Under the pieces are notes generated by a model. The model had not been told where the DNA came from, did not search any database, and was given only the letters and a program-made list of their open reading frames with translations. 64,000 nt of DNA from NCBI RefSeq assembly GCF_021021415.1, contig NZ_JAINWJ010000030.1, positions 1 to 64,000 of the forward strand, written 5' to 3'. Numbering within the stretch: position 1 is the stretch's first letter; the number at the start of each line of letters is the position of its first letter. This DNA comes from Martelella mediterranea (lineage in GTDB: Bacteria > Pseudomonadota > Alphaproteobacteria > Rhizobiales > Rhizobiaceae). The position numbers and the translations under genes are program-made. Positions 1 to 64,000 of the stretch are shown here, in pieces.

Positions 1-188
1 CTCTTCTTCGCAGAAAAGCCGGGAAAAATCATAAGACAAGCGATCTCCTTGCCCTTTAGTCGCGGCTGCTCGTAGCCGGCATACTTTGCTGCCTTGAGAT
101 CGGCAGCGAGTTTCAGGAGAAAGGCGATCTCGCGGGCATCGAAATCGCGCAGGGTCAGAAAGCTGCGGTTCTTCAAATTGAACGACAT
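1..188 (-). CDS. arcB: Ornithine carbamoyltransferase, N-terminal part (runs off window edge, possibly disrupted)
   Basis: The first 50 residues ([16 protein letters not shown]... to LKGKEIA) match the N-terminus of catabolic ornithine carbamoyltransferases of the ArcB/ArgF family. This enzyme phosphorolyses citrulline to ornithine and carbamoyl phosphate in the arginine deiminase pathway. It starts 21 bp after the arcA stop, as expected for an arc operon. Oddly, right after GKEIA, where the family normally has the carbamoyl-phosphate-binding IFEKTSTRT segment, the frame reads [12 protein letters not shown]. Similarity therefore stops about 38 bp before the window edge. A breakpoint, a pseudogene or a contig-end artefact would all fit; the rest of the gene cannot be seen. 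Confidence 0.7.
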
Positions 189-209
189 TGGTTCTTCTTT
201 CTATTCGGT

Positions 210-1439
210 TCAGGCAGCATCGCGTATTGTGGGGCAGCTCATGCAATGTCCGCCGCCGCGGCCTCGACCGAGTTCTGCGCCAGGGATAGCCAGCACCTCG
301 ATGCCAGCAGCTCTTAGTGCGGCGTTGGTGTCATCGTTGCGGTCATAACCGATGACCACGCCAGGGCGCAGTGCCAAGACGTTGTTGCCATCGTTCCACT
401 GCTCGCGCGCACGTTCTTCTTCGGTATCCCCGCCGGTCGGGATAACCTGGAGTTTTCGGTAGCCAAGTACGTCTGCCACAATCTCAAAGATCGGACGCGG
501 ATCGTGTCGAAAGGACAGGGGAGCTTCGCCTTCGCCCGGGCGGATATCATAGCAAACCAGTTCGTCCGCGACCTCTTTGAAGGTTGTGACCACATCCCCT
601 CCACAGAGCGTGAAAATCGTATCCAAATGCATCGCGGCCCGCGACTTGGGTATCCGAAACGCAACCACGCGATCGACGACACCGTCAGCGAATAGCTTTT
701 TGGCTAGTTGACCGATGCCTTGCGGCGACGATCGTTCGCCCATTCCCACAAGAACGGTGCGGTTTCCAACCGGCATCACGTCGCCGCCTTCGAGCGTTGC
801 AAGGCCATGGTCTCGCGTTGGATCACCCCAATGTATCGTGACTTTGCCGGCAAAGTTCGGGTGGAACTTGTAAATTGCAGTGTTAAGCAGCGTTTCTGGA
901 CGGCGCGCCGGCCAAAACATCGGGTTGACTGTAACTCCTCCATAAATCCAAGCAGAGTTGTCCCTGGTGAACAGAGCATTGGGAAGTGGCGGAAGGATAA
1001 AACCGTTATGGCCAAGGTAGCTGCCGAAAAGGCCGGTCGGCGTGAATGGAAGATCGGCAGTTGTCAGCCCGCCGATCAGATGCTCCGCCAGTTTCACGCT
1101 AGGCAATTCGGTCATCCAGGCACGCAGCTCGGACCTCATGCCGGCGCCGATCTGATCCGCAGTAATGCGATGGTCGAGCACCCAGGCACGACCTTCCTTG
1201 GAGTCCAGCGTTTCAGCCAAAAGGATGTTGACATCTAGCACGTCGACGCCCTCATCCCGCATTAGACTGGAAAAGATGTCATGATCCTTCTGGGCTTGCT
1301 TGACCCAGAATACATCGTCGAACAGTAGCTCCTCGCGATTGGAGGGCGTCAACCGTCGGTGCGCTAGACCGGGGCGGCAGACGATAACCTGCCTCAGCTT
1401 TCCGGTTTCTGAATGGACGCCGAAACTTTGATCGGACAT
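210..1439 (-). CDS. arcA: Arginine deiminase
   Basis: This 409-residue cytoplasmic enzyme hydrolyses L-arginine to citrulline and ammonia, the first step of the arginine deiminase ATP-yielding pathway. Family signatures are [12 protein letters not shown], the EGGDV segment, MHLDTIFT with the active-site His/Asp, and a C-terminal GGGHCMSCP loop with the nucleophilic cysteine near residue 399. The start at MSDQSFG is chosen because AAGGA lies 7 bases upstream; the frame extends further upstream, but that extension overlaps the preceding gene and has no family similarity. It sits between the antiporter gene (28 bp upstream) and arcB (21 bp downstream), all on the minus strand, so the three look like one operon. 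Confidence 0.95.
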
Positions 1440-1467
1440 TGGATCTTCCTTGATTAGAATTTTTGGA

Positions 1468-2916
1468 TCAGAGCACCGCAGCGAAGCTGAGCGACGCCAC
1501 AATGAAGACTGCGAGGATTAGCAGCAGTGGCCAAATGAATAGGAGCCAGCGTTCATAGGGAACGCGCCCTATAGCGAGGCCTCCGATCACGACTGCGAAC
1601 GTGGGGTTGATCAGATTCACAAGTCCGTTGGCCGACTGGTAAGCCGTGACAACAAGGTCACGCCCCACCCCCGCAAAATCGGCGAGCGGCGCCAGAATGG
1701 GCATCGAAAGAACCGCCAGTCCCGACGAAGACGGAACCAGGAAGCTCATTGCCGTCTCGATGCCAAACATAGCGTTGATAAAGGCGACCTCTGACAGTCC
1801 GCTGACTGCCTGCTCCGACCAGTACAGGATCGTGTCGGAAATCCGTCCCTGCTCCATGATTACCACGATGCCGCGGGCCAGCCCGATCACCAACGCCACG
1901 CCAAGTAAATCGCGCGCGCCGTCAACGAAGGCCGCGGTGAACCGCTTCTCACCCATCCACGCGATGATACCAACGACAAGCGACGCTCCGAGGAACAGGG
2001 CTCCCATCCGAGCCATCCACCAGCCCTGCGTTGACACGCCCCAAATCATGACCGCGAAGGTTGCGGCGAAGACGATCAGCACCAGCTTCTGCCGTGAGGT
2101 AAGGTGGGCGTCGCTCCCTGTTGCGGTATCCTTGGAGAGGAAAAATCGCTCGTTGCTCTCCTTCATCGAGCTCACAACGGAGCGCGCCGGATCAGCCTTC
2201 ACACGCGCCGCATAACGCATGACAAAAGCAGCGGAGAGGACGAACCCGCCGATTAGGATCAGTAACCGCAGGAAAAGCCCGCCGGTAAAGGGAATGGCCG
2301 CGGCGTTTGAAGCTATGATCGTTGCGAACGGGTTGATCGTCGACCCGAGCACCCCGATGCCCGCTCCAATCAGGATAATCGCGACACCGGTCACGCTATC
2401 GTAGCCGGCGGCTATAACGAGCGGGATTAGGATCGGGTAGAAGGCGAGCGTTTCCTCAGCCATTCCATAGGTCGTACCACCGGCGGCAAAGAGCACCATA
2501 AGGATGGGGATCATCCACTTTTCGCGACCACGAAGAGCTCGCATTGCCGAGGAGATCCCCGTGTCGACAGCACCTGTTGCATTAACGACGCCGAGAAATC
2601 CGCCGATTAGCAATACGAACAACGCAACGTCGATGGCATTTGCGACATTACTGTCGGGATCATAGAAACCAGCAATTGGGGCGAGTAAGACCTCAACCGG
2701 GCCCTGCGGGTTAGCTTCGACTTGCTGATAGGTCCCCGCAACCGCGATTTCACGACCCACAGCATCGTTCATGGCGCGGTCATACTGTCCGGCCGGAATC
2801 AACCAAGTCAGCGCGGCAACGACGACGATCAGGCCGAAGAGGATCGTGAAAGCGGTCGGAAATCGTGATGCAGGAGCGGGTTGTTCGTCATTCGGTTTGG
2901 TTGCTGCATCCGACAT
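1468..2916 (-). CDS. arcD: YfcC-family (ArcD-like) membrane antiporter
   Basis: A 482-residue integral membrane protein with about twelve hydrophobic segments. It belongs to the YfcC/DcuC-type carrier superfamily, which includes arginine-ornithine antiporters associated with arc operons. Recognisable stretches are [11 protein letters not shown] near residue 40, [15 protein letters not shown], and GSTINPFAT in the middle. A GAGGAG ribosome binding site lies 6 bases before the ATG. As first gene of an arcD-arcA-arcB order, its likely job is exchange of external arginine for ornithine across the inner membrane. Substrate is inferred from the neighbours, because the wider family also carries other substrates. 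Confidence 0.82.
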
Positions 2917-3373
2917 CTATTTCTCCTCGTTGCACTCGCTTATTGATGGGTAACAGTCGCCCGATCACAGACAGACCATCAGGACGTTTGACCGTGGTGG
3001 AGCCGACATACCTTCACAGACGCACTGAAGTGCAGAGCATTACAGTGCCGCTGTAATGGTGAGTGCCCGTAATCTTGATTCCGGATTGCCCCGATACCCG
3101 CGGTGACCGGGCACGCTCGTAGTCCTCATCTAGCGGCAGCCCCCTCAAGAAGAGCGCCCTCTCGGCGAGGTGGTGTATCGGGTGCGTTCGGCGCACTGAG
3201 GGAACTCTTTTACCCTCGAGTAAGGCCATGGCGATTCCGGAAGATGGCGAAGGGGCTGTAAGGCGCGAGGGTCGTTGGCGTCCTTAGAGAAACGCGGCCC
3301 GCCGCAAGGGTCGTCGCCGCGCCGAAAGGGGCGGTGACACTGGTTCACGGCCATGATGACGAGGAGCGCACCG
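2917..3373. other. Divergent intergenic region between arcD and glgX
   Basis: About 450 bp with no convincing gene; short frames here have no ribosome binding site or recognisable protein. It must hold the promoters of the arc operon (minus) and the glgX operon (plus). The clearest element is a perfect inverted repeat at 3039-3057. I looked for an FNR/ANR box (TTGAT-N4-ATCAA) upstream of arcD and found only a poor partial match around 3075. Confidence 0.5.
3039..3057 (+). promoter_or_regulatory. Inverted repeat, candidate operator
   Basis: ATTACAG-TGCCG-CTGTAAT has perfect 7-bp arms around a 5-base centre. Its right half, GTGCCGCTGTAA (3045-3056), recurs exactly at 14509-14520 on the other strand, in the same orientation relative to the cyclopropane synthase operon downstream of that copy. 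It may be a binding site of a shared regulator; no known factor was recognised. Confidence 0.4.
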
Positions 3374-5449
3374 ATGACGGAACGCATAGCTTGGTTCGAC
3401 GCCCTAACCGTCGGCTCGGACAGCGGCACCGTCCGGATCGGGCGCGGTGAGCCACTGCCGCTCGGGCTGCATGACTGCTGTGACGGCCTGAACATAGCGG
3501 TGTTCAGCCGGCACGCCGCGGGCGTGACCCTGCTTCTGTACGGAACGGCTGACGAGAGAGAGCCGTGCGCTCGACTACCGCTCGATGCCCGGCGTCACCG
3601 GACTGGCGACATCTGGCATGCGCGGTTGACGGGTGACCTTCGCGGGAAGTTCTATGCTCTGCAGGCCGATGGGCCCGGTTCGCCGGATGACGGACATGAC
3701 TTCGATCTAGATCGAACGCTGCTCGATCCCTATGCCGCCTCCGTCACCGACCTGTCTCCCGGCTCGCCCGGCCGCTGCGTGGTCGCCGACCAAGGCTTCG
3801 ACTGGTTCGAGGACGCACCGCTCCGCCATCCCTGGAGCAAGACGATCCTCTATGAGACCCATGTCCGGGGCCTCACGATTGACCCGTCTTCCGGCGTTAA
3901 CAGACAAGGGGAGTATCTCGGCGTGGTCGAGAAGATCCCCTACTTTCGCGAACTTGGCATCACGGCTCTGGAGCTGATGCCTATCCAAGCCTTCGCGCCG
4001 GAAGCACTCGAACGGAACGGTCCGCTGACCGGCGAGCGGCTGCGCGACTACTGGGGCTACAACCCCGTCGCCCTGTTTGCACCGATGTCCCGCTATTCCG
4101 GCAGCGTCGCGCCGGGCGGCGAGCTCGTCGCCTTCAAGACAATGGTTCGGGAGCTTCACCGGGCAGGAATTGAGGTCATCCTCGACGTCGTCTTCAACCA
4201 CACGGCAGAAGGCGGGAGAAACGGGCCGACCTACAGCTTCCGGGGGCTCGACAACACGATCTACTACATCCTGACACAGGATGGGGAGTACGCGGATTAT
4301 ACCGGCTGTGGCAACACGCTGAACTGCAACCATCCGGTGGTACGCAACATGGTCGTAGATTGCCTGCGACACTGGGTGGTCCACTTTCACATCGACGGCT
4401 TCCGATTCGATCTCGCATCGGTGCTCGGGCGCGACGCGCGAGGGAAGTTGTTGGCGAACCCACCGCTGCTCGAACAGATCGCCGAGGATCCGATCCTGCG
4501 CGACGTCAAACTGATTGCGGAAGCCTGGGATGCCGGCGGCGCGTTCCAGGTGGGCCACTTCCCCGGCCGACGCTGGGCAGAGTGGAACTGCCATTTTCGC
4601 GACGACGTTCGCCGCTTCTGGCGCGGCGATCCGGGCATGACCGGCGCGCTTGCGACCCGGCTGGCGGGCAGCAGCGATCTCTACCAGGACGGTGGCGAAG
4701 GTCCGCTCAACAGCGTGAATTTCGTCACCAGCCACGACGGCTTCACGCTCAACGATCTCGTCAGTTACACGCGCAAGCACAACGAGGCGAACGGCGAGGA
4801 GAACCGTGACGGCCTCGACGAGAACTACAGCGATAACTACGGCGCCGAAGGTTCGAGCGACGATCCGCAGATCGAGGCGATGCGGTTGCGGCAGATCAAG
4901 AACCTGCTCACCACGCTCTTGCTCTCTCGCGGCGTGCCGATGCTTCTCGGCGGCGACGAGTTCCGTCGCACGCAAGGAGGCAACAACAACGCCTACTGCC
5001 AGGACAACACGGTCTCCTGGTACGACTGGTCGTTAGCGGGGCGGAATGCGGAACTCGTGCGATTCGTCCGGCAACTGATCGCTTTGCGCAAGGCGCATCC
5101 CGTCCTGCGGGCCGAAACCTTCTACACGGATGTCGAGGTCAGATGGTTCGAACCGACCGGGCAACAGCCAGATTGGCACGGGCCCGACAACAGGCTCGGC
5201 TGCCTCATCCGGGACAGCGGCGCGAGCCTTTGCCTGCTCTTTAATGCGGCTCTCGCCCCTTGCCGATTTGTCATGCCGCCCTCAGCGGGAAGCGGATGGC
5301 ACATAGCGATCGACACATCGAAGAACGAAAGCATCGCCGATACATCTTTCGGGGCCGAAGACACGATTGCGCAGAGCAACATCTGGCTCGAGGCGCGCAC
5401 GACAATCGTCGCTGTCAGTCGCTCCACAGAAGCGGGGCCCATCGAATGA
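3374..5449 (+). CDS. glgX: Glycogen debranching enzyme GlgX
   Basis: A 691-residue GH13 isoamylase-type enzyme that hydrolyses alpha-1,6 branches of phosphorylase-trimmed glycogen. An N-terminal CBM48-like domain is followed by the catalytic barrel with VVFNHTAEG, DGFRFDLA (nucleophile Asp346), EAWDAGG (acid/base Glu383) and SHDGFTL (Asp455). Of three in-frame ATGs, 3374 is preferred because GAGGAG lies 7 bases before it; the one at 3353 has no such site. It heads a plus-strand group with an SDR dehydrogenase and a P-type ATPase. An alpha-glucan phosphorylase is encoded nearby on the other strand, so glycogen breakdown is probably a shared theme of the island. Confidence 0.93.
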   Translation: MTERIAWFDALTVGSDSGTVRIGRGEPLPLGLHDCCDGLNIAVFSRHAAGVTLLLYGTADEREPCARLPLDARRHRTGDIWHARLTGDLRGKFYALQADGPGSPDDGHDFDLDRTLLDPYAASVTDLSPGSPGRCVVADQGFDWFEDAPLRHPWSKTILYETHVRGLTIDPSSGVNRQGEYLGVVEKIPYFRELGITALELMPIQAFAPEALERNGPLTGERLRDYWGYNPVALFAPMSRYSGSVAPGGELVAFKTMVRELHRAGIEVILDVVFNHTAEGGRNGPTYSFRGLDNTIYYILTQDGEYADYTGCGNTLNCNHPVVRNMVVDCLRHWVVHFHIDGFRFDLASVLGRDARGKLLANPPLLEQIAEDPILRDVKLIAEAWDAGGAFQVGHFPGRRWAEWNCHFRDDVRRFWRGDPGMTGALATRLAGSSDLYQDGGEGPLNSVNFVTSHDGFTLNDLVSYTRKHNEANGEENRDGLDENYSDNYGAEGSSDDPQIEAMRLRQIKNLLTTLLLSRGVPMLLGGDEFRRTQGGNNNAYCQDNTVSWYDWSLAGRNAELVRFVRQLIALRKAHPVLRAETFYTDVEVRWFEPTGQQPDWHGPDNRLGCLIRDSGASLCLLFNAALAPCRFVMPPSAGSGWHIAIDTSKNESIADTSFGAEDTIAQSNIWLEARTTIVAVSRSTEAGPIE

Positions 5450-5466
5450 CTGGAGGGAGTTTGAAA

Positions 5467-6243
5467 ATGAGCAGAGTGCAAGACAAGGTAGCGATCGTAA
5501 CGGGCGCTTCGCTGGGATTGGGCGAGTCAGCGGCAAGGATGTTGGCGCGAGAAGGGGCGAAAGTGGTCCTCAGCGACATCAAGGATGAGGAAGGTGAGCG
5601 GGTGGCGCAGATCATCGGCGAGGACGGCGGCGATGTGCTCTACCTCCATCACGACGTTTCCGACGAAAGCGCCTGGGAGGAGGTGGTACAGGTTACCCTT
5701 GACCGCTTCGGCCGCCTCGACGTGCTCGTCAACAATGCCGGTGTCGGCTGGGGTGGGCCTCCCGAGGAGGAGACGCTGGAGCGTTGGCATCGGCTGATGA
5801 ACGTCAATCTTGACGGCGTGTTCCTCGGGACCAAGCACGCGATCCTGGCGATGAAACGGAACGACCCACCGGGCGGCTCGATCATCAACCTCTCCTCGAT
5901 CGAGGGGCTTGTCGGCGATCCAAATCTCGGTGCCTATAACGCGTCGAAGGGCGGTGTGCGACTCTACACCAAGTCGACCGCGCTCTACTGCGCTAAGGCG
6001 GGCCTGAACATCCGTGTCAACTCGGTCCATCCCGGCTATATTTGGACACCGATGGTCGAGAACTACCTCGCGGAGCACGGCGACGTCGAGGAAGGCCGTC
6101 AGGCTCTGAATGCTCTGCACCCGGTAGGGCATATCGGAGAACCAGACGACATAGCCTATGGCGTGCTCTATCTTGCTTCGGATGAGTCGAAGTTCGTGAC
6201 CGGCACAGAACTGGTGATCGACGGAGGCTACACCGCCCAATAG
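5467..6243 (+). CDS. Short-chain dehydrogenase/reductase
   Basis: A 258-residue classical SDR: Rossmann motif TGASLGLG at residues 12-19, NNAG at 89-92, catalytic Asn114, Ser144, Tyr157 and Lys161 (YNASK). An acidic residue after the second beta strand (LSD) suggests NAD rather than NADP. The ATG is set by GGAGGGA about 8 bases upstream, only 17 bp after glgX, so the two genes are probably co-transcribed. The C-terminal TELVIDGGYTAQ is typical of 3-alpha/20-beta-hydroxysteroid dehydrogenase-like and cyclopentanol-type SDRs, but the substrate cannot be assigned. Reoxidation of NADH during fermentation is one guess from the setting. Confidence 0.88.
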   Translation: MSRVQDKVAIVTGASLGLGESAARMLAREGAKVVLSDIKDEEGERVAQIIGEDGGDVLYLHHDVSDESAWEEVVQVTLDRFGRLDVLVNNAGVGWGGPPEEETLERWHRLMNVNLDGVFLGTKHAILAMKRNDPPGGSIINLSSIEGLVGDPNLGAYNASKGGVRLYTKSTALYCAKAGLNIRVNSVHPGYIWTPMVENYLAEHGDVEEGRQALNALHPVGHIGEPDDIAYGVLYLASDESKFVTGTELVIDGGYTAQ

Positions 6244-6328
6244 GTGCCGTTTGCTATAGGCTGCGAAGCCAGCAACTGCGCTGCTTTAGGCGTTCGCAGA
6301 TGCGGGCGCCTTCAGTGCCGAAGATGAC

Positions 6329-9094
6329 ATGACTGAGAGACTTCAAGAACAAGCGGTTACGACCGCGCCGGACTATCCGCGAACCGTTGGCTCCAATTCG
6401 GCACGACCTTGGCATGCCCTCCCGATTGAAGACGTGCAGCTGATGCTGGCAACGGGCACCGACGGACTGGATGGGAACGAGGCAGGGCGGCGTCTGACCG
6501 CGCATGGTCCCAATATCCTGCCGGCCGCCAAGCCGCGCAGTGCCATCCGGCGCTTCGTCGCCCAGTTCGACAACCTCCTGATCTATGTCCTGCTCGTCGC
6601 CGCGGCCGTCACCTTGGCGCTTGAACACGGTATCGACGCGGCGGTGATCCTCGCCGTGGTGGTGCTCAACGCCGTGATCGGCTTCGTGCAGGAGGGCCGG
6701 GCCGAGCAGGCGCTCGACGCGATCCGCGGCATGCTGGCACCGCGCGCCTCGGTCGTGCGTGCGGGACGCCGCGTTACGCTCGCGGCGGAAGAGCTGGTTC
6801 CAGGCGACTTGGTCCTGCTCGATCCCGGCGACCGGGTGCCTGCCGATCTGCGCCTCGTCCGTAGCCGCAGCCTACGGATCGAAGAGGCGGCGCTGACTGG
6901 CGAGTCGGTCCCCGTTGAGAAGTCGCCGGCGCCCGTGATGGCCGAAGCGCCGCTCGGCGATCGTACCTCCATAGCGTTCTCGGGCACGCTTGTTGCGGCC
7001 GGGCAAGGCGCCGGCGTCGTTTTCGCCACCGGCGGGGACACTGAGATCGGTCGCGTCAGCGCCCTGGTCGACGCCGTCGAGACTTTAACGACGCCGCTTC
7101 TGCGCCAGATGGACAGCTTCGCGCGGCGGCTTACCGTGGCCATTCTTGGCGTCTCCGTGGCGATCTTCGCTTTTGCCGTGTTCGTCCGCGGATATGCCAT
7201 CGAGGATGCTTTCCTTGTTGTGGTTGGAGTCGCCGTGGCCGCCATTCCCGAAGGGTTGCCGGCGGTGATGACGATCGCGCTTGCCCTGGGCGTTCAGCGC
7301 ATGGCGGCACGCGATGCCATTGTCCGGCGTCTGCCCGCGGTCGAGACACTGGGTTCTGTCTCGATTATTTGCACCGACAAGACCGGTACGCTGACGCGGA
7401 ATGAGATGACGGTCGTGGCGGCAGCGACTGCCGCGGCCACCTTCGAGATAGGTGGGGCCGGCTACGATCCGAGTGGCGAGGTGCGCCTGCGCGAGGAGAA
7501 AGTCGAGCCGGCGGAGCACTCCACTCTTGTCGGCTTGGCGCGCGCCGCACTGCTGTGCAGCGATGCCTCGTTGCGGCGGACCGAGATCGGTTGGGTTGTA
7601 GATGGTGACCCGATGGAGGGCGCGCTGGTCGCATTCGGTTCAAAGGTCGGAATTGATGTCGAGCAATTGAGAAAAGAGATCCCGCGCCACGACGAGATCC
7701 CCTTCGACGCCCGGCATCGCTTCATGGCGACCTTGCACCATGGCGTCGACGGCGAAGCTTTCATCTGTATTAAGGGAGCGCCGGAGCGGGTGCTGGCGAT
7801 GTGCGACCTCCAGCGCGGCCCGGTCAGCGATATGCCACTTGACCACGCTGCCTGGCGGGTGCGGGTGGAGGCGCTCGGGGCACGCGGACAGCGGGTGCTT
7901 GCGGTCGCCGTCAAGCGACTATCTTCGGCCAGCAGTGATCTCACTTTCACCGATGTCGAAGGGGGCCTCACGTTGCTCGGCTTGCTCGGGCTTATCGACC
8001 CTCCGCGCGCGGAAGCTGTGACCGCGGTGCGCGATTGCCGGGCGGCGGGCATCCGGATCAAGATGATCACCGGCGACCATGCGGCGACCGCCGTCGCGAT
8101 CGCCGGGCTGCTCGGGCTGGAGCAGCCGGAGGCCGTTGCGACGGGGCAGGAGCTGGATGCGCTCGACGACGCGACGCTGCGGTGCAGGGCGCGTGACGTC
8201 GATGTCTTCGCGCGCGCCGCGCCGGAGCACAAGCTGCGCTTGGTCGAAGCGCTCCAGGCCGACGGCGCGGTGCTGGCGATGACTGGTGATGGGGTGAACG
8301 ACGCGCCGGCGCTCAAGCGGGCCGATGTCGGTGTGGCGATGGGACAGAAGGGCACCGAGGCTGCCAAGGAAGCGGCCGAGATGGTGCTGGCCGACGACAA
8401 TTTCGCCTCGATCGTCGCCGCGGTGCGCGAGGGCCGTACAGTCTATGACAACCTCAAGAAGGTGATTGCCTGGACCTTGCCAACCAACGGCGGTGAGGCG
8501 CTGACCGTGATCGGTGCTCTTCTGGTTGGACTGACGTTGCCGATTACGGCTGTACAGATCCTGTGGATCAACATGGTGACGGCGGTCGCGCTGGGACTCA
8601 CCTTGGCCTTTGAGCCGACCGAGCCCGACGCTATGCACCGGCCGCCTCGCGCGGCTGATGAGTCGCTGATTTCGGGTTTCCTGGTCTGGCGCATCGTCTT
8701 CGTATCGGTCCTGTTTGTGATCGGCACCTTCGGGATCTTCTTCTGGGCCGAACGGCGTGGGTCGTCGCTGGAGGAAACGCGCACTCTGGTCGTCAATACC
8801 ATCGTGGTCATGGAGATATTCTATCTGTTCAGTGTTCGCTATCAGCACGGATCGTCGCTCACCTGGAGCGGCGTACTGGGCACCCCCGTAGTGGCAGTCG
8901 GAGTCGGTGTTGTTGTGCTGCTCCAGCTTGCCTTCACCTACGCACCGCCTCTGCAGGCAGTGTTCGGAACGCGGCCGGTAAGCTTGACGGACGGGCTGAC
9001 GGTAATCGGTGTCGGCGTCATTCTGTTGGCCGTCGTCGAAGCTGAAAAGCTGATTGGGCGTCTCGCCTCGAGGTCGCGAGAGTCCGGGCATTGA
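6329..9094 (+). CDS. Type II (P2) cation-transporting P-type ATPase
   Basis: A 921-residue inner membrane pump of the PacL/SERCA-like class. It has a cytoplasmic N-terminal cation-ATPase domain, TGESVPVEKS in the actuator domain, PEGLPA in membrane helix 4, the phosphorylation site DKTGTLT (Asp350), KGAPE for nucleotide binding, and [17 protein letters not shown] and the absence of a CPx motif place it with Ca2+ or Na+/K+-type pumps rather than heavy-metal pumps. Six C-terminal helices are present, so it looks complete. It follows the SDR gene by 85 bp on the same strand. Similar pumps occur beside glycogen and CBS genes in low-oxygen islands of other proteobacteria (recalled, not searched). 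The ion is unproven. Confidence 0.9.
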   Translation: MTERLQEQAVTTAPDYPRTVGSNSARPWHALPIEDVQLMLATGTDGLDGNEAGRRLTAHGPNILPAAKPRSAIRRFVAQFDNLLIYVLLVAAAVTLALEHGIDAAVILAVVVLNAVIGFVQEGRAEQALDAIRGMLAPRASVVRAGRRVTLAAEELVPGDLVLLDPGDRVPADLRLVRSRSLRIEEAALTGESVPVEKSPAPVMAEAPLGDRTSIAFSGTLVAAGQGAGVVFATGGDTEIGRVSALVDAVETLTTPLLRQMDSFARRLTVAILGVSVAIFAFAVFVRGYAIEDAFLVVVGVAVAAIPEGLPAVMTIALALGVQRMAARDAIVRRLPAVETLGSVSIICTDKTGTLTRNEMTVVAAATAAATFEIGGAGYDPSGEVRLREEKVEPAEHSTLVGLARAALLCSDASLRRTEIGWVVDGDPMEGALVAFGSKVGIDVEQLRKEIPRHDEIPFDARHRFMATLHHGVDGEAFICIKGAPERVLAMCDLQRGPVSDMPLDHAAWRVRVEALGARGQRVLAVAVKRLSSASSDLTFTDVEGGLTLLGLLGLIDPPRAEAVTAVRDCRAAGIRIKMITGDHAATAVAIAGLLGLEQPEAVATGQELDALDDATLRCRARDVDVFARAAPEHKLRLVEALQADGAVLAMTGDGVNDAPALKRADVGVAMGQKGTEAAKEAAEMVLADDNFASIVAAVREGRTVYDNLKKVIAWTLPTNGGEALTVIGALLVGLTLPITAVQILWINMVTAVALGLTLAFEPTEPDAMHRPPRAADESLISGFLVWRIVFVSVLFVIGTFGIFFWAERRGSSLEETRTLVVNTIVVMEIFYLFSVRYQHGSSLTWSGVLGTPVVAVGVGVVVLLQLAFTYAPPLQAVFGTRPVSLTDGLTVIGVGVILLAVVEAEKLIGRLASRSRESGH

Positions 9095-9127
9095 CGAGAA
9101 CGTATCTGCGCGGTGACAAACTTGGAG

Positions 9128-10867
9128 TCAGCGGAGATAAGCCTCGCTCGCATATCGGCGCATCATGCGCTGGCTATTGAAGCGGGGACCGATCTTGCTG
9201 ATTGAGTCCTTCATCATGCGGAGCCAGCGAGCCCGGTCGGTATAATAGAGCGGCAGAACCGTTCGTTCGAGCTTGTCATAGAGGTTTTGGGCATCGCCTT
9301 CGTGACGCTGATCGTCGTGGCCGATTGCCCAGCCCGTTACTCCTTCGACCCAGGCCTCGATCCACCAGCCGTCGAGGATACTCAGGTTCAGGACGCCGTT
9401 CAGCGCCGCCTTCATCCCGCTCGTGCCCGAAGCCTCGTAAGGCGGCAGGGGCGTGTTCAGCCAGACGTCCGCACCGGCTACAAGTTTCTTCGCAAGTGCC
9501 ATGTCGTAGTTGGGTAGAAAGGCGATCGGGATGTCGGCGGCCAAGGCGCGTATGTGGGCGTGGATTTCCGCGATCAGTGTCTTGCCGCCATCGTCGTGTG
9601 GGTGGGCCTTGCCAGCCATCACCAGTTGGAACGGCTGTTCGCGGCTGATCGCCCGCAACCGCTCGATATCGGTGAACAGAAGGTCGGGGCGCTTGTAACC
9701 GGTCATGCGGCGGGCGAAGGCGAGGAGCGGAATATCAGGCCGCATCGCCGTGCCAGTCAACAGCTGCACCTCTGCAAGTAGTTCATCTTTAGCTGCCTGA
9801 TGCGCTGACCAGACAGCGTTGTCTGAAAGCTGGTCCGCCCCAGAAAGCACCTCCGGATCGTGCCCCCAGTCAGGGGCGAACCCCTGAAACAGCTGGGCAA
9901 AGGTCGGATGTACCCAAGTGGGGGCATGGACGCCATTGGTTACCGCCCGGATGCCGTAGCCGGGGAACATACGTCGGGTGGTCTCGGCATGGCGTATTGC
10001 AACTCCGTTGACATAGCCGCTCAGATTGAGTGCGAGCCGCGTCATGTTCAGGCGATCCGGTCCGGCCAGTAGCTTCATCTGGTCCAACGGCAGAAAGTCG
10101 CTGAGCAGACGCCCCGCTTTCTCGTAGTCGAAGCGATCGTGGCCCGCTTCGACAGGTGTATGGGTAGTGAAAATACAGCGCTCGCGCACTCTGTCCGCAT
10201 CGTAGCTCAGCGCACCATCGCGCGGCCGATCGCTCGGATGCGGATGCTCGCGCAGCAGCGCAGCCGCGAGTAGCGCGGCGTGGCCTTCGTTAAGGTGATA
10301 GGTTTCAACGTCGAAGCCGAGTGCGTGTAAGACACGCATGCCGCCAACCCCAAGCACGATCTCCTGCTTTAGACGATAAGCTTCATCACCGCCGTAGAGG
10401 CGGTCGGTGATCTCGCGGTCGGCGGGATCATTGTGATCGAGCCGAGTGTCGAGCAGGAGGACAGGGATCGCATGTCCGATCGGACAGGTTAGCACGTGCA
10501 GCCACGGCCGTACCCAAACAGCGCGCCCTTCGATCCTGACGGCCACCATGGCATCCAGTGGTGTCGCCCAATCTTCTAAATTCCATGGATCGGCATGATC
10601 GATCTGCCGCCCGTTGCTATCGATCTCCTGGCGAAGATAGCCCTCTCGGCTCGCCAAGGTCAGGAACACCATTGGCAGTTCCAGGTCGGCGCTAGACCGG
10701 ACGGTATCGCCGGCGAGCACGCCGAGCCCTCCAGAATAGGTATGCATCTCCGGACGGAGGGCGATCTCCATTGAGAAATAGGCGATTCGTCTGTGCGGGA
10801 GGAAGGGATCTAATGGTGACAACTGCTTGGTTCCCTCAGCCGGATGGACGGTTTCATTCCCATCCAA
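9128..10867 (-). CDS. glgP: Alpha-glucan (glycogen) phosphorylase, GT35
   Basis: A 579-residue member of the short alpha-glucan phosphorylase group, releasing glucose 1-phosphate from glycogen or maltodextrin. Seen are YFSMEIAL and TYSGGLGVLAGD at the N-terminus, HLNEGHAAL, TGYKRPDLL, and the PLP-lysine region EASGTSGMKAALNG. The ATG overlaps the end of the CBS-BON gene by 14 bp, implying translational coupling; there is no strong ribosome binding site. It is the last gene of an operon with GAPDH and the CBS-BON protein, feeding glucose phosphate into glycolysis, while GlgX on the opposite strand would remove branches. Confidence 0.92.
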   Translation of the reverse strand: MDGNETVHPAEGTKQLSPLDPFLPHRRIAYFSMEIALRPEMHTYSGGLGVLAGDTVRSSADLELPMVFLTLASREGYLRQEIDSNGRQIDHADPWNLEDWATPLDAMVAVRIEGRAVWVRPWLHVLTCPIGHAIPVLLLDTRLDHNDPADREITDRLYGGDEAYRLKQEIVLGVGGMRVLHALGFDVETYHLNEGHAALLAAALLREHPHPSDRPRDGALSYDADRVRERCIFTTHTPVEAGHDRFDYEKAGRLLSDFLPLDQMKLLAGPDRLNMTRLALNLSGYVNGVAIRHAETTRRMFPGYGIRAVTNGVHAPTWVHPTFAQLFQGFAPDWGHDPEVLSGADQLSDNAVWSAHQAAKDELLAEVQLLTGTAMRPDIPLLAFARRMTGYKRPDLLFTDIERLRAISREQPFQLVMAGKAHPHDDGGKTLIAEIHAHIRALAADIPIAFLPNYDMALAKKLVAGADVWLNTPLPPYEASGTSGMKAALNGVLNLSILDGWWIEAWVEGVTGWAIGHDDQRHEGDAQNLYDKLERTVLPLYYTDRARWLRMMKDSISKIGPRFNSQRMMRRYASEAYLR

Positions 10868-11546
10868 AGGCTGGAATAGCGCTGACGTTCAGTTGCACGC
10901 CCTTGACGCCGGGTACATTCTCGGCAGCGACACGAAGCGCTTCTCCCTGTTCAGGTGAATCGACAATGCCCCAGATCTGCACGTTGCCTTCGGCGACCGT
11001 GACGTTTACGCCGTAGGCTGGCGCCCAGTCGCTCGCCCTTATCTCCTCAAGAATTCGCTGTCGGATCACATCATCTTCGACGGATGCGATAGGCGCGGGA
11101 GCATCGCATCGCGCCGCCAAACCACGCAGGAGATCGGCGCGGCTGACGATGCCAACGACTTTCCCGTCGCGGAGAACCGGTACACGCTTTATCCTTTTTG
11201 TCTCCAAAAGATGCGCGGCCTCGCCGGCGGGCGTATCCTCTGTGATCGTGACAACGTCGCGGGTCATAACGTCGGCGGCGGAGCGAGCGTGCGACTTCAC
11301 GTAATCCGCCGCGTTCTCGCCTGAGCCCGAGAAAAGTCGTAGCCACCACGAGCCGTGTCGATGGCTGCCGCCCTCGGCGCGGCGGAGGAAATCACCTTCG
11401 CTCACCATGCCAGCCAGCCGACCATTTGACTCGATTACCGGCACGGCGCTGATGTTCCGTTCCAGAAGAAGCCGGGCGACCTCGGACACGGTTGTCTCCG
11501 GTTTCGCCGAGACGACGGACGTAGTCATGATGTCCCTTGCCCTCAT
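10854..11546 (-). CDS. CBS-pair and BON domain protein
   Basis: A 230-residue cytoplasmic protein with two CBS motifs (about residues 1-60 and 88-145) followed by a BON domain (about 155-226). CBS pairs typically bind adenine nucleotides and act as energy sensors; BON domains are found in stress and envelope proteins. The segments RARDIMT and ADVMTRDVVTI begin the two CBS repeats. The ATG has GGAGG upstream and overlaps the stop of the GAPDH gene by one base, and its own end overlaps the phosphorylase gene. It therefore sits in the middle of a tightly coupled glycolytic operon and may tune a neighbouring enzyme to energy charge; that role is inference. Confidence 0.88.
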   Translation of the reverse strand: MRARDIMTTSVVSAKPETTVSEVARLLLERNISAVPVIESNGRLAGMVSEGDFLRRAEGGSHRHGSWWLRLFSGSGENAADYVKSHARSAADVMTRDVVTITEDTPAGEAAHLLETKRIKRVPVLRDGKVVGIVSRADLLRGLAARCDAPAPIASVEDDVIRQRILEEIRASDWAPAYGVNVTVAEGNVQIWGIVDSPEQGEALRVAAENVPGVKGVQLNVSAIPAFGWE

Positions 11547-12601
11547 CACCGTCCTCCCAGCGCATCGAAGATCGCGCCGATTCCCAGCGCGGCATTGGTC
11601 TTGGCAATGGATTCGTGCGGGTCGCGCACCTGACCAATCAGTGCCCGGATCGCGTCCACCGTTTCCGGAATAACAATCGCCTGGTTGTCCACCATGTAGG
11701 CGTAGAAGAGTTCGTCGCCCTCGACTTTCAACATGTCGGACCACAGTGCCACTTCGTAGAGGTTGTCGTGCGCCCGGCCGAGATCGGCCATCAGTTCCTT
11801 GACCGAATTAATTGCCGTCAATCCGTCCGCCATCTGGATGAGCGCGATGCGGGGGGATGTGCGGAAGGCCTCGAGCACTTCGTCCTTCTCCGCCGGCCGT
11901 GTTAGCTGCACCGCCCAGTAGTGCAGGTGTGCCAGAGTCTCCGGAACCTTCACCGCCATTGTTACAACGTCGAGTTCGGGATCGACGCTCCGGGCGTCGG
12001 GGCCCTGATGGCTTGGGATCTCAGGCTCGGGTGCCAGAGTGTTCATGATGCCGCCGAGATGGCTTTCCCACGGGTCGGTCGCACGACGCATCAGCGTGCC
12101 GCGGGCGCGGCGGAGCAGGCCGGCGTGCTTCAGCGCGGCGAGCGTCCGTACCATCGAGGTCGTGTTGCAGGAGACGACGCGGGTGCTGTCGCGACCCAGA
12201 GCGCTCGCGTAGCTGGCCTCCGCCACAAAGGAGTGGCCGGTTACTTCGTGCTTCTCACCGCCCTGCACGATGAATTTGATACCCTTCTGGCGGTAGAGCT
12301 CCACGTTTTTCGCCGCGACATGCTTCGGCGTGCAGTCGACGACCACGTCCGCAGTCTCGAGGAGGTCGTCGAGTGCGCCTGCCACATCGAGCCCGGCATT
12401 TTGCATCGTACGCACGTGCTCGTCTGTAGCGCCGAAGAGTCGGTAACCCTTTTGCGTCACCATCCGCGCCCGCCAGTCAGCACTGACGTCCGACACGCCC
12501 GCAAGGTCCATGTCATTCTGCTGAGTCACCGCATCGGCGACGCGCTTGCCGATGACGCCGTAGCCGTTGACGGCAATGCGGCTCCTACTACTCGTACTCA
12601 T
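11546..12601 (-). CDS. gap: Type II (archaeal-like) glyceraldehyde-3-phosphate dehydrogenase
   Basis: A 351-residue protein with the N-terminal Rossmann motif VNGYGVIGKRVADAV and the catalytic-cysteine segment SCNTTSMVR. These are features of the class II GAPDH common in archaea and rare in bacteria, rather than the usual bacterial SCTTNCL type. It would oxidise glyceraldehyde 3-phosphate with NAD(P). The start MSTSSRSR is fixed by AGAGGAG 6 bases upstream. It is co-directional and coupled with the CBS-BON gene downstream. Its place beside glycogen phosphorylase suggests that it serves the lower half of glycolysis when glycogen is consumed. Class assignment is confident; cofactor preference is not. 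Confidence 0.88.
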   Translation of the reverse strand: MSTSSRSRIAVNGYGVIGKRVADAVTQQNDMDLAGVSDVSADWRARMVTQKGYRLFGATDEHVRTMQNAGLDVAGALDDLLETADVVVDCTPKHVAAKNVELYRQKGIKFIVQGGEKHEVTGHSFVAEASYASALGRDSTRVVSCNTTSMVRTLAALKHAGLLRRARGTLMRRATDPWESHLGGIMNTLAPEPEIPSHQGPDARSVDPELDVVTMAVKVPETLAHLHYWAVQLTRPAEKDEVLEAFRTSPRIALIQMADGLTAINSVKELMADLGRAHDNLYEVALWSDMLKVEGDELFYAYMVDNQAIVIPETVDAIRALIGQVRDPHESIAKTNAALGIGAIFDALGGR

Positions 12602-12802
12602 GTCTTTCTCCTCTGGTGTGAGTGGAATGGATTGTGGTCCTGGGCTGGTTGGGTGATTTCGCTGCATCAGCAGAGGCATCCCGAGCGGGTGATGGCCCAC
12701 CTGTGCTGAATGACACCCTCTCCAGCGGTAAGGCCGGTGGTCCCGGTACCCATTCGAAGAAGCTGGCCGCCGATCATAGGGCGAACGTTGCGCGGACCGG
12801 TC

Positions 12803-14092
12803 TCATACGGCGACGTCCTCTGCTACGGTGTATTGCCCGCCCTTGGCGGCGACGTAGTCGCGCGTCAGCGGGACCGCATCGCGCCGGTGCGAGAGCTGGA
12901 GCTGAAACACCATCATCGGGCCGTTGCGGAACGCCGCTTCGCATGAGGCAAGATAGAACTCCCACATGCGACAGAAGCGCTCGTCATAGATTGCTTTGGC
13001 TTGGTCGCGATTAACCTGGAAGCGCTCGAACCAGTGCCGGAGTGTTTCGGCATAGTGCAGTCGCAGAATCTCGATGTCGGTTACCCAAAGCCCCGACCGC
13101 TCGACCGCTGCCAATACTTCCGAGAGTGACGGACAATAACCGCCCGGAAATATGTACTTCCGCAGCCAAGGATCAGTTGAACCGGGCGGTCCAGTCCGTC
13201 CGATTGCATGCACTAGGGCGACGCCGTCGGATTTCAGCCGCTTGCTCAGCGTGTCGAAGTAGGTGCGGTAGTGCGCCACCCCGACATGCTCAAACATGCC
13301 GACGGAGACGATCCGATCATAAGTTCCCTGCTCATCCCGATAGTCCCGCATGGCAAAACGTACATGAGAGGTGAGGCCGTCGGCGGCAGCGCGCTTATTT
13401 GCGACGGCGAGTTGCTCCTGCGAGAGCGTCAAGCCTGTGACGTCCACACTTGCCGTCTGAGCCATCTCCAGAGCGAGGCCGCCCCATCCGGAGCCAACGT
13501 CGAGCACACGCATGCCTGGCTCGAGCAACAGTTTGGCCATGATATGGCGCTTCTTCTTCTCCTGCGCCTCTTCGAGCGTCTCGGCACCGTTGTGGAAATA
13601 GGCACAGGAATACTGCCGATCTTGATCGAGAAACAGATCGTAGAGTGCGCCCGAAAGATCGTAGTGGTGTGCGACATTGACGCGTGCGCGCCCGAGCCGA
13701 TTGTCTTGGTGGAGCCTGCGAAGCAATCGGTCGAGACCGCTCCGTAGTGCACCGATTGCATGTTGGTCAACAGCTTCGAAATTACTGGTGCAAAGGTGTA
13801 GTAGGTCTCGTAGCGTCCCTTCTTCGATCGTGATCCTGCCGTCCGTGTAGGCCTCGCCCAAGGCGAGTGACGGTCGAAGGAGAATACGCAGCGGCAGGAA
13901 CGGATCGTGAAGTCTGACTGTGACGCAAGGGTGGCTGTTGCCTGGGCCGAAATTTTGAATCTGTCCCGCTGTGTCGATAATCGTCAAGCGGCCGGTCTGG
14001 ATCAGTTTGCCGAGAAATCGAGAAAGAGAGGGCAAGGGAGATCGGGCGATTAGACTTGGATAAGCGGTGGGATCATGAGGCTGAGTGGTCAT
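12803..14092 (-). CDS. cfa: Cyclopropane-fatty-acyl-phospholipid synthase
   Basis: A 429-residue SAM-dependent enzyme that methylenates unsaturated acyl chains of membrane phospholipids, a known response to acid, starvation and entry into stationary phase. The SAM site VLDVGSGWGGLAL lies near residue 200, followed by GLTLSQEQ, and SVGMFEHVG is also family-typical. An N-terminal lipid-binding domain of about 150 residues precedes it. It starts 40 bp after the end of a broken YHS gene and ends 201 bp before the GAPDH gene, all on the minus strand. The ribosome binding site is weak (AAGCGAAA). Confidence 0.92.
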   Translation of the reverse strand: MTTQPHDPTAYPSLIARSPLPSLSRFLGKLIQTGRLTIIDTAGQIQNFGPGNSHPCVTVRLHDPFLPLRILLRPSLALGEAYTDGRITIEEGTLRDLLHLCTSNFEAVDQHAIGALRSGLDRLLRRLHQDNRLGRARVNVAHHYDLSGALYDLFLDQDRQYSCAYFHNGAETLEEAQEKKKRHIMAKLLLEPGMRVLDVGSGWGGLALEMAQTASVDVTGLTLSQEQLAVANKRAAADGLTSHVRFAMRDYRDEQGTYDRIVSVGMFEHVGVAHYRTYFDTLSKRLKSDGVALVHAIGRTGPPGSTDPWLRKYIFPGGYCPSLSEVLAAVERSGLWVTDIEILRLHYAETLRHWFERFQVNRDQAKAIYDERFCRMWEFYLASCEAAFRNGPMMVFQLQLSHRRDAVPLTRDYVAAKGGQYTVAEDVAV

Positions 14093-14131
14093 CTTTTCGC
14101 TTCTGCAGACATGGATGTGTCGTCCGCGCGA

Positions 14132-14336
14132 TCACTGCGCAGTTCGAGGTGACTTTCTGATTTGGCCATGGGGAGTGGCGCGACCTTGACGCGATTCGGC
14201 ATAGCGGTCTGGCGTATGAAGAAACGCCGCGCGGCAGGCGGTGGAGCAAAAAAGAATATGCCCAACCCCGATAGTCGACCGCCTCAGCCTCTCCGAGATC
14301 AACTGTCTTTCCGCAGACGGGATCGGCTACCTTCAT
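14132..14336 (-). pseudogene. YHS-domain protein, frameshifted in a poly-T run
   Basis: Reading begins at MKVADPVCGKTVDLGEAEAV, a clear YHS metal-binding domain with a GAGG ribosome binding site upstream. In the frame opened by the ATG the rest of the domain is nonsense, but dropping one base in the six-base homopolymer at 14248-14253 gives FCSTACRAAFLHTPDRYA, which completes the domain (CxxxC pattern) and reaches a stop at 14132. So a single inserted T in the coding strand separates the two halves. It may be a true inactivating mutation or a sequencing error. An intact version would be a small protein of about 67 residues just upstream of cfa. Confidence 0.7.
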
Positions 14337-14765
14337 TTCAGGACCTCTTCTTCGAAGAACCAAATCGTTGCATGAGACGCGCTCGCTGCGTGTGAAGTGC
14401 TCGACCGAAGGCGAAGCGAAGAATGAACTGCCAGCAACACGTCTTCGTGCATCCACCAATTGCGATAAGGCGCCGTTGCCGGGAAAAGACGCTGTAGTAC
14501 CGAATACCTTACAGCGGCACATCGCATGGACGCGGATGCCGATCCTTTTGGTGCCTAGAAGTTGTCAGCGAGACCCCACGGCACCCTCCACGCCCAAGGC
14601 CCCGGTGACTTCTACCGTGGTGGATGGGCAGGCTTCGGTTCCGGGTCTACCTACGTCATGCGCGGCGGGCGAAAGTGAAATTTTTCGATTCCCCCCGAAT
14701 CCTCAGCCTTGTAGCGCCGGCCGGTGCATATCCGGCGCGTGGCCCGGCACTTGGGCTCTTCGTCT
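14337..14765. other. Intergenic region upstream of the YHS-cfa operon
   Basis: About 430 bp without a convincing gene; it lies between the end of the YjdF-like gene and the broken YHS gene. TTACAGCGGCAC at 14509-14520 repeats half of the inverted repeat found upstream of glgX. A loose partner, GCTGTA, lies at 14491-14496, so an imperfect dyad is possible. No tRNA or terminator-like hairpin with a T-run was recognised. Confidence 0.4.
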
Positions 14766-15500
14766 TCATGCGGAGCCGACCCGTGCGGCAAAGCATTTCC
14801 AGCGCGACAAGCTGCGCCTCGATCCTCGCATGTAGAGGGCGCCCAAGAGGCCGCCGAAAAGGCCGCCCATCCCGTCCACGATAAGGTCCCACATCGTGTC
14901 TTCGAGGGGAGCCAAAACCGGCGATCCCTGCATGCCGGAGTTCAGGACCGCGTCGATCCCGAATTCGACGATCTCCCAAAGCGCGCCCGCGCCGAGGGTC
15001 AACAGGAAGATCCCGGTCAGGTTCAGGACGAAGCCGGTTCTTATGCGGCAAGTCATTTTCAGCGCATAGATTGCTAAGAACGAAATGATCGCCAGCAGTC
15101 CGGAGTTTCCGAAGTGGATAGCTTTGTCGTAGAACGGCAGTGTGCCGTAGAGATCCAGAAAGCGGCCAAGCGTCATGTCGGTGACCAACCACCACAGAAC
15201 GAATAGCTCTATCTCTACCGGAATGGTCAGCCTGGTGGAGTGCGCGACGAGAGAAGGCGCGAGGATGAGTGCCAGTGCGCTGAAGCAGAGAAGCCCGTAA
15301 AGGACCTCGCTCTGCAGAAGGTGAAAGGTGCCAGTCGCCAGAATGAGGGCCCGCATAATCCACGCGAGCCGGATTTCCCAAAGCGGCGCCATGCCGGAGG
15401 TGTAGCGATCTGTCGCAATGACGCCGGACCCGAAATGCTGCAGCGCCGCCTCCTCCCGGCGAGGCACCGAACCCTGGACGAAACCACGTTTCCTCACCAT
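14766..15500 (-). CDS. YjdF/DUF2238-type inner membrane protein
   Basis: A 244-residue protein with about six membrane segments and the C-terminal signature GAGALWEIVEFGIDA plus DTMWDLIVDGMGG, characteristic of the DUF2238 (YjdF) family of unknown function. The acidic residues inside hydrophobic segments (WEIVEF, MWDLIVD) are the family's conserved core. Its ATG overlaps the stop of the methyltransferase-like gene by 7 bp, so it is translationally coupled to it and forms the tail of the metal ATPase operon. A role in metal or envelope homeostasis is only suggested by that position. Confidence 0.8.
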   Translation of the reverse strand: MVRKRGFVQGSVPRREEAALQHFGSGVIATDRYTSGMAPLWEIRLAWIMRALILATGTFHLLQSEVLYGLLCFSALALILAPSLVAHSTRLTIPVEIELFVLWWLVTDMTLGRFLDLYGTLPFYDKAIHFGNSGLLAIISFLAIYALKMTCRIRTGFVLNLTGIFLLTLGAGALWEIVEFGIDAVLNSGMQGSPVLAPLEDTMWDLIVDGMGGLFGGLLGALYMRGSRRSLSRWKCFAARVGSA

Positions 15501-16153
15501 GGCCTGCGCGCGACAACTCTATCAAACCTCGGAATAAAACCGGGGACTTCGGTCATGTAACGACGATATGTGTCACCGAATTCGGTCAGCGCGGCGCGTT
15601 CCTCACCCTTGGCGAGCCGGATGTACATGATGACGAGAACCGGGAACATCGCGAGCGTGAGTAGCGTCGGCCATTGCAGCAGAAATCCGAACATGACGAG
15701 AATGAAGCCTAGGTATTGAGGGTGGCGCACATAGCTGTAGGCGCCCGCCGTCGCGAGTGTGGATCGTTGTTGGGCTTCATAAAGCACCTTCCAAGCGGCA
15801 GAGATCAGCACGAAGCCGCCCCCGATGAAGGCGAAGCTCAGCAAGTGGAACGGCCCGAAATGCGGGTTCGCCTCCCATCCAAATAGCATCTCGAGCAGAT
15901 GCCCAGCATCGTGCGACAGCCAGTCCACGCCTGGATAATTGCTCTGAAGCCACCCTGAGAGCAGGTATATAGTAAGGGGGAACCCGTACATCTCCGTGAA
16001 CAGCGCAACCAGAAACGCGCTGAATGCACCGAACGAGCGCCAGTCGCGGCGCGTTTTCGGCTTGAAGAAGCTGAAAGCGAAGAGAATGAATATTGCCGAG
16101 TTCAGAACCACCAGGAACCAAAGGCCGTAGGAGGGGGCGCTTTCAGTCATCAT
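15494..16153 (-). CDS. ICMT/PEMT-family membrane methyltransferase-like protein
   Basis: A 219-residue membrane protein with about five hydrophobic segments. It carries the isoprenylcysteine carboxylmethyltransferase/phospholipid methyltransferase core: YSYVRHPQYLGF, followed by KGEERAALTEFGDTYRRYM and a final VPGFIPRF. The family binds SAM at the membrane face; natural substrates in bacteria are mostly unknown. It lies 21 bp after the DUF2933 gene and overlaps the YjdF-like gene. ICMT-like and DUF2933 genes are often found beside copper or heavy-metal ATPases (family knowledge), which fits this operon. Confidence 0.82.
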   Translation of the reverse strand: MMTESAPSYGLWFLVVLNSAIFILFAFSFFKPKTRRDWRSFGAFSAFLVALFTEMYGFPLTIYLLSGWLQSNYPGVDWLSHDAGHLLEMLFGWEANPHFGPFHLLSFAFIGGGFVLISAAWKVLYEAQQRSTLATAGAYSYVRHPQYLGFILVMFGFLLQWPTLLTLAMFPVLVIMYIRLAKGEERAALTEFGDTYRRYMTEVPGFIPRFDRVVARRPW

Positions 16154-16174
16154 AACTGTGTCCGTTCCGCGAAT

Positions 16175-16438
16175 TCAGTGTCCATGCCCGCCGGGCTTTT
16201 TGCCGCCACCCGGCTGCGCATCCTCTTCGTCGCGGACAGATTTGTGCTTTCCGTGCCCGCCATGCATGAAAAAATGCATGCCGAGGCAGAGGCCAAAAGC
16301 AAGCAGCAACGGGACTGCACCGATAAGATGCGCCCGGTGTTCGGAGACAAGATAGAAACCACCCACTCCGAGGAAGACCAGCAGAACTACATTTGCCCGA
16401 GAGGCGAAGAAGCTGCGGCTATTCTTTTCATGGTCCAT
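16175..16438 (-). CDS. DUF2933 small membrane protein
   Basis: An 87-residue protein with one or two hydrophobic segments (VVLLVFLGVGGFYLV and AVPLLLAFGLCLGMHFFM) and a His-rich end (MHGGHGKHK and PGGHGH). This layout is typical of DUF2933 proteins carried in metal-resistance clusters. The start is chosen at MDHEKN because AGGAG lies 6 bases before it. It sits between the P1B ATPase and the methyltransferase-like gene. The His and Met residues could bind a metal, but function is unknown. Confidence 0.8.
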   Translation of the reverse strand: MDHEKNSRSFFASRANVVLLVFLGVGGFYLVSEHRAHLIGAVPLLLAFGLCLGMHFFMHGGHGKHKSVRDEEDAQPGGGKKPGGHGH

Positions 16439-16521
16439 TCGTTTCTCCTGCGCTGTCCGCAGCGGCGCTGCGGGGTCCGGTGATGCTTCACGGGTTATCT
16501 CTGGTCGCCCACCCCCACAGC

Positions 16522-18882
16522 TCATCCGAGCACATCGGCCGAGCGTGAGTCCGCGGCCACGTCACGGCGACTACTGGTCACCCCATCCAGGCGCGTTCGC
16601 TTGAGCAGCAGCGCATTGACTGCGACCAGCGCCGAGCTACCCGACATTGCCAGCGCCGCCACCTCTGGGCTGATCACAAGGGGATAGAAGACGCCGGCGG
16701 CGGCCGGGAAGGCGATCACGTTATAGGCGACCGCCCACAACAGGTTCTGATGCATCTTGCGGAGCGTTGCGCGCGACAATTCAATCGCACCTACGATGTC
16801 GTAGGGATCGCTCCTCATGAGCACCACGTCTGCGCTCTCCATCGCCACATCAGTGCCCGCGCCAATGGCGAAACCGACGTTGGCTTGGGTCAGCGCCGGA
16901 GCGTCATTCACGCCGTCGCCGACCATGCCGACACGCTTGCCTTCCGCTTGCAGCTCCTTGATCTTTTCGGCTTTCTGTCCCGGCAGGACATCAGCGAGAA
17001 CGATGTCGATGCCAAGTTCCGAGGCGATCCGTTTCGCCGTGCCTTCGTTGTCGCCGGTCAACATTGCGACTGACACGCCGCGCTCCCGCAATTTGGCGAC
17101 GGTCGCTTTCGCGCTGGGGCGCGGCGCGTCGGCAATCGCAATGATCCCGAGCATCCGTCCGTCCTGAGCTATATGCACCACCGTGCGCCCTTCGGCCTTC
17201 AGCCGTTCTGCTTGTGCGCCGAGCGAGTCGAGCGCAACGTTCTCCTCGTCCATCAATCGACGGTTGCCCAGCAGGACTTTCCGTCCATCGATTTCAGCTT
17301 CCGCTCCTCTCCCTTCGAGATTGAGGAAGTTGCGCGCTTCCGGCACGTCGAGATCTTCAGCCCGCTTCACGATCGCAAGCGCCAAGGGATGGTCCGAGCC
17401 GCGATCGACGGCCGCAGCGGCGCGCAACGCTTCCGCTTCGCTGCTATTCTTCGCGGCGATGACCTCGACCACACGCGGTTCGCCCATCGTCAATGTACCG
17501 GTTTTGTCGAAGACAATCGTATCGAGCTTGGTCGCCTCTTCAAGCGCGCCGGCGTTCTTGAAGAGAATCCCGTGGGTTGCACCGAGCCCGGTTCCAACCA
17601 TGACCGCCATCGGCGTCGCTAGCCCCAGAGCGTCCGGACAGGCGATGACGAAGACCGTGATCGTCAAGGTCAATGCGAATAGTAGCGGCTCGCCGACCCA
17701 CCAGAACCAGACGCCAAAAGTAGCAAGCCCGATAAGGATGGCGATCAGCACCAGCCATTGGGAGGCGCGGTCAGCGAGGAGCTGGGCCGGCGCCTTGGAG
17801 TTTTGTGCCTCTTGCACCAGCTTGACGATCTGTGCCAGCGCCGTGTCGGCCCCAACTTTGGTGGCGCGGTAGCGGAAACTGCCGCTCTTGTTGATAGTGG
17901 CGCCGATCACTTGGTCGCCCTGGCCCTTGTTCACCGGCATCGACTCGCCGGTCAGCATGGACTCATCCACCAGCGACTCTCCCTCGATGACCTCCCCATC
18001 GACAGGGATTTTGTTTCCCGGCCGGATGATCACAGTCTCGCCGGCCTGTACCTCCGAAGTGGGCACTTCGACCTCGGTGCCGTCGCGCAGGACCGTCGCC
18101 ATTGGCGGTGCGAGATCAAGTAGCGCCCGGATTGCCGCGGAGGCGCCCGCCCGGGCACGCATCTCAAGCCAATGCCCGAGCAGGATGAAGACGAGCAGTA
18201 CTGCGACCGCCTCGTAGAACTGCACGCCGGGGAAGAAGAAAGTCGAGCCGACGCTAAAAACATAGCCGGTGCCCACCGACAGCACGACGAGCACTGCCAT
18301 GTTGAGCACGCCATTGCGCAGGGCGCGCCAAGCGGCGGTAAAAAAGGGCCAACTTGGATAGACGATCGCGATGCTGCCGAGAAAGAACAGCCACAGGTCG
18401 AGGTCGAGACCGAAAGGCGGCGCTGGCGGCGTAAACATGCCACCCATAGGGGAATAAATGAAGATCGGTATCGTGAAGACCAACGCGATCCAGAAACGAT
18501 TGCGCATGTCCCGAACCATGGCGGACATGTCCATGCCGGCACTATGGCCCATCTCGTGCGCCATCTCGTCGTGAGCCGCAGACATCCCTCGGTGGCCCGC
18601 GTGGCTCGTTTGCGAGGGCAGCACCGCCGTAGGGCCCGATGCTGCCGGTTCGCAAACATGCCGCGGATGCACGCTCCCACGGCAGCGAAAACCGCAGGAA
18701 TTCAACTTGCGCTTCAAGCTCTCGACGTTCGTGACTGACTCATCAAAGTCAACGGTCACGCTGCCGGAAGCGGGGTTTGCCGAGGCCCGGCGGACACCCG
18801 TCTCAGTGCTCAGCTGCTTCTCGACCGCGAGATGATCAAGCTCTTCGAAAAGGTCGCTGACCTCCAATGTTACTTTAGTCAA
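16522..18882 (-). CDS. P1B-type heavy-metal ATPase with CPD motif
   Basis: A protein of about 786 residues that should export a transition metal from the cytoplasm. Order: an HMA-like fold without the CxxC metal site, a His/Met-rich stretch ([11 protein letters not shown]), eight membrane helices, TGESMPV, DKTGTLT and [11 protein letters not shown]. The membrane metal site reads CPD (codons at 17632-17640) instead of the CPC of Cu/Zn/Cd pumps or the CPH/SPC of other groups. I prefer the TTG at 18882 because AGGAG lies 7 bases upstream; ATG at 18906 and GTG at 18960 are in frame but lack such a site. It is led by an ECF sigma factor and a Cys-rich mini-protein. Confidence 0.88.
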
Positions 18883-18985
18883 GGCCAGACTCCTCGGGCG
18901 CGCCATTCGATGTGGGATGGACATGAGTTGCGGGTCGACAGGCGCCGCGATGCGCGACACCTGTCCTGTCCGACGAAGCTTTTGG

Positions 18986-19171
18986 TCAGTTGCCGCAGCA
19001 GCAGCCTTTCGATGCCCCGCGCGCGTCTTCCGGCCGCTGTTGTCTGGAAGACTGTTCGGGCCGGACTGAGGGCGCCTCTGATTTGACCGGAGGATGACCT
19101 CCCTGTCCGCAGCAGGATGGTTCGGTCCGGTCAGCCGAACCGGAGGTGGTAGTTTTCGATTCCGTGTTCAT
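18986..19171 (-). CDS. Small Cys-rich protein (61 residues)
   Basis: A hydrophilic mini-protein with an internal SCCGQGGHP motif and a terminal GCCCGN. Such paired and triple cysteines suggest a metal-binding or metal-donating role. The ATG has AAGGA about 8 bases upstream, and the gene sits between the ECF sigma factor and the metal ATPase on the same strand, so I regard it as real despite its size. I recall similar short proteins ending in GCCCG in metal-resistance operons but cannot name a family. Confidence 0.65.
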
Positions 19172-19267
19172 TGCCGTTGTCCTTCATATGTGTCGGGGTG
19201 GAGCGAGAGCCATTCAACCTGAATGGAGCCACCATCCTGAGCTACAGACGAAGCAGGAAGGACAACA

Positions 19268-19927
19268 TTACAGTCCGGATGCGCGCGCGAGCTCTTCGCG
19301 GCGGCGACGCGTGCGTTCCGCCTCTTCGCAGTGACAGTCGAGGAAGCCGTGGATCGGACAGGTCAGGCACATCTCCTCAAGCCGCTTTTTCAGCGCTTGG
19401 CGGCCGCGATGGAGCCTGACCGTGATGTTGTTCAGCGAAATTCCGAGGCTTGCCGCCACACGTTCCCTGGGCTCTCCCAGCAGGTCGACTCGCCAGATCA
19501 CCTCGGCGTATTCCGGTTTGAGCGTGGGCAAGAGCTTGTAAAGGCAATTGCACACCGCTTCGTCGAGTTCTTCATCAGGCTCGATCTTGAAGTCTTCAAG
19601 ATCAGTCGGGTTCGTTACGGCCTCCCGCTGTCGTCGTCTGGCGGAGCGACGCTGATGGTCAATGACCGTCGTGGCGAGGATCCGGCTCAGCCAGCCACGG
19701 ACCGTGCGGACATCACGCAATTGGCTCGATCGCTCAATTGCCTTCAGCATGAATGCCTGTAGGACATCCTCTGCGGCTTCGGAATTGCCGAGCCGCCGTT
19801 GCAAAAAGCCCAGAATCTGCCGACGACTCTCCACAAGTGCACGGCGCACGGCAGCATCCGCTTCCTTCGCAGCTGCGTCACCGTCATCATCGGTCTCCGA
19901 GCGGTCGTCCGGATCATCGCAAGTCAT
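19268..19927 (-). CDS. ECF sigma factor with Cys-rich C-terminus (CorE-like)
   Basis: A 219-residue sigma-70 family protein: region 2 at about residues 25-100 (FLQRRLGNSEAAEDVLQAF) and region 4 at about 130-185 (ASLGISLNNITVRLHRGR). Unlike common ECF factors it has a CNC pair (Cys126/128) in the linker and a C-terminal tail with Cys187, Cys190, Cys198 and Cys200 (CxxC-x7-CxC). A linker CxC and a Cys-rich tail are the marks of the CorE group (ECF44), whose members sense copper or cadmium directly without an anti-sigma factor. It heads the minus-strand operon with the CPD ATPase. No anti-sigma gene is adjacent, in keeping with direct sensing. Confidence 0.87.
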   Translation of the reverse strand: MTCDDPDDRSETDDDGDAAAKEADAAVRRALVESRRQILGFLQRRLGNSEAAEDVLQAFMLKAIERSSQLRDVRTVRGWLSRILATTVIDHQRRSARRRQREAVTNPTDLEDFKIEPDEELDEAVCNCLYKLLPTLKPEYAEVIWRVDLLGEPRERVAASLGISLNNITVRLHRGRQALKKRLEEMCLTCPIHGFLDCHCEEAERTRRRREELARASGL

Positions 19928-20169
19928 CTTTCACCTCTAATCTTTTAGCTACCCAGATAAGACGTATAGGCGACTGAGTCCTTACACTGACTGGGGGCAA
20001 TACAAACGCCGAGATTCGCCGCAGGCGGCAACACTTCCTATCCAATTTTCGGATCGTGACGTGTAAGGCGGGCTCACTTTGAGCGTCTCTTGTCGTTAGC
20101 ACGCTGCCCCTCAGCTCGTTTGGCCGATAGACAGCAAACTTGCCAACCGCTCAAAAAAGGAGACACATC

Positions 20170-20394
20170 ATGAGTGACGATATGAACACGAAAATCCAGG
20201 AGCGCGCATACGCAATCTGGGAGCGGGAGGACCGGCCCGAAGGCAAACACCTCGACCATTGGTTCTGCGCACAGGCGGAGATAGAGGCGGAAAGTGCGAC
20301 GGATGGTGGACAGTCGGCGTCCGTCCAGACAGTGTCCAGTGCTGCGGAATCCAGTTCTGGAGGGAGTGGCCGAGAGAAGAAGCGGTCAAGCTGA
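20170..20394 (+). CDS. DUF2934 domain protein
   Basis: A 74-residue soluble protein whose first half (IQERAYAIWEREDRPEGKHLDHW) is the short DUF2934 helix motif; the rest is a low-complexity Ser/Gly-rich tail. The ATG is preceded by AAGGAG 7 bases upstream. It is transcribed away from the ECF gene across a 240-bp divergent region. DUF2934 proteins are common in alphaproteobacterial stress islands, and their function is unknown. Confidence 0.75.
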   Translation: MSDDMNTKIQERAYAIWEREDRPEGKHLDHWFCAQAEIEAESATDGGQSASVQTVSSAAESSSGGSGREKKRSS

Positions 20395-20504
20395 GCCGTT
20401 GAGGTCCCGGTCGCTCCTAAAAGCCTGCTTCTTGATCGATTGAAGAGCAAAAATCGGGTGGGTGTGACCGGGCTTAAAGATATTTTTGGTCGGGGTCAGA
20501 GCCG

Positions 20505-21401
20505 CTAGTCAGCCACGCCCCTCGCCGATCTCGTGCCGTGACGGGAGACGAGTCCGACCGCGAGGATCACGAGGATAATGCCCGCCAGCTGCGTCCACCC
20601 CACAGTTTCGTCAAAAAATAGTGCACCGATCGTAAGCCCAAAAATCGGGATCAAGAAGCTAAAGGCATTGGCCCCGTTGAGCGGCGTTTTCTCAAGCACC
20701 GAGAACCATAGCCAGTAGACGAGCGCAGTTCCGAGGAGGCTGAGGGCGAGCAGGATGCCAACGAAGGTAAGCGACCATGTGACTGCTGTCGGCTCCTCCG
20801 TTCCAGAGGCGATAAGAATGAGGGGGATGCTGCCAATCAACATCTGCAATCCCATGGCCATCAGGGGATCGACCTGGCCGGCGATGCGCTTTATCACGAC
20901 GTTGCTTATGGTGACGCCCAGCGCGGCAAGGATGATGTAGGCAACGCCGAAAATATAGGTCTGCTGACCTGTGGCAACGACCTGAGGCGCGGCAATGATG
21001 AGAGTGCCAATAAAGCCCAACAGAAGCCCGATTTTTCCGTTTATTGTGAGCCGCTCATGAAGGATCAGACTTGCCAGAATTGCAGCTAGCATTGGCTGGG
21101 TGTTAGCGATCACCGTGGCGATGCCGGGCGAGACGAACTCAGCGGCATGAAACATCCCAAGGAAGCCGAGGCTTGTCGCTCCAAATCCTACGACGGCGAC
21201 CATCACCCAGTGCGCCAATCGCTTCGGCAGCGGCCGGTGCAGTGCCAGCGCGAGCAGTGTCAGGGTAAGGCCCGCTAGTAGCGCCCGCATTGCGGCGAAG
21301 GTTAGATGCGGAGCGAGGTCCAGGCCGGCAGTGATGAGCGGAAAGCAGGCAGCCCATAGTAGCATGACCAAAATGATCTGCGCGATCGTTAGGGCGGTCA
21401 T
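20505..21401 (-). CDS. EamA/DMT-family transporter
   Basis: A 298-residue inner membrane protein with ten hydrophobic segments arranged as two EamA repeats, starting MTALTIAQIILVMLLWA and ending near GIILVILAVGLVSRHG. Members of the drug/metabolite transporter superfamily export amino acids, metabolites or drugs. Substrate is not predictable here. Its ATG overlaps by four bases (ATGA) the stop of a 68-codon frame that itself overlaps the polyphosphate kinase gene in the same way, so the three are probably translated from one message. Confidence 0.87.
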   Translation of the reverse strand: MTALTIAQIILVMLLWAACFPLITAGLDLAPHLTFAAMRALLAGLTLTLLALALHRPLPKRLAHWVMVAVVGFGATSLGFLGMFHAAEFVSPGIATVIANTQPMLAAILASLILHERLTINGKIGLLLGFIGTLIIAAPQVVATGQQTYIFGVAYIILAALGVTISNVVIKRIAGQVDPLMAMGLQMLIGSIPLILIASGTEEPTAVTWSLTFVGILLALSLLGTALVYWLWFSVLEKTPLNGANAFSFLIPIFGLTIGALFFDETVGWTQLAGIILVILAVGLVSRHGTRSARGVAD

Positions 21402-21604
21402 CCCTGATGACTCGGTTGTTCTTGCCGTCCGCCGAGAAGCTGACTGACGATATCATCTGCAGGAGTCATGATTCCATAATGATCGGCGCTTCGCTGCAGA
21501 GGACAACTAGCCTGTGGCCCTGGATATTCAGTAGCGCCCGCCGGCTTGATGGTTTGTTCAGTTTTTTGCAGCAGCGGTGAACGCGTTTTTCGACAATCTT
21601 TCAT
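21398..21604 (-). CDS. Hypothetical 68-residue protein coupled to ppk2 and the transporter
   Basis: This frame opens with an ATG inside the ppk2 stop (ATGA) and ends with a stop inside the transporter ATG (ATGA), so it exactly fills the gap between the two genes. The product is hydrophilic, has no membrane segment, and resembles nothing I know. There is no separate ribosome binding site, so it would depend on coupling. Two ATGA junctions in one uninterrupted short frame are unlikely by chance, but codon use is unremarkable and the call stays tentative. Confidence 0.45.
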   Translation of the reverse strand: MKDCRKTRSPLLQKTEQTIKPAGATEYPGPQASCPLQRSADHYGIMTPADDIVSQLLGGRQEQPSHQG

Positions 21605-22419
21605 GGCGCGAGCACACCGCTCTGCGCATAGGCGTCATGGTATTGGAGGACAATGTCTGGGTTGACGAGAAGGGCCGAATTATCTTTGTCGTCGTAGTGT
21701 AGGCGCACCAACAGATCTTTGATGAGATTGGTGCGTGCCAAGTGCTTATCATCCGCGCGCACGATGGTCCAAGGTGTGATCGGGTTATGAGTGCGCGCGA
21801 ACATCTCGTTCCGAGCTTGGCTGTAAGCAGCCCAGTTCTCGATAGCCTTGGAGTCGATGGGACTGATTTTCCACTGCTTAAGCGGATCATCGCGGCGGTC
21901 TTTCAGTCGCCGCTTCTGTTCGGCCCTGCTAATGTCGAGATAATATTTGAAAAGCTTGATGCCGGATTTGACTAGCATATGCTCGAACTCGAGCACTGTC
22001 TGCATAAACTCTTCATATTCTTCTTCGGTGCAAAATCCCATTACGCGCTCAACTCCAGCGCGATTGTACCAGCTTCTATTGAAGAGTACGAACTCCTGTT
22101 GGGCTGGCAGATGCGGGACGTAACGCTCAAAATACCATCCGCCACGCTCACGGTCAGACGGTTTGCCCAAAGCGACGACACGGGTCTCACGCGGACTCAG
22201 ATGGCGGACAATGCGCTTGATCACACCATCTTTCCCTGCGCTGTCACGACCTTCGATCAAAACGAGAATCTTGTCGTTGCAGCGGATGAAGTGCTTCTGA
22301 AGCTTTACGAGTTCGACCTGAAGGCCGTGGAGGACACTTCGGTAGTCGCTGTCTGCATTTCGCTGGCCAGTAGCCGGCGGCACATTCGGCGATGCGCTCC
22401 GGATGTTTTTCTTGCTCAT
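21601..22419 (-). CDS. ppk2: Polyphosphate kinase 2
   Basis: A 272-residue PPK2-family enzyme that transfers phosphate between polyphosphate and nucleotides. It has the Walker A loop EGRDSAGKDG, the lid region RGGWYFERYVPHLP, NRSWYNRAGVERVMGF, and the DRRDDPLKQWKISPID segment that defines the family. The start MSKKNIRS has GGAG 8 bases upstream; longer in-frame starts lack it. In an island rich in anaerobic energy genes, polyphosphate could serve as an ATP or GTP reserve. The preferred nucleotide cannot be read from sequence alone. Confidence 0.92.
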   Translation of the reverse strand: MSKKNIRSASPNVPPATGQRNADSDYRSVLHGLQVELVKLQKHFIRCNDKILVLIEGRDSAGKDGVIKRIVRHLSPRETRVVALGKPSDRERGGWYFERYVPHLPAQQEFVLFNRSWYNRAGVERVMGFCTEEEYEEFMQTVLEFEHMLVKSGIKLFKYYLDISRAEQKRRLKDRRDDPLKQWKISPIDSKAIENWAAYSQARNEMFARTHNPITPWTIVRADDKHLARTNLIKDLLVRLHYDDKDNSALLVNPDIVLQYHDAYAQSGVLAP

Positions 22420-22538
22420 GGGCGAAGCTCCGTGGCTCGGTAACACGGCGCTGGCCGTATCGTTGGATTGATACGTCCAGCACCAGATCTCAATCAATGA
22501 GACGCTTCAGCCAAGGCGACATTACACGCTGACGCATT

Positions 22539-23153
22539 TCATCTGCTCCGACGGCTCCCGTGCGGTTCTGGAGCGCAATCGCAGTCCCCGAACCCGCCTA
22601 CACAGCACGCGCCACAGCACTGCTCGATCCTCTCTTTCAGAACCCGGCGCGCACGATGCAGGCGGACACCGATATTGTTGGTAGTGAGACCCAGATCGAG
22701 TGCGATGCGATCGCGAGATTCCGAGTCGAGATCGGCCCGGCGAATAATCTCTGCATAGTCTGGCCGGAGTGTCGGAACGAGGTTCCGGATGCAGCTACAA
22801 GGATTTTGAAACTGCATCATCTCCGGTGGTGCCGCTTGACTATGAGTCTCGGCTTCGTAAGCCGCCTCGGTCCGTTGGCGTGTCGCCCGGCGCCGATAAT
22901 AATCGGTTAGCGTATTCCGTAAGACTCGGCTGAGCCAAGCGTCGATCTTGGCGGTGGTCTGAGGCTTTTCCGCGGCACGCACCACCTTTAGGCAGAAGTC
23001 CTGGAAGGCGTCTTCGGCATCCTCTTGATGGCTCAGACGCCGTCGCAAGAAGCGCATGAACTCGAAGCGGCGCTCATTCAAACGCTGAACAGTAGCAACG
23101 TCGGGAGCGACGCTTTGGCGGGGGGCGGAATCCGGACGTGAAAGGGCTGTCAT
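22539..23153 (-). CDS. Second Cys-rich ECF sigma factor (CorE-like)
   Basis: A 204-residue ECF protein with region 2 (FLRRRLSHQEDAEDAFQDF) and region 4 (LGLTTNNIGVRLHRARR). It repeats the features of the 19.3-kb sigma factor: a CSC pair in the linker (Cys119/121) and a tail with Cys179, Cys180, Cys183, Cys184, Cys191 and Cys193, where CxxC-x7-CxC is spaced exactly as in the other protein. The two are clearly diverged paralogues, so they may sense different metals or different oxidation states. The start MTALS is chosen for GGAG 9 bases upstream. A small exported protein is encoded just upstream on the same strand. Confidence 0.87.
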   Translation of the reverse strand: MTALSRPDSAPRQSVAPDVATVQRLNERRFEFMRFLRRRLSHQEDAEDAFQDFCLKVVRAAEKPQTTAKIDAWLSRVLRNTLTDYYRRRATRQRTEAAYEAETHSQAAPPEMMQFQNPCSCIRNLVPTLRPDYAEIIRRADLDSESRDRIALDLGLTTNNIGVRLHRARRVLKERIEQCCGACCVGGFGDCDCAPEPHGSRRSR

Positions 23154-23230
23154 TTTAGGTGGCTCCATGCGCAAAAGGAGGTCAATAGGTGTTGACGCGC
23201 GGAGAGCATCGCAGCCCTCATACGCGTCGA

Positions 23231-23602
23231 TCAGACGTGCGCAGGGAGGCGGGGCGGGCGGAATTGACGATCGCTAATCGTGGATCGGTGGTACAGAGGC
23301 GGCCTAGGAATCCATTTACCGGATCTTGCCGTATGGAAGACAGTGTAAGAGCCCACCGGTAAGAAAGCGCAGGAAGCCGCCGAGTGGCAGTGGACTGCCG
23401 TAGATGAGACGCTAAGCGTTGCATCACTGAGCAGATCAGACATGTTGAGCATTTCGCTTGTTACAGCGGTCTCTGTCTGGGCGGTCGAAGGATGGGATTG
23501 GACAGTGTGCGAACTCAAACCGGCTACGATCAGTAAGAGTATGAAGAACAACGCCCAAACTCTGGGCGCAATCCTTCCTATCTCTTGAATGTCGTGTTTC
23601 AT
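23231..23602 (-). CDS. Small exported or membrane-anchored protein of unknown function
   Basis: A 123-residue protein with one N-terminal hydrophobic segment (VWALFFILLLIVAGL) followed by a polar domain containing HCHSAASC, a possible metal site, and a Pro/Arg-rich end (RPPRLPAHV). The layout resembles small periplasmic proteins found in copper clusters, but I cannot assign a family. It lies 77 bp upstream of the second ECF gene, and a perfect FNR/FixK-type box sits about 67 bp before its ATG. The ribosome binding site is weak. Confidence 0.55.
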   Translation of the reverse strand: MKHDIQEIGRIAPRVWALFFILLLIVAGLSSHTVQSHPSTAQTETAVTSEMLNMSDLLSDATLSVSSTAVHCHSAASCAFLPVGSYTVFHTARSGKWIPRPPLYHRSTISDRQFRPPRLPAHV

Positions 23603-23662
23603 CGTATTTCGCGCAGATCATCCATCATGCCATAAGCTTATACTGCGAAGGTGGCATCGTGC

Positions 23663-23676
23663 TTGATCGAGATCAA
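23663..23676. promoter_or_regulatory. FNR/FixK-type box
   Basis: TTGATCGAGATCAA is a perfect match to the TTGAT-N4-ATCAA consensus of FNR, ANR and FixK regulators. On the minus strand a TATAAG hexamer at 23642-23637 would place the box about 40 bases upstream of a start near 23629, close to the -41.5 spacing of class II activation. The likely target is the small exported protein and the ECF gene. This ties part of the island to low oxygen. Confidence 0.6.
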
Positions 23677-24244
23677 GTTCTCCGTCTGGGAATGGAGCTC
23701 ATGGAGTAGGCGAAGAGATTTTCCGAATCTTGGTCTGTCAGCCTGTGGGGATTCTGATCCAATCGCGCACATCTGGCTACGCATTCCATCATACGGCCGT
23801 TCAATCTCATTCCCTGAAGCAGATCCGCCTTAGCCGACAAGACGGCGACATCACGGGCAGCCATCTCGGAGGTCAATGCATCTTCTGGGACACTTCCTTG
23901 GCCAAGCCAAGCGCCAAGACCGCGACGAAGCTATCGCCGACGCCCGCAGTGCATATTTCGCTGACGACAGGCTCAGCCAGGTGCGAAGCATTCGTTTCGG
24001 ATGTGGGGTACCGCGGCCAATTGCCGGGCAACGCTTTGGTCTCTCGACTGTAAGGACGGCAGCACATTCAGCGTCTCTAAGTTCGACCTGTTTGATCAAC
24101 CGTGCGGCCAAGGCCAGACCCAGGGCAACTTGCTGGCGAACATCGCAGCGAACCGTCCTTCCATCGTCGCCACGCGACGAACTGGGAATGAACCGGAGTG
24201 CGCCATCTTTACTGGAATATCTAGAGTAAAAGCGAGAGCGGCGA
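23677..24244. other. Region without intact gene; decayed sequence
   Basis: Between the FNR-type box and the LysR gene no frame looks functional. The minus strand carries what appears to be the remnant of a PfkB-type sugar kinase (see the separate entry); the rest resembles no protein. The LysR promoter should lie in the last 150 bases. Confidence 0.4.
23876..24067 (-). pseudogene. Remnant of a PfkB-family carbohydrate kinase (C-terminal part)
   Basis: A 64-codon minus-strand frame ends in ICTAGVGDSFVAVLALGLA. This matches the ATP-binding/catalytic signature of PfkB kinases (DTTGAGDSF followed by a hydrophobic helix), with Val in place of the second small residue. No other kinase segment is readable in the same frame, and it stops shortly after the motif. 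I take it as a decayed fragment; chance similarity cannot be ruled out. Confidence 0.33.
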
Positions 24245-25234
24245 ATGGCTATTGACTTGAGAAATCTTCGTCACTTTGTCGCAACCGCCGAGAACGGGAG
24301 TTTCCGCAGGGCTGCAAACGTCCTGCATATGCAACAGTCCAGCGTCAGCCGCGCAGTTCGGCAGCTTGAAGATGCGCTGGGCGTATCGTTGTTCGAACGT
24401 CGTGTCTCAGGTGCACAGCTGACTGATGCTGGACATCGCCTGCTTAGGGATGTGCGACCGGCGCTGGAACAGCTCGAGCTTGCGCGCAAGGCAGCGACTG
24501 CCGCTGGCCGCGGAGAGATCGGGGTGCTGCGTGTGGGAATTCTCACCTCGCTCGCTGGAGGGTTTCTACGGGAACTTGTTTGTCGCTATGCCGCGCGGCA
24601 TCCTGAAATCGAGGTCGATATCCGGGATGGCGGTCGTGACGAGCATGTCTATGCGATCAGGAGGCGAGATTTGGATGTGGCGTTTCTATCCGGCGAAGGC
24701 GGTCTTGCTGATTGTGAAATCTCTCCGCTTTGGAAAGAGCGTGTACACGTCGCACTTGCTGAGGGACATGAACTGGCTGACAGACGGCAGCTCGACTGGT
24801 CTGACTTGCGAAGCGAGCGCTTTATAGTAACTCGGCGTGCACCCGGACCCGAGGTGCATGACTATATCATCCGTCGGGCTGCCGACTACAGCACCTATCC
24901 GGAAGTTATGTTTAAAGCGGTGGTGCAGGAGACTCTGATGAATCTGGTTGCCCTTCGACAGGGCATCACATTGGTGTCTGCGGCTTGGGTGGATGTGAAG
25001 CTCCCCCATCTCGTACTGCGTCCGTTAACAGATCCTGCCGACATTGTTCCGTTCAGTGCCGTCTGGTCCCGCCATAACGACAATCCCGCGCTACGGCGCT
25101 TTATCAGCGTTGCGCACACGCTGGCCGGACGCGTTCGTCGTGGCTCTTCCGATTGGTCTGAGGAAGCACTTGGGCTCACGACGATCGAATCTGGATTTTC
25201 CGCAAGCGGGCAAAGGCACGATCCGTCGCCATGA
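24245..25234 (+). CDS. LysR-family transcriptional regulator
   Basis: A 329-residue regulator with an N-terminal winged HTH (LRHFVATAENGSFRRAAN, then QSSVSRAVRQLE, residues 5-65) and a PBP2-type effector domain. A LysR gene facing the DUF2274/trbI end is a recurrent feature of this ICE family. Its last 59 bp overlap the DUF2274 gene on the opposite strand, tail to tail. Effector and targets are unknown; it may control transfer genes or neighbouring cargo. The ATG is 5 bases after an AGCGAGAGCG stretch that serves as a weak ribosome binding site. Confidence 0.88.
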   Translation: MAIDLRNLRHFVATAENGSFRRAANVLHMQQSSVSRAVRQLEDALGVSLFERRVSGAQLTDAGHRLLRDVRPALEQLELARKAATAAGRGEIGVLRVGILTSLAGGFLRELVCRYAARHPEIEVDIRDGGRDEHVYAIRRRDLDVAFLSGEGGLADCEISPLWKERVHVALAEGHELADRRQLDWSDLRSERFIVTRRAPGPEVHDYIIRRAADYSTYPEVMFKAVVQETLMNLVALRQGITLVSAAWVDVKLPHLVLRPLTDPADIVPFSAVWSRHNDNPALRRFISVAHTLAGRVRRGSSDWSEEALGLTTIESGFSASGQRHDPSP

Positions 25235-25409
25235 ACCGTTGCAGCATAGGCGCAATCAGCTTCGCTGGTTCGGGTGTCGCCTGTCCGGTCTCGCGCGCCA
25301 TCACGGCGGCATAGTCGAGCAAATCGCGATACACGTCCGGTGCAAGCTCCACAGTCAGCTTGACGGGTTTGTCATCTGGAACGGATGAGAGCTTCAGTTT
25401 GGTGGTCAT
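25176..25409 (-). CDS. DUF2274 protein
   Basis: A 77-residue protein (MTTKLKLSSVPDDKPVKLTV...) of the DUF2274 family. These proteins have a predicted ribbon-helix-helix-like N-terminus and sit at the end of trb operons in alphaproteobacterial ICEs. It starts 3 bp after the trbI stop and overlaps the convergent LysR gene at its 3' end. Function is unknown; DNA binding is plausible from the RHH-like pattern VKLTVELAPDVYRDLLDYA. Confidence 0.85.
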   Translation of the reverse strand: MTTKLKLSSVPDDKPVKLTVELAPDVYRDLLDYAAVMARETGQATPEPAKLIAPMLQRFMATDRAFARLRKIQIRSS

Positions 25410-25412
25410 GAC

Positions 25413-26582
25413 TCAGCCTCCATAGGGTTCGAGGACGAGATCGCGGGTAACGATGACGCGCACGGGGAAGCCCGGTCGGATCGTCAGTGTCGGTGCGACC
25501 TGCAACTGGCGCTGGACGATCTGCTGGCCTGCGTCGTTGATCGTGTCCTGGGCACCGTTGCGGATCGCCTGGATAAGGCGTTCGTCATCATCCATGGTAA
25601 GTTCAGCCCCGACAGCCAGTAGCGTCGAAAGGCCGGCGGCCTTAGCCAGATCCCACCAGTGATAATCGACCCCATCCTCGAGTCCCGCATAGCCTTGCGG
25701 ATCGGCACCGGGCTGGCGTTCGAGCACTATCGAGCGACCGTTGGGAAAGATTAGTCGGTTCCAGACGAGCAGCACGCGGCGGTCCTCGAAGCCGACGTCA
25801 TTGCTGTACTCACCGATGATGCGTGCGCCCTGCGGGATCAGCACCATGCTGCCGGTCGGACTGTCATAGATGTGCTGGGTGACCTGCGCCGTGATCTGAC
25901 CGGGGAGATCGGAGCGGATGCCGGTAATCAGCGCCGCCGGAATGACGGACCCGGCTTGCAGCACAAAGGGTGAGGCCGGTGGCATGACGCGGTCGAGCGC
26001 CACGGTGCGTCGGTCCACCGGGGCGTTGAGGAAGGCGAGATCGTTGTTCTGTGCGACGCCCGGTTGGTTGCCGAGATTGAGCCCTGCGATGTTTGGCGCT
26101 GATGTTTCCCGCGCCGCCCCAGGTGCGGTCTGGAAGAACACCCGGCTGGTGCGCGCCGCTTCTTCTTCGGCAAGCCGTCGTTGTTCCTCTGGATCGACGG
26201 CTGGCGCGTTGATCGCCGGCGGCGGAACCGGCTGTCCACGCTCCTGGGCGTCGAGGATCGGTCGGCCGAGATCGCCGGGAAGTGGCGGACCGAGCACCGG
26301 ACCGGTGTAGTCGCTGGGCAGCTCGTTCAATCCGTCGGCGGTATTGCGGTTCTCGGTCGAATAAAGTTCGTCGCTGCCAGCGCCATTGTCGGGTGTCTGA
26401 AGCGCGTAGATCAGCGCGCCACCGACCCCGAGCGCTCCTACCAGACCGAGGCCGGCGAGAACGCGGCGCGAGAGCCGCGTGACGCGCGGCGGGGTTCCCC
26501 GGAGGCGCATTGGTTCGGCGATGTCGGCGGACGGTGCTTCGAGCGGCACATCGTCCGCCCTGGTGTTGTCGATGTCGCTCAT
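25413..26582 (-). CDS. trbI: Conjugal transfer protein TrbI (VirB10-like)
   Basis: A 389-residue protein with a cytoplasmic N-terminus, one membrane helix (about residues 40-60), a Pro-rich periplasmic linker and a C-terminal VirB10/TrbI beta-barrel domain (QAGSVIPAALITGIRSDLPG, then GSMVLIPQGARIIGEY). It links inner and outer membrane complexes of the type IV secretion channel. Its start overlaps the trbG stop by four bases. It belongs to the trbB-to-trbI operon. Confidence 0.93.
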   Translation of the reverse strand: MSDIDNTRADDVPLEAPSADIAEPMRLRGTPPRVTRLSRRVLAGLGLVGALGVGGALIYALQTPDNGAGSDELYSTENRNTADGLNELPSDYTGPVLGPPLPGDLGRPILDAQERGQPVPPPAINAPAVDPEEQRRLAEEEAARTSRVFFQTAPGAARETSAPNIAGLNLGNQPGVAQNNDLAFLNAPVDRRTVALDRVMPPASPFVLQAGSVIPAALITGIRSDLPGQITAQVTQHIYDSPTGSMVLIPQGARIIGEYSNDVGFEDRRVLLVWNRLIFPNGRSIVLERQPGADPQGYAGLEDGVDYHWWDLAKAAGLSTLLAVGAELTMDDDERLIQAIRNGAQDTINDAGQQIVQRQLQVAPTLTIRPGFPVRVIVTRDLVLEPYGG

Positions 26583-27556
26583 GATCCTGGCCTCCCGTCG
26601 GTTCGCACGATCCTGACGGTCTGCTGGCGGTCGCCACTGCCAAGCCGCAACTCGGCCGCCGCGAAAATGCGGTCCACGATCAGGATGTTTCGGTAGATGC
26701 GGCTGTTGACGATCTCCGGCTCGCCGTTGGAGCCGAGGACGAAGAGCGGCGGCATCTCGCCCTGCACGATCCCGGCTGGGAAGACGATGTAGACCCGTCG
26801 CCCGTCGTCGAAGACCGAGACCGGCCGCCAGGGCGGGCTGTCGCCCTGCAGTCCGTAGCGATAGTGGCGGGCGGATGCCGCCGGAATCCTCGGAGTTGTC
26901 GGCGTGGCGCGCTGTGTGGCGGGCGGCTGCGGATAGGCCCAGGCGACGGCGGGCATGTAGGGATCGTCGCGCGACCGCAACTCGATCATGTAGGTGCGCC
27001 GGTCGGTGGTGATGACCAGGTTGGTCACGATGTCGGGCCGCGTCGGCTTGACGAGGATATGGACGCGGCGCGAAGTTCCTGAGCCGCTCTCCGTATCGCC
27101 GATGATCCAGCGGGCGGTATCGCCGGCGGCGATCGGCCCGGCGCCGGTCAACGCTTCGCCCGGTTCGAGCGCGATGTTGGTGATTTGGCCCGGTGCGGCA
27201 TAGACCTGATACAGCGCCCCCTCGCTCCAGGGGTAAATCTGGATGGCGTTGTAATAGCCCTCCCGGCGAGGCTCGACTCGGGCGGCCACATTGGCATTCT
27301 CGACTTGTCCCGTTGGTGTGGAAGATGCCTGTCCACCTCGCGCGACCGTCCAGGCCGGCGGCGTGTGGAGCGGTCTCGGCCGTTCATCGACCGCGGGTCG
27401 CTCGACCGTGGGCTGCGGCGGCACGCTGTCATCGTAGCTGATCTCCGGCGGGCGATAGGTGGCGCATCCGGCGAGCGCCGATGCGGAAATCAGCACAAAC
27501 GGCAATGCGGCTTTACGGAAAATCGAGTTTGCGGGTCTGCGGACAATCGTGCTCAT
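26579..27556 (-). CDS. trbG: Conjugal transfer protein TrbG (VirB9-like)
   Basis: A 325-residue outer-membrane-complex component with a lipoprotein-type signal (LISASALAGC), a Pro-rich linker and a VirB9/CagX domain (YPWSEGALYQVYAAPGQIT, later YRYGLQGDSPPWRPVSVFDD). The start MSTIVRRP overlaps the trbF stop by four bases (ATGA) and has GGAGAT upstream. A longer in-frame extension that covers part of trbF is not used. It works with TrbI, TrbF and TrbH-type partners in the mating channel. Confidence 0.93.
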   Translation of the reverse strand: MSTIVRRPANSIFRKAALPFVLISASALAGCATYRPPEISYDDSVPPQPTVERPAVDERPRPLHTPPAWTVARGGQASSTPTGQVENANVAARVEPRREGYYNAIQIYPWSEGALYQVYAAPGQITNIALEPGEALTGAGPIAAGDTARWIIGDTESGSGTSRRVHILVKPTRPDIVTNLVITTDRRTYMIELRSRDDPYMPAVAWAYPQPPATQRATPTTPRIPAASARHYRYGLQGDSPPWRPVSVFDDGRRVYIVFPAGIVQGEMPPLFVLGSNGEPEIVNSRIYRNILIVDRIFAAAELRLGSGDRQQTVRIVRTDGRPGS

Positions 27557-28242
27557 TGACCCATCTCCCGCGACCAGTTGATGGCGTTGACGTAGATGCC
27601 GAGCGGATTGGCGCGAAGCCTCTCGGCGTCGCGCGGGGGCTGGATGACGATGGTCAGGATCGCTGTCCATCTCTCAGTCGTCGAGAGCTGGCCGTTCTCG
27701 TAGTGCCGCTCCGTCCAGGCCACGCGGAAGGAATTCGGCGAGGCACGAATGACGCTGGAGACCTCCACGGCGATCTGCTGACGTCCGACCCGCGTGAACG
27801 GGTCGTTGGCGCGGGCATAGTCGTTGAGCGCCAGCGCTCCGCGATCGGTGGTGAACTCGTAAGCGCGCAGCCAGTTCTGGCGCACGATGATTGCGTCAGC
27901 GGGGATCGCGCGCACCTGCTCGATAAAGTGTGCGAGATGGAAGGCGATCTGCGGATCGCTTGGCTCGAAGCTGGCCTCCGCGGGGCCGACAGCATGCGCC
28001 TCGCCGAGATTGTCGACTTCGACGACCCAGGGCACGACGGTGCCGGTCGTGGACTGCCAGACCAGGGCGCTTGCGAAGCCGCCGGAGAGGATCAGGCAGC
28101 CGAACGCCATCAGACGCCAGTTGCGGGCCTGCACGCGGGCGGAACCGATGCGTTCGTCCCAGACCTGGGCCGCGCGTTGATATGGCGTCTCCGGTTCGGG
28201 GGCTTTGCCGTAATGGGTGGTGGATCGTTTGAAGAAGCTCAT
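27553..28242 (-). CDS. trbF: Conjugal transfer protein TrbF (VirB8-like)
   Basis: A 229-residue protein with a short cytoplasmic tail, one membrane helix (LMAFGCLILSGGFASALVW, about residues 45-65) and a periplasmic VirB8 fold. It nucleates assembly of the secretion channel at the inner membrane. The segment RVAWTERHYENGQLSTTERW is family-typical. Both ends overlap neighbouring trb genes by ATGA junctions. Confidence 0.93.
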   Translation of the reverse strand: MSFFKRSTTHYGKAPEPETPYQRAAQVWDERIGSARVQARNWRLMAFGCLILSGGFASALVWQSTTGTVVPWVVEVDNLGEAHAVGPAEASFEPSDPQIAFHLAHFIEQVRAIPADAIIVRQNWLRAYEFTTDRGALALNDYARANDPFTRVGRQQIAVEVSSVIRASPNSFRVAWTERHYENGQLSTTERWTAILTIVIQPPRDAERLRANPLGIYVNAINWSREMGQ

Positions 28243-29591
28243 GAGCGATTCCCCTCGGAAAGATTGACAGAACTGGCGCCGCCGTGGCTGTCGCCGGAAC
28301 GGACGGCGTGCGCGGCGGCCTGGACGCCGTGGGAGAGACGCTGCGAGCGCTTCATGCGCTTTGCCCAGTCAGGCGGACCGTCCGTTGGCGAGGATGGAGC
28401 TGCGGCGGAACCTACGGCGCTGGAGGTACTGCCCAAGGATCCGCCGGTCGTCTCGAAGGCCGATCGAGCGCCCGACTGGAAACTTTGTTTCATGCTGCCG
28501 GACGCTCTGGCCGCGGCGCTCCGCAACGGGGACGTCGCGGCCCTCGCGCCTGTGCTCGCCACCGCGCCGAGACCGGAGGCAACGCCGGCCACACCGGATT
28601 GCCCGGCCGACCCGAGGCTGTAGGCGGTTGAGGCACCACCGGCTGCTGCAACACCGCCGCGTGCAGCGGCGGCCGTGCCCGAGAGCGCCATGCCACCGCC
28701 TCTGGCGGCGAGACCCGCAGCACCCGCGCCAGCCAAGGCAGCGCCGCCCACGGCAAGTCCGGTTCCGACGGCTGCACCCGCGCCGAGTTGCGGGCCGCCC
28801 GAGACGATGCCGTTGGCGATGCCCGGCCCGAAGATGCCGAGGCCAAGCAGTGACAGTGCCGCGAGCACCACGGCCATGGCCTCGTCGATTGTGGGGGCAA
28901 CGCCGCCGAAGCCGGCGGTGAACTGCGAGAACAGCGTCGAGCCGATGCCGATGATGACGGCCAGCACCAGCACCTTGATGCCCGAGGAGATGACGTTGCC
29001 GAGCACCCGTTCGGCCATGAAGGCGGTCTTGCCGAATAGGCCGAAGGGAATGAGGACGAAGCCGGCGAGCGTCGTCAGCTTGAACTCGATCAGTGTGATG
29101 AAGAGTTGGATCGACAGAATGAAGAAGGCGAGCAGGACGAGCGCCCAGGCAAAGAGCAGGCAGGCGATCTGGATGAAGTTTTCGAAGAAGGCGACCCAGC
29201 CCATCAGGTCGGAAATGGATTCGAGCAGTGGCCGCGCCGCATCGAGCCCGGTTTGGGCGACACGGCCCGGCCGCATCAGATCGGCCGCCGTGAAGCCAGT
29301 GCCTGACGCCATCAGGCCGAGGCCGGCGAAGCTTTCGAAGACGATGCGGGCGAGATTGTTCCAGTTGCCGATGATGTAGGCGAAGACGCCAACGAACAGG
29401 GTCTTCTTGACGAGCCGCGCGATGATGTCGTCGTCGGCGCCCCAGGACCAGAAGAGCGCGGCGAGCGTCACGTCGATCACAATCAACGTGGTGGCGATGA
29501 AGGCCACCTCGCCGCCGAGCAGGCCGAAACCGCTGTCGATATAGCTGGTGAAGACCCCGAGGAATTCGTCAATGACGCCGGTATCGTCCAT
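28239..29591 (-). CDS. trbL: Conjugal transfer protein TrbL (VirB6-like)
   Basis: A 450-residue inner membrane protein. The first 280 residues hold about six helices of the TrbL/VirB6 fold (DGFGLL-type start, FWSWGADDD, FIQIACLLFAWALVLLAFF). The remaining 170 residues form a low-complexity Ala/Gly/Ser tail that is probably cytoplasmic or periplasmic and variable between elements. TrbL forms part of the DNA translocation path. It overlaps trbF by four bases and follows trbK-alt by 6 bp. Confidence 0.92.
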   Translation of the reverse strand: MDDTGVIDEFLGVFTSYIDSGFGLLGGEVAFIATTLIVIDVTLAALFWSWGADDDIIARLVKKTLFVGVFAYIIGNWNNLARIVFESFAGLGLMASGTGFTAADLMRPGRVAQTGLDAARPLLESISDLMGWVAFFENFIQIACLLFAWALVLLAFFILSIQLFITLIEFKLTTLAGFVLIPFGLFGKTAFMAERVLGNVISSGIKVLVLAVIIGIGSTLFSQFTAGFGGVAPTIDEAMAVVLAALSLLGLGIFGPGIANGIVSGGPQLGAGAAVGTGLAVGGAALAGAGAAGLAARGGGMALSGTAAAARGGVAAAGGASTAYSLGSAGQSGVAGVASGLGAVASTGARAATSPLRSAAARASGSMKQSFQSGARSAFETTGGSLGSTSSAVGSAAAPSSPTDGPPDWAKRMKRSQRLSHGVQAAAHAVRSGDSHGGASSVNLSEGNRS

Positions 29592-29597
29592 GGAACT

Positions 29598-29879
29598 TTA
29601 TTCCTCGTCTCTGGATGCAGCGTCGGACGGTGCGCGGCCGAGGAAACGGTCGCGGGTCTCGGCCCAGACCGCGAGACACTCGGCGTCGCGAACGGCGGGC
29701 TCACCGAGTTGCTGGCAGCGGCGCTGCTCAGCGCGCAGCGGATCGACAGAGGGTGCAAGCGCTGGCGCGGGCGTCAGTCGTGCGGGCTCAACATCGCGCG
29801 TCAACTCGATCACCGTCGCCGTCATGGCGAAGGCGACGAAGACGATCGCCCCGATCCGCGCCAGCGTCTTTCCCTCCAT
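29598..29879 (-). CDS. Putative entry-exclusion protein TrbK-alt
   Basis: A 93-residue protein with one N-terminal membrane helix (IGAIVFVAFAMTATVIEL) and a small periplasmic domain with two cysteines (RRCQQLGEPA and AECLAVW). This matches the TrbK-alt type found between trbJ and trbL in alphaproteobacterial Trb systems and thought to block redundant mating into cells that already carry the element. The start MEGKTLARIG has AGGAGG 5 bases upstream. Confidence 0.85.
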   Translation of the reverse strand: MEGKTLARIGAIVFVAFAMTATVIELTRDVEPARLTPAPALAPSVDPLRAEQRRCQQLGEPAVRDAECLAVWAETRDRFLGRAPSDAASRDEE

Positions 29880-29909
29880 CGCTTCCTCCTTTCCGGCCAT
29901 CGGCCCAGA

Positions 29910-30683
29910 TCAGTTGTTGCCGTTGTTGAACATCTGCGCGTTGCCGGGCTGATAGCCGCTGCCGGGCGTCAGGAAGCGCTCGCGCTGCACACGCCCCTGT
30001 TCGGCCGCGGCAGCACGTTCGGCGTCGGTCAGTGCCTGGGCGCGGCCATTGGCGGCGATGACGGCCGTGAGATCGGCGAGTTGCTGTGCCTGCAATGCGA
30101 GAAGCTGGTTGCCGGCCTGGGTCGCCTGCAGCGCGCCGGTCGCGCCCTGGCTTTGGTCCACCAGCGCTTCCATCTGGGCGCGGTTGGTCTCGATATTGCC
30201 GACGACGCCAGCCTGGACCCGCATCGCATCCTGCAGGCCGCCGACGGTGTTCTCCCAGCGCGAGCGGGCATCGGCGACGAGCTGCTGCTCGGAAGCGCTC
30301 ATGCCGATATTGGCGTATTTCTGCTGGAAGGCCTGGTCGATCTGCTGGACGTCGAAGGCAATGTTCTGTGCTTGCTGAAGCAGGGACTGCGTGCGCCCGA
30401 CCGCCTGCTGCAATTGCTGCAACGAGGAGTAAGGGAGGCTCGTCAGGTTGCGCGCCTGGTTGATCAGCATCTGCGCTTCGTTCTGAAGCTGTGTGATCTG
30501 GTTGTTGATCTGCTCGAGGGCGCGGGCTGCCTGCAGCACGTTCTGTGCATAGTTTGTCGGATCGTAGACGATCCATGCCGCCGAGGCCGGTGGCGCCAAC
30601 ACCATCGGCAGGGTCGCGATTGGCGCGCCGATGAGCGCGGCTGCAAAGCGGGCCGCGCGCGAACGGGAGTTACGTGTCTTCAT
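29910..30683 (-). CDS. trbJ: Conjugal transfer protein TrbJ (VirB5-like)
   Basis: A 257-residue exported protein with a signal peptide ending near PPASAAW, then DPTNYAQNVLQAARALEQINNQI and long Gln-rich amphipathic helices. TrbJ is a minor pilus or channel component in the periplasm. The start MKTRNSRS has AAGGAG 7 bases before it and overlaps the end of trbE by 14 bp. The Gln-rich helices are normal for this family. Confidence 0.92.
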   Translation of the reverse strand: MKTRNSRSRAARFAAALIGAPIATLPMVLAPPASAAWIVYDPTNYAQNVLQAARALEQINNQITQLQNEAQMLINQARNLTSLPYSSLQQLQQAVGRTQSLLQQAQNIAFDVQQIDQAFQQKYANIGMSASEQQLVADARSRWENTVGGLQDAMRVQAGVVGNIETNRAQMEALVDQSQGATGALQATQAGNQLLALQAQQLADLTAVIAANGRAQALTDAERAAAAEQGRVQRERFLTPGSGYQPGNAQMFNNGNN

Positions 30684-33135
30684 GATCAGTCTCCTTCTTG
30701 GGCTGGGGGGTGAGATTGCTGAGATCGGGAATGAGATCGGCCGCCCAGTCGACGCCGCGCTCCCGCAGCCAGGCGGCGAGGAAATCCGTGCGGCCATGTT
30801 CGGCAAGGATGCGCGCTATTGCGGTCTGATCGGTCTTGGCGGAGGTGGCGCAGAGCGCGAGCGCCACTTCGCTGAGGCCCAGTTCGAAGAGCCGGTTGCC
30901 GCGCCGCGATTGGCAGTAATAGTCGCGCTTGGGCGTGGCCCGCGCGAGGATCTCGATCTGGCGGTCATTGAGGCCGAAGCGTCGATAGATCGCGGTGATC
31001 TGCGGCTCGATCGCGCGTTCGTTCGGGAGGAGCAACCGTGTCTGGCAGCTCTCGATGATGGCCGGCGCGATGGCCGAACCGTCGATATCGCTGAGGCTTT
31101 GCGTGGCAAAGACGACTGAAGCGTTCTTCTTCCGGAGCGTCTTCAGCCACTCGCGGAGCTGGCCGGCGAAACCCTCGTCGTCGAGCGCCAGCCAGCCCTC
31201 GTCGATGATGATGAGGGTAGGCGAACCATCGAGCCGGTCCTCGATGCGGTGGAAGAGATAGGCCAGCACCGCTGGCGCCGCGCCGGTGCCGATCAGACCC
31301 TCGGTCTCGAAGGCCTGCACGGTCGCTTCACCGAGATGCTCGGACTCGGCATCGAGCAACCGACCGTAGGCGCCGCCGACGCAATAGGGCCTGAGCGCCT
31401 GCTTCAGGTCATTGGACTGGAGCAGCACGGCCAGGCCTGTGATCGTCCGTTCCCCAGCAGGCGCGGATGCGAGCGAAGTCAGCGCCGTCCAGAGATGCTC
31501 CTTCACCTCGGGCGTGATCTCGACGCCTTCGCGCATCAGGATCGCCACTAGCCAGTCGGCCGCCCAAGCCCGCTCCGCCGTCTCTTCGAGGCGCGAGAGC
31601 GGCTGCAGCGAGACACTCTGGTCATCGCCTTCGGTCAGGCCACCGCCCAGATCATGCCAGTCACCGCCCATGGCGAGCGCGGCGGCGCGGATCGAGCCTC
31701 CGAAGTCGAAGGCGAAGACCTGGGAACCGGCATAGCGGCGGAACTGAAGCGCCATGAGCGCCAGCAGCACGGACTTGCCCGCGCCTGTCGGGCCGACGAC
31801 GAGCGTATGCCCGACATCGCCAACATGAAGGGAAAACCGGAACGGGGTCGAGCCCTCGGTCTTGCCGAACAGCAGTGGGGGCGCTGCAAGGTGCTCATCC
31901 CGTTCCGGCCCCGCCCACACGGCACTGAGGGGGATCATGTGGGCGAGATTGAGCGTGGAGATCGGCGGCTGGCGGACATTGGCGTAGACATGTCCGGGCA
32001 GCGAGCCGAGCCACGCATCGACGGCGTTGATGGTCTCGGGCATCGCGGTGAAGTCGCGGCCCTGGATGACCTTCTCGACCAGACGCAGCTTCTCGTCGGC
32101 AACGCGCGGGTCGGCGTCCCACACCGTCATCGTCGCGGTGACATAGGCGACACCGGCATAGTCCGCGCCGAGCTCCTGCAGGGCGAGATCGGCATCGGCC
32201 GCCTTGTTCGACGCGTCGGTGTCGACCAGGACCGAAGCCTCGTTGGTCATCACCTCCTTGAGGATCGCGGCAATCGACTTGCGCTTGGCGAACCATTGCC
32301 GGCGGATGCGGGTCAGGAGCTTCGTCGCATCCGTCTTGTCCATCAGGATGGCGCGGGTCGACCAGCGATAGGGAAAGGCGAGCCGGTTGAGCTCGTCGAG
32401 CAGGCCGGGCGTGGTCGCCGTCGGAAATCCGGTGATCGTCAACACGCGCAGATGCTCGTCACCGAGACGGGGCTCCAGCCCGCCGGCGAGCGGCTGGTCC
32501 GCGAGCAGCGCGTCCAGGTATATGGGCGTCTCGGGGACGCGGACACGATGGCGTTTGGTCGAGACGCAGCCGTGCAAATAGGTTAGGGTCTCGGCGTCAT
32601 CGAGCCAGCGGCATTCGGGCATGAAGGCGTCGACGAGGCGGAGCACGCGGTCGGTGCGGTCGGCGAAGCCGGTCAGGACCTCATGCGGATCGATGCCCTT
32701 GGTCTCACGGCCTTCATAAAGCCAGCTCTCGGCGCGTGCGGCGTCCTCGGCCGGTGGCAGGTAGGTAAAGGTGAGGAAATAGCTCGACTCGAAATGCGCA
32801 CCCGCTTCTTCGAAGCTCGCCTTGCGCTCGGCGTCGACCAGCGCGGAGGCCGCATCGGGAAAGCGGCTGTCGGGATAGACGTTCGAGGGGTGGCGCTGCG
32901 CTTCGACGAAGATCGCCCAGCCGGAGCCGAGACGGCGGAACGCGTTGTTGAGCCGCCCCGCCACGGCGATCAGTTCCGCCGGCACCGCCGAATCGAGATC
33001 CGGGCCGCGGAACCGTGCGGTGCGCTGGAAACTCCCGTCTTTGTTGAGGACAATACCGCTGCCAGCTAGCGCCACCCAGGGCAGATAATCGGCAAGCCGG
33101 GTGTTGCGGTTGCGGTACTCGGCTAGGTTCATCAT
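30670..33135 (-). CDS. trbE: Conjugal transfer ATPase TrbE (VirB4-like)
   Basis: An 821-residue AAA-type ATPase that powers pilus assembly and DNA transfer at the inner membrane. It has a VirB4 N-terminal domain (residues 1 to about 420), Walker A GPTGAGKSVLLALM, Walker B TLIIIDEGWLAL and the sensor motif FATQSLSDI. A second ATG three bases downstream is an equally good start. It sits between trbD (16 bp upstream) and trbJ (overlapping). Length and motifs are complete. Confidence 0.95.
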   Translation of the reverse strand: MMNLAEYRNRNTRLADYLPWVALAGSGIVLNKDGSFQRTARFRGPDLDSAVPAELIAVAGRLNNAFRRLGSGWAIFVEAQRHPSNVYPDSRFPDAASALVDAERKASFEEAGAHFESSYFLTFTYLPPAEDAARAESWLYEGRETKGIDPHEVLTGFADRTDRVLRLVDAFMPECRWLDDAETLTYLHGCVSTKRHRVRVPETPIYLDALLADQPLAGGLEPRLGDEHLRVLTITGFPTATTPGLLDELNRLAFPYRWSTRAILMDKTDATKLLTRIRRQWFAKRKSIAAILKEVMTNEASVLVDTDASNKAADADLALQELGADYAGVAYVTATMTVWDADPRVADEKLRLVEKVIQGRDFTAMPETINAVDAWLGSLPGHVYANVRQPPISTLNLAHMIPLSAVWAGPERDEHLAAPPLLFGKTEGSTPFRFSLHVGDVGHTLVVGPTGAGKSVLLALMALQFRRYAGSQVFAFDFGGSIRAAALAMGGDWHDLGGGLTEGDDQSVSLQPLSRLEETAERAWAADWLVAILMREGVEITPEVKEHLWTALTSLASAPAGERTITGLAVLLQSNDLKQALRPYCVGGAYGRLLDAESEHLGEATVQAFETEGLIGTGAAPAVLAYLFHRIEDRLDGSPTLIIIDEGWLALDDEGFAGQLREWLKTLRKKNASVVFATQSLSDIDGSAIAPAIIESCQTRLLLPNERAIEPQITAIYRRFGLNDRQIEILARATPKRDYYCQSRRGNRLFELGLSEVALALCATSAKTDQTAIARILAEHGRTDFLAAWLRERGVDWAADLIPDLSNLTPQPKKETDHEDT

Positions 33136-33151
33136 CGCTGCGCCTTCCCCT

Positions 33152-33433
33152 TCAGACCGTCAGATGCGCGGGAATGCGCAGATGGCGGCGGCCGACCTCG
33201 ACGAAGAGCGGATCGCGCTTGGCGGCCCAGACCGCCGCAATGTGTCCGATCGCCCAGATTGCAATGCCGACCAGCCAGAGCCGCAGACCGAGACCGACCG
33301 CACCGGCCAGCGTGCCGTTCATGATGGCGATGGCGCGCGGCGCACCGCCCAGCAGGATTGGCTCGGTCAGCGCACGGTGAACGGGAACTGAGAAGCCGAG
33401 CAGTTCCCCGCTGTGCCCTTCGTCGGCTGCCAT
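33152..33433 (-). CDS. trbD: Conjugal transfer protein TrbD (VirB3-like)
   Basis: A 93-residue inner membrane protein with two hydrophobic segments and the TrbD pattern FSVPVHRALTEPILLGGAPR near the N-terminus and KRDPLFVEVGRRHLRIP near the end. It assists pilin assembly together with the TrbE ATPase. Its first base overlaps the last base of trbC. Confidence 0.92.
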   Translation of the reverse strand: MAADEGHSGELLGFSVPVHRALTEPILLGGAPRAIAIMNGTLAGAVGLGLRLWLVGIAIWAIGHIAAVWAAKRDPLFVEVGRRHLRIPAHLTV

Positions 33434-33765
33434 CAGATCAGCGCCCCGCCGCCGAAGGAGAAGAAGGACAGGAAGAAGGAGCTCGCCGCGAAGGCAATCG
33501 AGAGGCCGAAGACAATCTGGATCAGGCGCCGGAACCCGCCGGAGGTGTCGCCGAAGGCAAGCGTCAGGCCGGTGATGATAATGATGATGACGGCGATGAT
33601 CTTGGCGACCGGCCCCTCGATGGATTCGAGGATCGACTGGAGCGGCGCCTCCCAGGGCATGGAGGAGCCGGAGGCGTGCGCGGCAGGCGTCATCATAACG
33701 GCGATGACCGCGGCCGACGCGGCGGTCGTCAGTCTCTGGCGGACGTTATGCAGGATCTGGTTCAT
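33433..33765 (-). CDS. trbC: Conjugal pilin TrbC (VirB2-like)
   Basis: A 110-residue pilin precursor. It has a cleavable signal (VIAVMMTPAAHAS), a hydrophobic helix IIAVIIIIITGLTLAFGD and a second helix FAASSFFLSFFSFGG. Members form the conjugative pilus after processing; the S26 peptidase encoded at about 52.5 kb is the probable maturation protease. Its start lies inside the end of trbB (20-bp overlap). Confidence 0.92.
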   Translation of the reverse strand: MNQILHNVRQRLTTAASAAVIAVMMTPAAHASGSSMPWEAPLQSILESIEGPVAKIIAVIIIIITGLTLAFGDTSGGFRRLIQIVFGLSIAFAASSFFLSFFSFGGGALI

Positions 33766-34771
33766 GGGAGCTTTCCTTCGTGGTTGCTGTGGGAAGAGGT
33801 GCGTCCGGAGTCTCGATCGCTCGAACGACGCGATAATCGCCGTCGGGCGAGAGGCCCTCGACGCGGGCGAGCTCTGCGAGCCGGCGCGCGGAGCCGCGTC
33901 CCGACAGCACGGCGACGAGATCGATGGTCTCCGCGATCAATGCGCGGGGGACGGTGACGACGGCTTCCTGGATGAGTTGCTCGAGCCGGCGCAGCGCGCC
34001 GAGTCCCGATCCCGCGTGGATCGTGCCGACGCCGCCCGGATGGCCGGTGCCCCAGGCCTTGAGGAGATCGAGGGCCTCGCTGCCGCGAACCTCGCCGATG
34101 GGGATGCGGTCGGGCCGCAGGCGAAGGGACGAGCGGACGAGGTCGGAGAGCGAGGCAACGCCGTCCTTCGTCCGCATGGCGACGAGGTTCGGCGCGGCGC
34201 ATTGCAGTTCGCGCGTATCCTCGATGATGACGACGCGGTCGGCTGTCTTCGCGACCTCGGCCAGCAGCGCATTGGTGAGCGTGGTCTTGCCGGTCGAGGT
34301 GCCGCCGGCGACGAGGATGTTTGCCCGCGCGGCGACGCCAGCCCGCAGGGCCGAGGCCTGCTCGGCCGTCATGATGCCGGCGGCGACATAGTCGTCGAGG
34401 GAGAAAACAGCCACGGCCGGCTTGCGGATCGCGAAAGCTGGCGCAGCAACGACCGGCGGCAGAAGCCCCTCGAACCGCTCCCCCGTTCCTGGCAGCTCCG
34501 CCGAGACGCGCGGGCTTCCGGTATGAACCTCGGCGCCGACGTGGTGGGCGACGAGACGGATGATGCGTTCGCCGTCTTCCGGTGCCAAGCGCTCGCCCGT
34601 ATCGGATAGACCCTCGGAGAGACGGTCGATCCACAACCGCCCGTCAGGGTTCAGCATCACCTCGACGACGCCGGGATCTTCCAGGAACGTCGCGATGGCC
34701 GGACCGAGCGCGGTGCGCAGCATCCGTGCGCCGCGTGCGATCCCTTCCGAATTGTGATGTGAGGCTGCCAT
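33746..34771 (-). CDS. trbB: Conjugal transfer ATPase TrbB (VirB11-like)
   Basis: A 341-residue hexameric secretion ATPase with Walker [16 protein letters not shown], the Asp box [11 protein letters not shown], Walker B-like [16 protein letters not shown] and the His box [11 protein letters not shown]. It is the first gene of the trb operon. Upstream lies the copper cargo instead of the copG/traG genes that normally adjoin it in relatives, which marks the cargo insertion point. Confidence 0.95.
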
Positions 34772-34999
34772 CCGATCCCCGATTCCAGCGGGGACAAACG
34801 GACGATCCCCATGCGGGGATGATTAAAAGAGCCTGAGCTATGGTTGATTCAACAAGGGATTAGCGGCGTCGTAGTGTAGCGTGTGAAAACAGGAGAACGG
34901 CGATCCGTTCCTGCCCGGCTGCTTCCGGAAATTGCGGAAGATTTGCGAGTTGCTCGGTTCTTCGATTGACTGCCGTTGCAGGGTGCGGCTGGATTTACC

Positions 35000-36391
35000 T
35001 CATGTCACACGAAGCCATGTCATCATTCCGCCGGCGGAATGTTCCAGCATGTGGCAGTGAAGCAGCCAATCACCGGGATTATCGGCGACGAAGGCAATCT
35101 CGACACTCTCGTCACGGTCCATCAGCAGCGTATCCCTCAGCGGACCTGTCGTGCCGTCGCGCAAGACCTGTCTGAAATGGTGTCCGTGCAAATGCATGGC
35201 ATGCGGCCAAGCCGTATCATTGACGATGGCGACCTTGACTGTCTCTCCTGCGCGCGCTTCGAAAAGAGGATTATCGGGCATGTCCGCCATGCCGTTGAAT
35301 GCCCAGACCTTGCCGGCATTCACCAGTTCGGACATGCCCATCATACGGCCGGACATCGTCGCGCCTCGCATTGATCCCATGGCGCCTCCTTCCATTCGCA
35401 ATTCGATGCGGCGCGCCTCATTGACCGCACCGAGAGCAGACACCGGATTGGCTGGCAGGGCGTTGGGTGCAGGCAATCGTTCGGCATGCGCTTCGCCGTC
35501 GACATCGAAGGTCGCCAGTGCATAGCCGGAATTGCCCTCAAGCCCTACGAGATAGGCCTTCTCGTCAACGGTTGCGGTCACGTCGACAACGAGATCAGCG
35601 CGCTGCGCCGGGGCGAGAGTGAGTTGGTCGAAGCGCAGGGGCGCGTCCAGCGGCATGCCGTCGAGCGCGACGATCCAGCCTTCTAGACCCTGAGCGGCGA
35701 CATTGAAAATTCTGGCATTGGCCGCATTGATGAGGCGAAGGCGTACCCGCGCATTGCGTGCGACCATGCGGCGCCAGCCGCCCGTGCCATTGACGGTCAC
35801 CCAGTTGCCGATGCGGCCCGCATGGGCCCAGTCATGCATGTCGTTGAAGCCGCCGGCGATCTGCCCGTCTTCGGAGAGGCGCCAGTCGTCGATCAGCAAG
35901 ACCTCATCGAGATCGACCTCCGGCGCACCGTTGGTCTCTTCCACAATCAAGGCGCCAGACAGGCCGCGCGCCATCTGCTCCCAGGCCCGGTTATGCGGAT
36001 GGAACCAGTAGGTGCCGGCATCCGGCAGCTCGAAGTCGTAGAGGTAGCTGTCGCCAGGCGCGACGACGGACTGGGTGAGACCGGGGACGCCGTCCATGGC
36101 ATTGTCGATTCGAATCCCATGCCAATGAACGGTTCCAGGCTGGTCGAGATCGTTGCGGAACAGCCGGCGCAGACGCTCGCCCTGACGAAGCCGGATCGGA
36201 GCACCGGGAACGGCGCCGTTATAGGACCAAACCGCCGTGTCCGGATAGTCGGCTGGCGCGATGCGCGCAGTCGCCGCACGCGCCGTGAGTGTTTCGGCCG
36301 CCTCCGTCTGCGCATGCAACGGGCGCGGAAGAGCCGATGCCGCCGCAGTGGCGACCAGGCCGGAGATCATGGTTCGTCTTGTTAGATGCAT
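35000..36391 (-). CDS. Multicopper oxidase (CopA/CueO type), Tat-exported
   Basis: A 463-residue periplasmic oxidase. The Tat signal TRRTMISGLVATAAASALP is followed by the copper ligand motifs HWHGIR, WFHPH, HAMHLHGHHF and HCHMLEHSAGGMM. The last carries the type 1 copper Cys/His/Met. A Met-rich segment (MGSMRGATMSGRMMGM) before the third cupredoxin domain may give a cuprous-oxidase site as in CueO. It probably oxidises Cu(I) to the less toxic Cu(II). It is the last gene of the CueR-cytochrome c-oxidase operon, so the cytochrome may be its electron partner. Confidence 0.92.
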   Translation of the reverse strand: MHLTRRTMISGLVATAAASALPRPLHAQTEAAETLTARAATARIAPADYPDTAVWSYNGAVPGAPIRLRQGERLRRLFRNDLDQPGTVHWHGIRIDNAMDGVPGLTQSVVAPGDSYLYDFELPDAGTYWFHPHNRAWEQMARGLSGALIVEETNGAPEVDLDEVLLIDDWRLSEDGQIAGGFNDMHDWAHAGRIGNWVTVNGTGGWRRMVARNARVRLRLINAANARIFNVAAQGLEGWIVALDGMPLDAPLRFDQLTLAPAQRADLVVDVTATVDEKAYLVGLEGNSGYALATFDVDGEAHAERLPAPNALPANPVSALGAVNEARRIELRMEGGAMGSMRGATMSGRMMGMSELVNAGKVWAFNGMADMPDNPLFEARAGETVKVAIVNDTAWPHAMHLHGHHFRQVLRDGTTGPLRDTLLMDRDESVEIAFVADNPGDWLLHCHMLEHSAGGMMTWLRVT

Positions 36392-36407
36392 GTCGTCACT
36401 GTCTCCA

Positions 36408-36821
36408 CTACTCGATGCCGTTTGCCCGCTGCAGCGCGCGGACATAGGCAACGATCTTTTCGACCTCGGCTCGGTTCACCCCATCGACGGGCGGCATATT
36501 TCCGAACCGCCAATGATGGGCGCGCACGCCATTCTGTACCGCCATTTGGAAGGCGATGTCGGCATGGTGGTTCGGTTCATAGATGCGATGGACGAATGGT
36601 GGGCCTTGATCCGTGCCCGTGGCGTTCTCGCCATGGCAGACGGCGCAGTTGGCTGCAAACAGGTCCGCGCCATCGGCGGCGGCGCCTTCCAGATCGGGCA
36701 GGCGCACGATCGTACTGGCTTGCGACGATCGGGCCGGCTCGTCCTGCGCGGGCAGGAACCAGGCTCCAACACCAGCCACGATCACGGCGATGGCTCCCAC
36801 TGCCACGATTTTCTTGTTCAC
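36408..36821 (-). CDS. Small c-type cytochrome
   Basis: A 137-residue protein with an uncleaved or signal helix (IVAVGAIAVIVAGVGAWFL), one haem site CAVCHG and a distal methionine in FGNMPPVDG, typical of monohaem class I cytochromes with the MPP motif. The start is a GTG at 36821 that overlaps the CueR stop (GTGA), with GAGGCG upstream; no ATG fits as well. Position between the regulator and the multicopper oxidase points to electron transfer in periplasmic copper oxidation. Confidence 0.88.
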   Translation of the reverse strand: MNKKIVAVGAIAVIVAGVGAWFLPAQDEPARSSQASTIVRLPDLEGAAADGADLFAANCAVCHGENATGTDQGPPFVHRIYEPNHHADIAFQMAVQNGVRAHHWRFGNMPPVDGVNRAEVEKIVAYVRALQRANGIE

Positions 36822-37216
36822 TGCGTCGCCTCGCTTCCCGAAAGATCGTCGAGTATGGGGCAATCGGGACGATCGTCGCCGTGGCAGCGATGGATCAGCG
36901 TTTCGAGCGTGCGGCGGAGCGATTCAAGCTCGGCGATCTTGGACGTGATCCGGTCCAGGTGATCGCTGGCGATGTTTCTCACGTCGGCGCTTGCCCGGTC
37001 ACGATCCTCGTAGAGCGACATGAGGGAGCGACAGTCTTCGATCGAGAAGCCCAACGATCGCGCGCGCGACAGGAACGCCAGTTTGTACACGTCGGCCTCG
37101 CTGAAGGCGCGGTAGCCGTTCTGGCCGCGCTTCGGCCGAACGAGACCTATGTCCTCATAGTAGCGGATCGTCTTGGCGGGCAGGCCGCTCGCTTCGGCGA
37201 CGTCTCCAATGTTCAT
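36818..37216 (-). CDS. cueR: MerR-family copper regulator, CueR-like
   Basis: A 132-residue MerR protein with the HTH MNIGDVAEASGLPAKTIRYYEDIGL, a long dimerisation helix and the metal loop CHGDDRPDCPIL. Two cysteines seven residues apart, with no third upstream cysteine, match the Cu(I)/Ag(I)/Au(I) sensors of the CueR type. AGGAGGA lies 6 bases before the ATG. Its own promoter carries a MerR-type dyad, and similar dyads precede the APC permease and copA genes. Confidence 0.92.
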   Translation of the reverse strand: MNIGDVAEASGLPAKTIRYYEDIGLVRPKRGQNGYRAFSEADVYKLAFLSRARSLGFSIEDCRSLMSLYEDRDRASADVRNIASDHLDRITSKIAELESLRRTLETLIHRCHGDDRPDCPILDDLSGSEATQ

Positions 37217-37240
37217 GGGCGCATCCTCCTGATGCACGGC

Positions 37241-37271
37241 AACATAGGGATTCCAGCTACTGGAAGGTCAA
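37241..37271 (-). promoter_or_regulatory. CueR-type promoter of the regulator operon
   Basis: On the minus strand TTGACC (37271-37266) and TATGTT (37246-37241) are 19 bases apart, the long spacer typical of MerR-controlled promoters. The spacer holds the dyad TTCCAG-TAG-CTGGAA. It lies 25 bp upstream of the cueR ATG and should drive cueR, the cytochrome and the oxidase. Confidence 0.8.
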
Positions 37272-37285
37272 GCCCCCTTGCGACT

Positions 37286-37318
37286 TTGGAACCTTCCTGC
37301 GCTGGAAGGTCGTTAATT
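37286..37318 (+). promoter_or_regulatory. CueR-like operator/promoter of the DUF305 gene
   Basis: The dyad ACCTTCC-TGCGCT-GGAAGGT (37291-37310) resembles the E. coli copA operator. A TTGGAA at 37286 may be the -35 and TTAATT near 37313 the -10, with an unusually long spacer. It faces the divergent cueR promoter, so both transcription units share one control region of about 130 bp. Confidence 0.65.
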
Positions 37319-37348
37319 GGGGAAACGAACAAAACATGGAGACGAAGC

Positions 37349-38203
37349 ATGCATTACGGCCGCTTCTTCGCGATGATCGCCACATCGACCGTGATGATGT
37401 TCGGATTGATGTATCTGAACACCTATCTTCTCAGCCACGTCTTCTGGTCGGAGACCCGGGCCTACATGGCCCTTGTGATGGGCGCGTCCATGGCGGTCAT
37501 CATGCTCGCCTTCATGCTGTCCATGTACGCGAACCGTACCGCAAACATCGCCATTTTCGCCGGTTCGGTTGTCGTCTTCGCTGCTGCACTATCGCTCGTG
37601 CGCAGCCAGGTTACCGTCGAGGACCGCAGCTATATGAGCGCAATGATCCCGCACCATTCGATCGCGATCATGACGTCGAGTCGCGCCAACATAACCGATC
37701 CGCGGGTGCGCACCCTGGCCGACGACATCATCTACGCCCAGGACAAGGAGATCGCCGAGATGCGCTATCTGATCGCCGACATCGACGCCAACGGGAAGGC
37801 CACGCAGCGCGCGGCGACGACTCCGGCGGAGCTTGTCGGCGCTGAGGAAGCGCTCGCCAGTGAAGAACTTTCCAAGGTCGATCCGGAGTTCCTGACCGAG
37901 GATGAGATCGCTCGGGTTTTCCCGGATGGCGCAGCCTGCCGCTTCACCTATACCGAGGGCAGCCCGCCCGTGATGGTCGCGGGCGAGAGCGCGCAAGGAA
38001 CGGCTGCTTTGGTCAAGATCAGCGGCGACCTCGTTCGCCTTGACGTAAGCGAAACCGGCCCCGAAGGGGGCACGTTCACCGCCGAGCCGCTCTCGGCTGA
38101 ACTGCATGAGACCGACAGCGGCGATCTTTACGATCTGGTAGTGACGGCCGGCGCGGAGTACGAGGCCGGCTTCCGCGGCCAGTACACCTGCGCGGGCTCC
38201 TAG
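37349..38203 (+). CDS. DUF305 membrane protein
   Basis: A 284-residue protein. Three N-terminal membrane helices are followed by a DUF305 core with SYMSAMIPHHSIAIMTS and DKEIAEMRYLIADI, whose His and Met residues suggest metal binding, and by a C-terminal domain with one Cys pair (Cys in AACRF and QYTCAG). The start is fixed by GGAG 7 bases before the ATG; the same frame stays open for nearly 1 kb upstream, but that stretch runs antisense to cueR and the cytochrome gene and is not protein-like. DUF305 proteins are common in copper islands; the role is unproven. Confidence 0.85.
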   Translation: MHYGRFFAMIATSTVMMFGLMYLNTYLLSHVFWSETRAYMALVMGASMAVIMLAFMLSMYANRTANIAIFAGSVVVFAAALSLVRSQVTVEDRSYMSAMIPHHSIAIMTSSRANITDPRVRTLADDIIYAQDKEIAEMRYLIADIDANGKATQRAATTPAELVGAEEALASEELSKVDPEFLTEDEIARVFPDGAACRFTYTEGSPPVMVAGESAQGTAALVKISGDLVRLDVSETGPEGGTFTAEPLSAELHETDSGDLYDLVVTAGAEYEAGFRGQYTCAGS

Positions 38204-38212
38204 GAGGCGGTG

Positions 38213-38974
38213 ATGGCGAAGGACGGAACCCGGACCGCGCGACTCTATCGCATGGTGATGCGCGATCACCTCTGCCCCTATGGCCTGAAGTCGAAGGATC
38301 TTCTCAAGCGTCGGGGCTTTGAGGTTGATGACCATCACTTGACCACGCGCGAAGAGACCGACGCCTTCATGGAGGACCAAGGTGTGGAGACGACGCCGCA
38401 GACCTTCATCGGTGGCGAACGGGTCGGTGGTTACGACGGTCTGCGGGTCTATTTCGAGATCGATCCGCCGCCGGAGGAGCAAAGCGACACCTCCTACAGG
38501 CCGGTTATCGCCATTTTCGCGGTCGCCGCCCTGCTGGCGCTGGGGCTGTCCTGGCACCAGTACGGCACGGTTCTGACGCTGCGGGCGCTTGAGTGGTTCA
38601 TCTCGCTGTCGATGACCATCCTGGCGATCCAGAAACTCCAGGATGTCGAGAGCTTCTCGACCATGTTCCTCAACTACGACCTGCTGGCGCGCCAGTGGGT
38701 GCCCTATGGCACGATCTATCCGTTTGGCGAGGCGCTGGCCGGTATCCTGATGACGGCCGGCATCCTCGTGTGGATATCGGCGCCGGTGGCGCTGTTCATC
38801 GGCTCGGTCGGGGCTGTCAGCATCTTCAAGGCGGTCTACATCGACAAGCGCGAGCTTAAATGCGCCTGTGTCGGGGGCAGCTCTTCGGTGCCGCTCGGCT
38901 TCGTCTCCCTGACCGAAAGCCTCATGATGATGGCCATGGGCATCTGGATGCCGCTCAAGGCCTTCCTGATCTGA
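38213..38974 (+). CDS. Glutaredoxin-MauE/DoxX-like fusion protein
   Basis: A 253-residue protein. Residues 1-90 form a glutaredoxin fold with a CPYG site, TTPQTFIGG and GGYDGL. The remainder has four to five membrane helices of the MauE/DoxX-like type, with KCACVGGSSSVPLGF between the last two, a Cys pair that could exchange electrons with the glutaredoxin domain. AGGAGG lies just before the ATG, which follows the DUF305 stop by 9 bp. It may reduce thiols or disulfides oxidised during copper stress. Domain assignment is clear; function is inference. Confidence 0.85.
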   Translation: MAKDGTRTARLYRMVMRDHLCPYGLKSKDLLKRRGFEVDDHHLTTREETDAFMEDQGVETTPQTFIGGERVGGYDGLRVYFEIDPPPEEQSDTSYRPVIAIFAVAALLALGLSWHQYGTVLTLRALEWFISLSMTILAIQKLQDVESFSTMFLNYDLLARQWVPYGTIYPFGEALAGILMTAGILVWISAPVALFIGSVGAVSIFKAVYIDKRELKCACVGGSSSVPLGFVSLTESLMMMAMGIWMPLKAFLI

Positions 38975-38989
38975 TCCGTCCGCCGACCC

Positions 38990-39020
38990 TTGACCCTCCA
39001 GTTGCTGGAACCTTTAAATA
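38990..39020 (+). promoter_or_regulatory. CueR-type promoter of the APC permease
   Basis: TTGACC (38990-38995) and TAAATA (39015-39020) are separated by 19 bases containing CTCCAG-TTG-CTGGAA. This is the same arrangement as at the cueR and copA promoters, 58 bp upstream of the permease ATG. Confidence 0.78.
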
Positions 39021-39078
39021 GATCAGCGACTCGGCGTCACTCGCCGACACTGGGAAAAGCGATTTCGAGCGGACGATC

Positions 39079-40386
39079 ATGACGGACTACAAAAAAGACA
39101 GCATCACTTTGCCTGGCGCCATCGCCATGGGCACCGGGGTCATGATCGGGGCGGGGATCCTCGCTCTGACCGGGCAGATGGCGGAACTGGCCGGACCTCT
39201 GTTTCCGCTCTCCTTTATTGCCGGCGCCATCGTCACGGCCTTCAGTGCCTACACCTATGTCAAAATGTCGAACGCCTATCCCTCGGCCGGTGGCATCGGC
39301 ATGATCCTGGTCAAGGCCTACGGGCCGACGACCGTCGCGGCAGGCGCGGCGCTTTTGATGGCGCTGTCGATGGTCATCAACGAGAGCCTCGTCGCGCGAA
39401 CCTTCGCCGCCTATGCGCTGCGGGGATTGGGGATTGAGCCCACAGGCTGGCTGGTGCCGACCATCGGCGTCGCCGTCATCGTCTTCGCCTGGCTTGTGAA
39501 CGTGTCGGGAAACCGGTCGGTCGGGTTGCTGTCTATTGTGATGGCGTTCCTGAAGGTTTTCGGGATCGCATTGTTCGGCGTTGCGGCGCTTTGGGCCGGT
39601 GGTTTTTCCTTCGAGGCGACGGGCGGCGAGACCGGGGCGGGAGGGTTTCTGGCTTCAGCTGCGCTCGCTATCCTCGCCTTCAAGGGGTTTACGACGATCA
39701 CCAACAGCGGCGCCGAGATCACCGAGCCGCACCGCAATGTCGGCCGCGCCATCGTGGTCTCGATCGCGATCTGCGTCGTCGTCTATCTCCTTGTGGCTTT
39801 CGCGGTCGGCTCTAGCCTGCCGCTCGATCGTATCATCGCCGCCAAGGATTATGCGCTGGCCGAGGCGGCGGCACCGGCCTTCGGGCAGGTTGGTTTCTAT
39901 CTGACGGTGGCTCTGGCCCTGATTGCTACGGCGTCCGGCCTGATCGCCAGCGTTTTCGCGGTCTCGCGCATGCTGGCCATGCTGACCGACATGAAGCTCG
40001 TGCCGCACAGCCATTTCGGTATGCCAGGGGCGATCCGTGATCATACGCTCGTCTACACTGTGGTGATCGCCAGCCTTCTGACCATCTTCTTCGATCTCGG
40101 CCGGATCGCCTCGCTCGGCGCGTTCTTCTATCTGGTGATGGACATGGTCATCCACTGGGGTGTGTACCGGAACCTCAGGCATGTCATCGGCGCCCGGTCA
40201 TGGATCCTGCTGACGGCGATCACGCTCGACGCGGTGGTGCTCGCAGCCTTTGGACTGATGAAGTGGCAGGCGGACCCGGCGATCGTCGTCATTGCCGTCG
40301 GCGGGATTGCCGTCGTCTTTGCCTTCGAGGCGGTATTCCTGCGGCTTCGTCCGCCGTCGACCGGTCACATGCATCATTCGGGCTGA
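39079..40386 (+). CDS. APC-family permease
   Basis: A 435-residue inner membrane transporter with twelve hydrophobic segments and the amino acid-polyamine-organocation signature ITLPGAIAMGTGVMIGAGI at the start, plus a conserved NSGAEITEPHRNVGRAI segment. Substrate is unknown; members carry amino acids, amines or metabolites. A CueR-type promoter directly upstream suggests it is copper-induced, for instance to import a thiol precursor or a chelating amino acid. That link is inference. It ends in an HMHHSG tail. Confidence 0.85.
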   Translation: MTDYKKDSITLPGAIAMGTGVMIGAGILALTGQMAELAGPLFPLSFIAGAIVTAFSAYTYVKMSNAYPSAGGIGMILVKAYGPTTVAAGAALLMALSMVINESLVARTFAAYALRGLGIEPTGWLVPTIGVAVIVFAWLVNVSGNRSVGLLSIVMAFLKVFGIALFGVAALWAGGFSFEATGGETGAGGFLASAALAILAFKGFTTITNSGAEITEPHRNVGRAIVVSIAICVVVYLLVAFAVGSSLPLDRIIAAKDYALAEAAAPAFGQVGFYLTVALALIATASGLIASVFAVSRMLAMLTDMKLVPHSHFGMPGAIRDHTLVYTVVIASLLTIFFDLGRIASLGAFFYLVMDMVIHWGVYRNLRHVIGARSWILLTAITLDAVVLAAFGLMKWQADPAIVVIAVGGIAVVFAFEAVFLRLRPPSTGHMHHSG

Positions 40387-40414
40387 GCTGGAAGATAAAA
40401 GGACAATCAGGCTC

Positions 40415-40445
40415 TTGACCTTCCAGTTACTGGAAGCACTACCTT
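40415..40445 (+). promoter_or_regulatory. CueR-type promoter of copA
   Basis: TTGACC (40415-40420) and TACCTT (40440-40445) lie 19 bases apart and the spacer contains TTCCAG-TTA-CTGGAA. It ends 30 bp before the copA ATG and is the best match of the series to known copA promoters. Confidence 0.85.
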
Positions 40446-40475
40446 GTGTGCCAAGTCAGTCAGGAAGCATTCGAA

Positions 40476-42857
40476 ATGGCGCAGCATTCTCACCAGCATC
40501 ACGACCAAACGTCGCACAATCACGATGGCCACGATCATGCCGGCCATGATCACCCGGATCCGAAAGCCGGCGAAACGGCAACCGATCCCGTTTGCGGGAT
40601 GACGGTGACGATCAAGCCGGAGGCGCGCATGCGCGACTTCGGGGGTGACACCTTCTACTTTTGCTCCGATGGCTGCCGGACGAAGTTCGATGCCGATCCG
40701 TATTTTTACGCCTCGGGCAACGCGGCGAAGGTCGGCAAGCGTGCGCCGCAGGGCACGCAGTGGACCTGTCCCATGCATCCGGAGATCGTCCGTGACGAAC
40801 CCGGCGCCTGCCCGAAATGCGGCATGGCGCTCGAGCCGATGGTGCCGTCCGACGAGCCAAGCGAGGAACTGACCGATTTCACGCGGCGGATGTGGATCAG
40901 CGCCGCCGCTGCGGTGCCCCTGGTGATCCTGACGATGGGTGAACTGGTCGGTCTTCCCGTCCGCGACTGGATCGGCCATCAGATCGCGATCTACCTAGAG
41001 TTTCTCCTCGCCACGCCGATCGTGCTGTGGGCGGCGCTGCCGTTTTTCCAGCGCGGCTGGGACTCCGTAAAGAACCGATCGCCCAACATGTGGACGCTCA
41101 TATCGCTCGGTGTCGGCGCGGCCTATCTCTACTCCCTCGTCGCGACCTTCCTGCCCGGCGTCTTTCCCGAGCAGTACCGGATGGGGGGCATGGTCGGCAC
41201 CTACTACGAGGCCGCGGTCGTCATCATCGCGCTGATCTTCGTCGGTCAGGTGCTGGAGTTGCGCGCCCGCGAGCGCACCGGCGACGCCATCCGGGCGCTG
41301 ATGGACCTTGCGCCCAAGACCGCGCGACGCATCCTGTCCGACGGCTCCGAATATGACGCGCCGCTGGAGAACATTGTCGAAGGCGACCTGCTACGCGTAC
41401 GCCCCGGCGACAGCGTGCCGGTCGACGGTGAAGTGGCCGAGGGCCGGTCTTCGATCGACGAGAGTATGATCACCGGCGAGGCCGTCCCCATCGAGAAAAC
41501 CGAGGGCGACCGGGTGACCGGCGGAACGATCAACAAGAACGGCACGCTGGCGATTCGCGCGACGGCGGTCGGCTCAGACACGGTGCTTGCGCAGATCGTC
41601 GACATGGTGGCCGGGGCGCGCCGTTCGCGCGCGCCCATTCAAGGCCTGGCCGATCGGGTCTCGGAAGTCTTCGTGCCGACGGTCGTCGGCATCGCCATCC
41701 TCGCCTTTGTCGTCTGGCTTTTTGCCGGACCGAGTCCCGCCTTCGTCTTCGCAATCGCGGCGGCAGTGTCGGTCCTGATCATCGCCTGTCCCTGCGCGCT
41801 CGGGCTTGCAACGCCGATCTCGATCACCACGGCGGCGGGACGCGGCGCGCAGGCAGGCGTTCTCATCAAGGACGCCGAGGCGCTGGAGCGCATGGCGCGC
41901 GTCGACACGCTGATCGTCGACAAGACCGGAACGCTGACCGAGGGACGGCCGAAGCTGACCGATGTGGTCGCCCTTGGGGATATTCCGGAGGACGACGTTC
42001 TCGCATTGGCGGCAGCCTTGGAGCGCGGTTCCGAACATCCATTGGCCGAAGCCATTCTCGAGGGCGCGCGGGAGCGGGGCGTGCCACTCGACAAGGCCAC
42101 GGACTTTGAAGCCGTCACCGGCAAGGGCGTGACGGGAACAGTGGGCGGCCGCTCCATCGCGCTCGGCAACACCGCGCTAATGCAGGCAATCGGCGGTGAC
42201 GCCGCTAGCGGTGAGGAAAAGGCCGACGCTCTCAGGACCGAGGGCAAGACCGCGATGTTCGTCGCCGTAGACGGCACCCTTGCCGGTATCGTCGCCGTGG
42301 CGGACCCCATCAAGGAAACGACCGCGGCCGCGATCCGTGACCTGCATGCGCAGGGATTGCGCGTCATCATGGCGACCGGCGACAATCAGCGCACCGCCGA
42401 GGCGGTGGCGGCAAAGCTCGGCATCGACGACGTGCGCGCCGGCGTTCTGCCGGAAGGCAAGAAAGCCTTTGTCGACGAGTTGCGCGCGGCGGGCCGTTCG
42501 GTGGCCATGGCGGGCGACGGCGTCAACGACGCGCCGGCGCTCGCCGCTGCCGATGTCGGCATTGCCATGGGCACGGGCGCCGATGTTGCCGTGGAAAGTG
42601 CAGGGCTAACATTGCTGGGCGGCGATCTCACAGGGATCGTACGGGCGCGAAAGCTCGCCAAGGCGACCCTGCGCAACATCAAGCAGAACCTGTTCTTTGC
42701 CTTCGTCTACAACACGGCCGGCGTGCCGATCGCAGCCGGTGTGCTCTACCCCGTCTTCGGCCTGTTGCTCTCGCCGATGATCGCGGCCGCCGCCATGTCG
42801 CTGTCATCGGTCTCGGTGATCGCCAACGCGCTCAGACTGCGGCGGCTGGACCTCTGA
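40476..42857 (+). CDS. copA: Copper-exporting P1B-type ATPase with YHS and HMBD domains
   Basis: A 793-residue pump. A His-rich start (HSHQHHDQTSHNHDGHDH) leads into a YHS domain (DPVCGMTV...FYFCSDGC), then a heavy-metal-binding domain (WTCPMHPEIVRDEPGACPKC), then eight helices with CPCALGLATP, TGEAVPIEK, DKTGTLTEG and [13 protein letters not shown] plus the YHS/HMBD front end is typical of Cu(I)/Ag(I) exporters of the SilP/CopA type; the classical HMA domain is absent. It starts 30 bp after a CueR-type promoter and is followed by a multicopper oxidase gene. Confidence 0.95.
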   Translation: MAQHSHQHHDQTSHNHDGHDHAGHDHPDPKAGETATDPVCGMTVTIKPEARMRDFGGDTFYFCSDGCRTKFDADPYFYASGNAAKVGKRAPQGTQWTCPMHPEIVRDEPGACPKCGMALEPMVPSDEPSEELTDFTRRMWISAAAAVPLVILTMGELVGLPVRDWIGHQIAIYLEFLLATPIVLWAALPFFQRGWDSVKNRSPNMWTLISLGVGAAYLYSLVATFLPGVFPEQYRMGGMVGTYYEAAVVIIALIFVGQVLELRARERTGDAIRALMDLAPKTARRILSDGSEYDAPLENIVEGDLLRVRPGDSVPVDGEVAEGRSSIDESMITGEAVPIEKTEGDRVTGGTINKNGTLAIRATAVGSDTVLAQIVDMVAGARRSRAPIQGLADRVSEVFVPTVVGIAILAFVVWLFAGPSPAFVFAIAAAVSVLIIACPCALGLATPISITTAAGRGAQAGVLIKDAEALERMARVDTLIVDKTGTLTEGRPKLTDVVALGDIPEDDVLALAAALERGSEHPLAEAILEGARERGVPLDKATDFEAVTGKGVTGTVGGRSIALGNTALMQAIGGDAASGEEKADALRTEGKTAMFVAVDGTLAGIVAVADPIKETTAAAIRDLHAQGLRVIMATGDNQRTAEAVAAKLGIDDVRAGVLPEGKKAFVDELRAAGRSVAMAGDGVNDAPALAAADVGIAMGTGADVAVESAGLTLLGGDLTGIVRARKLAKATLRNIKQNLFFAFVYNTAGVPIAAGVLYPVFGLLLSPMIAAAAMSLSSVSVIANALRLRRLDL

Positions 42858-42894
42858 ATTCGGAATTGAACGCGTTTTTGCTCAAGGTGTCAAA

Positions 42895-44418
42895 ATGGCT
42901 CCACTCTCACGTCGCAGTTTCCTGGCATCCGGCGCTGCCGCCGGCATCATGGCGTCGCTTCCCGGCACCGTGTACGCGCAAGCTTCCACCAAGGCCAATG
43001 CGCTCACATTGCGCGCCGTGCGTCGCACGATCGAAGTCGACGGCCGTGCCGCCTCGGTCCTGGGTCTTGTCGACGGCTCCGGAAGGCCCGGACTGATTCT
43101 CGATCCCGGTCAGCGCTTTCGTGTCGACCTCACGAACGATCTCGATGTCGAGACCATCGTGCACTGGCATGGTCAGATCCCGCCGAACGCCCAGGACGGC
43201 GTGTCGAACACGAGCCCGATGATTCCGGTGGGCGGCAGCCGATCCTTTGATTTTGCGCCCCGTACCGGAACGTTCTGGATGCACAGCCATGTCCCGGCCC
43301 AGGAGGTCGATCAGCTCGCAGCGCCCCTGATCGTTCGAAGTGCCGAAGATCTGGCTGCTGACAGGCAGGAGGTCGTTCTCTTCCTGCATGACTTTTCCTT
43401 CCGCTCCGGCGAAGAGGTCCTTGAGGAGATCACGTCCGGCCGCGCGATGCCGCATGGCGAGGTGCAGGAAGGTAGCCACTCCATGGGAGAATTCCCGCGG
43501 CGGATCGTCGGGCATCACGAATCCGATCCGATGTCCATGCCAATGCCGAACGCGATGTCGGGCGGCATGGCGGGGATGGGCCACGACTCCGGAATGGAGA
43601 TGGATCTCAACGACTTCGAATTCGATGCCTATCTCGCCAATGACCGGACCCTGGACGATCCCGAGGTGATAGCGGTCGAGCGGGGTGGACGCGTTCTCCT
43701 GCGTGCCATCAACGCGGCGTCGATGACGGCATTCTGGATCGATCTCGGATCGGTGGTCGGTCGCCTGGTTGCCGTCGACGGAGATGCCGTAGAGCCCATG
43801 GAAGGAACGCGCTTCGGCTTCGCTCAAGGGCAACGGCTCGACATCGAGATTGATATGCCAGCAGACGGATCGGTCTTGCCTGTCCTGGCCTTGCGCGAAG
43901 GCGCAACGCAAAGGACCGGTATCGTGCTTGCCCCGCGCGGCGCCGAGGTGCGACGCATCTCTTCCACGGCGGACGCCGAGCATCCGGCCTATTCCGGCGA
44001 CATGACGACGGAGTTGGCGCTCCGTGCCCTCAATCCTCTCCCGGATCGGCCGGTGGACCGGACGCATATGGTCATGCTGGGCGGCCAGATGAGCCCTTAT
44101 GTGTGGTCGCTCAACGGGCAACTCTGGGGCAGCCATACGCCGGTCGCGGTCATGTCGGGCGAGCGTGTCGAGATGATGTTCCACAACATGTCGATGATGG
44201 CGCACCCGATGCATCTCCACGGACACGCTTTCCAGGTCGTGGACGTCAATGGTCAGCGGATCGCCGGCGCCGTCCGTGATACGGTGCATGTTCCGCCGAT
44301 GGGGATGGTGACGATTGCCTTCGATGCCGGTGAGGTCGCGCCTTGGATGCTCCATTGTCATCACATGGCGCACATGGCCGCCGGCATGATGAGCGAACTC
44401 GATGTCCGGTCGGCCTGA
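42895..44418 (+). CDS. Multicopper oxidase with Met-rich insert
   Basis: A 507-residue Tat-exported protein (SRRSFLASGAAAGIMASLPG). Copper ligands are HWHGQIPP, FWMHSHV, HPMHLHGHAF and HCHHMAHMAAGM. An insert near residues 215-240 is very rich in Met and His (MSMPMPNAMSGGMAGM and GHDSGMEM) and may collect Cu(I). It is distinct from the 35-kb oxidase: AHMAAGM replaces EHSAGGM at the type 1 site and the insert is at a different place. It follows copA by 37 bp, so Cu(I) exported by CopA could be oxidised directly. Confidence 0.92.
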   Translation: MAPLSRRSFLASGAAAGIMASLPGTVYAQASTKANALTLRAVRRTIEVDGRAASVLGLVDGSGRPGLILDPGQRFRVDLTNDLDVETIVHWHGQIPPNAQDGVSNTSPMIPVGGSRSFDFAPRTGTFWMHSHVPAQEVDQLAAPLIVRSAEDLAADRQEVVLFLHDFSFRSGEEVLEEITSGRAMPHGEVQEGSHSMGEFPRRIVGHHESDPMSMPMPNAMSGGMAGMGHDSGMEMDLNDFEFDAYLANDRTLDDPEVIAVERGGRVLLRAINAASMTAFWIDLGSVVGRLVAVDGDAVEPMEGTRFGFAQGQRLDIEIDMPADGSVLPVLALREGATQRTGIVLAPRGAEVRRISSTADAEHPAYSGDMTTELALRALNPLPDRPVDRTHMVMLGGQMSPYVWSLNGQLWGSHTPVAVMSGERVEMMFHNMSMMAHPMHLHGHAFQVVDVNGQRIAGAVRDTVHVPPMGMVTIAFDAGEVAPWMLHCHHMAHMAAGMMSELDVRSA

Positions 44419-44454
44419 TGCGCGCGCGGCCTTCGATCGGATCAGGCGCTGACG

Positions 44455-45465
44455 ATGAGTAAACGGAGTGTCTTGATCGTCGGAGGCTACGGCCAGGTCG
44501 GACGCGCCATGGCGGCTCGGTTGCGGCAGATGGGCTGCACTGCCGTGACCATCGGCGGGCGGAGACGTGCGCCCGCCCAAGGCGTCGCGGAGAAGCTGGG
44601 CTATCGCTGGACGACGATCGACCTGAACGACGGGCGAACCTGGTCAGGAGCGCTTGAAGGAATAGACGTTGTCGTCGTTTGCATGGACCAGGATGGGCCG
44701 GCCTTCGCCGAAGCGGTTCTGGAGCGGGGTCTTGGCTATATCGATATCACGGCTTCTGACGACCTTTTCCGGCGGATTGAGGCGCTCGAGGCCTTTGCGA
44801 TTGCGAGCGGTGGATGGGCCGTGCTTTCCGTGGGCCTCGCGCCTGGCCTGACAAATCTCATGGCGCAGGCCTGTGCAGACGGCATGGATCAGGTCGAGAA
44901 AATAGAGATCGGTATCCTCCTCGGTCTCGGGGATGCTCATGGAACGGCCGCGTTGAATTGGACATTGGAGAACTTGCGTCCGTATCCCTCATCCGCAATC
45001 CGCAGGATCGCGTTCGGAAGCCGATCTGTTCAACGAGCATCTGTCCCGTTCGATTTCGCGGACCAGCACGTCCTGATGCGGCGCCACGGCTATGAGCGCG
45101 TGACGACGCGCCTTGCGTTCGATACGCCGCTTGTGACGGCAGGGGGATTGCGTCTTCTCGGTCACCTTGGTCGGATCCAGGGGATGCGCGGCGTTATGAG
45201 ATGGCTGTTTTCAAAGTTTCGGGTCGGATCGGACCGGGTGGGATTGTCGGTCACCGCCGTTGGTCGAACGCAAGGAAAGCCGTTTCGACGTTTCATGTCA
45301 TTCGAGGCCAGGAAGGAAGCGGAGATCACTGCGCTGATGGCATCTCAAACAATCGTGCTCATGCTTGATGAGCCGCCGCAGACCGGCATCCATCATCTGG
45401 AAGAAATCCGCGGGATTGATGACTTTGCTGATGGTCTGCGAGGCGAGGGTAGCGTCCTTGCCTAA
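44455..45465 (+). CDS. Saccharopine dehydrogenase-like NAD(P)-binding protein
   Basis: A 336-residue cytoplasmic protein with an N-terminal Rossmann motif VLIVGGYGQVGRAMAARL and VDITAS-like (YIDITASDD) and VGLAPGLTNL segments typical of the saccharopine dehydrogenase/homospermidine synthase-like family. Substrate unknown. It lies 36 bp after the second oxidase on the same strand and is the last gene of the copper cargo, so it may be a passenger or have a redox role. An annotation more precise than family level is not justified. Confidence 0.78.
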   Translation: MSKRSVLIVGGYGQVGRAMAARLRQMGCTAVTIGGRRRAPAQGVAEKLGYRWTTIDLNDGRTWSGALEGIDVVVVCMDQDGPAFAEAVLERGLGYIDITASDDLFRRIEALEAFAIASGGWAVLSVGLAPGLTNLMAQACADGMDQVEKIEIGILLGLGDAHGTAALNWTLENLRPYPSSAIRRIAFGSRSVQRASVPFDFADQHVLMRRHGYERVTTRLAFDTPLVTAGGLRLLGHLGRIQGMRGVMRWLFSKFRVGSDRVGLSVTAVGRTQGKPFRRFMSFEARKEAEITALMASQTIVLMLDEPPQTGIHHLEEIRGIDDFADGLRGEGSVLA

Positions 45466-45584
45466 AGGTAGCCCCTAACATGGATACCCGACGGTCGGCA
45501 GAAATCCTGTGATGGCCTCATTGGCATGATAGGAAATTGCCAAGGCGTTCCCGTCCGGCCATTTCACACGAGTTCGTTTTGGCC

Positions 45585-46013
45585 TCACCTGGCCTCTCTC
45601 TCCACGTCTTCCGGTATCTCCTGCCGAAGCTTCGGTCCCTTGGCGATACGGCGGCCGAGCGCGGTGATGAAAGACTCGTAGCGCTCTGCGGCCCTGGCGC
45701 GAGCTGCCTGGGCGGCCGGTTCCGGAAGTGCCGGCGTTGTGGTGAGCCAGAATCTAACGAAGACGGCCAGCGTTTCGATAGAGATACCGAGATCTCGTTC
45801 CAGACGGGAGATGCGCCTGTCGATCTGATCCAGCCGGTTGGCAATGACGGCCTCGCGCCTTTCAGCATCGTCGGGTGAAAGAAAGGAGGCGATCGCCGCC
45901 TCCGCGATCATCGACTGCGATTGCTCGCGCCGCGCTGCATAGTCCGACAGCATCGCCATGATGTCCGGGTCAAGATAGACTGAGATCTGCGTCTTTTTCT
46001 TTCGAGCAGACAT
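45585..46013 (-). CDS. CopG-family (ribbon-helix-helix) regulator
   Basis: A 142-residue protein with an N-terminal ribbon-helix-helix (KKTQISVYLDPDIMAMLSDYAARR) and a C-terminal helical domain (ERDLGISIETLAVFVRFWLTTTP). In related ICEs a CopG gene sits between traG and trbB; here it adjoins traG (3 bp) but is 10.8 kb from trbB because of the copper insert. It probably binds DNA and controls transfer genes. Confidence 0.9.
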   Translation of the reverse strand: MSARKKKTQISVYLDPDIMAMLSDYAARREQSQSMIAEAAIASFLSPDDAERREAVIANRLDQIDRRISRLERDLGISIETLAVFVRFWLTTTPALPEPAAQAARARAAERYESFITALGRRIAKGPKLRQEIPEDVEREAR

Positions 46014-46016
46014 GGG

Positions 46017-48002
46017 CTAGAGATCCATCCCATCGTTGGGGTCGAGCGAAACCTGTCGCGCCACGCGCTGCATCGTGCGGTTCATTCGACTATTGCGCGC
46101 GACTTCTTCCTGATCATCATCGAAGGGGTCGATCTCGAATTCGTTTTCGATTGGCTCCTTTTTCTCGACGGGCTGGGCGCGGCCGAGCTCCGGCTGGCGG
46201 CGCCGTTCGGAATCGGTGGTATCCTCGTCGTTGCCAGCGTTGCCAGATCGGTCGGTGTGAAGCGTCGGCTTGGGCGGTAGTGGCAACGCGCTCCATTCGT
46301 CTTTTTCGGCTTCGGCAGGGTCCGCTATGGATGGCGGTGGCAGAATGCGCTCCTCGAAACGGCGGTCCTCAAAGTAGCGAACCTTCTTCGCGCGGATCGG
46401 CGATATGCCAGCGACCATGACGATTTCGTCCGCTGGCGGGAGTTGCATGACCTCACCTGGCGTTAGCAGCGGCCTTGCGGTTTCCTGCCGCGACACCATC
46501 AGATGGCCGAGCCAGGGTGAAAGCCTGTGCCCCGCATAGTTCTTCATCGCCCGCATCTCAGTCGCTGTACCGAGCGCATCACTCACCCGTTTCGCGGTTC
46601 GCTCGTCATTGGTGGCGAAGCTCACCCGGACGTGGCAATTGTCGAGGATCGAGTTGTTCGGCCCGTAGGCCTTCTCGATCTGGTTCAGCGACTGCGCTAT
46701 CAGGAAACTCTTGAGCCCGTAGCCTGCCATGAAGGCGAGCGCGCTCTCGAAGAAGTCGAGGCGGCCGAGTGCTGGAAACTCGTCCAGCATCAGCAGCAAT
46801 TTGTGCCGCGCGGTTCTGGCCTGCAGGTCTTCGGTCAGCCGCCGGCCGATCTGATTAAGGATGAGGCGGATGAGCGGTTTGGTCCGATTGATGTCGGAGG
46901 GCGGTACGACAAGGTAGAGTGTCGCCGGGCGCTTGCCGCCTACCAAATCAGTGATGCGCCAGTCGCAGCGGCGCGTCACCTTCGCGACGACAGGATCGCG
47001 GTAGAGCCCGAGGAACGACATGGCGGTAGAAAGGACGCCGCTGCGTTCATTGTCGGACTTGTTAAGGAGTTCGCGGGCCGCGCTGGCGATAACCGGATGC
47101 GGCCCGGCTTCGCCAAGATGCGCCGTCTTCATCATGGCGGCGAGCGTGGATTCAATGGGGCGTTTCGGATCGGACAGGAGAGCGGCGACGCCGGCGAGTG
47201 TCTTGTCCTTTTCCGCATAAAGGACATGGAGGATGGCGCCGACCAAAAGTGCGTGGCTGGTCTTCTCCCAGTGATTGCGCTTTTCCAGCGAACCCTCGGG
47301 ATCGACGAGGATGTCGGCTATGTTCTGAACGTCGCGCACCTCCCATTCGCCGCGTCGAACTTCGAGCAAAGGATTGTAGGCGGAGGACTCGGGGTTGGTT
47401 GGATCGAACAGGAGCACGCGGCCGTGCCGGACGCGAAAGCCTGCCGTGAGCTGCCAGTTCTCCCCCTTGATGTCGTGGACGATGGCCGAGCCCGGCCAGG
47501 TCAGAAGCGACGGAATGACCAGACCGACGCCCTTGCCCGAGCGGGTCGGCGCGAAGCACAACACATGCTCCGGTCCCTCATGCCGAAGATAGTCGTCCTT
47601 GAGCTTACCCAGGACGACGCCATCGGGGCCAAGCAGACCGGCAGACTTGATCTCATCAGCTTTCGCCCATCTTGCCGATCCATAGGTGAAAACGTTCGGC
47701 GCCTCGCGAGCACGCCAGACCGACATAAGAATGGCTACAGCAATTGCCAGGAAGCCGCCCGAGGCAGCAATGATGGCTCCCTCAATGAAGATCGGAGGGG
47801 CATAGGCATCGTAGAAATACCACCACCAGAAGAACGCGGGTGGATAGTAAATCGGCCACCCTCCGACTTCGAACCAGGGCGCGCCGAGTTGCGCCTGAAA
47901 GCCTAGGCGCCAGGCGGTCCACTCTGTCGCCGCCCAGGTAGTGGTGAGGACGATGGTGAAAACGACGAGGATTTGCCCCCAGAGAATTTTCGTACCTGAC
48001 AT
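46017..48002 (-). CDS. traG: Conjugal transfer coupling protein TraG (VirD4-like)
   Basis: A 661-residue type IV coupling protein that brings the relaxase-DNA complex to the secretion channel. Two or three membrane helices occupy residues 10-100. Walker A is APTRSGKGVGLVIPSLL, Walker B is LLMLDEFPALGRLDFFES, and SLNQIEKAYG follows. The start MSGTKILWG is preferred over an upstream in-frame ATG that lacks family similarity. The C-terminal 100 residues are acidic and variable. Confidence 0.95.
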   Translation of the reverse strand: MSGTKILWGQILVVFTIVLTTTWAATEWTAWRLGFQAQLGAPWFEVGGWPIYYPPAFFWWWYFYDAYAPPIFIEGAIIAASGGFLAIAVAILMSVWRAREAPNVFTYGSARWAKADEIKSAGLLGPDGVVLGKLKDDYLRHEGPEHVLCFAPTRSGKGVGLVIPSLLTWPGSAIVHDIKGENWQLTAGFRVRHGRVLLFDPTNPESSAYNPLLEVRRGEWEVRDVQNIADILVDPEGSLEKRNHWEKTSHALLVGAILHVLYAEKDKTLAGVAALLSDPKRPIESTLAAMMKTAHLGEAGPHPVIASAARELLNKSDNERSGVLSTAMSFLGLYRDPVVAKVTRRCDWRITDLVGGKRPATLYLVVPPSDINRTKPLIRLILNQIGRRLTEDLQARTARHKLLLMLDEFPALGRLDFFESALAFMAGYGLKSFLIAQSLNQIEKAYGPNNSILDNCHVRVSFATNDERTAKRVSDALGTATEMRAMKNYAGHRLSPWLGHLMVSRQETARPLLTPGEVMQLPPADEIVMVAGISPIRAKKVRYFEDRRFEERILPPPSIADPAEAEKDEWSALPLPPKPTLHTDRSGNAGNDEDTTDSERRRQPELGRAQPVEKKEPIENEFEIDPFDDDQEEVARNSRMNRTMQRVARQVSLDPNDGMDL

Positions 48003-48245
48003 GGTTCCAGTCTCGCGCAAATATCGGAACGCTGAGCGGCAAGATCAGGGACAACAAGTCCATTTTCTCACGGATCGTAAGAACGGCGACCAACGGATAA
48101 ACAACGGCGGGAGGGACGGAAACTTAAGAAAACAATTCGTCAGTTGAAATGGGGCACCGATTATTGGCTGCGAAATTGGTCAGGTGATCGCAGCGTGGGA
48201 CCTGCAGCGCGTACTAGGGTCTCCACGGATCAACGAGACGGCTTT

Positions 48246-48893
48246 TTACCGCAACATGTGGACGCCATGAACGCGCCCGGCCTCCCGCCACTCGCGCGAG
48301 GCGTCTCGGAGGATGGTGGCGGCGCCGTGGATCGCGAGCACTGCCATGAGGCTGGCTACGACGAAATCCGGCCAGCCTGTTCCGGTGCCGAACACGCCCA
48401 GAGCTGCGAGCAGAACGGCCACATTAGCGACCACGTCGTTTCGGGAACAGATCCACACAGAGCGCATGTTGGCATCCCCTTCTCGAAAGGCCGTCAACAG
48501 GAACAGACATGCGACATTCATCACCAATGCAAGCGTGCCGATTATCCCCATCGTAGCCGCATGAGGCACCGAGCCGTTGGCCAAGTGCCAGACAACGGTC
48601 GCTAGTACCCAGAGCCCGAAGATCCACATCGACGCTCCCTTCACCCATGCCGCTCCAGCGCGCCAACGCAGGCTTGACCCGAAAACAGCCAGGCTGATGG
48701 CGTAGTTCGCGGCGTCTGCAAAGAAATCCAGCGCATCGGCCTGAAGCGCCGCGGAGCCGGCGACAAGGCCAGCCACGATCTCGGCGATAAACATCCCGGC
48801 ATTGATGGCGAGGACGATCCAGAGCACACGGCGAAAGCGCGGTGAGCCGTTGTTGGACGACGAGGCACAGGTTTCGGATGAGCAGCAGGCCAT
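48246..48893 (-). CDS. CDF-like cation transporter
   Basis: A 215-residue inner membrane protein with a short Cys-rich start (MACCSSETCASS) and six helices of the cation diffusion facilitator fold, including LQADALDFFADAANY and DVVANVAVLLAA, where Asp residues would bind a divalent metal. It lacks the usual C-terminal cytoplasmic domain, a compact form found in ICE-borne metal modules. The divergent MerR gene and a MerR-type promoter lie immediately upstream. Zn, Cd or Pb are likely substrates by analogy with the regulator. Confidence 0.87.
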   Translation of the reverse strand: MACCSSETCASSSNNGSPRFRRVLWIVLAINAGMFIAEIVAGLVAGSAALQADALDFFADAANYAISLAVFGSSLRWRAGAAWVKGASMWIFGLWVLATVVWHLANGSVPHAATMGIIGTLALVMNVACLFLLTAFREGDANMRSVWICSRNDVVANVAVLLAALGVFGTGTGWPDFVVASLMAVLAIHGAATILRDASREWREAGRVHGVHMLR

Positions 48894-48925
48894 AGGCGAG
48901 TCCTATATTTTCGATTTTGCGCTAT

Positions 48926-48956
48926 TCTCTAGCGTCTATAGTAACTATAGGGTCAA
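48926..48956 (-). promoter_or_regulatory. MerR-type promoter of the CDF gene
   Basis: On the minus strand TTGACC (48956-48951) and TAGAGA (48931-48926) are 19 bases apart. The spacer holds CTATAG-TTA-CTATAG, a perfect dyad like those of CadR, ZntR and PbrR operators. It lies 33 bp before the CDF ATG, and its other edge adjoins the merR start codon, so the regulator should repress or balance its own synthesis. Confidence 0.85.
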
Positions 48957-48959
48957 GCG

Positions 48960-49367
48960 ATGCGTGACGACGGCTATCAAATTGGCGATCTTGCGCGGCA
49001 CACGGGCACGAAGGTCGTGACGATCCGCTACTACGAGAAAATCGGCCTCTTGCCCGAAGCCGGGCGCAGCGCTGGAAACTACCGCGTCTATGGTCAAGCT
49101 GAATTGGACCGGCTTCGCTTCATTCGTCGATGCCGGGCGCTGGGCTTCTCTCTGGATCAGGTGAAGGAACTTGTCGCTCTGTCCTCGGACGAGGAACGCC
49201 CTTGCGCGGAAGTTGACGCCTTGACCCGAGAGCATCTCGACGAGATCGAGCGCAAGATCGCCGATCTCAAATCTCTTGCCGACCAGCTTCGTCGCATCAG
49301 CGCAAGCTGCGACGGTGCGACCCACATTTCGAATTGTCGCATCATCGAGGCGCTCAGCGAAACGTGA
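48960..49367 (+). CDS. MerR-family divalent-metal regulator (CadR/PbrR/ZntR-like)
   Basis: A 135-residue MerR protein: HTH YQIGDLARHTGTKVVTIRYYEKIGLLPEAGR-type N-terminus, then a dimerisation helix, then the metal loop. Cys82, Cys117 and Cys126 correspond to the three cysteines of CadR/PbrR/ZntR sensors of Cd, Pb and Zn, unlike the two-Cys CueR type at 37 kb. It starts three bases after a strong dyad operator and is divergent from the CDF gene. The pair forms a small cargo insert between traG and the relaxase gene. Confidence 0.9.
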   Translation: MRDDGYQIGDLARHTGTKVVTIRYYEKIGLLPEAGRSAGNYRVYGQAELDRLRFIRRCRALGFSLDQVKELVALSSDEERPCAEVDALTREHLDEIERKIADLKSLADQLRRISASCDGATHISNCRIIEALSET

Positions 49368-49408
49368 GACTGATGGCGACCTGACAAGCGTCGGCGCGTC
49401 TGCGAGTA

Positions 49409-51148
49409 CTACCGCCCCAGCCCCCGCTTGCGGCCGAAGCTCCAATCTACACCACCGTCGCCGCGCGCGACGCCGGAGATATGGCGGCCGAGATGTTTCT
49501 CCATCGATGGCGTCCAGGGCACGAGCTGGAAGCCGAGCCCGTCGTCGATCATCGCGAAGCGACCAGAGGCGAGCGTCAGGCGCTGGCGATAGGCGCCGGC
49601 GACATGCTCGCCGGCACCTGCACGCTGGAACGGTTGTCCGGTCTTCGCCGCTAGTTTCTCGCCGATTTCGTCCAACTCGCGCCGGCGGAGCGTGTCGATG
49701 AGATTGCGGCTGAAGACGATGCGCCGCCCCTGCCGCTGGGCCAAGCCTTCCCCGATGAGGTGGTCGGCCCGCCTGTCGAGAGCGTCGCGTACTTCCCCGC
49801 CAAACCCGTTTTCTGACAGCGCGGCCGGCTCGCGCGCGATGTTCTGCCGGTCGAGCCAGGTCGCACCCGATGCCGTCACCTGCCGTTCGATGTCGAGATC
49901 GGAGCGCACCGCGAGCGCGATCCGCCGCTGGCCGCGGGAATCGTCATAGGCGCGCAGCTCGACGATCGAGCCCGGCGCGCTATCGCCGGCGGCGCTGAGA
50001 TCGGCGAGCTTGAAGTGATGGGATCGACCGTCGATGCCGTCGACCACGGCATAGGCCGTGCCCTTGATCTCATCATCGAGGCCGCGCTCGACCAGACGCC
50101 CGACGATGGGCGCGTCGAGGCTTTCGGCTGCCAACACGTAGTCCGCCGATCCACGCTCAATGCCGCGCTCGGTCAACGCGCGGTGCATGCGCCTGATGAT
50201 GTCGCCGCGCTCCCCGAGTTCACGCAGCATCGCCTCGGCCTTGTCGCCGATCATCCATTGACCGGGGCCGACCTGCTCGGCCAAGCCGAGTGTTTCCAGC
50301 TTGCGCAGGCGCCCGACCTTCAGCGCATGGAATTCATCCGGTTGTTCGCCCGGCGGCGGAGCGAGGTCGATCACTCCGGTGCGCCGGCCATCGCGCACAA
50401 GCTGACGGTCGAGCTGGGTCCAGCGCTCGGTCTCGATCTGGTTTTCGAGGGTCCGTCGGATATCGAGATCGGTGCGCGGGCCGAGTTCCTGGGTGATGAG
50501 ATCGCGTGCGCGGTCACGCATGCCTTCCTTGATATAGTCCCGCGATATCACGAGGTCCTCGCCGTCGTCGCGTTTGCCGCGCACGATCAGATGGATATGC
50601 GGGTATTCGGTGTTCCAGTGATCGACGGCGACCCAGTCGAGTTCGGTGCCGAGATCCTTCTCCATCTGTCCTACGAGATCGCTGGTTAAGGATCGCAGGT
50701 CCGACATCTCCAGAGCATCGTCGGGCGAGACGATGAAGCGGAAATGGTGCCTGTCGTCCTCGCAGCGCTCGGCGAAGGCCCTGCCGTCTGCTTCTTCCTC
50801 TCCCGGCCCGAACAGGCGCGCCTTCTCCCCGTCTCGGGTGACGCCGTCGCGGCGCAGATAGTCGAGATGGGTGCCGAGCGACGCCGTCCGGCCGGAATGG
50901 CGAACCACGCGCGCCTTGATGACCGCGCCGCGCGAGCGCGCGGTGATGAGACGATTGGCCTGGATACTGGCGCGCTGGCCGTGGCCGAAGCGCGAGCGGT
51001 TGCCGGACGTGATGCGCCCGGATCGCGAGACGCCGCCGCCTGCCTTCTTCGCGGCCGCCAGCGCCTGGGCGATGAAGGGACGCGCCGCCTGCGCACGGGT
51101 CGAACGGATACGGCCAGGCCGAATGCGGAACTCGCGATCATCGGCCAT
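49409..51148 (-). CDS. Relaxase/mobilisation nuclease with DUF3363
   Basis: A 579-residue DNA-nicking enzyme that should cut and bind oriT and pilot the strand into the recipient. The N-terminal half contains the metal-binding histidines His177, His184 and His186 in DHWNTEYPHIHLIV, and an upstream THLDYLRRDGV motif; the C-terminal half is the DUF3363 domain of alphaproteobacterial relaxases. GGAGCG lies before the ATG at 51148. Directly upstream is a repeat-rich non-coding region that is the best oriT candidate. Confidence 0.92.
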   Translation of the reverse strand: MADDREFRIRPGRIRSTRAQAARPFIAQALAAAKKAGGGVSRSGRITSGNRSRFGHGQRASIQANRLITARSRGAVIKARVVRHSGRTASLGTHLDYLRRDGVTRDGEKARLFGPGEEEADGRAFAERCEDDRHHFRFIVSPDDALEMSDLRSLTSDLVGQMEKDLGTELDWVAVDHWNTEYPHIHLIVRGKRDDGEDLVISRDYIKEGMRDRARDLITQELGPRTDLDIRRTLENQIETERWTQLDRQLVRDGRRTGVIDLAPPPGEQPDEFHALKVGRLRKLETLGLAEQVGPGQWMIGDKAEAMLRELGERGDIIRRMHRALTERGIERGSADYVLAAESLDAPIVGRLVERGLDDEIKGTAYAVVDGIDGRSHHFKLADLSAAGDSAPGSIVELRAYDDSRGQRRIALAVRSDLDIERQVTASGATWLDRQNIAREPAALSENGFGGEVRDALDRRADHLIGEGLAQRQGRRIVFSRNLIDTLRRRELDEIGEKLAAKTGQPFQRAGAGEHVAGAYRQRLTLASGRFAMIDDGLGFQLVPWTPSMEKHLGRHISGVARGDGGVDWSFGRKRGLGR

Positions 51149-51157
51149 GGCATCGCT

Positions 51158-51316
51158 CCGCAATGTGCGGAAAACCCAGTAAATCTAGGATGTTGAACGC
51201 TCGGCGCACATTGCGGCAGAGCCGGACAATGTGCGGAGCGTCCAAGAAAATCCCACAAAAACAACCGACCGACCGGCGCGCAATGTGCGCCCTTTTATCC
51301 TGCCATCGGTCGGTTG
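51158..51316. repeat. Repeat-rich intergenic region, candidate oriT
   Basis: The 243-bp gap between the relaxase and transglycosylase genes holds four copies of CAATGTGCG: 51161-51169, 51213-51205 (inverted), 51227-51235 and 51281-51289. The first and last are embedded in perfect palindromes (CCGCA-ATG-TGCGG and GCGCA-ATG-TGCGC). An 11-bp inverted repeat, CAACCGACCGA at 51262-51272 with its complement at 51306-51316, encloses the fourth copy. Clustered dyads beside a relaxase gene are the usual form of an origin of transfer. The nick site is not identifiable by eye; the repeats could also be operators. Confidence 0.6.
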
Positions 51317-51391
51317 TGATTCCTGCCGCTACCGCTCGCGTAGTCCATGACACGCCAGAGCCCGAGATCCTGCGATGAGGACTGCAACGCG

Positions 51392-52159
51392 TCATGGGTC
51401 AGCCCCCGTATCATCCTGCGCAATGACGATGGTCTTCGGGTGGGAATGATCCTCGATATCGCGCTGCACCGGCACGGAAGCAGAGGTGCCATCCGTCTGC
51501 TTGACTATGGCGCGGTCCGCGACTGTCCGGCGGTCAACTGAGCGCGGGACGAACAGCGGCGCCTCGCGCCAGTCGGGCGGCGGTGATGGCGCAGCCGGAG
51601 CGCCGGGCGACGGCACCGTTGCGCCCAGCGCCGGTGCAAGCAGATCGACATAGGCGCGCGTTTCGGCTGGCAATGGGCGGCCGGTCGCGAGGTATTCGTC
51701 ATAGCGATCCGGCCCCGCATTGTAGGCCGCCAGCATCGCCGGGATCGTGCCGTAACGGTCGTACATCTCGCGCAAATAGGCGGCGCCCGCCAGGATGTTG
51801 TCGCGCGGGTCGAAGGGATCGGAGCCGAGACGATGTCGAATCCGCAGATCATCCCATGTCGCCGGCATGACCTGCATCAACCCTTGAGCGCCGGCATGGG
51901 AGACCGCGCGCGCATCGCCTGCGCTCTCTGCGCCCATGACGGCGACAATCCAGCGTTCGGGAATGCCGAACCGCTGCGCCGCCTTGGCGATATGGGCGGC
52001 AATGGGATCGCGGAATTCGGGTCGCCCGGCGGGCGCCGGCTGTGCGGATGCGTTGCCGGTGTCGAGCGTGGTGACGACCAAGCCGGAAAGGAGAAAGAGC
52101 ACGATGCGGCCGCAGGGACCGCACCGCCGCAATGTTGCTGACGGACCGATGAGCGGCAT
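51392..52159 (-). CDS. Lytic transglycosylase (VirB1-like)
   Basis: A 255-residue exported protein with a signal helix (IVLFLLSGLVVTTLDTGNASA) and an SLT domain: GIPERWIVAVMGAESAGDARAVS with the catalytic Glu, GAQGLMQVMPATW, and ILAGAAYLREMYDRYG. It should open the peptidoglycan for assembly of the transfer channel. The C-terminal 70 residues are Pro-rich and variable. It lies 3 bp after the DUF736 gene on the same strand. Confidence 0.92.
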   Translation of the reverse strand: MPLIGPSATLRRCGPCGRIVLFLLSGLVVTTLDTGNASAQPAPAGRPEFRDPIAAHIAKAAQRFGIPERWIVAVMGAESAGDARAVSHAGAQGLMQVMPATWDDLRIRHRLGSDPFDPRDNILAGAAYLREMYDRYGTIPAMLAAYNAGPDRYDEYLATGRPLPAETRAYVDLLAPALGATVPSPGAPAAPSPPPDWREAPLFVPRSVDRRTVADRAIVKQTDGTSASVPVQRDIEDHSHPKTIVIAQDDTGADP

Positions 52160-52162
52160 CGA

Positions 52163-52498
52163 TCAGTCCTGCTCGTCACGCTTCTTCGGACGGGTCCAGT
52201 GCAGACCCCAGTCATGTCCATCCTCGTCCGACTGGAACAGCCGGGCACGCACTGGAAACGCGAATGCCGGGTCATCGAGGACGACGGAGATGAACGTGCC
52301 GGCGCGGTCGCCGGTATGTTTCCAGCCGGCGCCGACCTCGGGTCCGGTCTCGTCGCCGAGATGAACGCGGTAGGCCGGCGCGTTCTCGCTGTCGGCATTC
52401 TCGGCCGTGACGAAGGTGAGTGCGCAGTCGAAGGACAGCGAGCGCATGCGACCGCTATAGCCGCTTTCCGTGCGCGTGAATTGTCCGATTTGGGGCAT
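52163..52498 (-). CDS. DUF736 protein
   Basis: A 111-residue soluble protein beginning MPQIGQFTRTESGYSGRM, the DUF736 signature, and ending in a segment with WGLHWTRPKKR. DUF736 genes are constant members of this ICE backbone, next to traF and the transglycosylase; their function is unknown. AGGTG lies 6 bases before the ATG. Confidence 0.9.
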   Translation of the reverse strand: MPQIGQFTRTESGYSGRMRSLSFDCALTFVTAENADSENAPAYRVHLGDETGPEVGAGWKHTGDRAGTFISVVLDDPAFAFPVRARLFQSDEDGHDWGLHWTRPKKRDEQD

Positions 52499-52546
52499 GG
52501 TGAACACCTGTTTGAATGCGGTGGGATTGCGGGAAGGCGTGCGTCG

Positions 52547-53092
52547 TCACCGCGTCGGCGCGCGCCACACGAAGCGGCCATCGCCGTCTTCGTCGGTGTA
52601 AAGAGGGACGGCCCGGCCAATGACGGTCGTCGCCGGAAGCGGTCCGAAATACCGCCCATCAAGGCTGTCGGAGACTTGCCAGTTCATGAGAAAAAGTTCG
52701 TCGGCGGCGACGGTGCGGCAGCCGCTCCAGACCGGCAGTGGGCGGTCCAGGCGATCGCGGTCGCGGGCCTCGCCCATCGCGATTCCGTCGACCGTGATGG
52801 TGCGGCCGATCCGGCATATGCGCTGTCCCGGCAGCCCGAGGACGCGCTTCAGGATCGGCAAGTCGCGGCCGATATAACCGCGCTCGACCATGAAGTCCTC
52901 GAGCGGCTCGGGCGGCATCACGGCGACCAGATCGGGGACGTCGAGATGCGCGGCGGGTTCGATGCGGTAGAGCCCGATCGGTGCGCTGGCCGACACATTC
53001 CAGACGAGCTTGAGCGAGGTCGGAACGATGGCGGCCGCGGTTACGCCCATGGCGGTGAAGTAGGTCAGCATGACGTAGCCGAAGCGGGTCAT
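52547..53092 (-). CDS. traF: S26-family signal peptidase TraF
   Basis: A 181-residue inner membrane protease with one N-terminal helix and the serine/lysine dyad: Ser in SASAPIGLYR and Lys in LPILKRVLGLPGQ. TraF of conjugative systems matures the pilin TrbC. The start MTRFGYVML overlaps the DUF2840 stop by four bases (ATGA). The frame extends far upstream, but that stretch overlaps DUF2840 and looks like a shadow translation. Confidence 0.93.
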   Translation of the reverse strand: MTRFGYVMLTYFTAMGVTAAAIVPTSLKLVWNVSASAPIGLYRIEPAAHLDVPDLVAVMPPEPLEDFMVERGYIGRDLPILKRVLGLPGQRICRIGRTITVDGIAMGEARDRDRLDRPLPVWSGCRTVAADELFLMNWQVSDSLDGRYFGPLPATTVIGRAVPLYTDEDGDGRFVWRAPTR

Positions 53093-53610
53093 CGTTCGAT
53101 CTCCCGCCGCTTGAGCCAGGCCTGGTGGCGCTCCTGCGTGTAGGGACGCGGCTCGTGGCCGGCGCTCATCCGGTGCGCCACATGGCGCCAGTGATCGGGG
53201 GCGGCGTCGCAGGGATCGACGTCCGAGGCTTCCACCGCGTCGATGTGCTGGAGCACCTTCTCGACCTTCGGCCAGCCTTCGATCTTGAGCAGGATTTCGG
53301 CGCCGGGGCGCACGAAGGGAAGCGTCTGATAGGCGGAGCCCGGAGCGACCGCGCGCAGGATGTCGATGCGCGAGATGACGGTGCCGTAGTCGTTCGCCGC
53401 CCAACGCACGAAGGCGAAGACGGCGCCCGGCCGGAAGGAGACGACCCGTCGGCGGCGGTCGATGATTCGCTCACCGGCCTCGCGGCCAAAGCGAATCCAA
53501 TATTCGATCCCGCCCTCGATCCAGGTCAGTTCGACATGCGTGAGTGCGTCGGAAGTGTGGGCGGACGGCATCGGGCCGGCGCCGACACCTGCGGCTGTGG
53601 CGCCGGTCAT
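53089..53610 (-). CDS. DUF2840 protein
   Basis: A 173-residue protein of the DUF2840 family (LTHVELTWIEGGIEYWIRFG, then YGTVISRIDILRAV), a constant neighbour of traF and parA in this ICE family. Function unknown. Both ends overlap neighbours by ATGA junctions, so it is co-translated with them. Confidence 0.9.
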   Translation of the reverse strand: MTGATAAGVGAGPMPSAHTSDALTHVELTWIEGGIEYWIRFGREAGERIIDRRRRVVSFRPGAVFAFVRWAANDYGTVISRIDILRAVAPGSAYQTLPFVRPGAEILLKIEGWPKVEKVLQHIDAVEASDVDPCDAAPDHWRHVAHRMSAGHEPRPYTQERHQAWLKRREIER

Positions 53611-53858
53611 GAGGGGTCTCCTTCGCGCTTGGGGAATTCGCGTTCGAGCAACTCGCGCAGCATGTCGGCGACGGTGACGCCGCGCTGGAACGCGGCGATC
53701 TTGATGCGCCCGCGCAGCTCGGGCGTGATGTCGATGGTCAGGCGGGCGGTGAACCCGGACCGCTTGCCGTCACGGGGAGCGGCATCGTCGGACCTGATCC
53801 ACTGCTCGGGATCGCCTGGTCTCGTGGCGAAGGCGCGGCGGTTTGGACGGTCGCTCAT
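53607..53858 (-). CDS. Ribbon-helix-helix partition-associated protein
   Basis: An 83-residue protein with a disordered N-terminus and a C-terminal ribbon-helix-helix (GFTARLTIDITPELRGRIKIAAFQRGVTV). It overlaps both parA and DUF2840 by four bases. Position next to a ParA ATPase suggests a ParG-like centromere-binding partner; this is inference. Confidence 0.8.
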   Translation of the reverse strand: MSDRPNRRAFATRPGDPEQWIRSDDAAPRDGKRSGFTARLTIDITPELRGRIKIAAFQRGVTVADMLRELLEREFPKREGDPS

Positions 53859-54493
53859 GGTGCGAGCCTTCCGATCTCGGCCGCGAGCGCCGACACTTCC
53901 CGCGCGGCGATGCTGTCTGCATCGCACTCGCAAACGAGGCGGCCGGACCGCGCGGCCGACGCAAAGATGACGCGCTGGCCGATCGTCGCGCGCAGCGCGG
54001 GAGGGTCCTGGTCGGCGAGCGCATCACCGGTCTCGCGCGCGATGATGGTTCGTGCCGGACAACGGTTGAGGACGAAGCGCACGGCGAGCTGCGGACGGAA
54101 TATCCGCGCCTCCTCGATCAGGCGCAGGATCTCCGCCGAGGCCCAGCCATCGAGAGGTGACGGCTGCACCGGAATGAGGATGACGTCGGCGGCAAGCAGC
54201 GCCGAGCGCATCAGCCCCGCGACGCGCGGCGGACCGTCGATGACGACATTGTCGGCAGTGCGGGCGAGTTCAGGCGCTTCGTGGTGGAGCGTATCCCGCG
54301 CCAGGCCAATGACGCCGAAACGTCGCGGCAGACTCTCGTGGCTGCGCCTTTCCGACCAGTCGAGTGCCGATCCCTGCGGGTCAGCATCGATCAGGGTGAC
54401 AGTGCGTCCGCCTCGTGCCCATTCGCCGGCGAGGTGCAAGGCGAGCGTCGTCTTGCCGACACCGCCCTTCTGATTGAGGAACGCCGCAATCAT
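53855..54493 (-). CDS. parA: ParA-family partition ATPase
   Basis: A 212-residue ATPase with deviant Walker A FLNQKGGVGKTTLALHLA, VTLIDADPQGSALDW and Walker B-like NVVIDGPP. It would stabilise the excised circular form of the element or place it in the cell. It overlaps repA and the RHH gene by four bases each, forming a rep-par module inside the ICE. Confidence 0.94.
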   Translation of the reverse strand: MIAAFLNQKGGVGKTTLALHLAGEWARGGRTVTLIDADPQGSALDWSERRSHESLPRRFGVIGLARDTLHHEAPELARTADNVVIDGPPRVAGLMRSALLAADVILIPVQPSPLDGWASAEILRLIEEARIFRPQLAVRFVLNRCPARTIIARETGDALADQDPPALRATIGQRVIFASAARSGRLVCECDADSIAAREVSALAAEIGRLAP

Positions 54494-55665
54494 GAAGCGT
54501 CTCCCGCACCAGTACGGGCCGGACCGCTCTTGGAGACAGCATCGTCATCGCGTTCGGAGACCGCCGTCTGCTGCCTGCGTTCATCCTCTTTTCGGTGTGT
54601 CGGAGAGTGGTTCTCCCCAGAATGCCCGCCCCTACAAAAGTTAGATTCTTTGTTAGATTCTAAGTTAAGGGGTCGATTTCCGCTTTCTGCGGAAGAGGTT
54701 AGATGCGGTTTGGGTTCCCGATAGCACGATGGGTCGGTTCCCGATGGCACGATAGTGCGGGTTCCCGATAGCACGACGGCTTCCACAGCCTGTCCACAGG
54801 GCGCCGGCTCGAAGGCGAGCAGCGTACGGCCGCCCGCCTCGATTTCGAGAAACAGGGAGTAGCCTGGCAGCGGCTGGCGCTGGATGATCGCGCGGAGTTC
54901 GAAGGCGAAGCGCTTGAACGGCGAGAGGCTTCCGGATTTGACGTAGAGGTGCTGGAAGTCGAACCGCCATCCGCGCTTCTGCCTGCCGCCATGCTTGCGC
55001 ACGATCCGGTAGAGCCAGCGTTCGATACCGCCCGTGAGGCCGAAATAGGCGCGGTCGATGGTGAGGACGAGCGCCTCGTCCAGCACCGCTTTATAGAACC
55101 AATCCGGCACGATGAGCTCGATCCCGTCGGGATTGCCGAATGCATCGGCGCGCTCGGTCCATTCGTTGATCCAGGAGAAGCGATGCGTGCGCCGACCGGT
55201 CGCTGGTGCAACAGAGTTGGGCTCATTGCGGCTTCGAGGATTCGCCGGAGGTTGCCGCAAGGTGGTCGCGACCGTGGTCGATTGAAGGCGGTCGAGCGCG
55301 GCCCTCAGCCGGCGATAGTCGCGCGCGCCGGTGCCACGTCCGATGAAGGTCAGGATTTGGTATGGGGTGGTTGCGATCAGGCGCGACGTGCGAAAGCCGT
55401 TGTCGCGCGCCTCGACGATCTGGCTAGCCGCCCAGATCAGGATGTCCGCATCCCAGATCGTGGCCATGCCGTGCTCGGGCACGGCTTCCACGCGGATGGC
55501 GATCTCGCCGGTGCGGAAGTCGATCGGCTCGACGCGGTGGGATTTGGATAGAGAGAAAAATGGATAGGCCATGAGGTCCTGCGCATCGCGCGGCGCGAGA
55601 TCGCTTGGCAGAGCGCGGAACAGCTCAAGCTGCTCCCGTTCCGATCTGCGAGGGCGCGCCGTCAT
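54490..55665 (-). CDS. repA: Replication initiator protein A
   Basis: A 391-residue RPA-family replication initiator (QLELFRALPSDLAPRDAQDLMAYPFFSL, later YPIL-like and RWLYRIVRKHGG with WRFDFQHLYVKSGS). It has two winged-helix-like domains in residues 20-290 and a disordered polar tail. Such genes let ICEs replicate briefly after excision. The DNA encoding residues near 295-320 carries three 17-bp direct repeats (separate entry). The gene overlaps parA by four bases. Confidence 0.92.
   Translation of the reverse strand: MTARPRRSEREQLELFRALPSDLAPRDAQDLMAYPFFSLSKSHRVEPIDFRTGEIAIRVEAVPEHGMATIWDADILIWAASQIVEARDNGFRTSRLIATTPYQILTFIGRGTGARDYRRLRAALDRLQSTTVATTLRQPPANPRSRNEPNSVAPATGRRTHRFSWINEWTERADAFGNPDGIELIVPDWFYKAVLDEALVLTIDRAYFGLTGGIERWLYRIVRKHGGRQKRGWRFDFQHLYVKSGSLSPFKRFAFELRAIIQRQPLPGYSLFLEIEAGGRTLLAFEPAPCGQAVEAVVLSGTRTIVPSGTDPSCYREPKPHLTSSAESGNRPLNLESNKESNFCRGGHSGENHSPTHRKEDERRQQTAVSERDDDAVSKSGPARTGAGDAS
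54713..54777 (-). repeat. Three iteron-like direct repeats inside repA
   Basis: On the coding strand TCGTGC(T/C)ATCGGGAACC occurs three times, starting 24 and 23 bases apart (plus-strand positions 54760-54776, 54736-54752 and 54713-54729). The first two are read in one codon phase (LSGT, PSGT) and the third in another (CYREP), so the conservation is at DNA level. Spacing of about two helical turns suits an initiator-binding array. Confidence 0.7.
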
Positions 55666-55673
55666 GGGAGTAA

Positions 55674-55946
55674 TCAGCGGTTCTCGGCAGACGACGGATC
55701 GTCATGACGTTTGGCCGGAAGGACCGTGCCGACGCCGGGGTCGGAGGTGGATCGCTTGGCGCCACGTTCCGCCCAGGCCTGCAGGTCGTCGACGGAATAG
55801 ACGACACGACCACCGAGTTTGCGGTAGGCAGGACCGGTCCCGTAGGTGCGGTGCTTTTCGAGGGTTCGGGCGGAAAGGCTGAGAAAACGGGCCGCCTCGG
55901 GCGTTCTCAGATAGCGCGGCGGGATGCCGGCGGTGGCTGCGGACAT
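55674..55946 (-). CDS. AlpA/MerR-like helix-turn-helix protein
   Basis: A 90-residue DNA-binding protein (YLRTPEAARFLSLSARTLEKHR, then GRVVYSVDDLQAW) of the excisionase/AlpA type HTH-17 family. In this ICE group it lies upstream of repA and may act as activator or excision factor. It ends 8 bp before repA on the same strand. A start at MSAATAG has GAGGCACG upstream. Confidence 0.88.
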   Translation of the reverse strand: MSAATAGIPPRYLRTPEAARFLSLSARTLEKHRTYGTGPAYRKLGGRVVYSVDDLQAWAERGAKRSTSDPGVGTVLPAKRHDDPSSAENR

Positions 55947-56073
55947 GATCGTGCCTCCGTGATCCTTGTTGGCGCCGCCGGATATCGGCGGGGCGTCAGG
56001 GTCACGGTGGCGGAGAAGAAAGGGCGTGGGGGAGTGCGAAGATTCTAAAGAAAATTCGCACCCTCGTCGGTCG

Positions 56074-56634
56074 CTAGCCCTGATCGGGTCGGTGGCCGAG
56101 AAGAAGGCGGCGATAGCCGCCCGCCACGAGATCGAGACCAGAGGCGGTGCGACGCATCACGGTGTCGCGCAAAGGAGTGGACTTCCAGGTGATGGCGTTG
56201 ACTGGAGCGGCGCCGAAGACGGCCTCGGCGATCTCCTGATAGGTGGCGCCTGCTTGGCGTGCGTCGATTGCGCGGAGGCTTTCGATGAGTCGTTGCCTGC
56301 GTTGCGGCGTCAATCGCGTGTCAGGCGAACTCCGGTGATGGAGGACAGCATCGCGGAACCGAACAATTGCATCGACTCGATCCTGCATGAACTGGTCGAC
56401 GAGCGTAACTGCCGCGACCGGTCCGTCGGGCGCTCTGCCATCGAGGCAGATTGCCACGAAGTGCTCGGTGTCGATCACGAAGTGAATATAGAGACCTTCA
56501 TCCGATGTTCGGGCATCGGCTGGAACGACCTTGAAATTCACGGTGGTCATGTTTGGCCCCTGCTGAGGGGCGAAGATCAGGACGCTCGGGTCGACGGCAG
56601 GGCTCCAGAAGATGTCGGCATTGGGCGCGGACAA
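56074..56634 (-). CDS. DUF2285 protein, probable 3' half of an FseA-like activator
   Basis: A 186-residue frame with FWSPAVDPSVLIF at the N-terminus and a C-terminal DUF2285 domain (ATYQEIAEAVFG and LRDTVMRRTASGLDLV). No ribosome binding site precedes its first possible start, a TTG; an internal ATG at 56550 also has only a weak one. It overlaps the DUF6499 gene by 137 bp in the +1 frame. This is the arrangement known from msi172/msi171 of ICEMlSym R7A, where a programmed +1 frameshift makes the excision activator FseA. Expression as a fusion is likely but unproven. Confidence 0.8.
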   Translation of the reverse strand: MSAPNADIFWSPAVDPSVLIFAPQQGPNMTTVNFKVVPADARTSDEGLYIHFVIDTEHFVAICLDGRAPDGPVAAVTLVDQFMQDRVDAIVRFRDAVLHHRSSPDTRLTPQRRQRLIESLRAIDARQAGATYQEIAEAVFGAAPVNAITWKSTPLRDTVMRRTASGLDLVAGGYRRLLLGHRPDQG

Positions 56635-56833
56635 GTTCGGCGCTATCGGGAAAGCGCAACCCCCAGTGCGCCGCCAGCGCTGTCGCGGCGCGATCGTCCG
56701 CCGGATCGGAAGCCGAGACTTCCTTTTCGTATTCGGGGTTGCGCCTGAGGAACTCCCAGGCGAGTTCGGAAGGATTAAGACCGTTCAGATATCGATAGTC
56801 CGTCGGGTCGCGCCAGTTCGTTTCCGCCACCAT
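56498..56833 (-). CDS. DUF6499 protein, probable 5' half of an FseA-like activator
   Basis: A 111-residue frame whose first 70 residues (NWRDPTDYRYLNGLNPSELAWEFLRRNPEY... to HWGLRFPDS) are a DUF6499 domain. After that the sequence loses protein character (Arg/Cys/Pro-rich), as expected for read-through beyond a frameshift point. A CCC-G at 56650-56647, in frame just after WGLRF, is one possible +1 slip site. Translation stops at 56498 if no shift occurs. Confidence 0.82.
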   Translation of the reverse strand: MVAETNWRDPTDYRYLNGLNPSELAWEFLRRNPEYEKEVSASDPADDRAATALAAHWGLRFPDSAELVRAQCRHLLEPCRRPERPDLRPSAGAKHDHREFQGRSSRCPNIG

Positions 56834-56950
56834 GCCGATTTCCTCCCCGACTCTACGCGGTGGTTCGCAGGTCGTTGGAAGATCGCGTTAAAATTGAAAC
56901 TTGGATAGCCGGGCAACCGGCATATAGAGATGCGTTTTGCGCATCACCTG

Positions 56951-57214
56951 TCAGTGATAGGCGGATCGAAGAAGATCGCGGTAGCCGTTCTCCGTCATCC
57001 AATGCGCGCGGTCGAGATGTGTCTGGTGAACGTGTTGAGCTCGCTCGGGCTGCACGTCAGGATCGAGACCAAAGATGATGCGCACAGCTTCAGCCCAATG
57101 CGCGGCGTCGGCCTCCGCATCAAGCAAACGAAGATAGGTCGCGAAATGCGCACGATCGTATTCGGTCAGGTTTTCGCTATGCGGCGGCTCGTCCAGAAAG
57201 TCAGCTTGCCCCAT
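56951..57214 (-). CDS. Small DUF2285 protein (QseM/Msi107-like)
   Basis: An 87-residue acidic protein: LTEYDRAHFATYLRLLDAEA followed by GLDPDVQPERAQHVHQTHLDRA and WMTENGYRDLL. This is a stand-alone DUF2285 type common in ICEs. In ICEMlSym R7A such a protein, QseM, inhibits the FseA activator, and another, Msi107, aids transfer. Position just upstream of the DUF6499/DUF2285 pair fits either. GGGG-rich sequence before the ATG is a weak ribosome binding site. Confidence 0.75.
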   Translation of the reverse strand: MGQADFLDEPPHSENLTEYDRAHFATYLRLLDAEADAAHWAEAVRIIFGLDPDVQPERAQHVHQTHLDRAHWMTENGYRDLLRSAYH

Positions 57215-57339
57215 CTGTCCCCCAGTCTCTTGGCGCGAGGCCTCGGTTCATATGGTTAACGTAAATTGACAAAATTTGTAGAGGCGCGCCGAAAAATCGC
57301 TGCGAAAGGTGTGGCGCATTGCGCCTGACACCTCCGTCG

Positions 57340-57600
57340 TCAGGCCAGCGCTCCTGACTTACTAGGTCTCGCGGCATCGACAATCATCACTCCTTCGCCT
57401 CGGTCAGAGGACAGGAAGACGATGCCCGCGGCTTCCAGCGCCCGGCGAATCTGGTCGCATGTGCTCTCATGCACCTTGAGTCCGTTGACGGACTCGAGGC
57501 GCTTGAGCGCGGTCAGCGAAACCAGGGCCTTCTCTGCGAGCATCTCTTGTGTCCAACCGAGCAATGCGCGCGCGGCCCGTGCCTGTCGGGCGGTGATCAT
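57340..57600 (-). CDS. XRE-type helix-turn-helix regulator
   Basis: An 86-residue DNA-binding protein: HTH ARQARAARALLGWTQEMLAEKALVS (residues 4-30), then KRLESVNGLKVHESTCDQI and a short C-terminal beta segment. An almost perfect Shine-Dalgarno (TAGGAGGTGATC) precedes the ATG, so translation should be efficient. It is divergent from a second XRE gene across a 155-bp region with a long inverted repeat. Confidence 0.87.
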   Translation of the reverse strand: MITARQARAARALLGWTQEMLAEKALVSLTALKRLESVNGLKVHESTCDQIRRALEAAGIVFLSSDRGEGVMIVDAARPSKSGALA

Positions 57601-57700
57601 GCATGATCACCTCCTACAGACCTCGGCATTCACGCCACTAAAACGACTTCTCTATTCGGGCCAATCGGATAGCGAGGCTTCCCGCGCGCTCCGCTGGCTC

Positions 57701-57739
57701 ATTTACATACTATAGTTGATAAACTCAAAGTATGTAAAT
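57701..57739. promoter_or_regulatory. Long inverted repeat between divergent regulators
   Basis: ATTTACATACT at 57701-57711 and its exact complement at 57729-57739 flank a 17-base centre that itself contains AGTT-GATA-AACT. It ends 16 bp before the plus-strand XRE gene, where a leaderless or near-leaderless start is likely. The site probably binds one of the two regulators, as in C-protein or QseC-type controls. Confidence 0.7.
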
Positions 57740-57755
57740 CACGATCCTCCTGCGC

Positions 57756-57974
57756 ATGGATATGCGCAAATTGGTCGGCCGGAACTTCGCCCGCCTGCGT
57801 CGGGAGAAAGGCCTGACCCAGGAAGAGGTCGAAGCGCGCTCCGGTTTCAGTCAACAGTATCTCAGCAGCCTTGAACGCGGCCGGAGGAACCCGACCGTGA
57901 TCACGCTTTATGAATTGGCTCAGGCCCTCGGCGTCAGCCACATGGAATTGGTCCGGCCCGACGATCAGCTTTGA
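57756..57974 (+). CDS. XRE-family regulator, C-protein-like (QseC-like)
   Basis: A 72-residue protein that is essentially one HTH domain: NFARLRREKGLTQEEVEARSGFSQQYLSSLERG and TLYELAQALGVSHMELV. Size and sequence resemble controller proteins of restriction-modification systems and QseC of rhizobial ICEs. No ribosome binding site precedes the ATG. The long inverted repeat upstream is the probable operator for autoregulation. Confidence 0.87.
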   Translation: MDMRKLVGRNFARLRREKGLTQEEVEARSGFSQQYLSSLERGRRNPTVITLYELAQALGVSHMELVRPDDQL

Positions 57975-58173
57975 GCCGTATTCCCGCGAGGATCATGCTT
58001 CTCTTCGTGGTCGGCACGAGGCCGCCACAGGATGGGATCAGAAGAGCCGGCGGAGCAATCTATAATGCGGCTTCGCGTTGGACATGCCGACGCTGCCAAG
58101 TCGTATTTGCGAACTCACCGTCCCTCGTCCCCTCGCAGGGAGACGCCTCAGTCAGACTTGCGCCTGACCGAAC

Positions 58174-59220
58174 CTATGTCAGAGGAGCGGCGGCCTCTGG
58201 CCGCTTACCCCAGTCGAACTCAGTTCCATCCACCCACATGCGATGCAGTATGACACCGATGCGGCGAGCGAGGGCGACGATCGCCTTCTTGTGGCCTCGA
58301 CGTCGCGAGACCTGAGCAGCCCAAGCCTTTAGGGTGGACCAGCGTTTTACGCGAGTCAGTAGCACCTGTGCTGCCTCGTAGAGCGCGCTGCGCGTCATGG
58401 CGTCACCCCATCTCGAAATGCGGCCGGTGCGATCCACTTCGCCGGATTGGTGCTTGCGCGGCGTCAGACCAAAATGGGCACCAACGGTTCGCGACCGAGT
58501 GAAGCGAGATGGGACATCGACCGTTGCCCGGAAGATGAGCGCTACGAGCGGGCCGACCCCCGGCACCGTCATAAACCGGCGCGAAACAGTGTCGTCCCGC
58601 GCGAGACGGACAAGCAAATCGTCCAACCGACCGAACTGCTCCCGCAGCGATCGCCGCGCCAACAGGAGCGTATCAGCGACTATGTGTAGGTCGCTTCCTG
58701 CGATCAGTTCCCGTACTCGCGGCTCGAAATCGCGCGCCGTGACTTTGCCGAGGTGATATCCGAAGTTTCGGATGAGACCACGGATTTCATTTTCAACATC
58801 CTGGAGCTTGTTTCGCAGGAGTTGGCGGGCCGTCAGGACGGTCCGAAGGCGCTGGCTTGTCGGCGTCTTGACGTGGACGGGTTTGAAGAGGCCGACGCGC
58901 ATCATCTGCGCGATTCCGCGCGCATCATGCCGGTCGGTCTTGTTGAGTTGCGCGGAGAGAGCCGCCTTCATGTGCCGGGTCTCTACACACACGATGGGAA
59001 TGCCGGCTTCGGCTAAATGCCCATAAATGTGCTGAGACAGCATCCCTGCTTCGAGACCGACGCGGACGACTGGAAGCGGGAGCGACAGGATATGCTGCGC
59101 AATCTCTTCCGGATTGGATGAAAGCTTTCGTTCATGCGCTACCTGCCCATCGGCGTTGACAACGCAGAGATTGATTGTTCGGGCGGAAACATCCAGCCCA
59201 ATATAATAGCTTTGAGACAT
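58174..59220 (-). mobile_element. IS110-family transposase
   Basis: A 348-residue DEDD transposase. The N-terminal RuvC-like domain has IGLDVSARTINLCVV, VGLEAGMLSQHIYG and KTDRHDARGIAQMM. The C-terminal transposase-20 domain has MTVPGVGPLVALIF, GLTPRKHQSGEVDRTGRISRWGD and the catalytic Ser region. The start MSQSYYIG has GGAG 6 bases upstream. It looks intact. IS110 elements lack clear inverted ends and target duplications, and I could not fix the element's borders. It separates the ICE regulators from the lead-type operon. Confidence 0.92.
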
Positions 59221-59294
59221 GCCGAACTCCTCCGAATCAAGAGTCGACACGTCTCATAACCAATCTACAGACCATTTTGTAAACTACGACTATT

Positions 59295-59951
59295 TCAGTC
59301 GTTCTCGGGACTAGACTGGCCCTTGGGCCGCGACGAGCCATCACCTATTGCATCGTGCGCCTCCTTCAGGATATTCCAGCCACCCTTGAGCACGATGCCG
59401 CCAACCAGCAACCCGATGATTAGGTCAGGCAGCGGGGACGCGAAGAACATGACCGCGGCACCCGACGCGACAATGCCGGCGTTCGCCAGCATATCGTTCG
59501 TCGTAAAGATCCAGGACGCTTTGAGATGCACACCTCGATCCCGATGCGACCGCAGCAGTTTTAAGCAAACTACATTAAGCGCGGCATTGGCGAGAGCCGT
59601 GACGATCATGGCGAGGCCGATTGGCTCGGCACCCACGAAGAAACGGCGAAGCACCTCCACGAACAATGCAAGTCCAAAGGCGATCAGAAGCAAACCCGAA
59701 AGACGCGCCACTCGCACCTTTGCCACGATCGTCCGGCCGACGGCATAAAGGCTGACGGCATAAACGCCGGCATCTCCCAAATTATCCAGGGCGGCACCCA
59801 AGAGACCTGTCGAGTCTGCGATAACGCCGACGACACCGGCCACGATCACCTGCAAGAAGTTTATGGCAAGAACCCAGATAAGAGTCCTGCGTTCGGCGGC
59901 ATTGCTCGCGTCAAGCTCGATTTCACCTTCTTCTTGTTGTTTTTCACTCAT
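59295..59951 (-). CDS. CDF-like cation transporter of the lead-type operon
   Basis: A 218-residue membrane protein with six helices of the cation diffusion facilitator type (LGAALDNLGDAGVYAVSLYA and TTNDMLANAGIVASGA carry the metal-binding Asp/Asn). It has no C-terminal cytoplasmic domain. The start MSEKQQEE has GGAAA upstream. It is the last gene of the leftward operon with uppP, ccdA, lspA and the ATPase. It resembles the transporter at 48 kb only in fold. Confidence 0.85.
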   Translation of the reverse strand: MSEKQQEEGEIELDASNAAERRTLIWVLAINFLQVIVAGVVGVIADSTGLLGAALDNLGDAGVYAVSLYAVGRTIVAKVRVARLSGLLLIAFGLALFVEVLRRFFVGAEPIGLAMIVTALANAALNVVCLKLLRSHRDRGVHLKASWIFTTNDMLANAGIVASGAAVMFFASPLPDLIIGLLVGGIVLKGGWNILKEAHDAIGDGSSRPKGQSSPEND

Positions 59952-59974
59952 ACACGTTTCCGATATTTTGCATC

Positions 59975-60847
59975 TCAAGTGAAATAGCCCAAAGCAACCG
60001 CCCAGATGAGTACGATACCGAGAACACCTCGGTAAATAACAAACGGCCAGGCGGAAAAACGCTCGAGAACGCGCATCAGCCCCCAAATCGCACAGAACGC
60101 GGAAATAGAAGCCACGACGAGCCCGACAAGAAGTAGTGACCAGCCGTCGGCGGAAAGCTGCACTTTGTGGAGTTCCCAGAGCTCCTTGAAGCCAGCCAGG
60201 GCGATTGCCGGCAGGCCAAGAAGGAATGAGAACCGCGCCGCCTCATCTCGCTTCAGGCCGAGGGCGAGCGCCGCAGTCAAAGTCGAGCCTGAACGCGAAA
60301 CGCCAGGAATCAGCGCTCCGATTTGAGCAATTCCCACGATCATTGCATCGATGGCCGATGTGTTCTCAAGCGTTCGTCGGTGCCGGGCAAAAATCTCCGC
60401 GAGCGCCAGGAGGACAGCCATGACGATGCACGCCCAGCCGATGACTTCGAGAGTACGAAGCGGCGAGCCGCACGCGTTCAACGCTCCAGACAAGGAAAGG
60501 CCGGCAATACCGATCGGGATCGTGGCAAGGAGAATTCCGACCGAGAAGCGGAAGTGTCGATCTCGGAAATCCCGATTTGCGACGGCACGCAGCGAATTGG
60601 TGGCTAGTTGGCTCACGTCGCTCCAGAAATAACTGACGACTGCAGTAAGCGCTGCAAGCTGCATGGCGGCTGAAAAGGCTGAGCCAGGATCCTGCCAACC
60701 GAGCAGCGCAGGCACGATCCGCATATGGGCGGTCGAAGAGATCGGTAGCAACTCGGTGATGCCTTGGACAAGTCCGAGCAGGGCGACCTTGCCATAGCCT
60801 AGCGCCACGAATCCGGTGTCGACGCCTTGAGTACACGCTCCCGTCAT
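59975..60847 (-). CDS. uppP: Undecaprenyl-diphosphatase (UppP/BacA; PbrB-like)
   Basis: A 290-residue membrane phosphatase with QGITELLPISSTAHM and PGVSRSGSTLTAALALG, the two catalytic motifs of the UppP family. The normal role is recycling of undecaprenyl phosphate. In Pb(II) operons a copy (PbrB) releases phosphate into the periplasm to precipitate exported lead. GGGAG 6 bases upstream fixes the start at MTGACTQG. Its place with lspA and a CadA-like ATPase supports the lead role here. Confidence 0.9.
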   Translation of the reverse strand: MTGACTQGVDTGFVALGYGKVALLGLVQGITELLPISSTAHMRIVPALLGWQDPGSAFSAAMQLAALTAVVSYFWSDVSQLATNSLRAVANRDFRDRHFRFSVGILLATIPIGIAGLSLSGALNACGSPLRTLEVIGWACIVMAVLLALAEIFARHRRTLENTSAIDAMIVGIAQIGALIPGVSRSGSTLTAALALGLKRDEAARFSFLLGLPAIALAGFKELWELHKVQLSADGWSLLLVGLVVASISAFCAIWGLMRVLERFSAWPFVIYRGVLGIVLIWAVALGYFT

Positions 60848-60965
60848 TCTGGCTCCCGGTTGTTGCGCGGCGCGGGCGCGCCCCGATGAATCACGCGCCA
60901 AAGTTCGGCGGGGGTTCTGAAGCCGACTGACGAGTCGCAGCAATTCGCGGCAGCCAGCGAGTCCC

Positions 60966-61700
60966 TCAACCGATCGCTCCCAGCATCGGAAACGTCATCA
61001 GCATCCAAATGGCGATCTCCTGCAACCTCCCGGTCATCATCAAAACGCCGACGCCGATCATGACCGCACCACCGCCGATGTTCAGCGCGGCACCGACGCG
61101 GCGCATGCGCTTCAATGCGGCTGCCGCGTTTCCCATGAAGAGGGCCGTGAGGAGAAACGGCACACCGAGGCCGAGGCCGTAAGTTCCGAGAAGAATCGCG
61201 CCGTTGCCTGATGACGTCGCGGTTACCGTGAGGATGGAGCCCAATACCGGGCCAATGCAGGGCGTCCAGCCGAAGGCAAAGGCGACACCCAGCAGGAAGG
61301 CGCCGACCGGTCCATTGACCTGGCGCGGTCCGTTCCATCGGCGGTCGGTCATGAGTATCGGGAGGCGAAGGAGCCCCGTCATCGCCAAACCGAAGACAAT
61401 GACCAGAGCTCCGCCGATCAGGTTGGTTTCCATCTGGAAGCGTTGGAGAAGGCCGCCGAGGGCCATCGCGCTGACTCCAAGCAGCACGAATATGGTCGTG
61501 AACCCGAGCACGAACAGCAGCGCAGGGCGGAAGATGTGAAGCCGGGATACCGCATCACTGCTGCCGGTCGTGCCGGCGCCACCAGCGACATAGGACAGGT
61601 AGCCCGGCACGAGCGGCAGGACGCAGGGTGAAAGGAAGGAGATAGCGCCGGCAGCGGCCGCTGTCGCCAGCCCGAGCAACGATATTTCCAGCGCCGCCAT
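60966..61700 (-). CDS. ccdA: CcdA-type cytochrome c biogenesis/thiol transport protein
   Basis: A 244-residue membrane protein with six helices. Conserved cysteines sit in FLSPCVLPLVPG and WTPCIGPVLG, the pair that carries electrons across the membrane in CcdA/DsbD proteins. It starts 3 bp after lspA. In this operon it may supply reducing power to periplasmic thiols attacked by lead or other soft metals; this is inference. Confidence 0.9.
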   Translation of the reverse strand: MAALEISLLGLATAAAAGAISFLSPCVLPLVPGYLSYVAGGAGTTGSSDAVSRLHIFRPALLFVLGFTTIFVLLGVSAMALGGLLQRFQMETNLIGGALVIVFGLAMTGLLRLPILMTDRRWNGPRQVNGPVGAFLLGVAFAFGWTPCIGPVLGSILTVTATSSGNGAILLGTYGLGLGVPFLLTALFMGNAAAALKRMRRVGAALNIGGGAVMIGVGVLMMTGRLQEIAIWMLMTFPMLGAIG

Positions 61701-61702
61701 GC

Positions 61703-62263
61703 TCAGCGCTTCCCGTTGCTAAGCGGCTCCTGCGTGCGAAGCACCGGTTGGGTCGAAAAAAGCGATCCAGCCAGGAGCAGCGCGACGCCAATGCTGATTG
61801 CAACATCCGCCATGTTGAAGGTCGGCCAATGCCAGTTGCCTATGTGAAAATCGAGAAAGTCTGTCACCGCGCCTTGATGCACGCGGTCAACGATGTTGCC
61901 GGCGGCGCCGCCGGCGATCAAACCGAGAGCCGTTGCTTCAATGGTCCTGCGGGTCCGCATTGCCCAAACGAGAAGACCGACCGTGATCGCCACTTTGATC
62001 CCGGCCAACACCAACGGATGCTCGAGGAAGACATCTTGGAACATCCCGAAGCTGACTCCGGTGTTGAAGCCGAGCGTCAGGTTGAAAAAGGGCACAACCT
62101 CGATCACGCGTGGCGGGACCATGACGGCATTTATGATCAACCACTTCGTAGCAACGTCGAAAAGAAGCGCGGCCACAAATGCGCCGCCAACCCATATCGC
62201 GATATTTCTAGCGGGACGTTCGGCCACGATGATTCCTTGTGTTCTTCGGGTTCTGATCGGCAT
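61703..62263 (-). CDS. lspA: Lipoprotein signal peptidase (LspA; PbrC-like)
   Basis: A 186-residue aspartic protease of the inner membrane with four helices. Catalytic Asp residues are in GGAAGNIVDRV and FNMADVAISIG. The usual role is removal of lipoprotein signals; in Cupriavidus lead resistance the paralogue PbrC accompanies PbrB. A shorter start than the one chosen is possible, as no strong ribosome binding site is visible. It lies 46 bp after the ATPase gene. Confidence 0.9.
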   Translation of the reverse strand: MPIRTRRTQGIIVAERPARNIAIWVGGAFVAALLFDVATKWLIINAVMVPPRVIEVVPFFNLTLGFNTGVSFGMFQDVFLEHPLVLAGIKVAITVGLLVWAMRTRRTIEATALGLIAGGAAGNIVDRVHQGAVTDFLDFHIGNWHWPTFNMADVAISIGVALLLAGSLFSTQPVLRTQEPLSNGKR

Positions 62264-62308
62264 TTCTGTCGTCAGCGGCCGCCCCAATACAGGGCGGCCG
62301 CTATTGGC

Positions 62309-64000
62309 TCAATGCGCAGTTGCAGGGCGAGCCACAGTGGAATGCTGGCGCTCCTGTGCTCGAACCTTTGCGCCGCCGACTGGGCCACCATCTCTCTGGC
62401 GCTGTTCCCGATTGAGGAGCCGCAAACCGTTGAGAACGACCAGCAGGGAGGCCCCAACATCGGCGGCGATCGCGCCCCAAAGGGATGCGAGACCGATCAC
62501 CGTCAGCACTGTGAACAACAGCTTCACGGCGATCGAGAAGGCGATATTCTGCCGAATGACGGCGAGCGTGGCTCGTGAATGGCGCACGAGCCAGGGAAGT
62601 CTGGAGAGGTCGTCCGACATCAGGGCGACGTCTGCCGTTTCGATGGCTGCGTCGCTCCCCATTGCGCCCATGGCAATGCCGAGATTGGCGCGGCCCATGG
62701 CAGGGGCGTCATTGACCCCGTCACCCACCATGGCGACGACGCCATAGCGCCGAACCAGGTCCTCGACGGCCGTGACCTTGTCGCCGGGCAGAAGTTCCGC
62801 GCGAACTTCATCAATGCCGGTCTGCTTGGCAATCGCCTCGGCGGTGGCCCGATTGTCGCCTGTCAGCATCACCACTTTTTCCACGCCCGCCCGATGCAGC
62901 GCGGTGACGATATCCTTGGCTTCAGCCCTCACAGCATCGGCAACAGCGATCAGTCCCCAGACTTCCTGGCCGTCGCCAACGGCGACAATGGTCCGGCCAG
63001 CGCCGGAAAGTGTGTCGGCGCGTTCCAGGATGGCCGGTGAGCCGACCGCGCGTTCATCGAGGTAGCGGCGTGACCCAAGCCAGACTTCGCGACCGGAGAC
63101 GCGGCCGGTCATGCCGCGACCCGTGATGGCCTGGACGGCCTCGGCCGGTTGTGCGGCAATGCCGTTTTCTGTTGCCCTCGCCAAAATAGCGCGGGCGATG
63201 GGGTGCTCGCTGCGCGCCTCGAGGGCTGCTGCTAACCGAAGAAGGTCATCCTCGTTTCGGCTGCCGAGCGCCAAGATCTCCACGACCTGAGGACGTCCTT
63301 CGGTGAGCGTCCCCGTCTTGTCCATGGCGATTGCTTTCAAGCGCGCCGGCGTCTCGAGATGGACGCCGCCTTTCACCAACACGCCCTGCTTCGCAGCTCC
63401 CGCAAGGGCAGCCACAATGGTCACGGGCGTCGAGATGACAAGGGCGCAGGGGCAGGCGATCACGAGCAATACGAGGGCGCGATAGAACCAAACCTCCCAG
63501 CCACCACCGAGCAACAGCGGCGGCACCAAAAAAACGGCTATCGCGAGCGCCATAACGACGGGCGTATAGACGCGTGCAAATTTCTCGACCCACTGCTCGC
63601 TGGGAGCCCGCCGGCCCTGCGCGGAGCCGACCATGCGGATGATCTGCGCGAGCGTGGTATCGCTTGACGCCTTGGTGGTCACGACGTCCAGCGCGCCTTC
63701 GCCGTTGATGGTGCCTGCAAAAACGTCGTCTCCTTCCGATTTGAAGACCGGGACGCTTTCGCCGGTGATCGGTGCCTGGTTGACCTCACTCTCTCCGGCG
63801 GCCACACGGCCGTCGAGCGGTACTTTATCGCCAGGTCGAATAATGATGTGCGAACCGACACGGACTTCGGCTGCCGGCACGTCTCTCTCCGTGCCGTCTT
63901 CAAGCATGATGCGCGCGGTCGGCGGCGCGAGCTCCATCAGGGCCGCCACGGCCCGCCGCGCTCGGCCGAGGCTCCAGGCCTCGAGAGCAAGGGCGAGCGC
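62309..64000 (-). CDS. P1B-type Zn/Cd/Pb ATPase, partial (CadA/ZntA/PbrA-like)
   Basis: The last 563 residues of a metal-exporting ATPase; the frame is open to the right window edge, so the N-terminal metal-binding domain and the first helices are missing. Seen are TGESVPV, CPCALVISTPVTI, DKTGTLTEG, SEHPIA, MLTGDN and [13 protein letters not shown] followed by ALVISTP marks the Zn/Cd/Pb group rather than copper pumps. It leads the lspA-ccdA-uppP-CDF genes, which makes Pb(II) the most likely main substrate. A regulator of the PbrR type would be expected just beyond the edge. Confidence 0.93.
   Translation of the reverse strand, partial: ALALALEAWSLGRARRAVAALMELAPPTARIMLEDGTERDVPAAEVRVGSHIIIRPGDKVPLDGRVAAGESEVNQAPITGESVPVFKSEGDDVFAGTINGEGALDVVTTKASSDTTLAQIIRMVGSAQGRRAPSEQWVEKFARVYTPVVMALAIAVFLVPPLLLGGGWEVWFYRALVLLVIACPCALVISTPVTIVAALAGAAKQGVLVKGGVHLETPARLKAIAMDKTGTLTEGRPQVVEILALGSRNEDDLLRLAAALEARSEHPIARAILARATENGIAAQPAEAVQAITGRGMTGRVSGREVWLGSRRYLDERAVGSPAILERADTLSGAGRTIVAVGDGQEVWGLIAVADAVRAEAKDIVTALHRAGVEKVVMLTGDNRATAEAIAKQTGIDEVRAELLPGDKVTAVEDLVRRYGVVAMVGDGVNDAPAMGRANLGIAMGAMGSDAAIETADVALMSDDLSRLPWLVRHSRATLAVIRQNIAFSIAVKLLFTVLTVIGLASLWGAIAADVGASLLVVLNGLRLLNREQRQRDGGPVGGAKVRAQERQHSTVARPATAH

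Follow-up and report, generated by a model that had tools for sequence, protein, structure and literature searches.

The window, a 64,000-nt stretch of Martelella mediterranea DNA (NZ_JAINWJ010000030.1, positions 1–64,000), contains a regulatory cassette read on the minus strand (Table 1). At its core a DUF6499 frame overlaps a DUF2285 frame. A QseM-like gene lies upstream of this pair and an RdfS-like gene downstream, followed by genes for a replication initiator, partition and conjugation. The DUF6499 protein carries LAWEFLRRNP, which contains the AWEFLRRN motif of the excision activator FseA, and DUF2285 follows directly, in the +1 frame, across a conserved WGL junction. Coding of the junction by UGGGGG is a trait expected only of split FseA members. 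No NCBIfam model matched either FseA frame or the QseM-like, RdfS-like and RPA proteins at E up to 0.001, and PDB searches with the DUF6499 and DUF2285 ORFs gave none up to E = 1.

Table 1. Features of the cassette and its surroundings, in window coordinates.
Feature	Position	Strand	Basis or remark
DUF6499 ORF	56833-56498	-	111 aa; Pfam PF20109, E = 3.7e-20
DUF2285 ORF	56634-56074	-	186 aa; Pfam PF10074, E = 1.1e-28
N-terminal DUF6499 part of FseA-like activator, ATG 56833 to slip codon	56654..56833	-	PF20109
Internal Shine-Dalgarno-like TGGGGGT (codes W-G and first base of L)	56659..56665	-	anti-SD synonymous bias
Proposed slip site TTT_C	56650..56653	-	next codon CCG 56649-56647; TTT conservation
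DUF2285 part (C-terminal, predicted DNA-binding), +1 frame after slip	56074..56649	-	PF10074; +1-frame selection
Zero-frame tail of unshifted 111-aa product	56498..56650	-	tail length 1 to 236 codons in 98 aligned +1 loci
Candidate FseA box, GTGCGA-N16-TCGCAC inverted repeat upstream of rdfS-like gene	56034..56061	-	direct reading
RdfS-like recombination directionality factor (HTH_17), predicted activator target	55674..55946	-	PF12728, E = 2.3e-10; PDB 8DGL RdfS, E = 4.4e-10
QseM-like lone DUF2285 antiactivator	56951..57214	-	PDB 7UQT QseM, E = 1.2e-20
HTH_3 regulator upstream of qseM-like gene	57340..57600	-	PF01381, E = 2e-5
Divergent XRE regulator	57756..57974	+	PF01381, E = 1.8e-18
Replication initiator protein A, after rdfS	54490..55665	-	PF10134, E = 1.7e-82
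ParA partition ATPase	53855..54493	-	NF041546, E = 4.8e-79, over cut-off
DUF2840 protein	53089..53610	-	PF11000, E = 5.9e-78
TraF-like S26 signal peptidase	52547..53404	-	PF10502, E = 8.2e-27
RlxS-type relaxase, below curated cut-off	49409..51163	-	NF041267, E = 2.2e-177, 591.7 bits vs cut-off 850; PF11843

The DUF2285 frame is offset by +1 from the DUF6499 frame, and stops close the third frame in the overlap. At the junction the window reads TGG GGG TTG CGC TTT C, with WGL coded by a TGGGGG-type run. A Shine-Dalgarno sequence precedes the DUF6499 ATG at 56833 (anti-SD duplex −10.1 kcal/mol). Ahead of its FW motif the +1 frame has a single start codon, TTG at 56634, without Shine-Dalgarno pairing (+0.3 kcal/mol). 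The initial annotation had taken this overlap for a candidate programmed +1 frameshift that makes an FseA-like activator, and its particulars hold: the exact offset between the two Pfam domains, the DUF2285 frame without a ribosome binding site of its own, the quoted peptides and a CCC-G at 56650–56647 are all present. The zero-frame tail of the unshifted product apparently lacks conserved protein character.

We compared the frame relation across relatives. At E up to 0.001, PF20109 matched in 17 of 289 genomes sampled from the class, 61 of 297 from the order and 43 of 398 from the phylum, these samples overlapping. The locus set comprised 155 loci with 156 DUF6499 matches, of which 150 were distinct once six duplicates were dropped; at least two other listed PF20109 loci, G461:C64 and G890:C10, lie outside it. 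DUF2285 was in the +1 frame in 103 of the distinct matches and in one open frame with DUF6499 in 39; in 8 no DUF2285 was found. Any other offset was absent from all 150. Because 103 share the same offset and none has another, the +1 relation is not a chance one. This classification replaces that of an earlier, smaller round (91 loci, 90 matches: 84 in +1, 2 in the same ORF, 4 without DUF2285). The 103 include the window itself and a second locus in the same genome (L002, contig C55), a remnant with a WGLRF TTT-CCC junction and a truncated DUF2285 part. For the FseA family at large, a +1 programmed frameshift has been described as conserved, with ∼61% of 4709 homologues needing the shift (PMC10359603).

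Single-frame relatives were what the initial annotation expected to see if the window carried a simple frameshift mutation or a sequencing error in a normally unbroken gene. The 39 single open frames are of this kind, but they bear only weakly on the window. A quickly built tree of the DUF2285 part, with 137 rows (two +1 rows and three fused rows were left out as too short), requires at least 12 changes between split and fused states, of which starred branches force four. Every one of the 13 rows in the clade that holds the window is +1, and the single-frame rows L116, L119 and L120 fall in a larger, 83-row clade, where their branches are 1.2 to 1.65 changes per column long. Named relatives at 92–95% identity come from Nitratireductor, Rhodobium, Euryhalocaulis, Parvibaculum, Cucumibacter and a Tepidamorphus MAG, and seven of eight have the window's offset. 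The eighth, L163 (Devosia pacifica), retains an rdfS-like gene and the DUF2285 part but yielded neither DUF6499 nor slip site. With the +1 state common to 103 of 150 matches, mutation or error is already contradicted by the relatives, and we give it almost no weight. Plasmids of Azospirillum lipoferum and Indioceanicola also show the gene order DUF2285-DUF6499-DUF2285-HTH-RPA.

Selection on the two frames was assessed by codon position in eight sequences, the window and L156–L162. Before the slip codon, variable sites were distributed 17/9/35 over zero-frame positions 1/2/3; in the overlap the distribution became 28/16/14, a concentration at the third codon position in the +1 reading. The best point for a switch of frame lay within 56655–56621 (2-lnL interval), and the switch model improved lnL by 26 over an all-+1 frame and by 47 over an all-zero frame. 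This interval contains the TTT codon discussed below, but does not alone single it out. The +1 frame is thus under selection from close behind that codon.

This bears on whether the two frames instead encode separate proteins made by coupled or internal initiation, as has been suggested for rihF1a/rihF1b of Azorhizobium (PMC9601964). Starts are available in the DUF2285 frame: TTG 56634, and an in-frame ATG at 56550 (duplex −5.4 kcal/mol) from which the PF10074 domain alone would be made. Among the 97 of 103 +1 loci counted, with the aromatic motif located by a loose pattern and L155 read at the wrong TTT, a start codon precedes the motif in 68, and is ATG in 36; the remaining 29 have no ATG, GTG or TTG there. 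The missing Shine-Dalgarno pairing at TTG 56634, the onset of +1-frame selection just after the slip codon and a strong synonymous bias at the junction also argue against separate translation, which we regard as very improbable.

The junction could be aligned in 98 of the 103 +1 loci and 32 of the 39 fused loci, the rest (5 and 7) lacking the W/F-G motif. The fifth position of WGLxF is Phe in 96 of the 98 +1 loci, and all 96 use TTT, against a background of 178 TTT among 673 Phe codons (26%). Loci L090 and L014 have TTT one codon later, and four of the five loci without the motif have it when read by hand, which brings the loci with TTT at the junction to 102 of 103. The following base is C in 96 of these 102 and T in 6, with two TTT-TTT-C sites counted at the second TTT. 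In the fused loci, only 8 of 32 have Phe at this position, split evenly between TTT and TTC. Among 37 representatives under 50% identity (three of 40 were dropped, having no motif row), TTT was found in 35 of 35 Phe rows, GGG in 25 rows and CGA in 14 of 18 Arg rows; apart from this clustering, the locus counts and the z-scores given below are uncorrected for relatedness. Alignment with other DUF6499/DUF2285 pairs, part of the check put forward in the initial annotation, finds the offset in most of them and TTT near invariant at the junction of the split ones.

The slip site named there was CCC-G, where tRNA-Pro would shift from CCC to CCG. Position five is followed by the codon CCC in the window and in 47 of the 98 +1 loci that could be aligned, and a slip there would give the window the same peptide (F-P-I) as a slip on UUU_C, so mass spectrometry alone cannot separate the two. 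In 35 of the 98, however, that codon is CGC, and elsewhere CGT, TGC, CAC or TCC. Since TTT is near invariant while the next codon varies, UUU_C fits best; CCC-G is rejected as the general slip site, and we consider it very unlikely in the window too. From these alignments the slip site is most likely UUU_C at 56653–56650. The main text of PMC10359603 contains neither UUU nor TTT and, the original 2015 FseA paper aside, no slip codon for FseA was found in the passages seen of the other literature searched; we make no claim that the site is new. The +1 member L068 has TGT at the slip codon, as does L170 on Azospirillum lipoferum plasmid AZO_p2, by the same single-base difference; among named plasmid copies TTT_C occurs in three of four. 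Re-pairing from UUU to UUC does not explain these two members, which may be inactive or slip in some other way.

Codon choice just upstream of TTT is also biased. In the window the internal Shine-Dalgarno-like stretch pairs with the anti-SD at −9.6 kcal/mol. Across +1 loci this pairing averaged −8.31 kcal/mol versus −5.67 for synonymous versions (z = −19.7), whereas in the 32 fused loci it was −5.43 versus −5.31 (z = −0.5). Confinement of the bias to split genes suggests that UGGGGG serves the slip. The Gly codon is GGG in 71 of 98 +1 loci and the Leu codon TTG or TTA in 61 of 89, each against a background of 14%. Arg directly before TTT is coded by CGA in 48 of 62 cases (background 11%); the window itself has CGC. 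CGA is read by weak inosine wobble. The run ends 6 nt from UUU, and the A-site codon is a sense codon in all but a few loci. A downstream hairpin as stimulator was not supported: in 98 loci, a few of them one codon out of register, the 60 nt after the slip averaged −15.6 kcal/mol versus −18.5 for control windows further down, and were thus the less structured.

Slippage during transcription, rather than on the ribosome, would produce the same frame relation. That relation is what it accounts for; the site offers only TTT and CCC runs, and the anti-SD codon bias speaks for the ribosome, making transcriptional slippage exceedingly unlikely.

Taken as ribosomal, the programmed +1 shift into an FseA-like activator is strongly supported by comparison of sequences. 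In our reading, the DUF6499 and DUF2285 frames are very probably one gene, joined by a +1 slip at UUU_C, for an FseA-type activator of the rdfS-like and transfer genes. The slip and its rate, the P-site re-pairing, the DNA binding and the control of transfer are predicted steps of the following model. A ribosome would read the DUF6499 part from ATG 56833 until the internal TGGGGGU pairs with 16S rRNA and holds UUU (56653–56651) in the P site. There tRNA-Phe (anticodon GAA) would slip by one base, from UUU to the better match UUC, and from CCG 56649 onward the DUF2285 part would be translated in the +1 frame. The predicted fusion has roughly 252 aa (61 + 191), with a junction peptide beginning FPIAPNLSAPNADIFW. 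This product would bind the inverted repeat at 56061–56034 and activate the rdfS-like gene together with the transfer genes that follow, with the upstream QseM-like protein restraining the activator.

The neighbouring genes are those expected of such a circuit. PF10074 (E = 6.6e-6) is the sole Pfam family in the QseM-like protein, which has no DUF6499. Of the 103 +1 loci, 66 have a lone DUF2285 gene upstream in the same orientation; in L024, L025, L026, L048, L086, L087 and L090 it lies instead downstream of fseA on the opposite strand. The match of the RdfS-like protein to the winged-HTH structure 8DGL spans its residues 9–69. Within the next 900 nt, 75 of 103 +1 loci and 23 of 39 fused loci have an rdfS-like gene, some loci ending too early for it to be seen. 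The HTH_3 gene adjoins the cassette in six of the eight named relatives, and the XRE regulator appears QseC-like in position. A perfect 11-bp inverted repeat (57701–57711/57729–57739, 17 nt between arms) lies ahead of this divergent gene and is operator-like. In a PADLOC scan of three regulators, the sole match was the XRE protein, to HTH models.

The inverted repeat ahead of the rdfS-like gene is a candidate FseA box by its sequence and spacing. It lies 88–93 nt before the ATG, versus 62–67 in the published logo (PMC10359603). Six of 75 +1 loci were dropped for a long gap between fseA and rdfS, and the scan covered the other 69. At 7-mer spacers of 14–18, half-site pairs turned up in 31 of the 69, versus 0–2 in other five-wide spacer classes. 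By spacer (14/15/16/17/18) they occurred in 6/5/6/11/4 loci, with all three inner bases complementary in 5/4/4/6/1. The published 15–16 bp between hexamers corresponds to spacer 14 (and 13, in one locus) only, the others being wider: the window's own spacing recurs in 6 of 69, and most pairs in relatives are 1–4 nt wider. When no half-site bases were required, perfect 6-bp inverted repeats showed no distinct maximum at 16 bp (18 of 75 loci). Such repeats were frequent in the fseA-rdfS gaps at spacers of 5 and 7 nt (33 and 40 of 75 +1 loci).

The window was initially described as part of a metal-carrying ICE, which here is at most a candidate designation. Conjugation genes (TrbI, TrbL, a TraG-type P-loop ATPase, a coupling protein and the RlxS-type relaxase) lie beside copper and other metal genes, but a search for tyrosine integrases gave 17 matches in the genome and none on the window's 102-kb contig. 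An IS110-family transposase (58174–59250) sits between the regulators and the metal-gene block. Six of the eight named loci preserve the complete gene order, HTH gene through S26 peptidase. The expectation that transfer is controlled as in ICEMlSym of strain R7A stands in part. FseA-, QseM- and RdfS-like components are all there; the upper control seems different, since the genome's two autoinducer-binding domains both lie off the window's contig. A TraR-type quorum regulator beside the fseA-like gene, as in the R7A wiring, was not found on the contig, though one encoded elsewhere may still control it.

FseA-type control sets the moment at which a mobile element leaves the chromosome and transfers its cargo. 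Annotations frequently treat the two halves of FseA as separate or unknown genes (PMC10359603), so the activator is easily missed, and the 16-base junction motif should aid in finding and annotating further members. The codon evidence also makes the slip mechanism testable with a handful of single-base changes in a reporter. FseA, its +1 frameshift, QseM and the FseA box have already been published (PMC10359603; PMC11963761). The window's pair belongs to that family, and what we add is a sharper, testable slip motif.

The closest known system is FseA of R7A (msi172-msi171), which we compared by its published description. Likenesses are the joining of DUF6499 and DUF2285 by +1 programmed frameshifting, the AWEFLRRN motif, a WGL coded by UGGGGG, the antiactivator QseM, and inverted hexamers 16 bp apart upstream of rdfS (PMC10359603). 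The window differs in having its qseM-like, fseA-like and rdfS-like genes in one compact row, with no autoinducer-binding domain on the contig. In non-symbiotic Mesorhizobium ICEs and Tn4371-like rdfS-traF regions, a replication initiator and DUF2840 lie between rdfS and traF in the same order as here, an arrangement that symbiosis ICEs are reported to lack (PMC8627217). That source gives the initiator as Rep_3, but the one here matches the Pfam RPA family, and no tyrosine integrase was found on the window's contig.

As for the slip itself, prfB (release factor 2) likewise has a GGGGG-type internal Shine-Dalgarno-like element upstream of a +1 slip. Its slippery CTTT, however, lies 3 nt downstream and is accompanied by a stop codon, in contrast to the UUU_C, 6-nt spacing and sense codon here (PMC12421855). 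With 6-nt spacing and only rarely an A-site stop, the prfB mechanism cannot simply be copied. A P-site re-pairing of tRNA-Phe on UUU_C has been proposed for influenza A PA-X (UCC_UUU_CGU), albeit on a eukaryotic ribosome with no Shine-Dalgarno element; its authors argued for movement from UUU to the stronger UUC, and predicted a UUU_C class with restricted E- and A-site codons (PMC3498833). We tentatively raise the possibility, somewhat short of an even chance in our judgement, that the FseA family forms its own class of bacterial +1 recoding, TGGGGGU-UGCGA-UUU_C, with the Shine-Dalgarno-like element 6 nt before the slip, a preferred E-site CGA and, in general, a sense codon at the A site, a signal retained among the mobile elements of Alphaproteobacteria. 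UGGGGG coding WGL has been described as resembling a ribosome binding site, and was suggested to impose a pause that lets QseM bind (PMC10359603). If such a class exists, UGGGGG would be a slip stimulator rather than solely a pause for QseM binding, given a bias seen only in split genes, and the class would be the bacterial form of the one predicted from PA-X.
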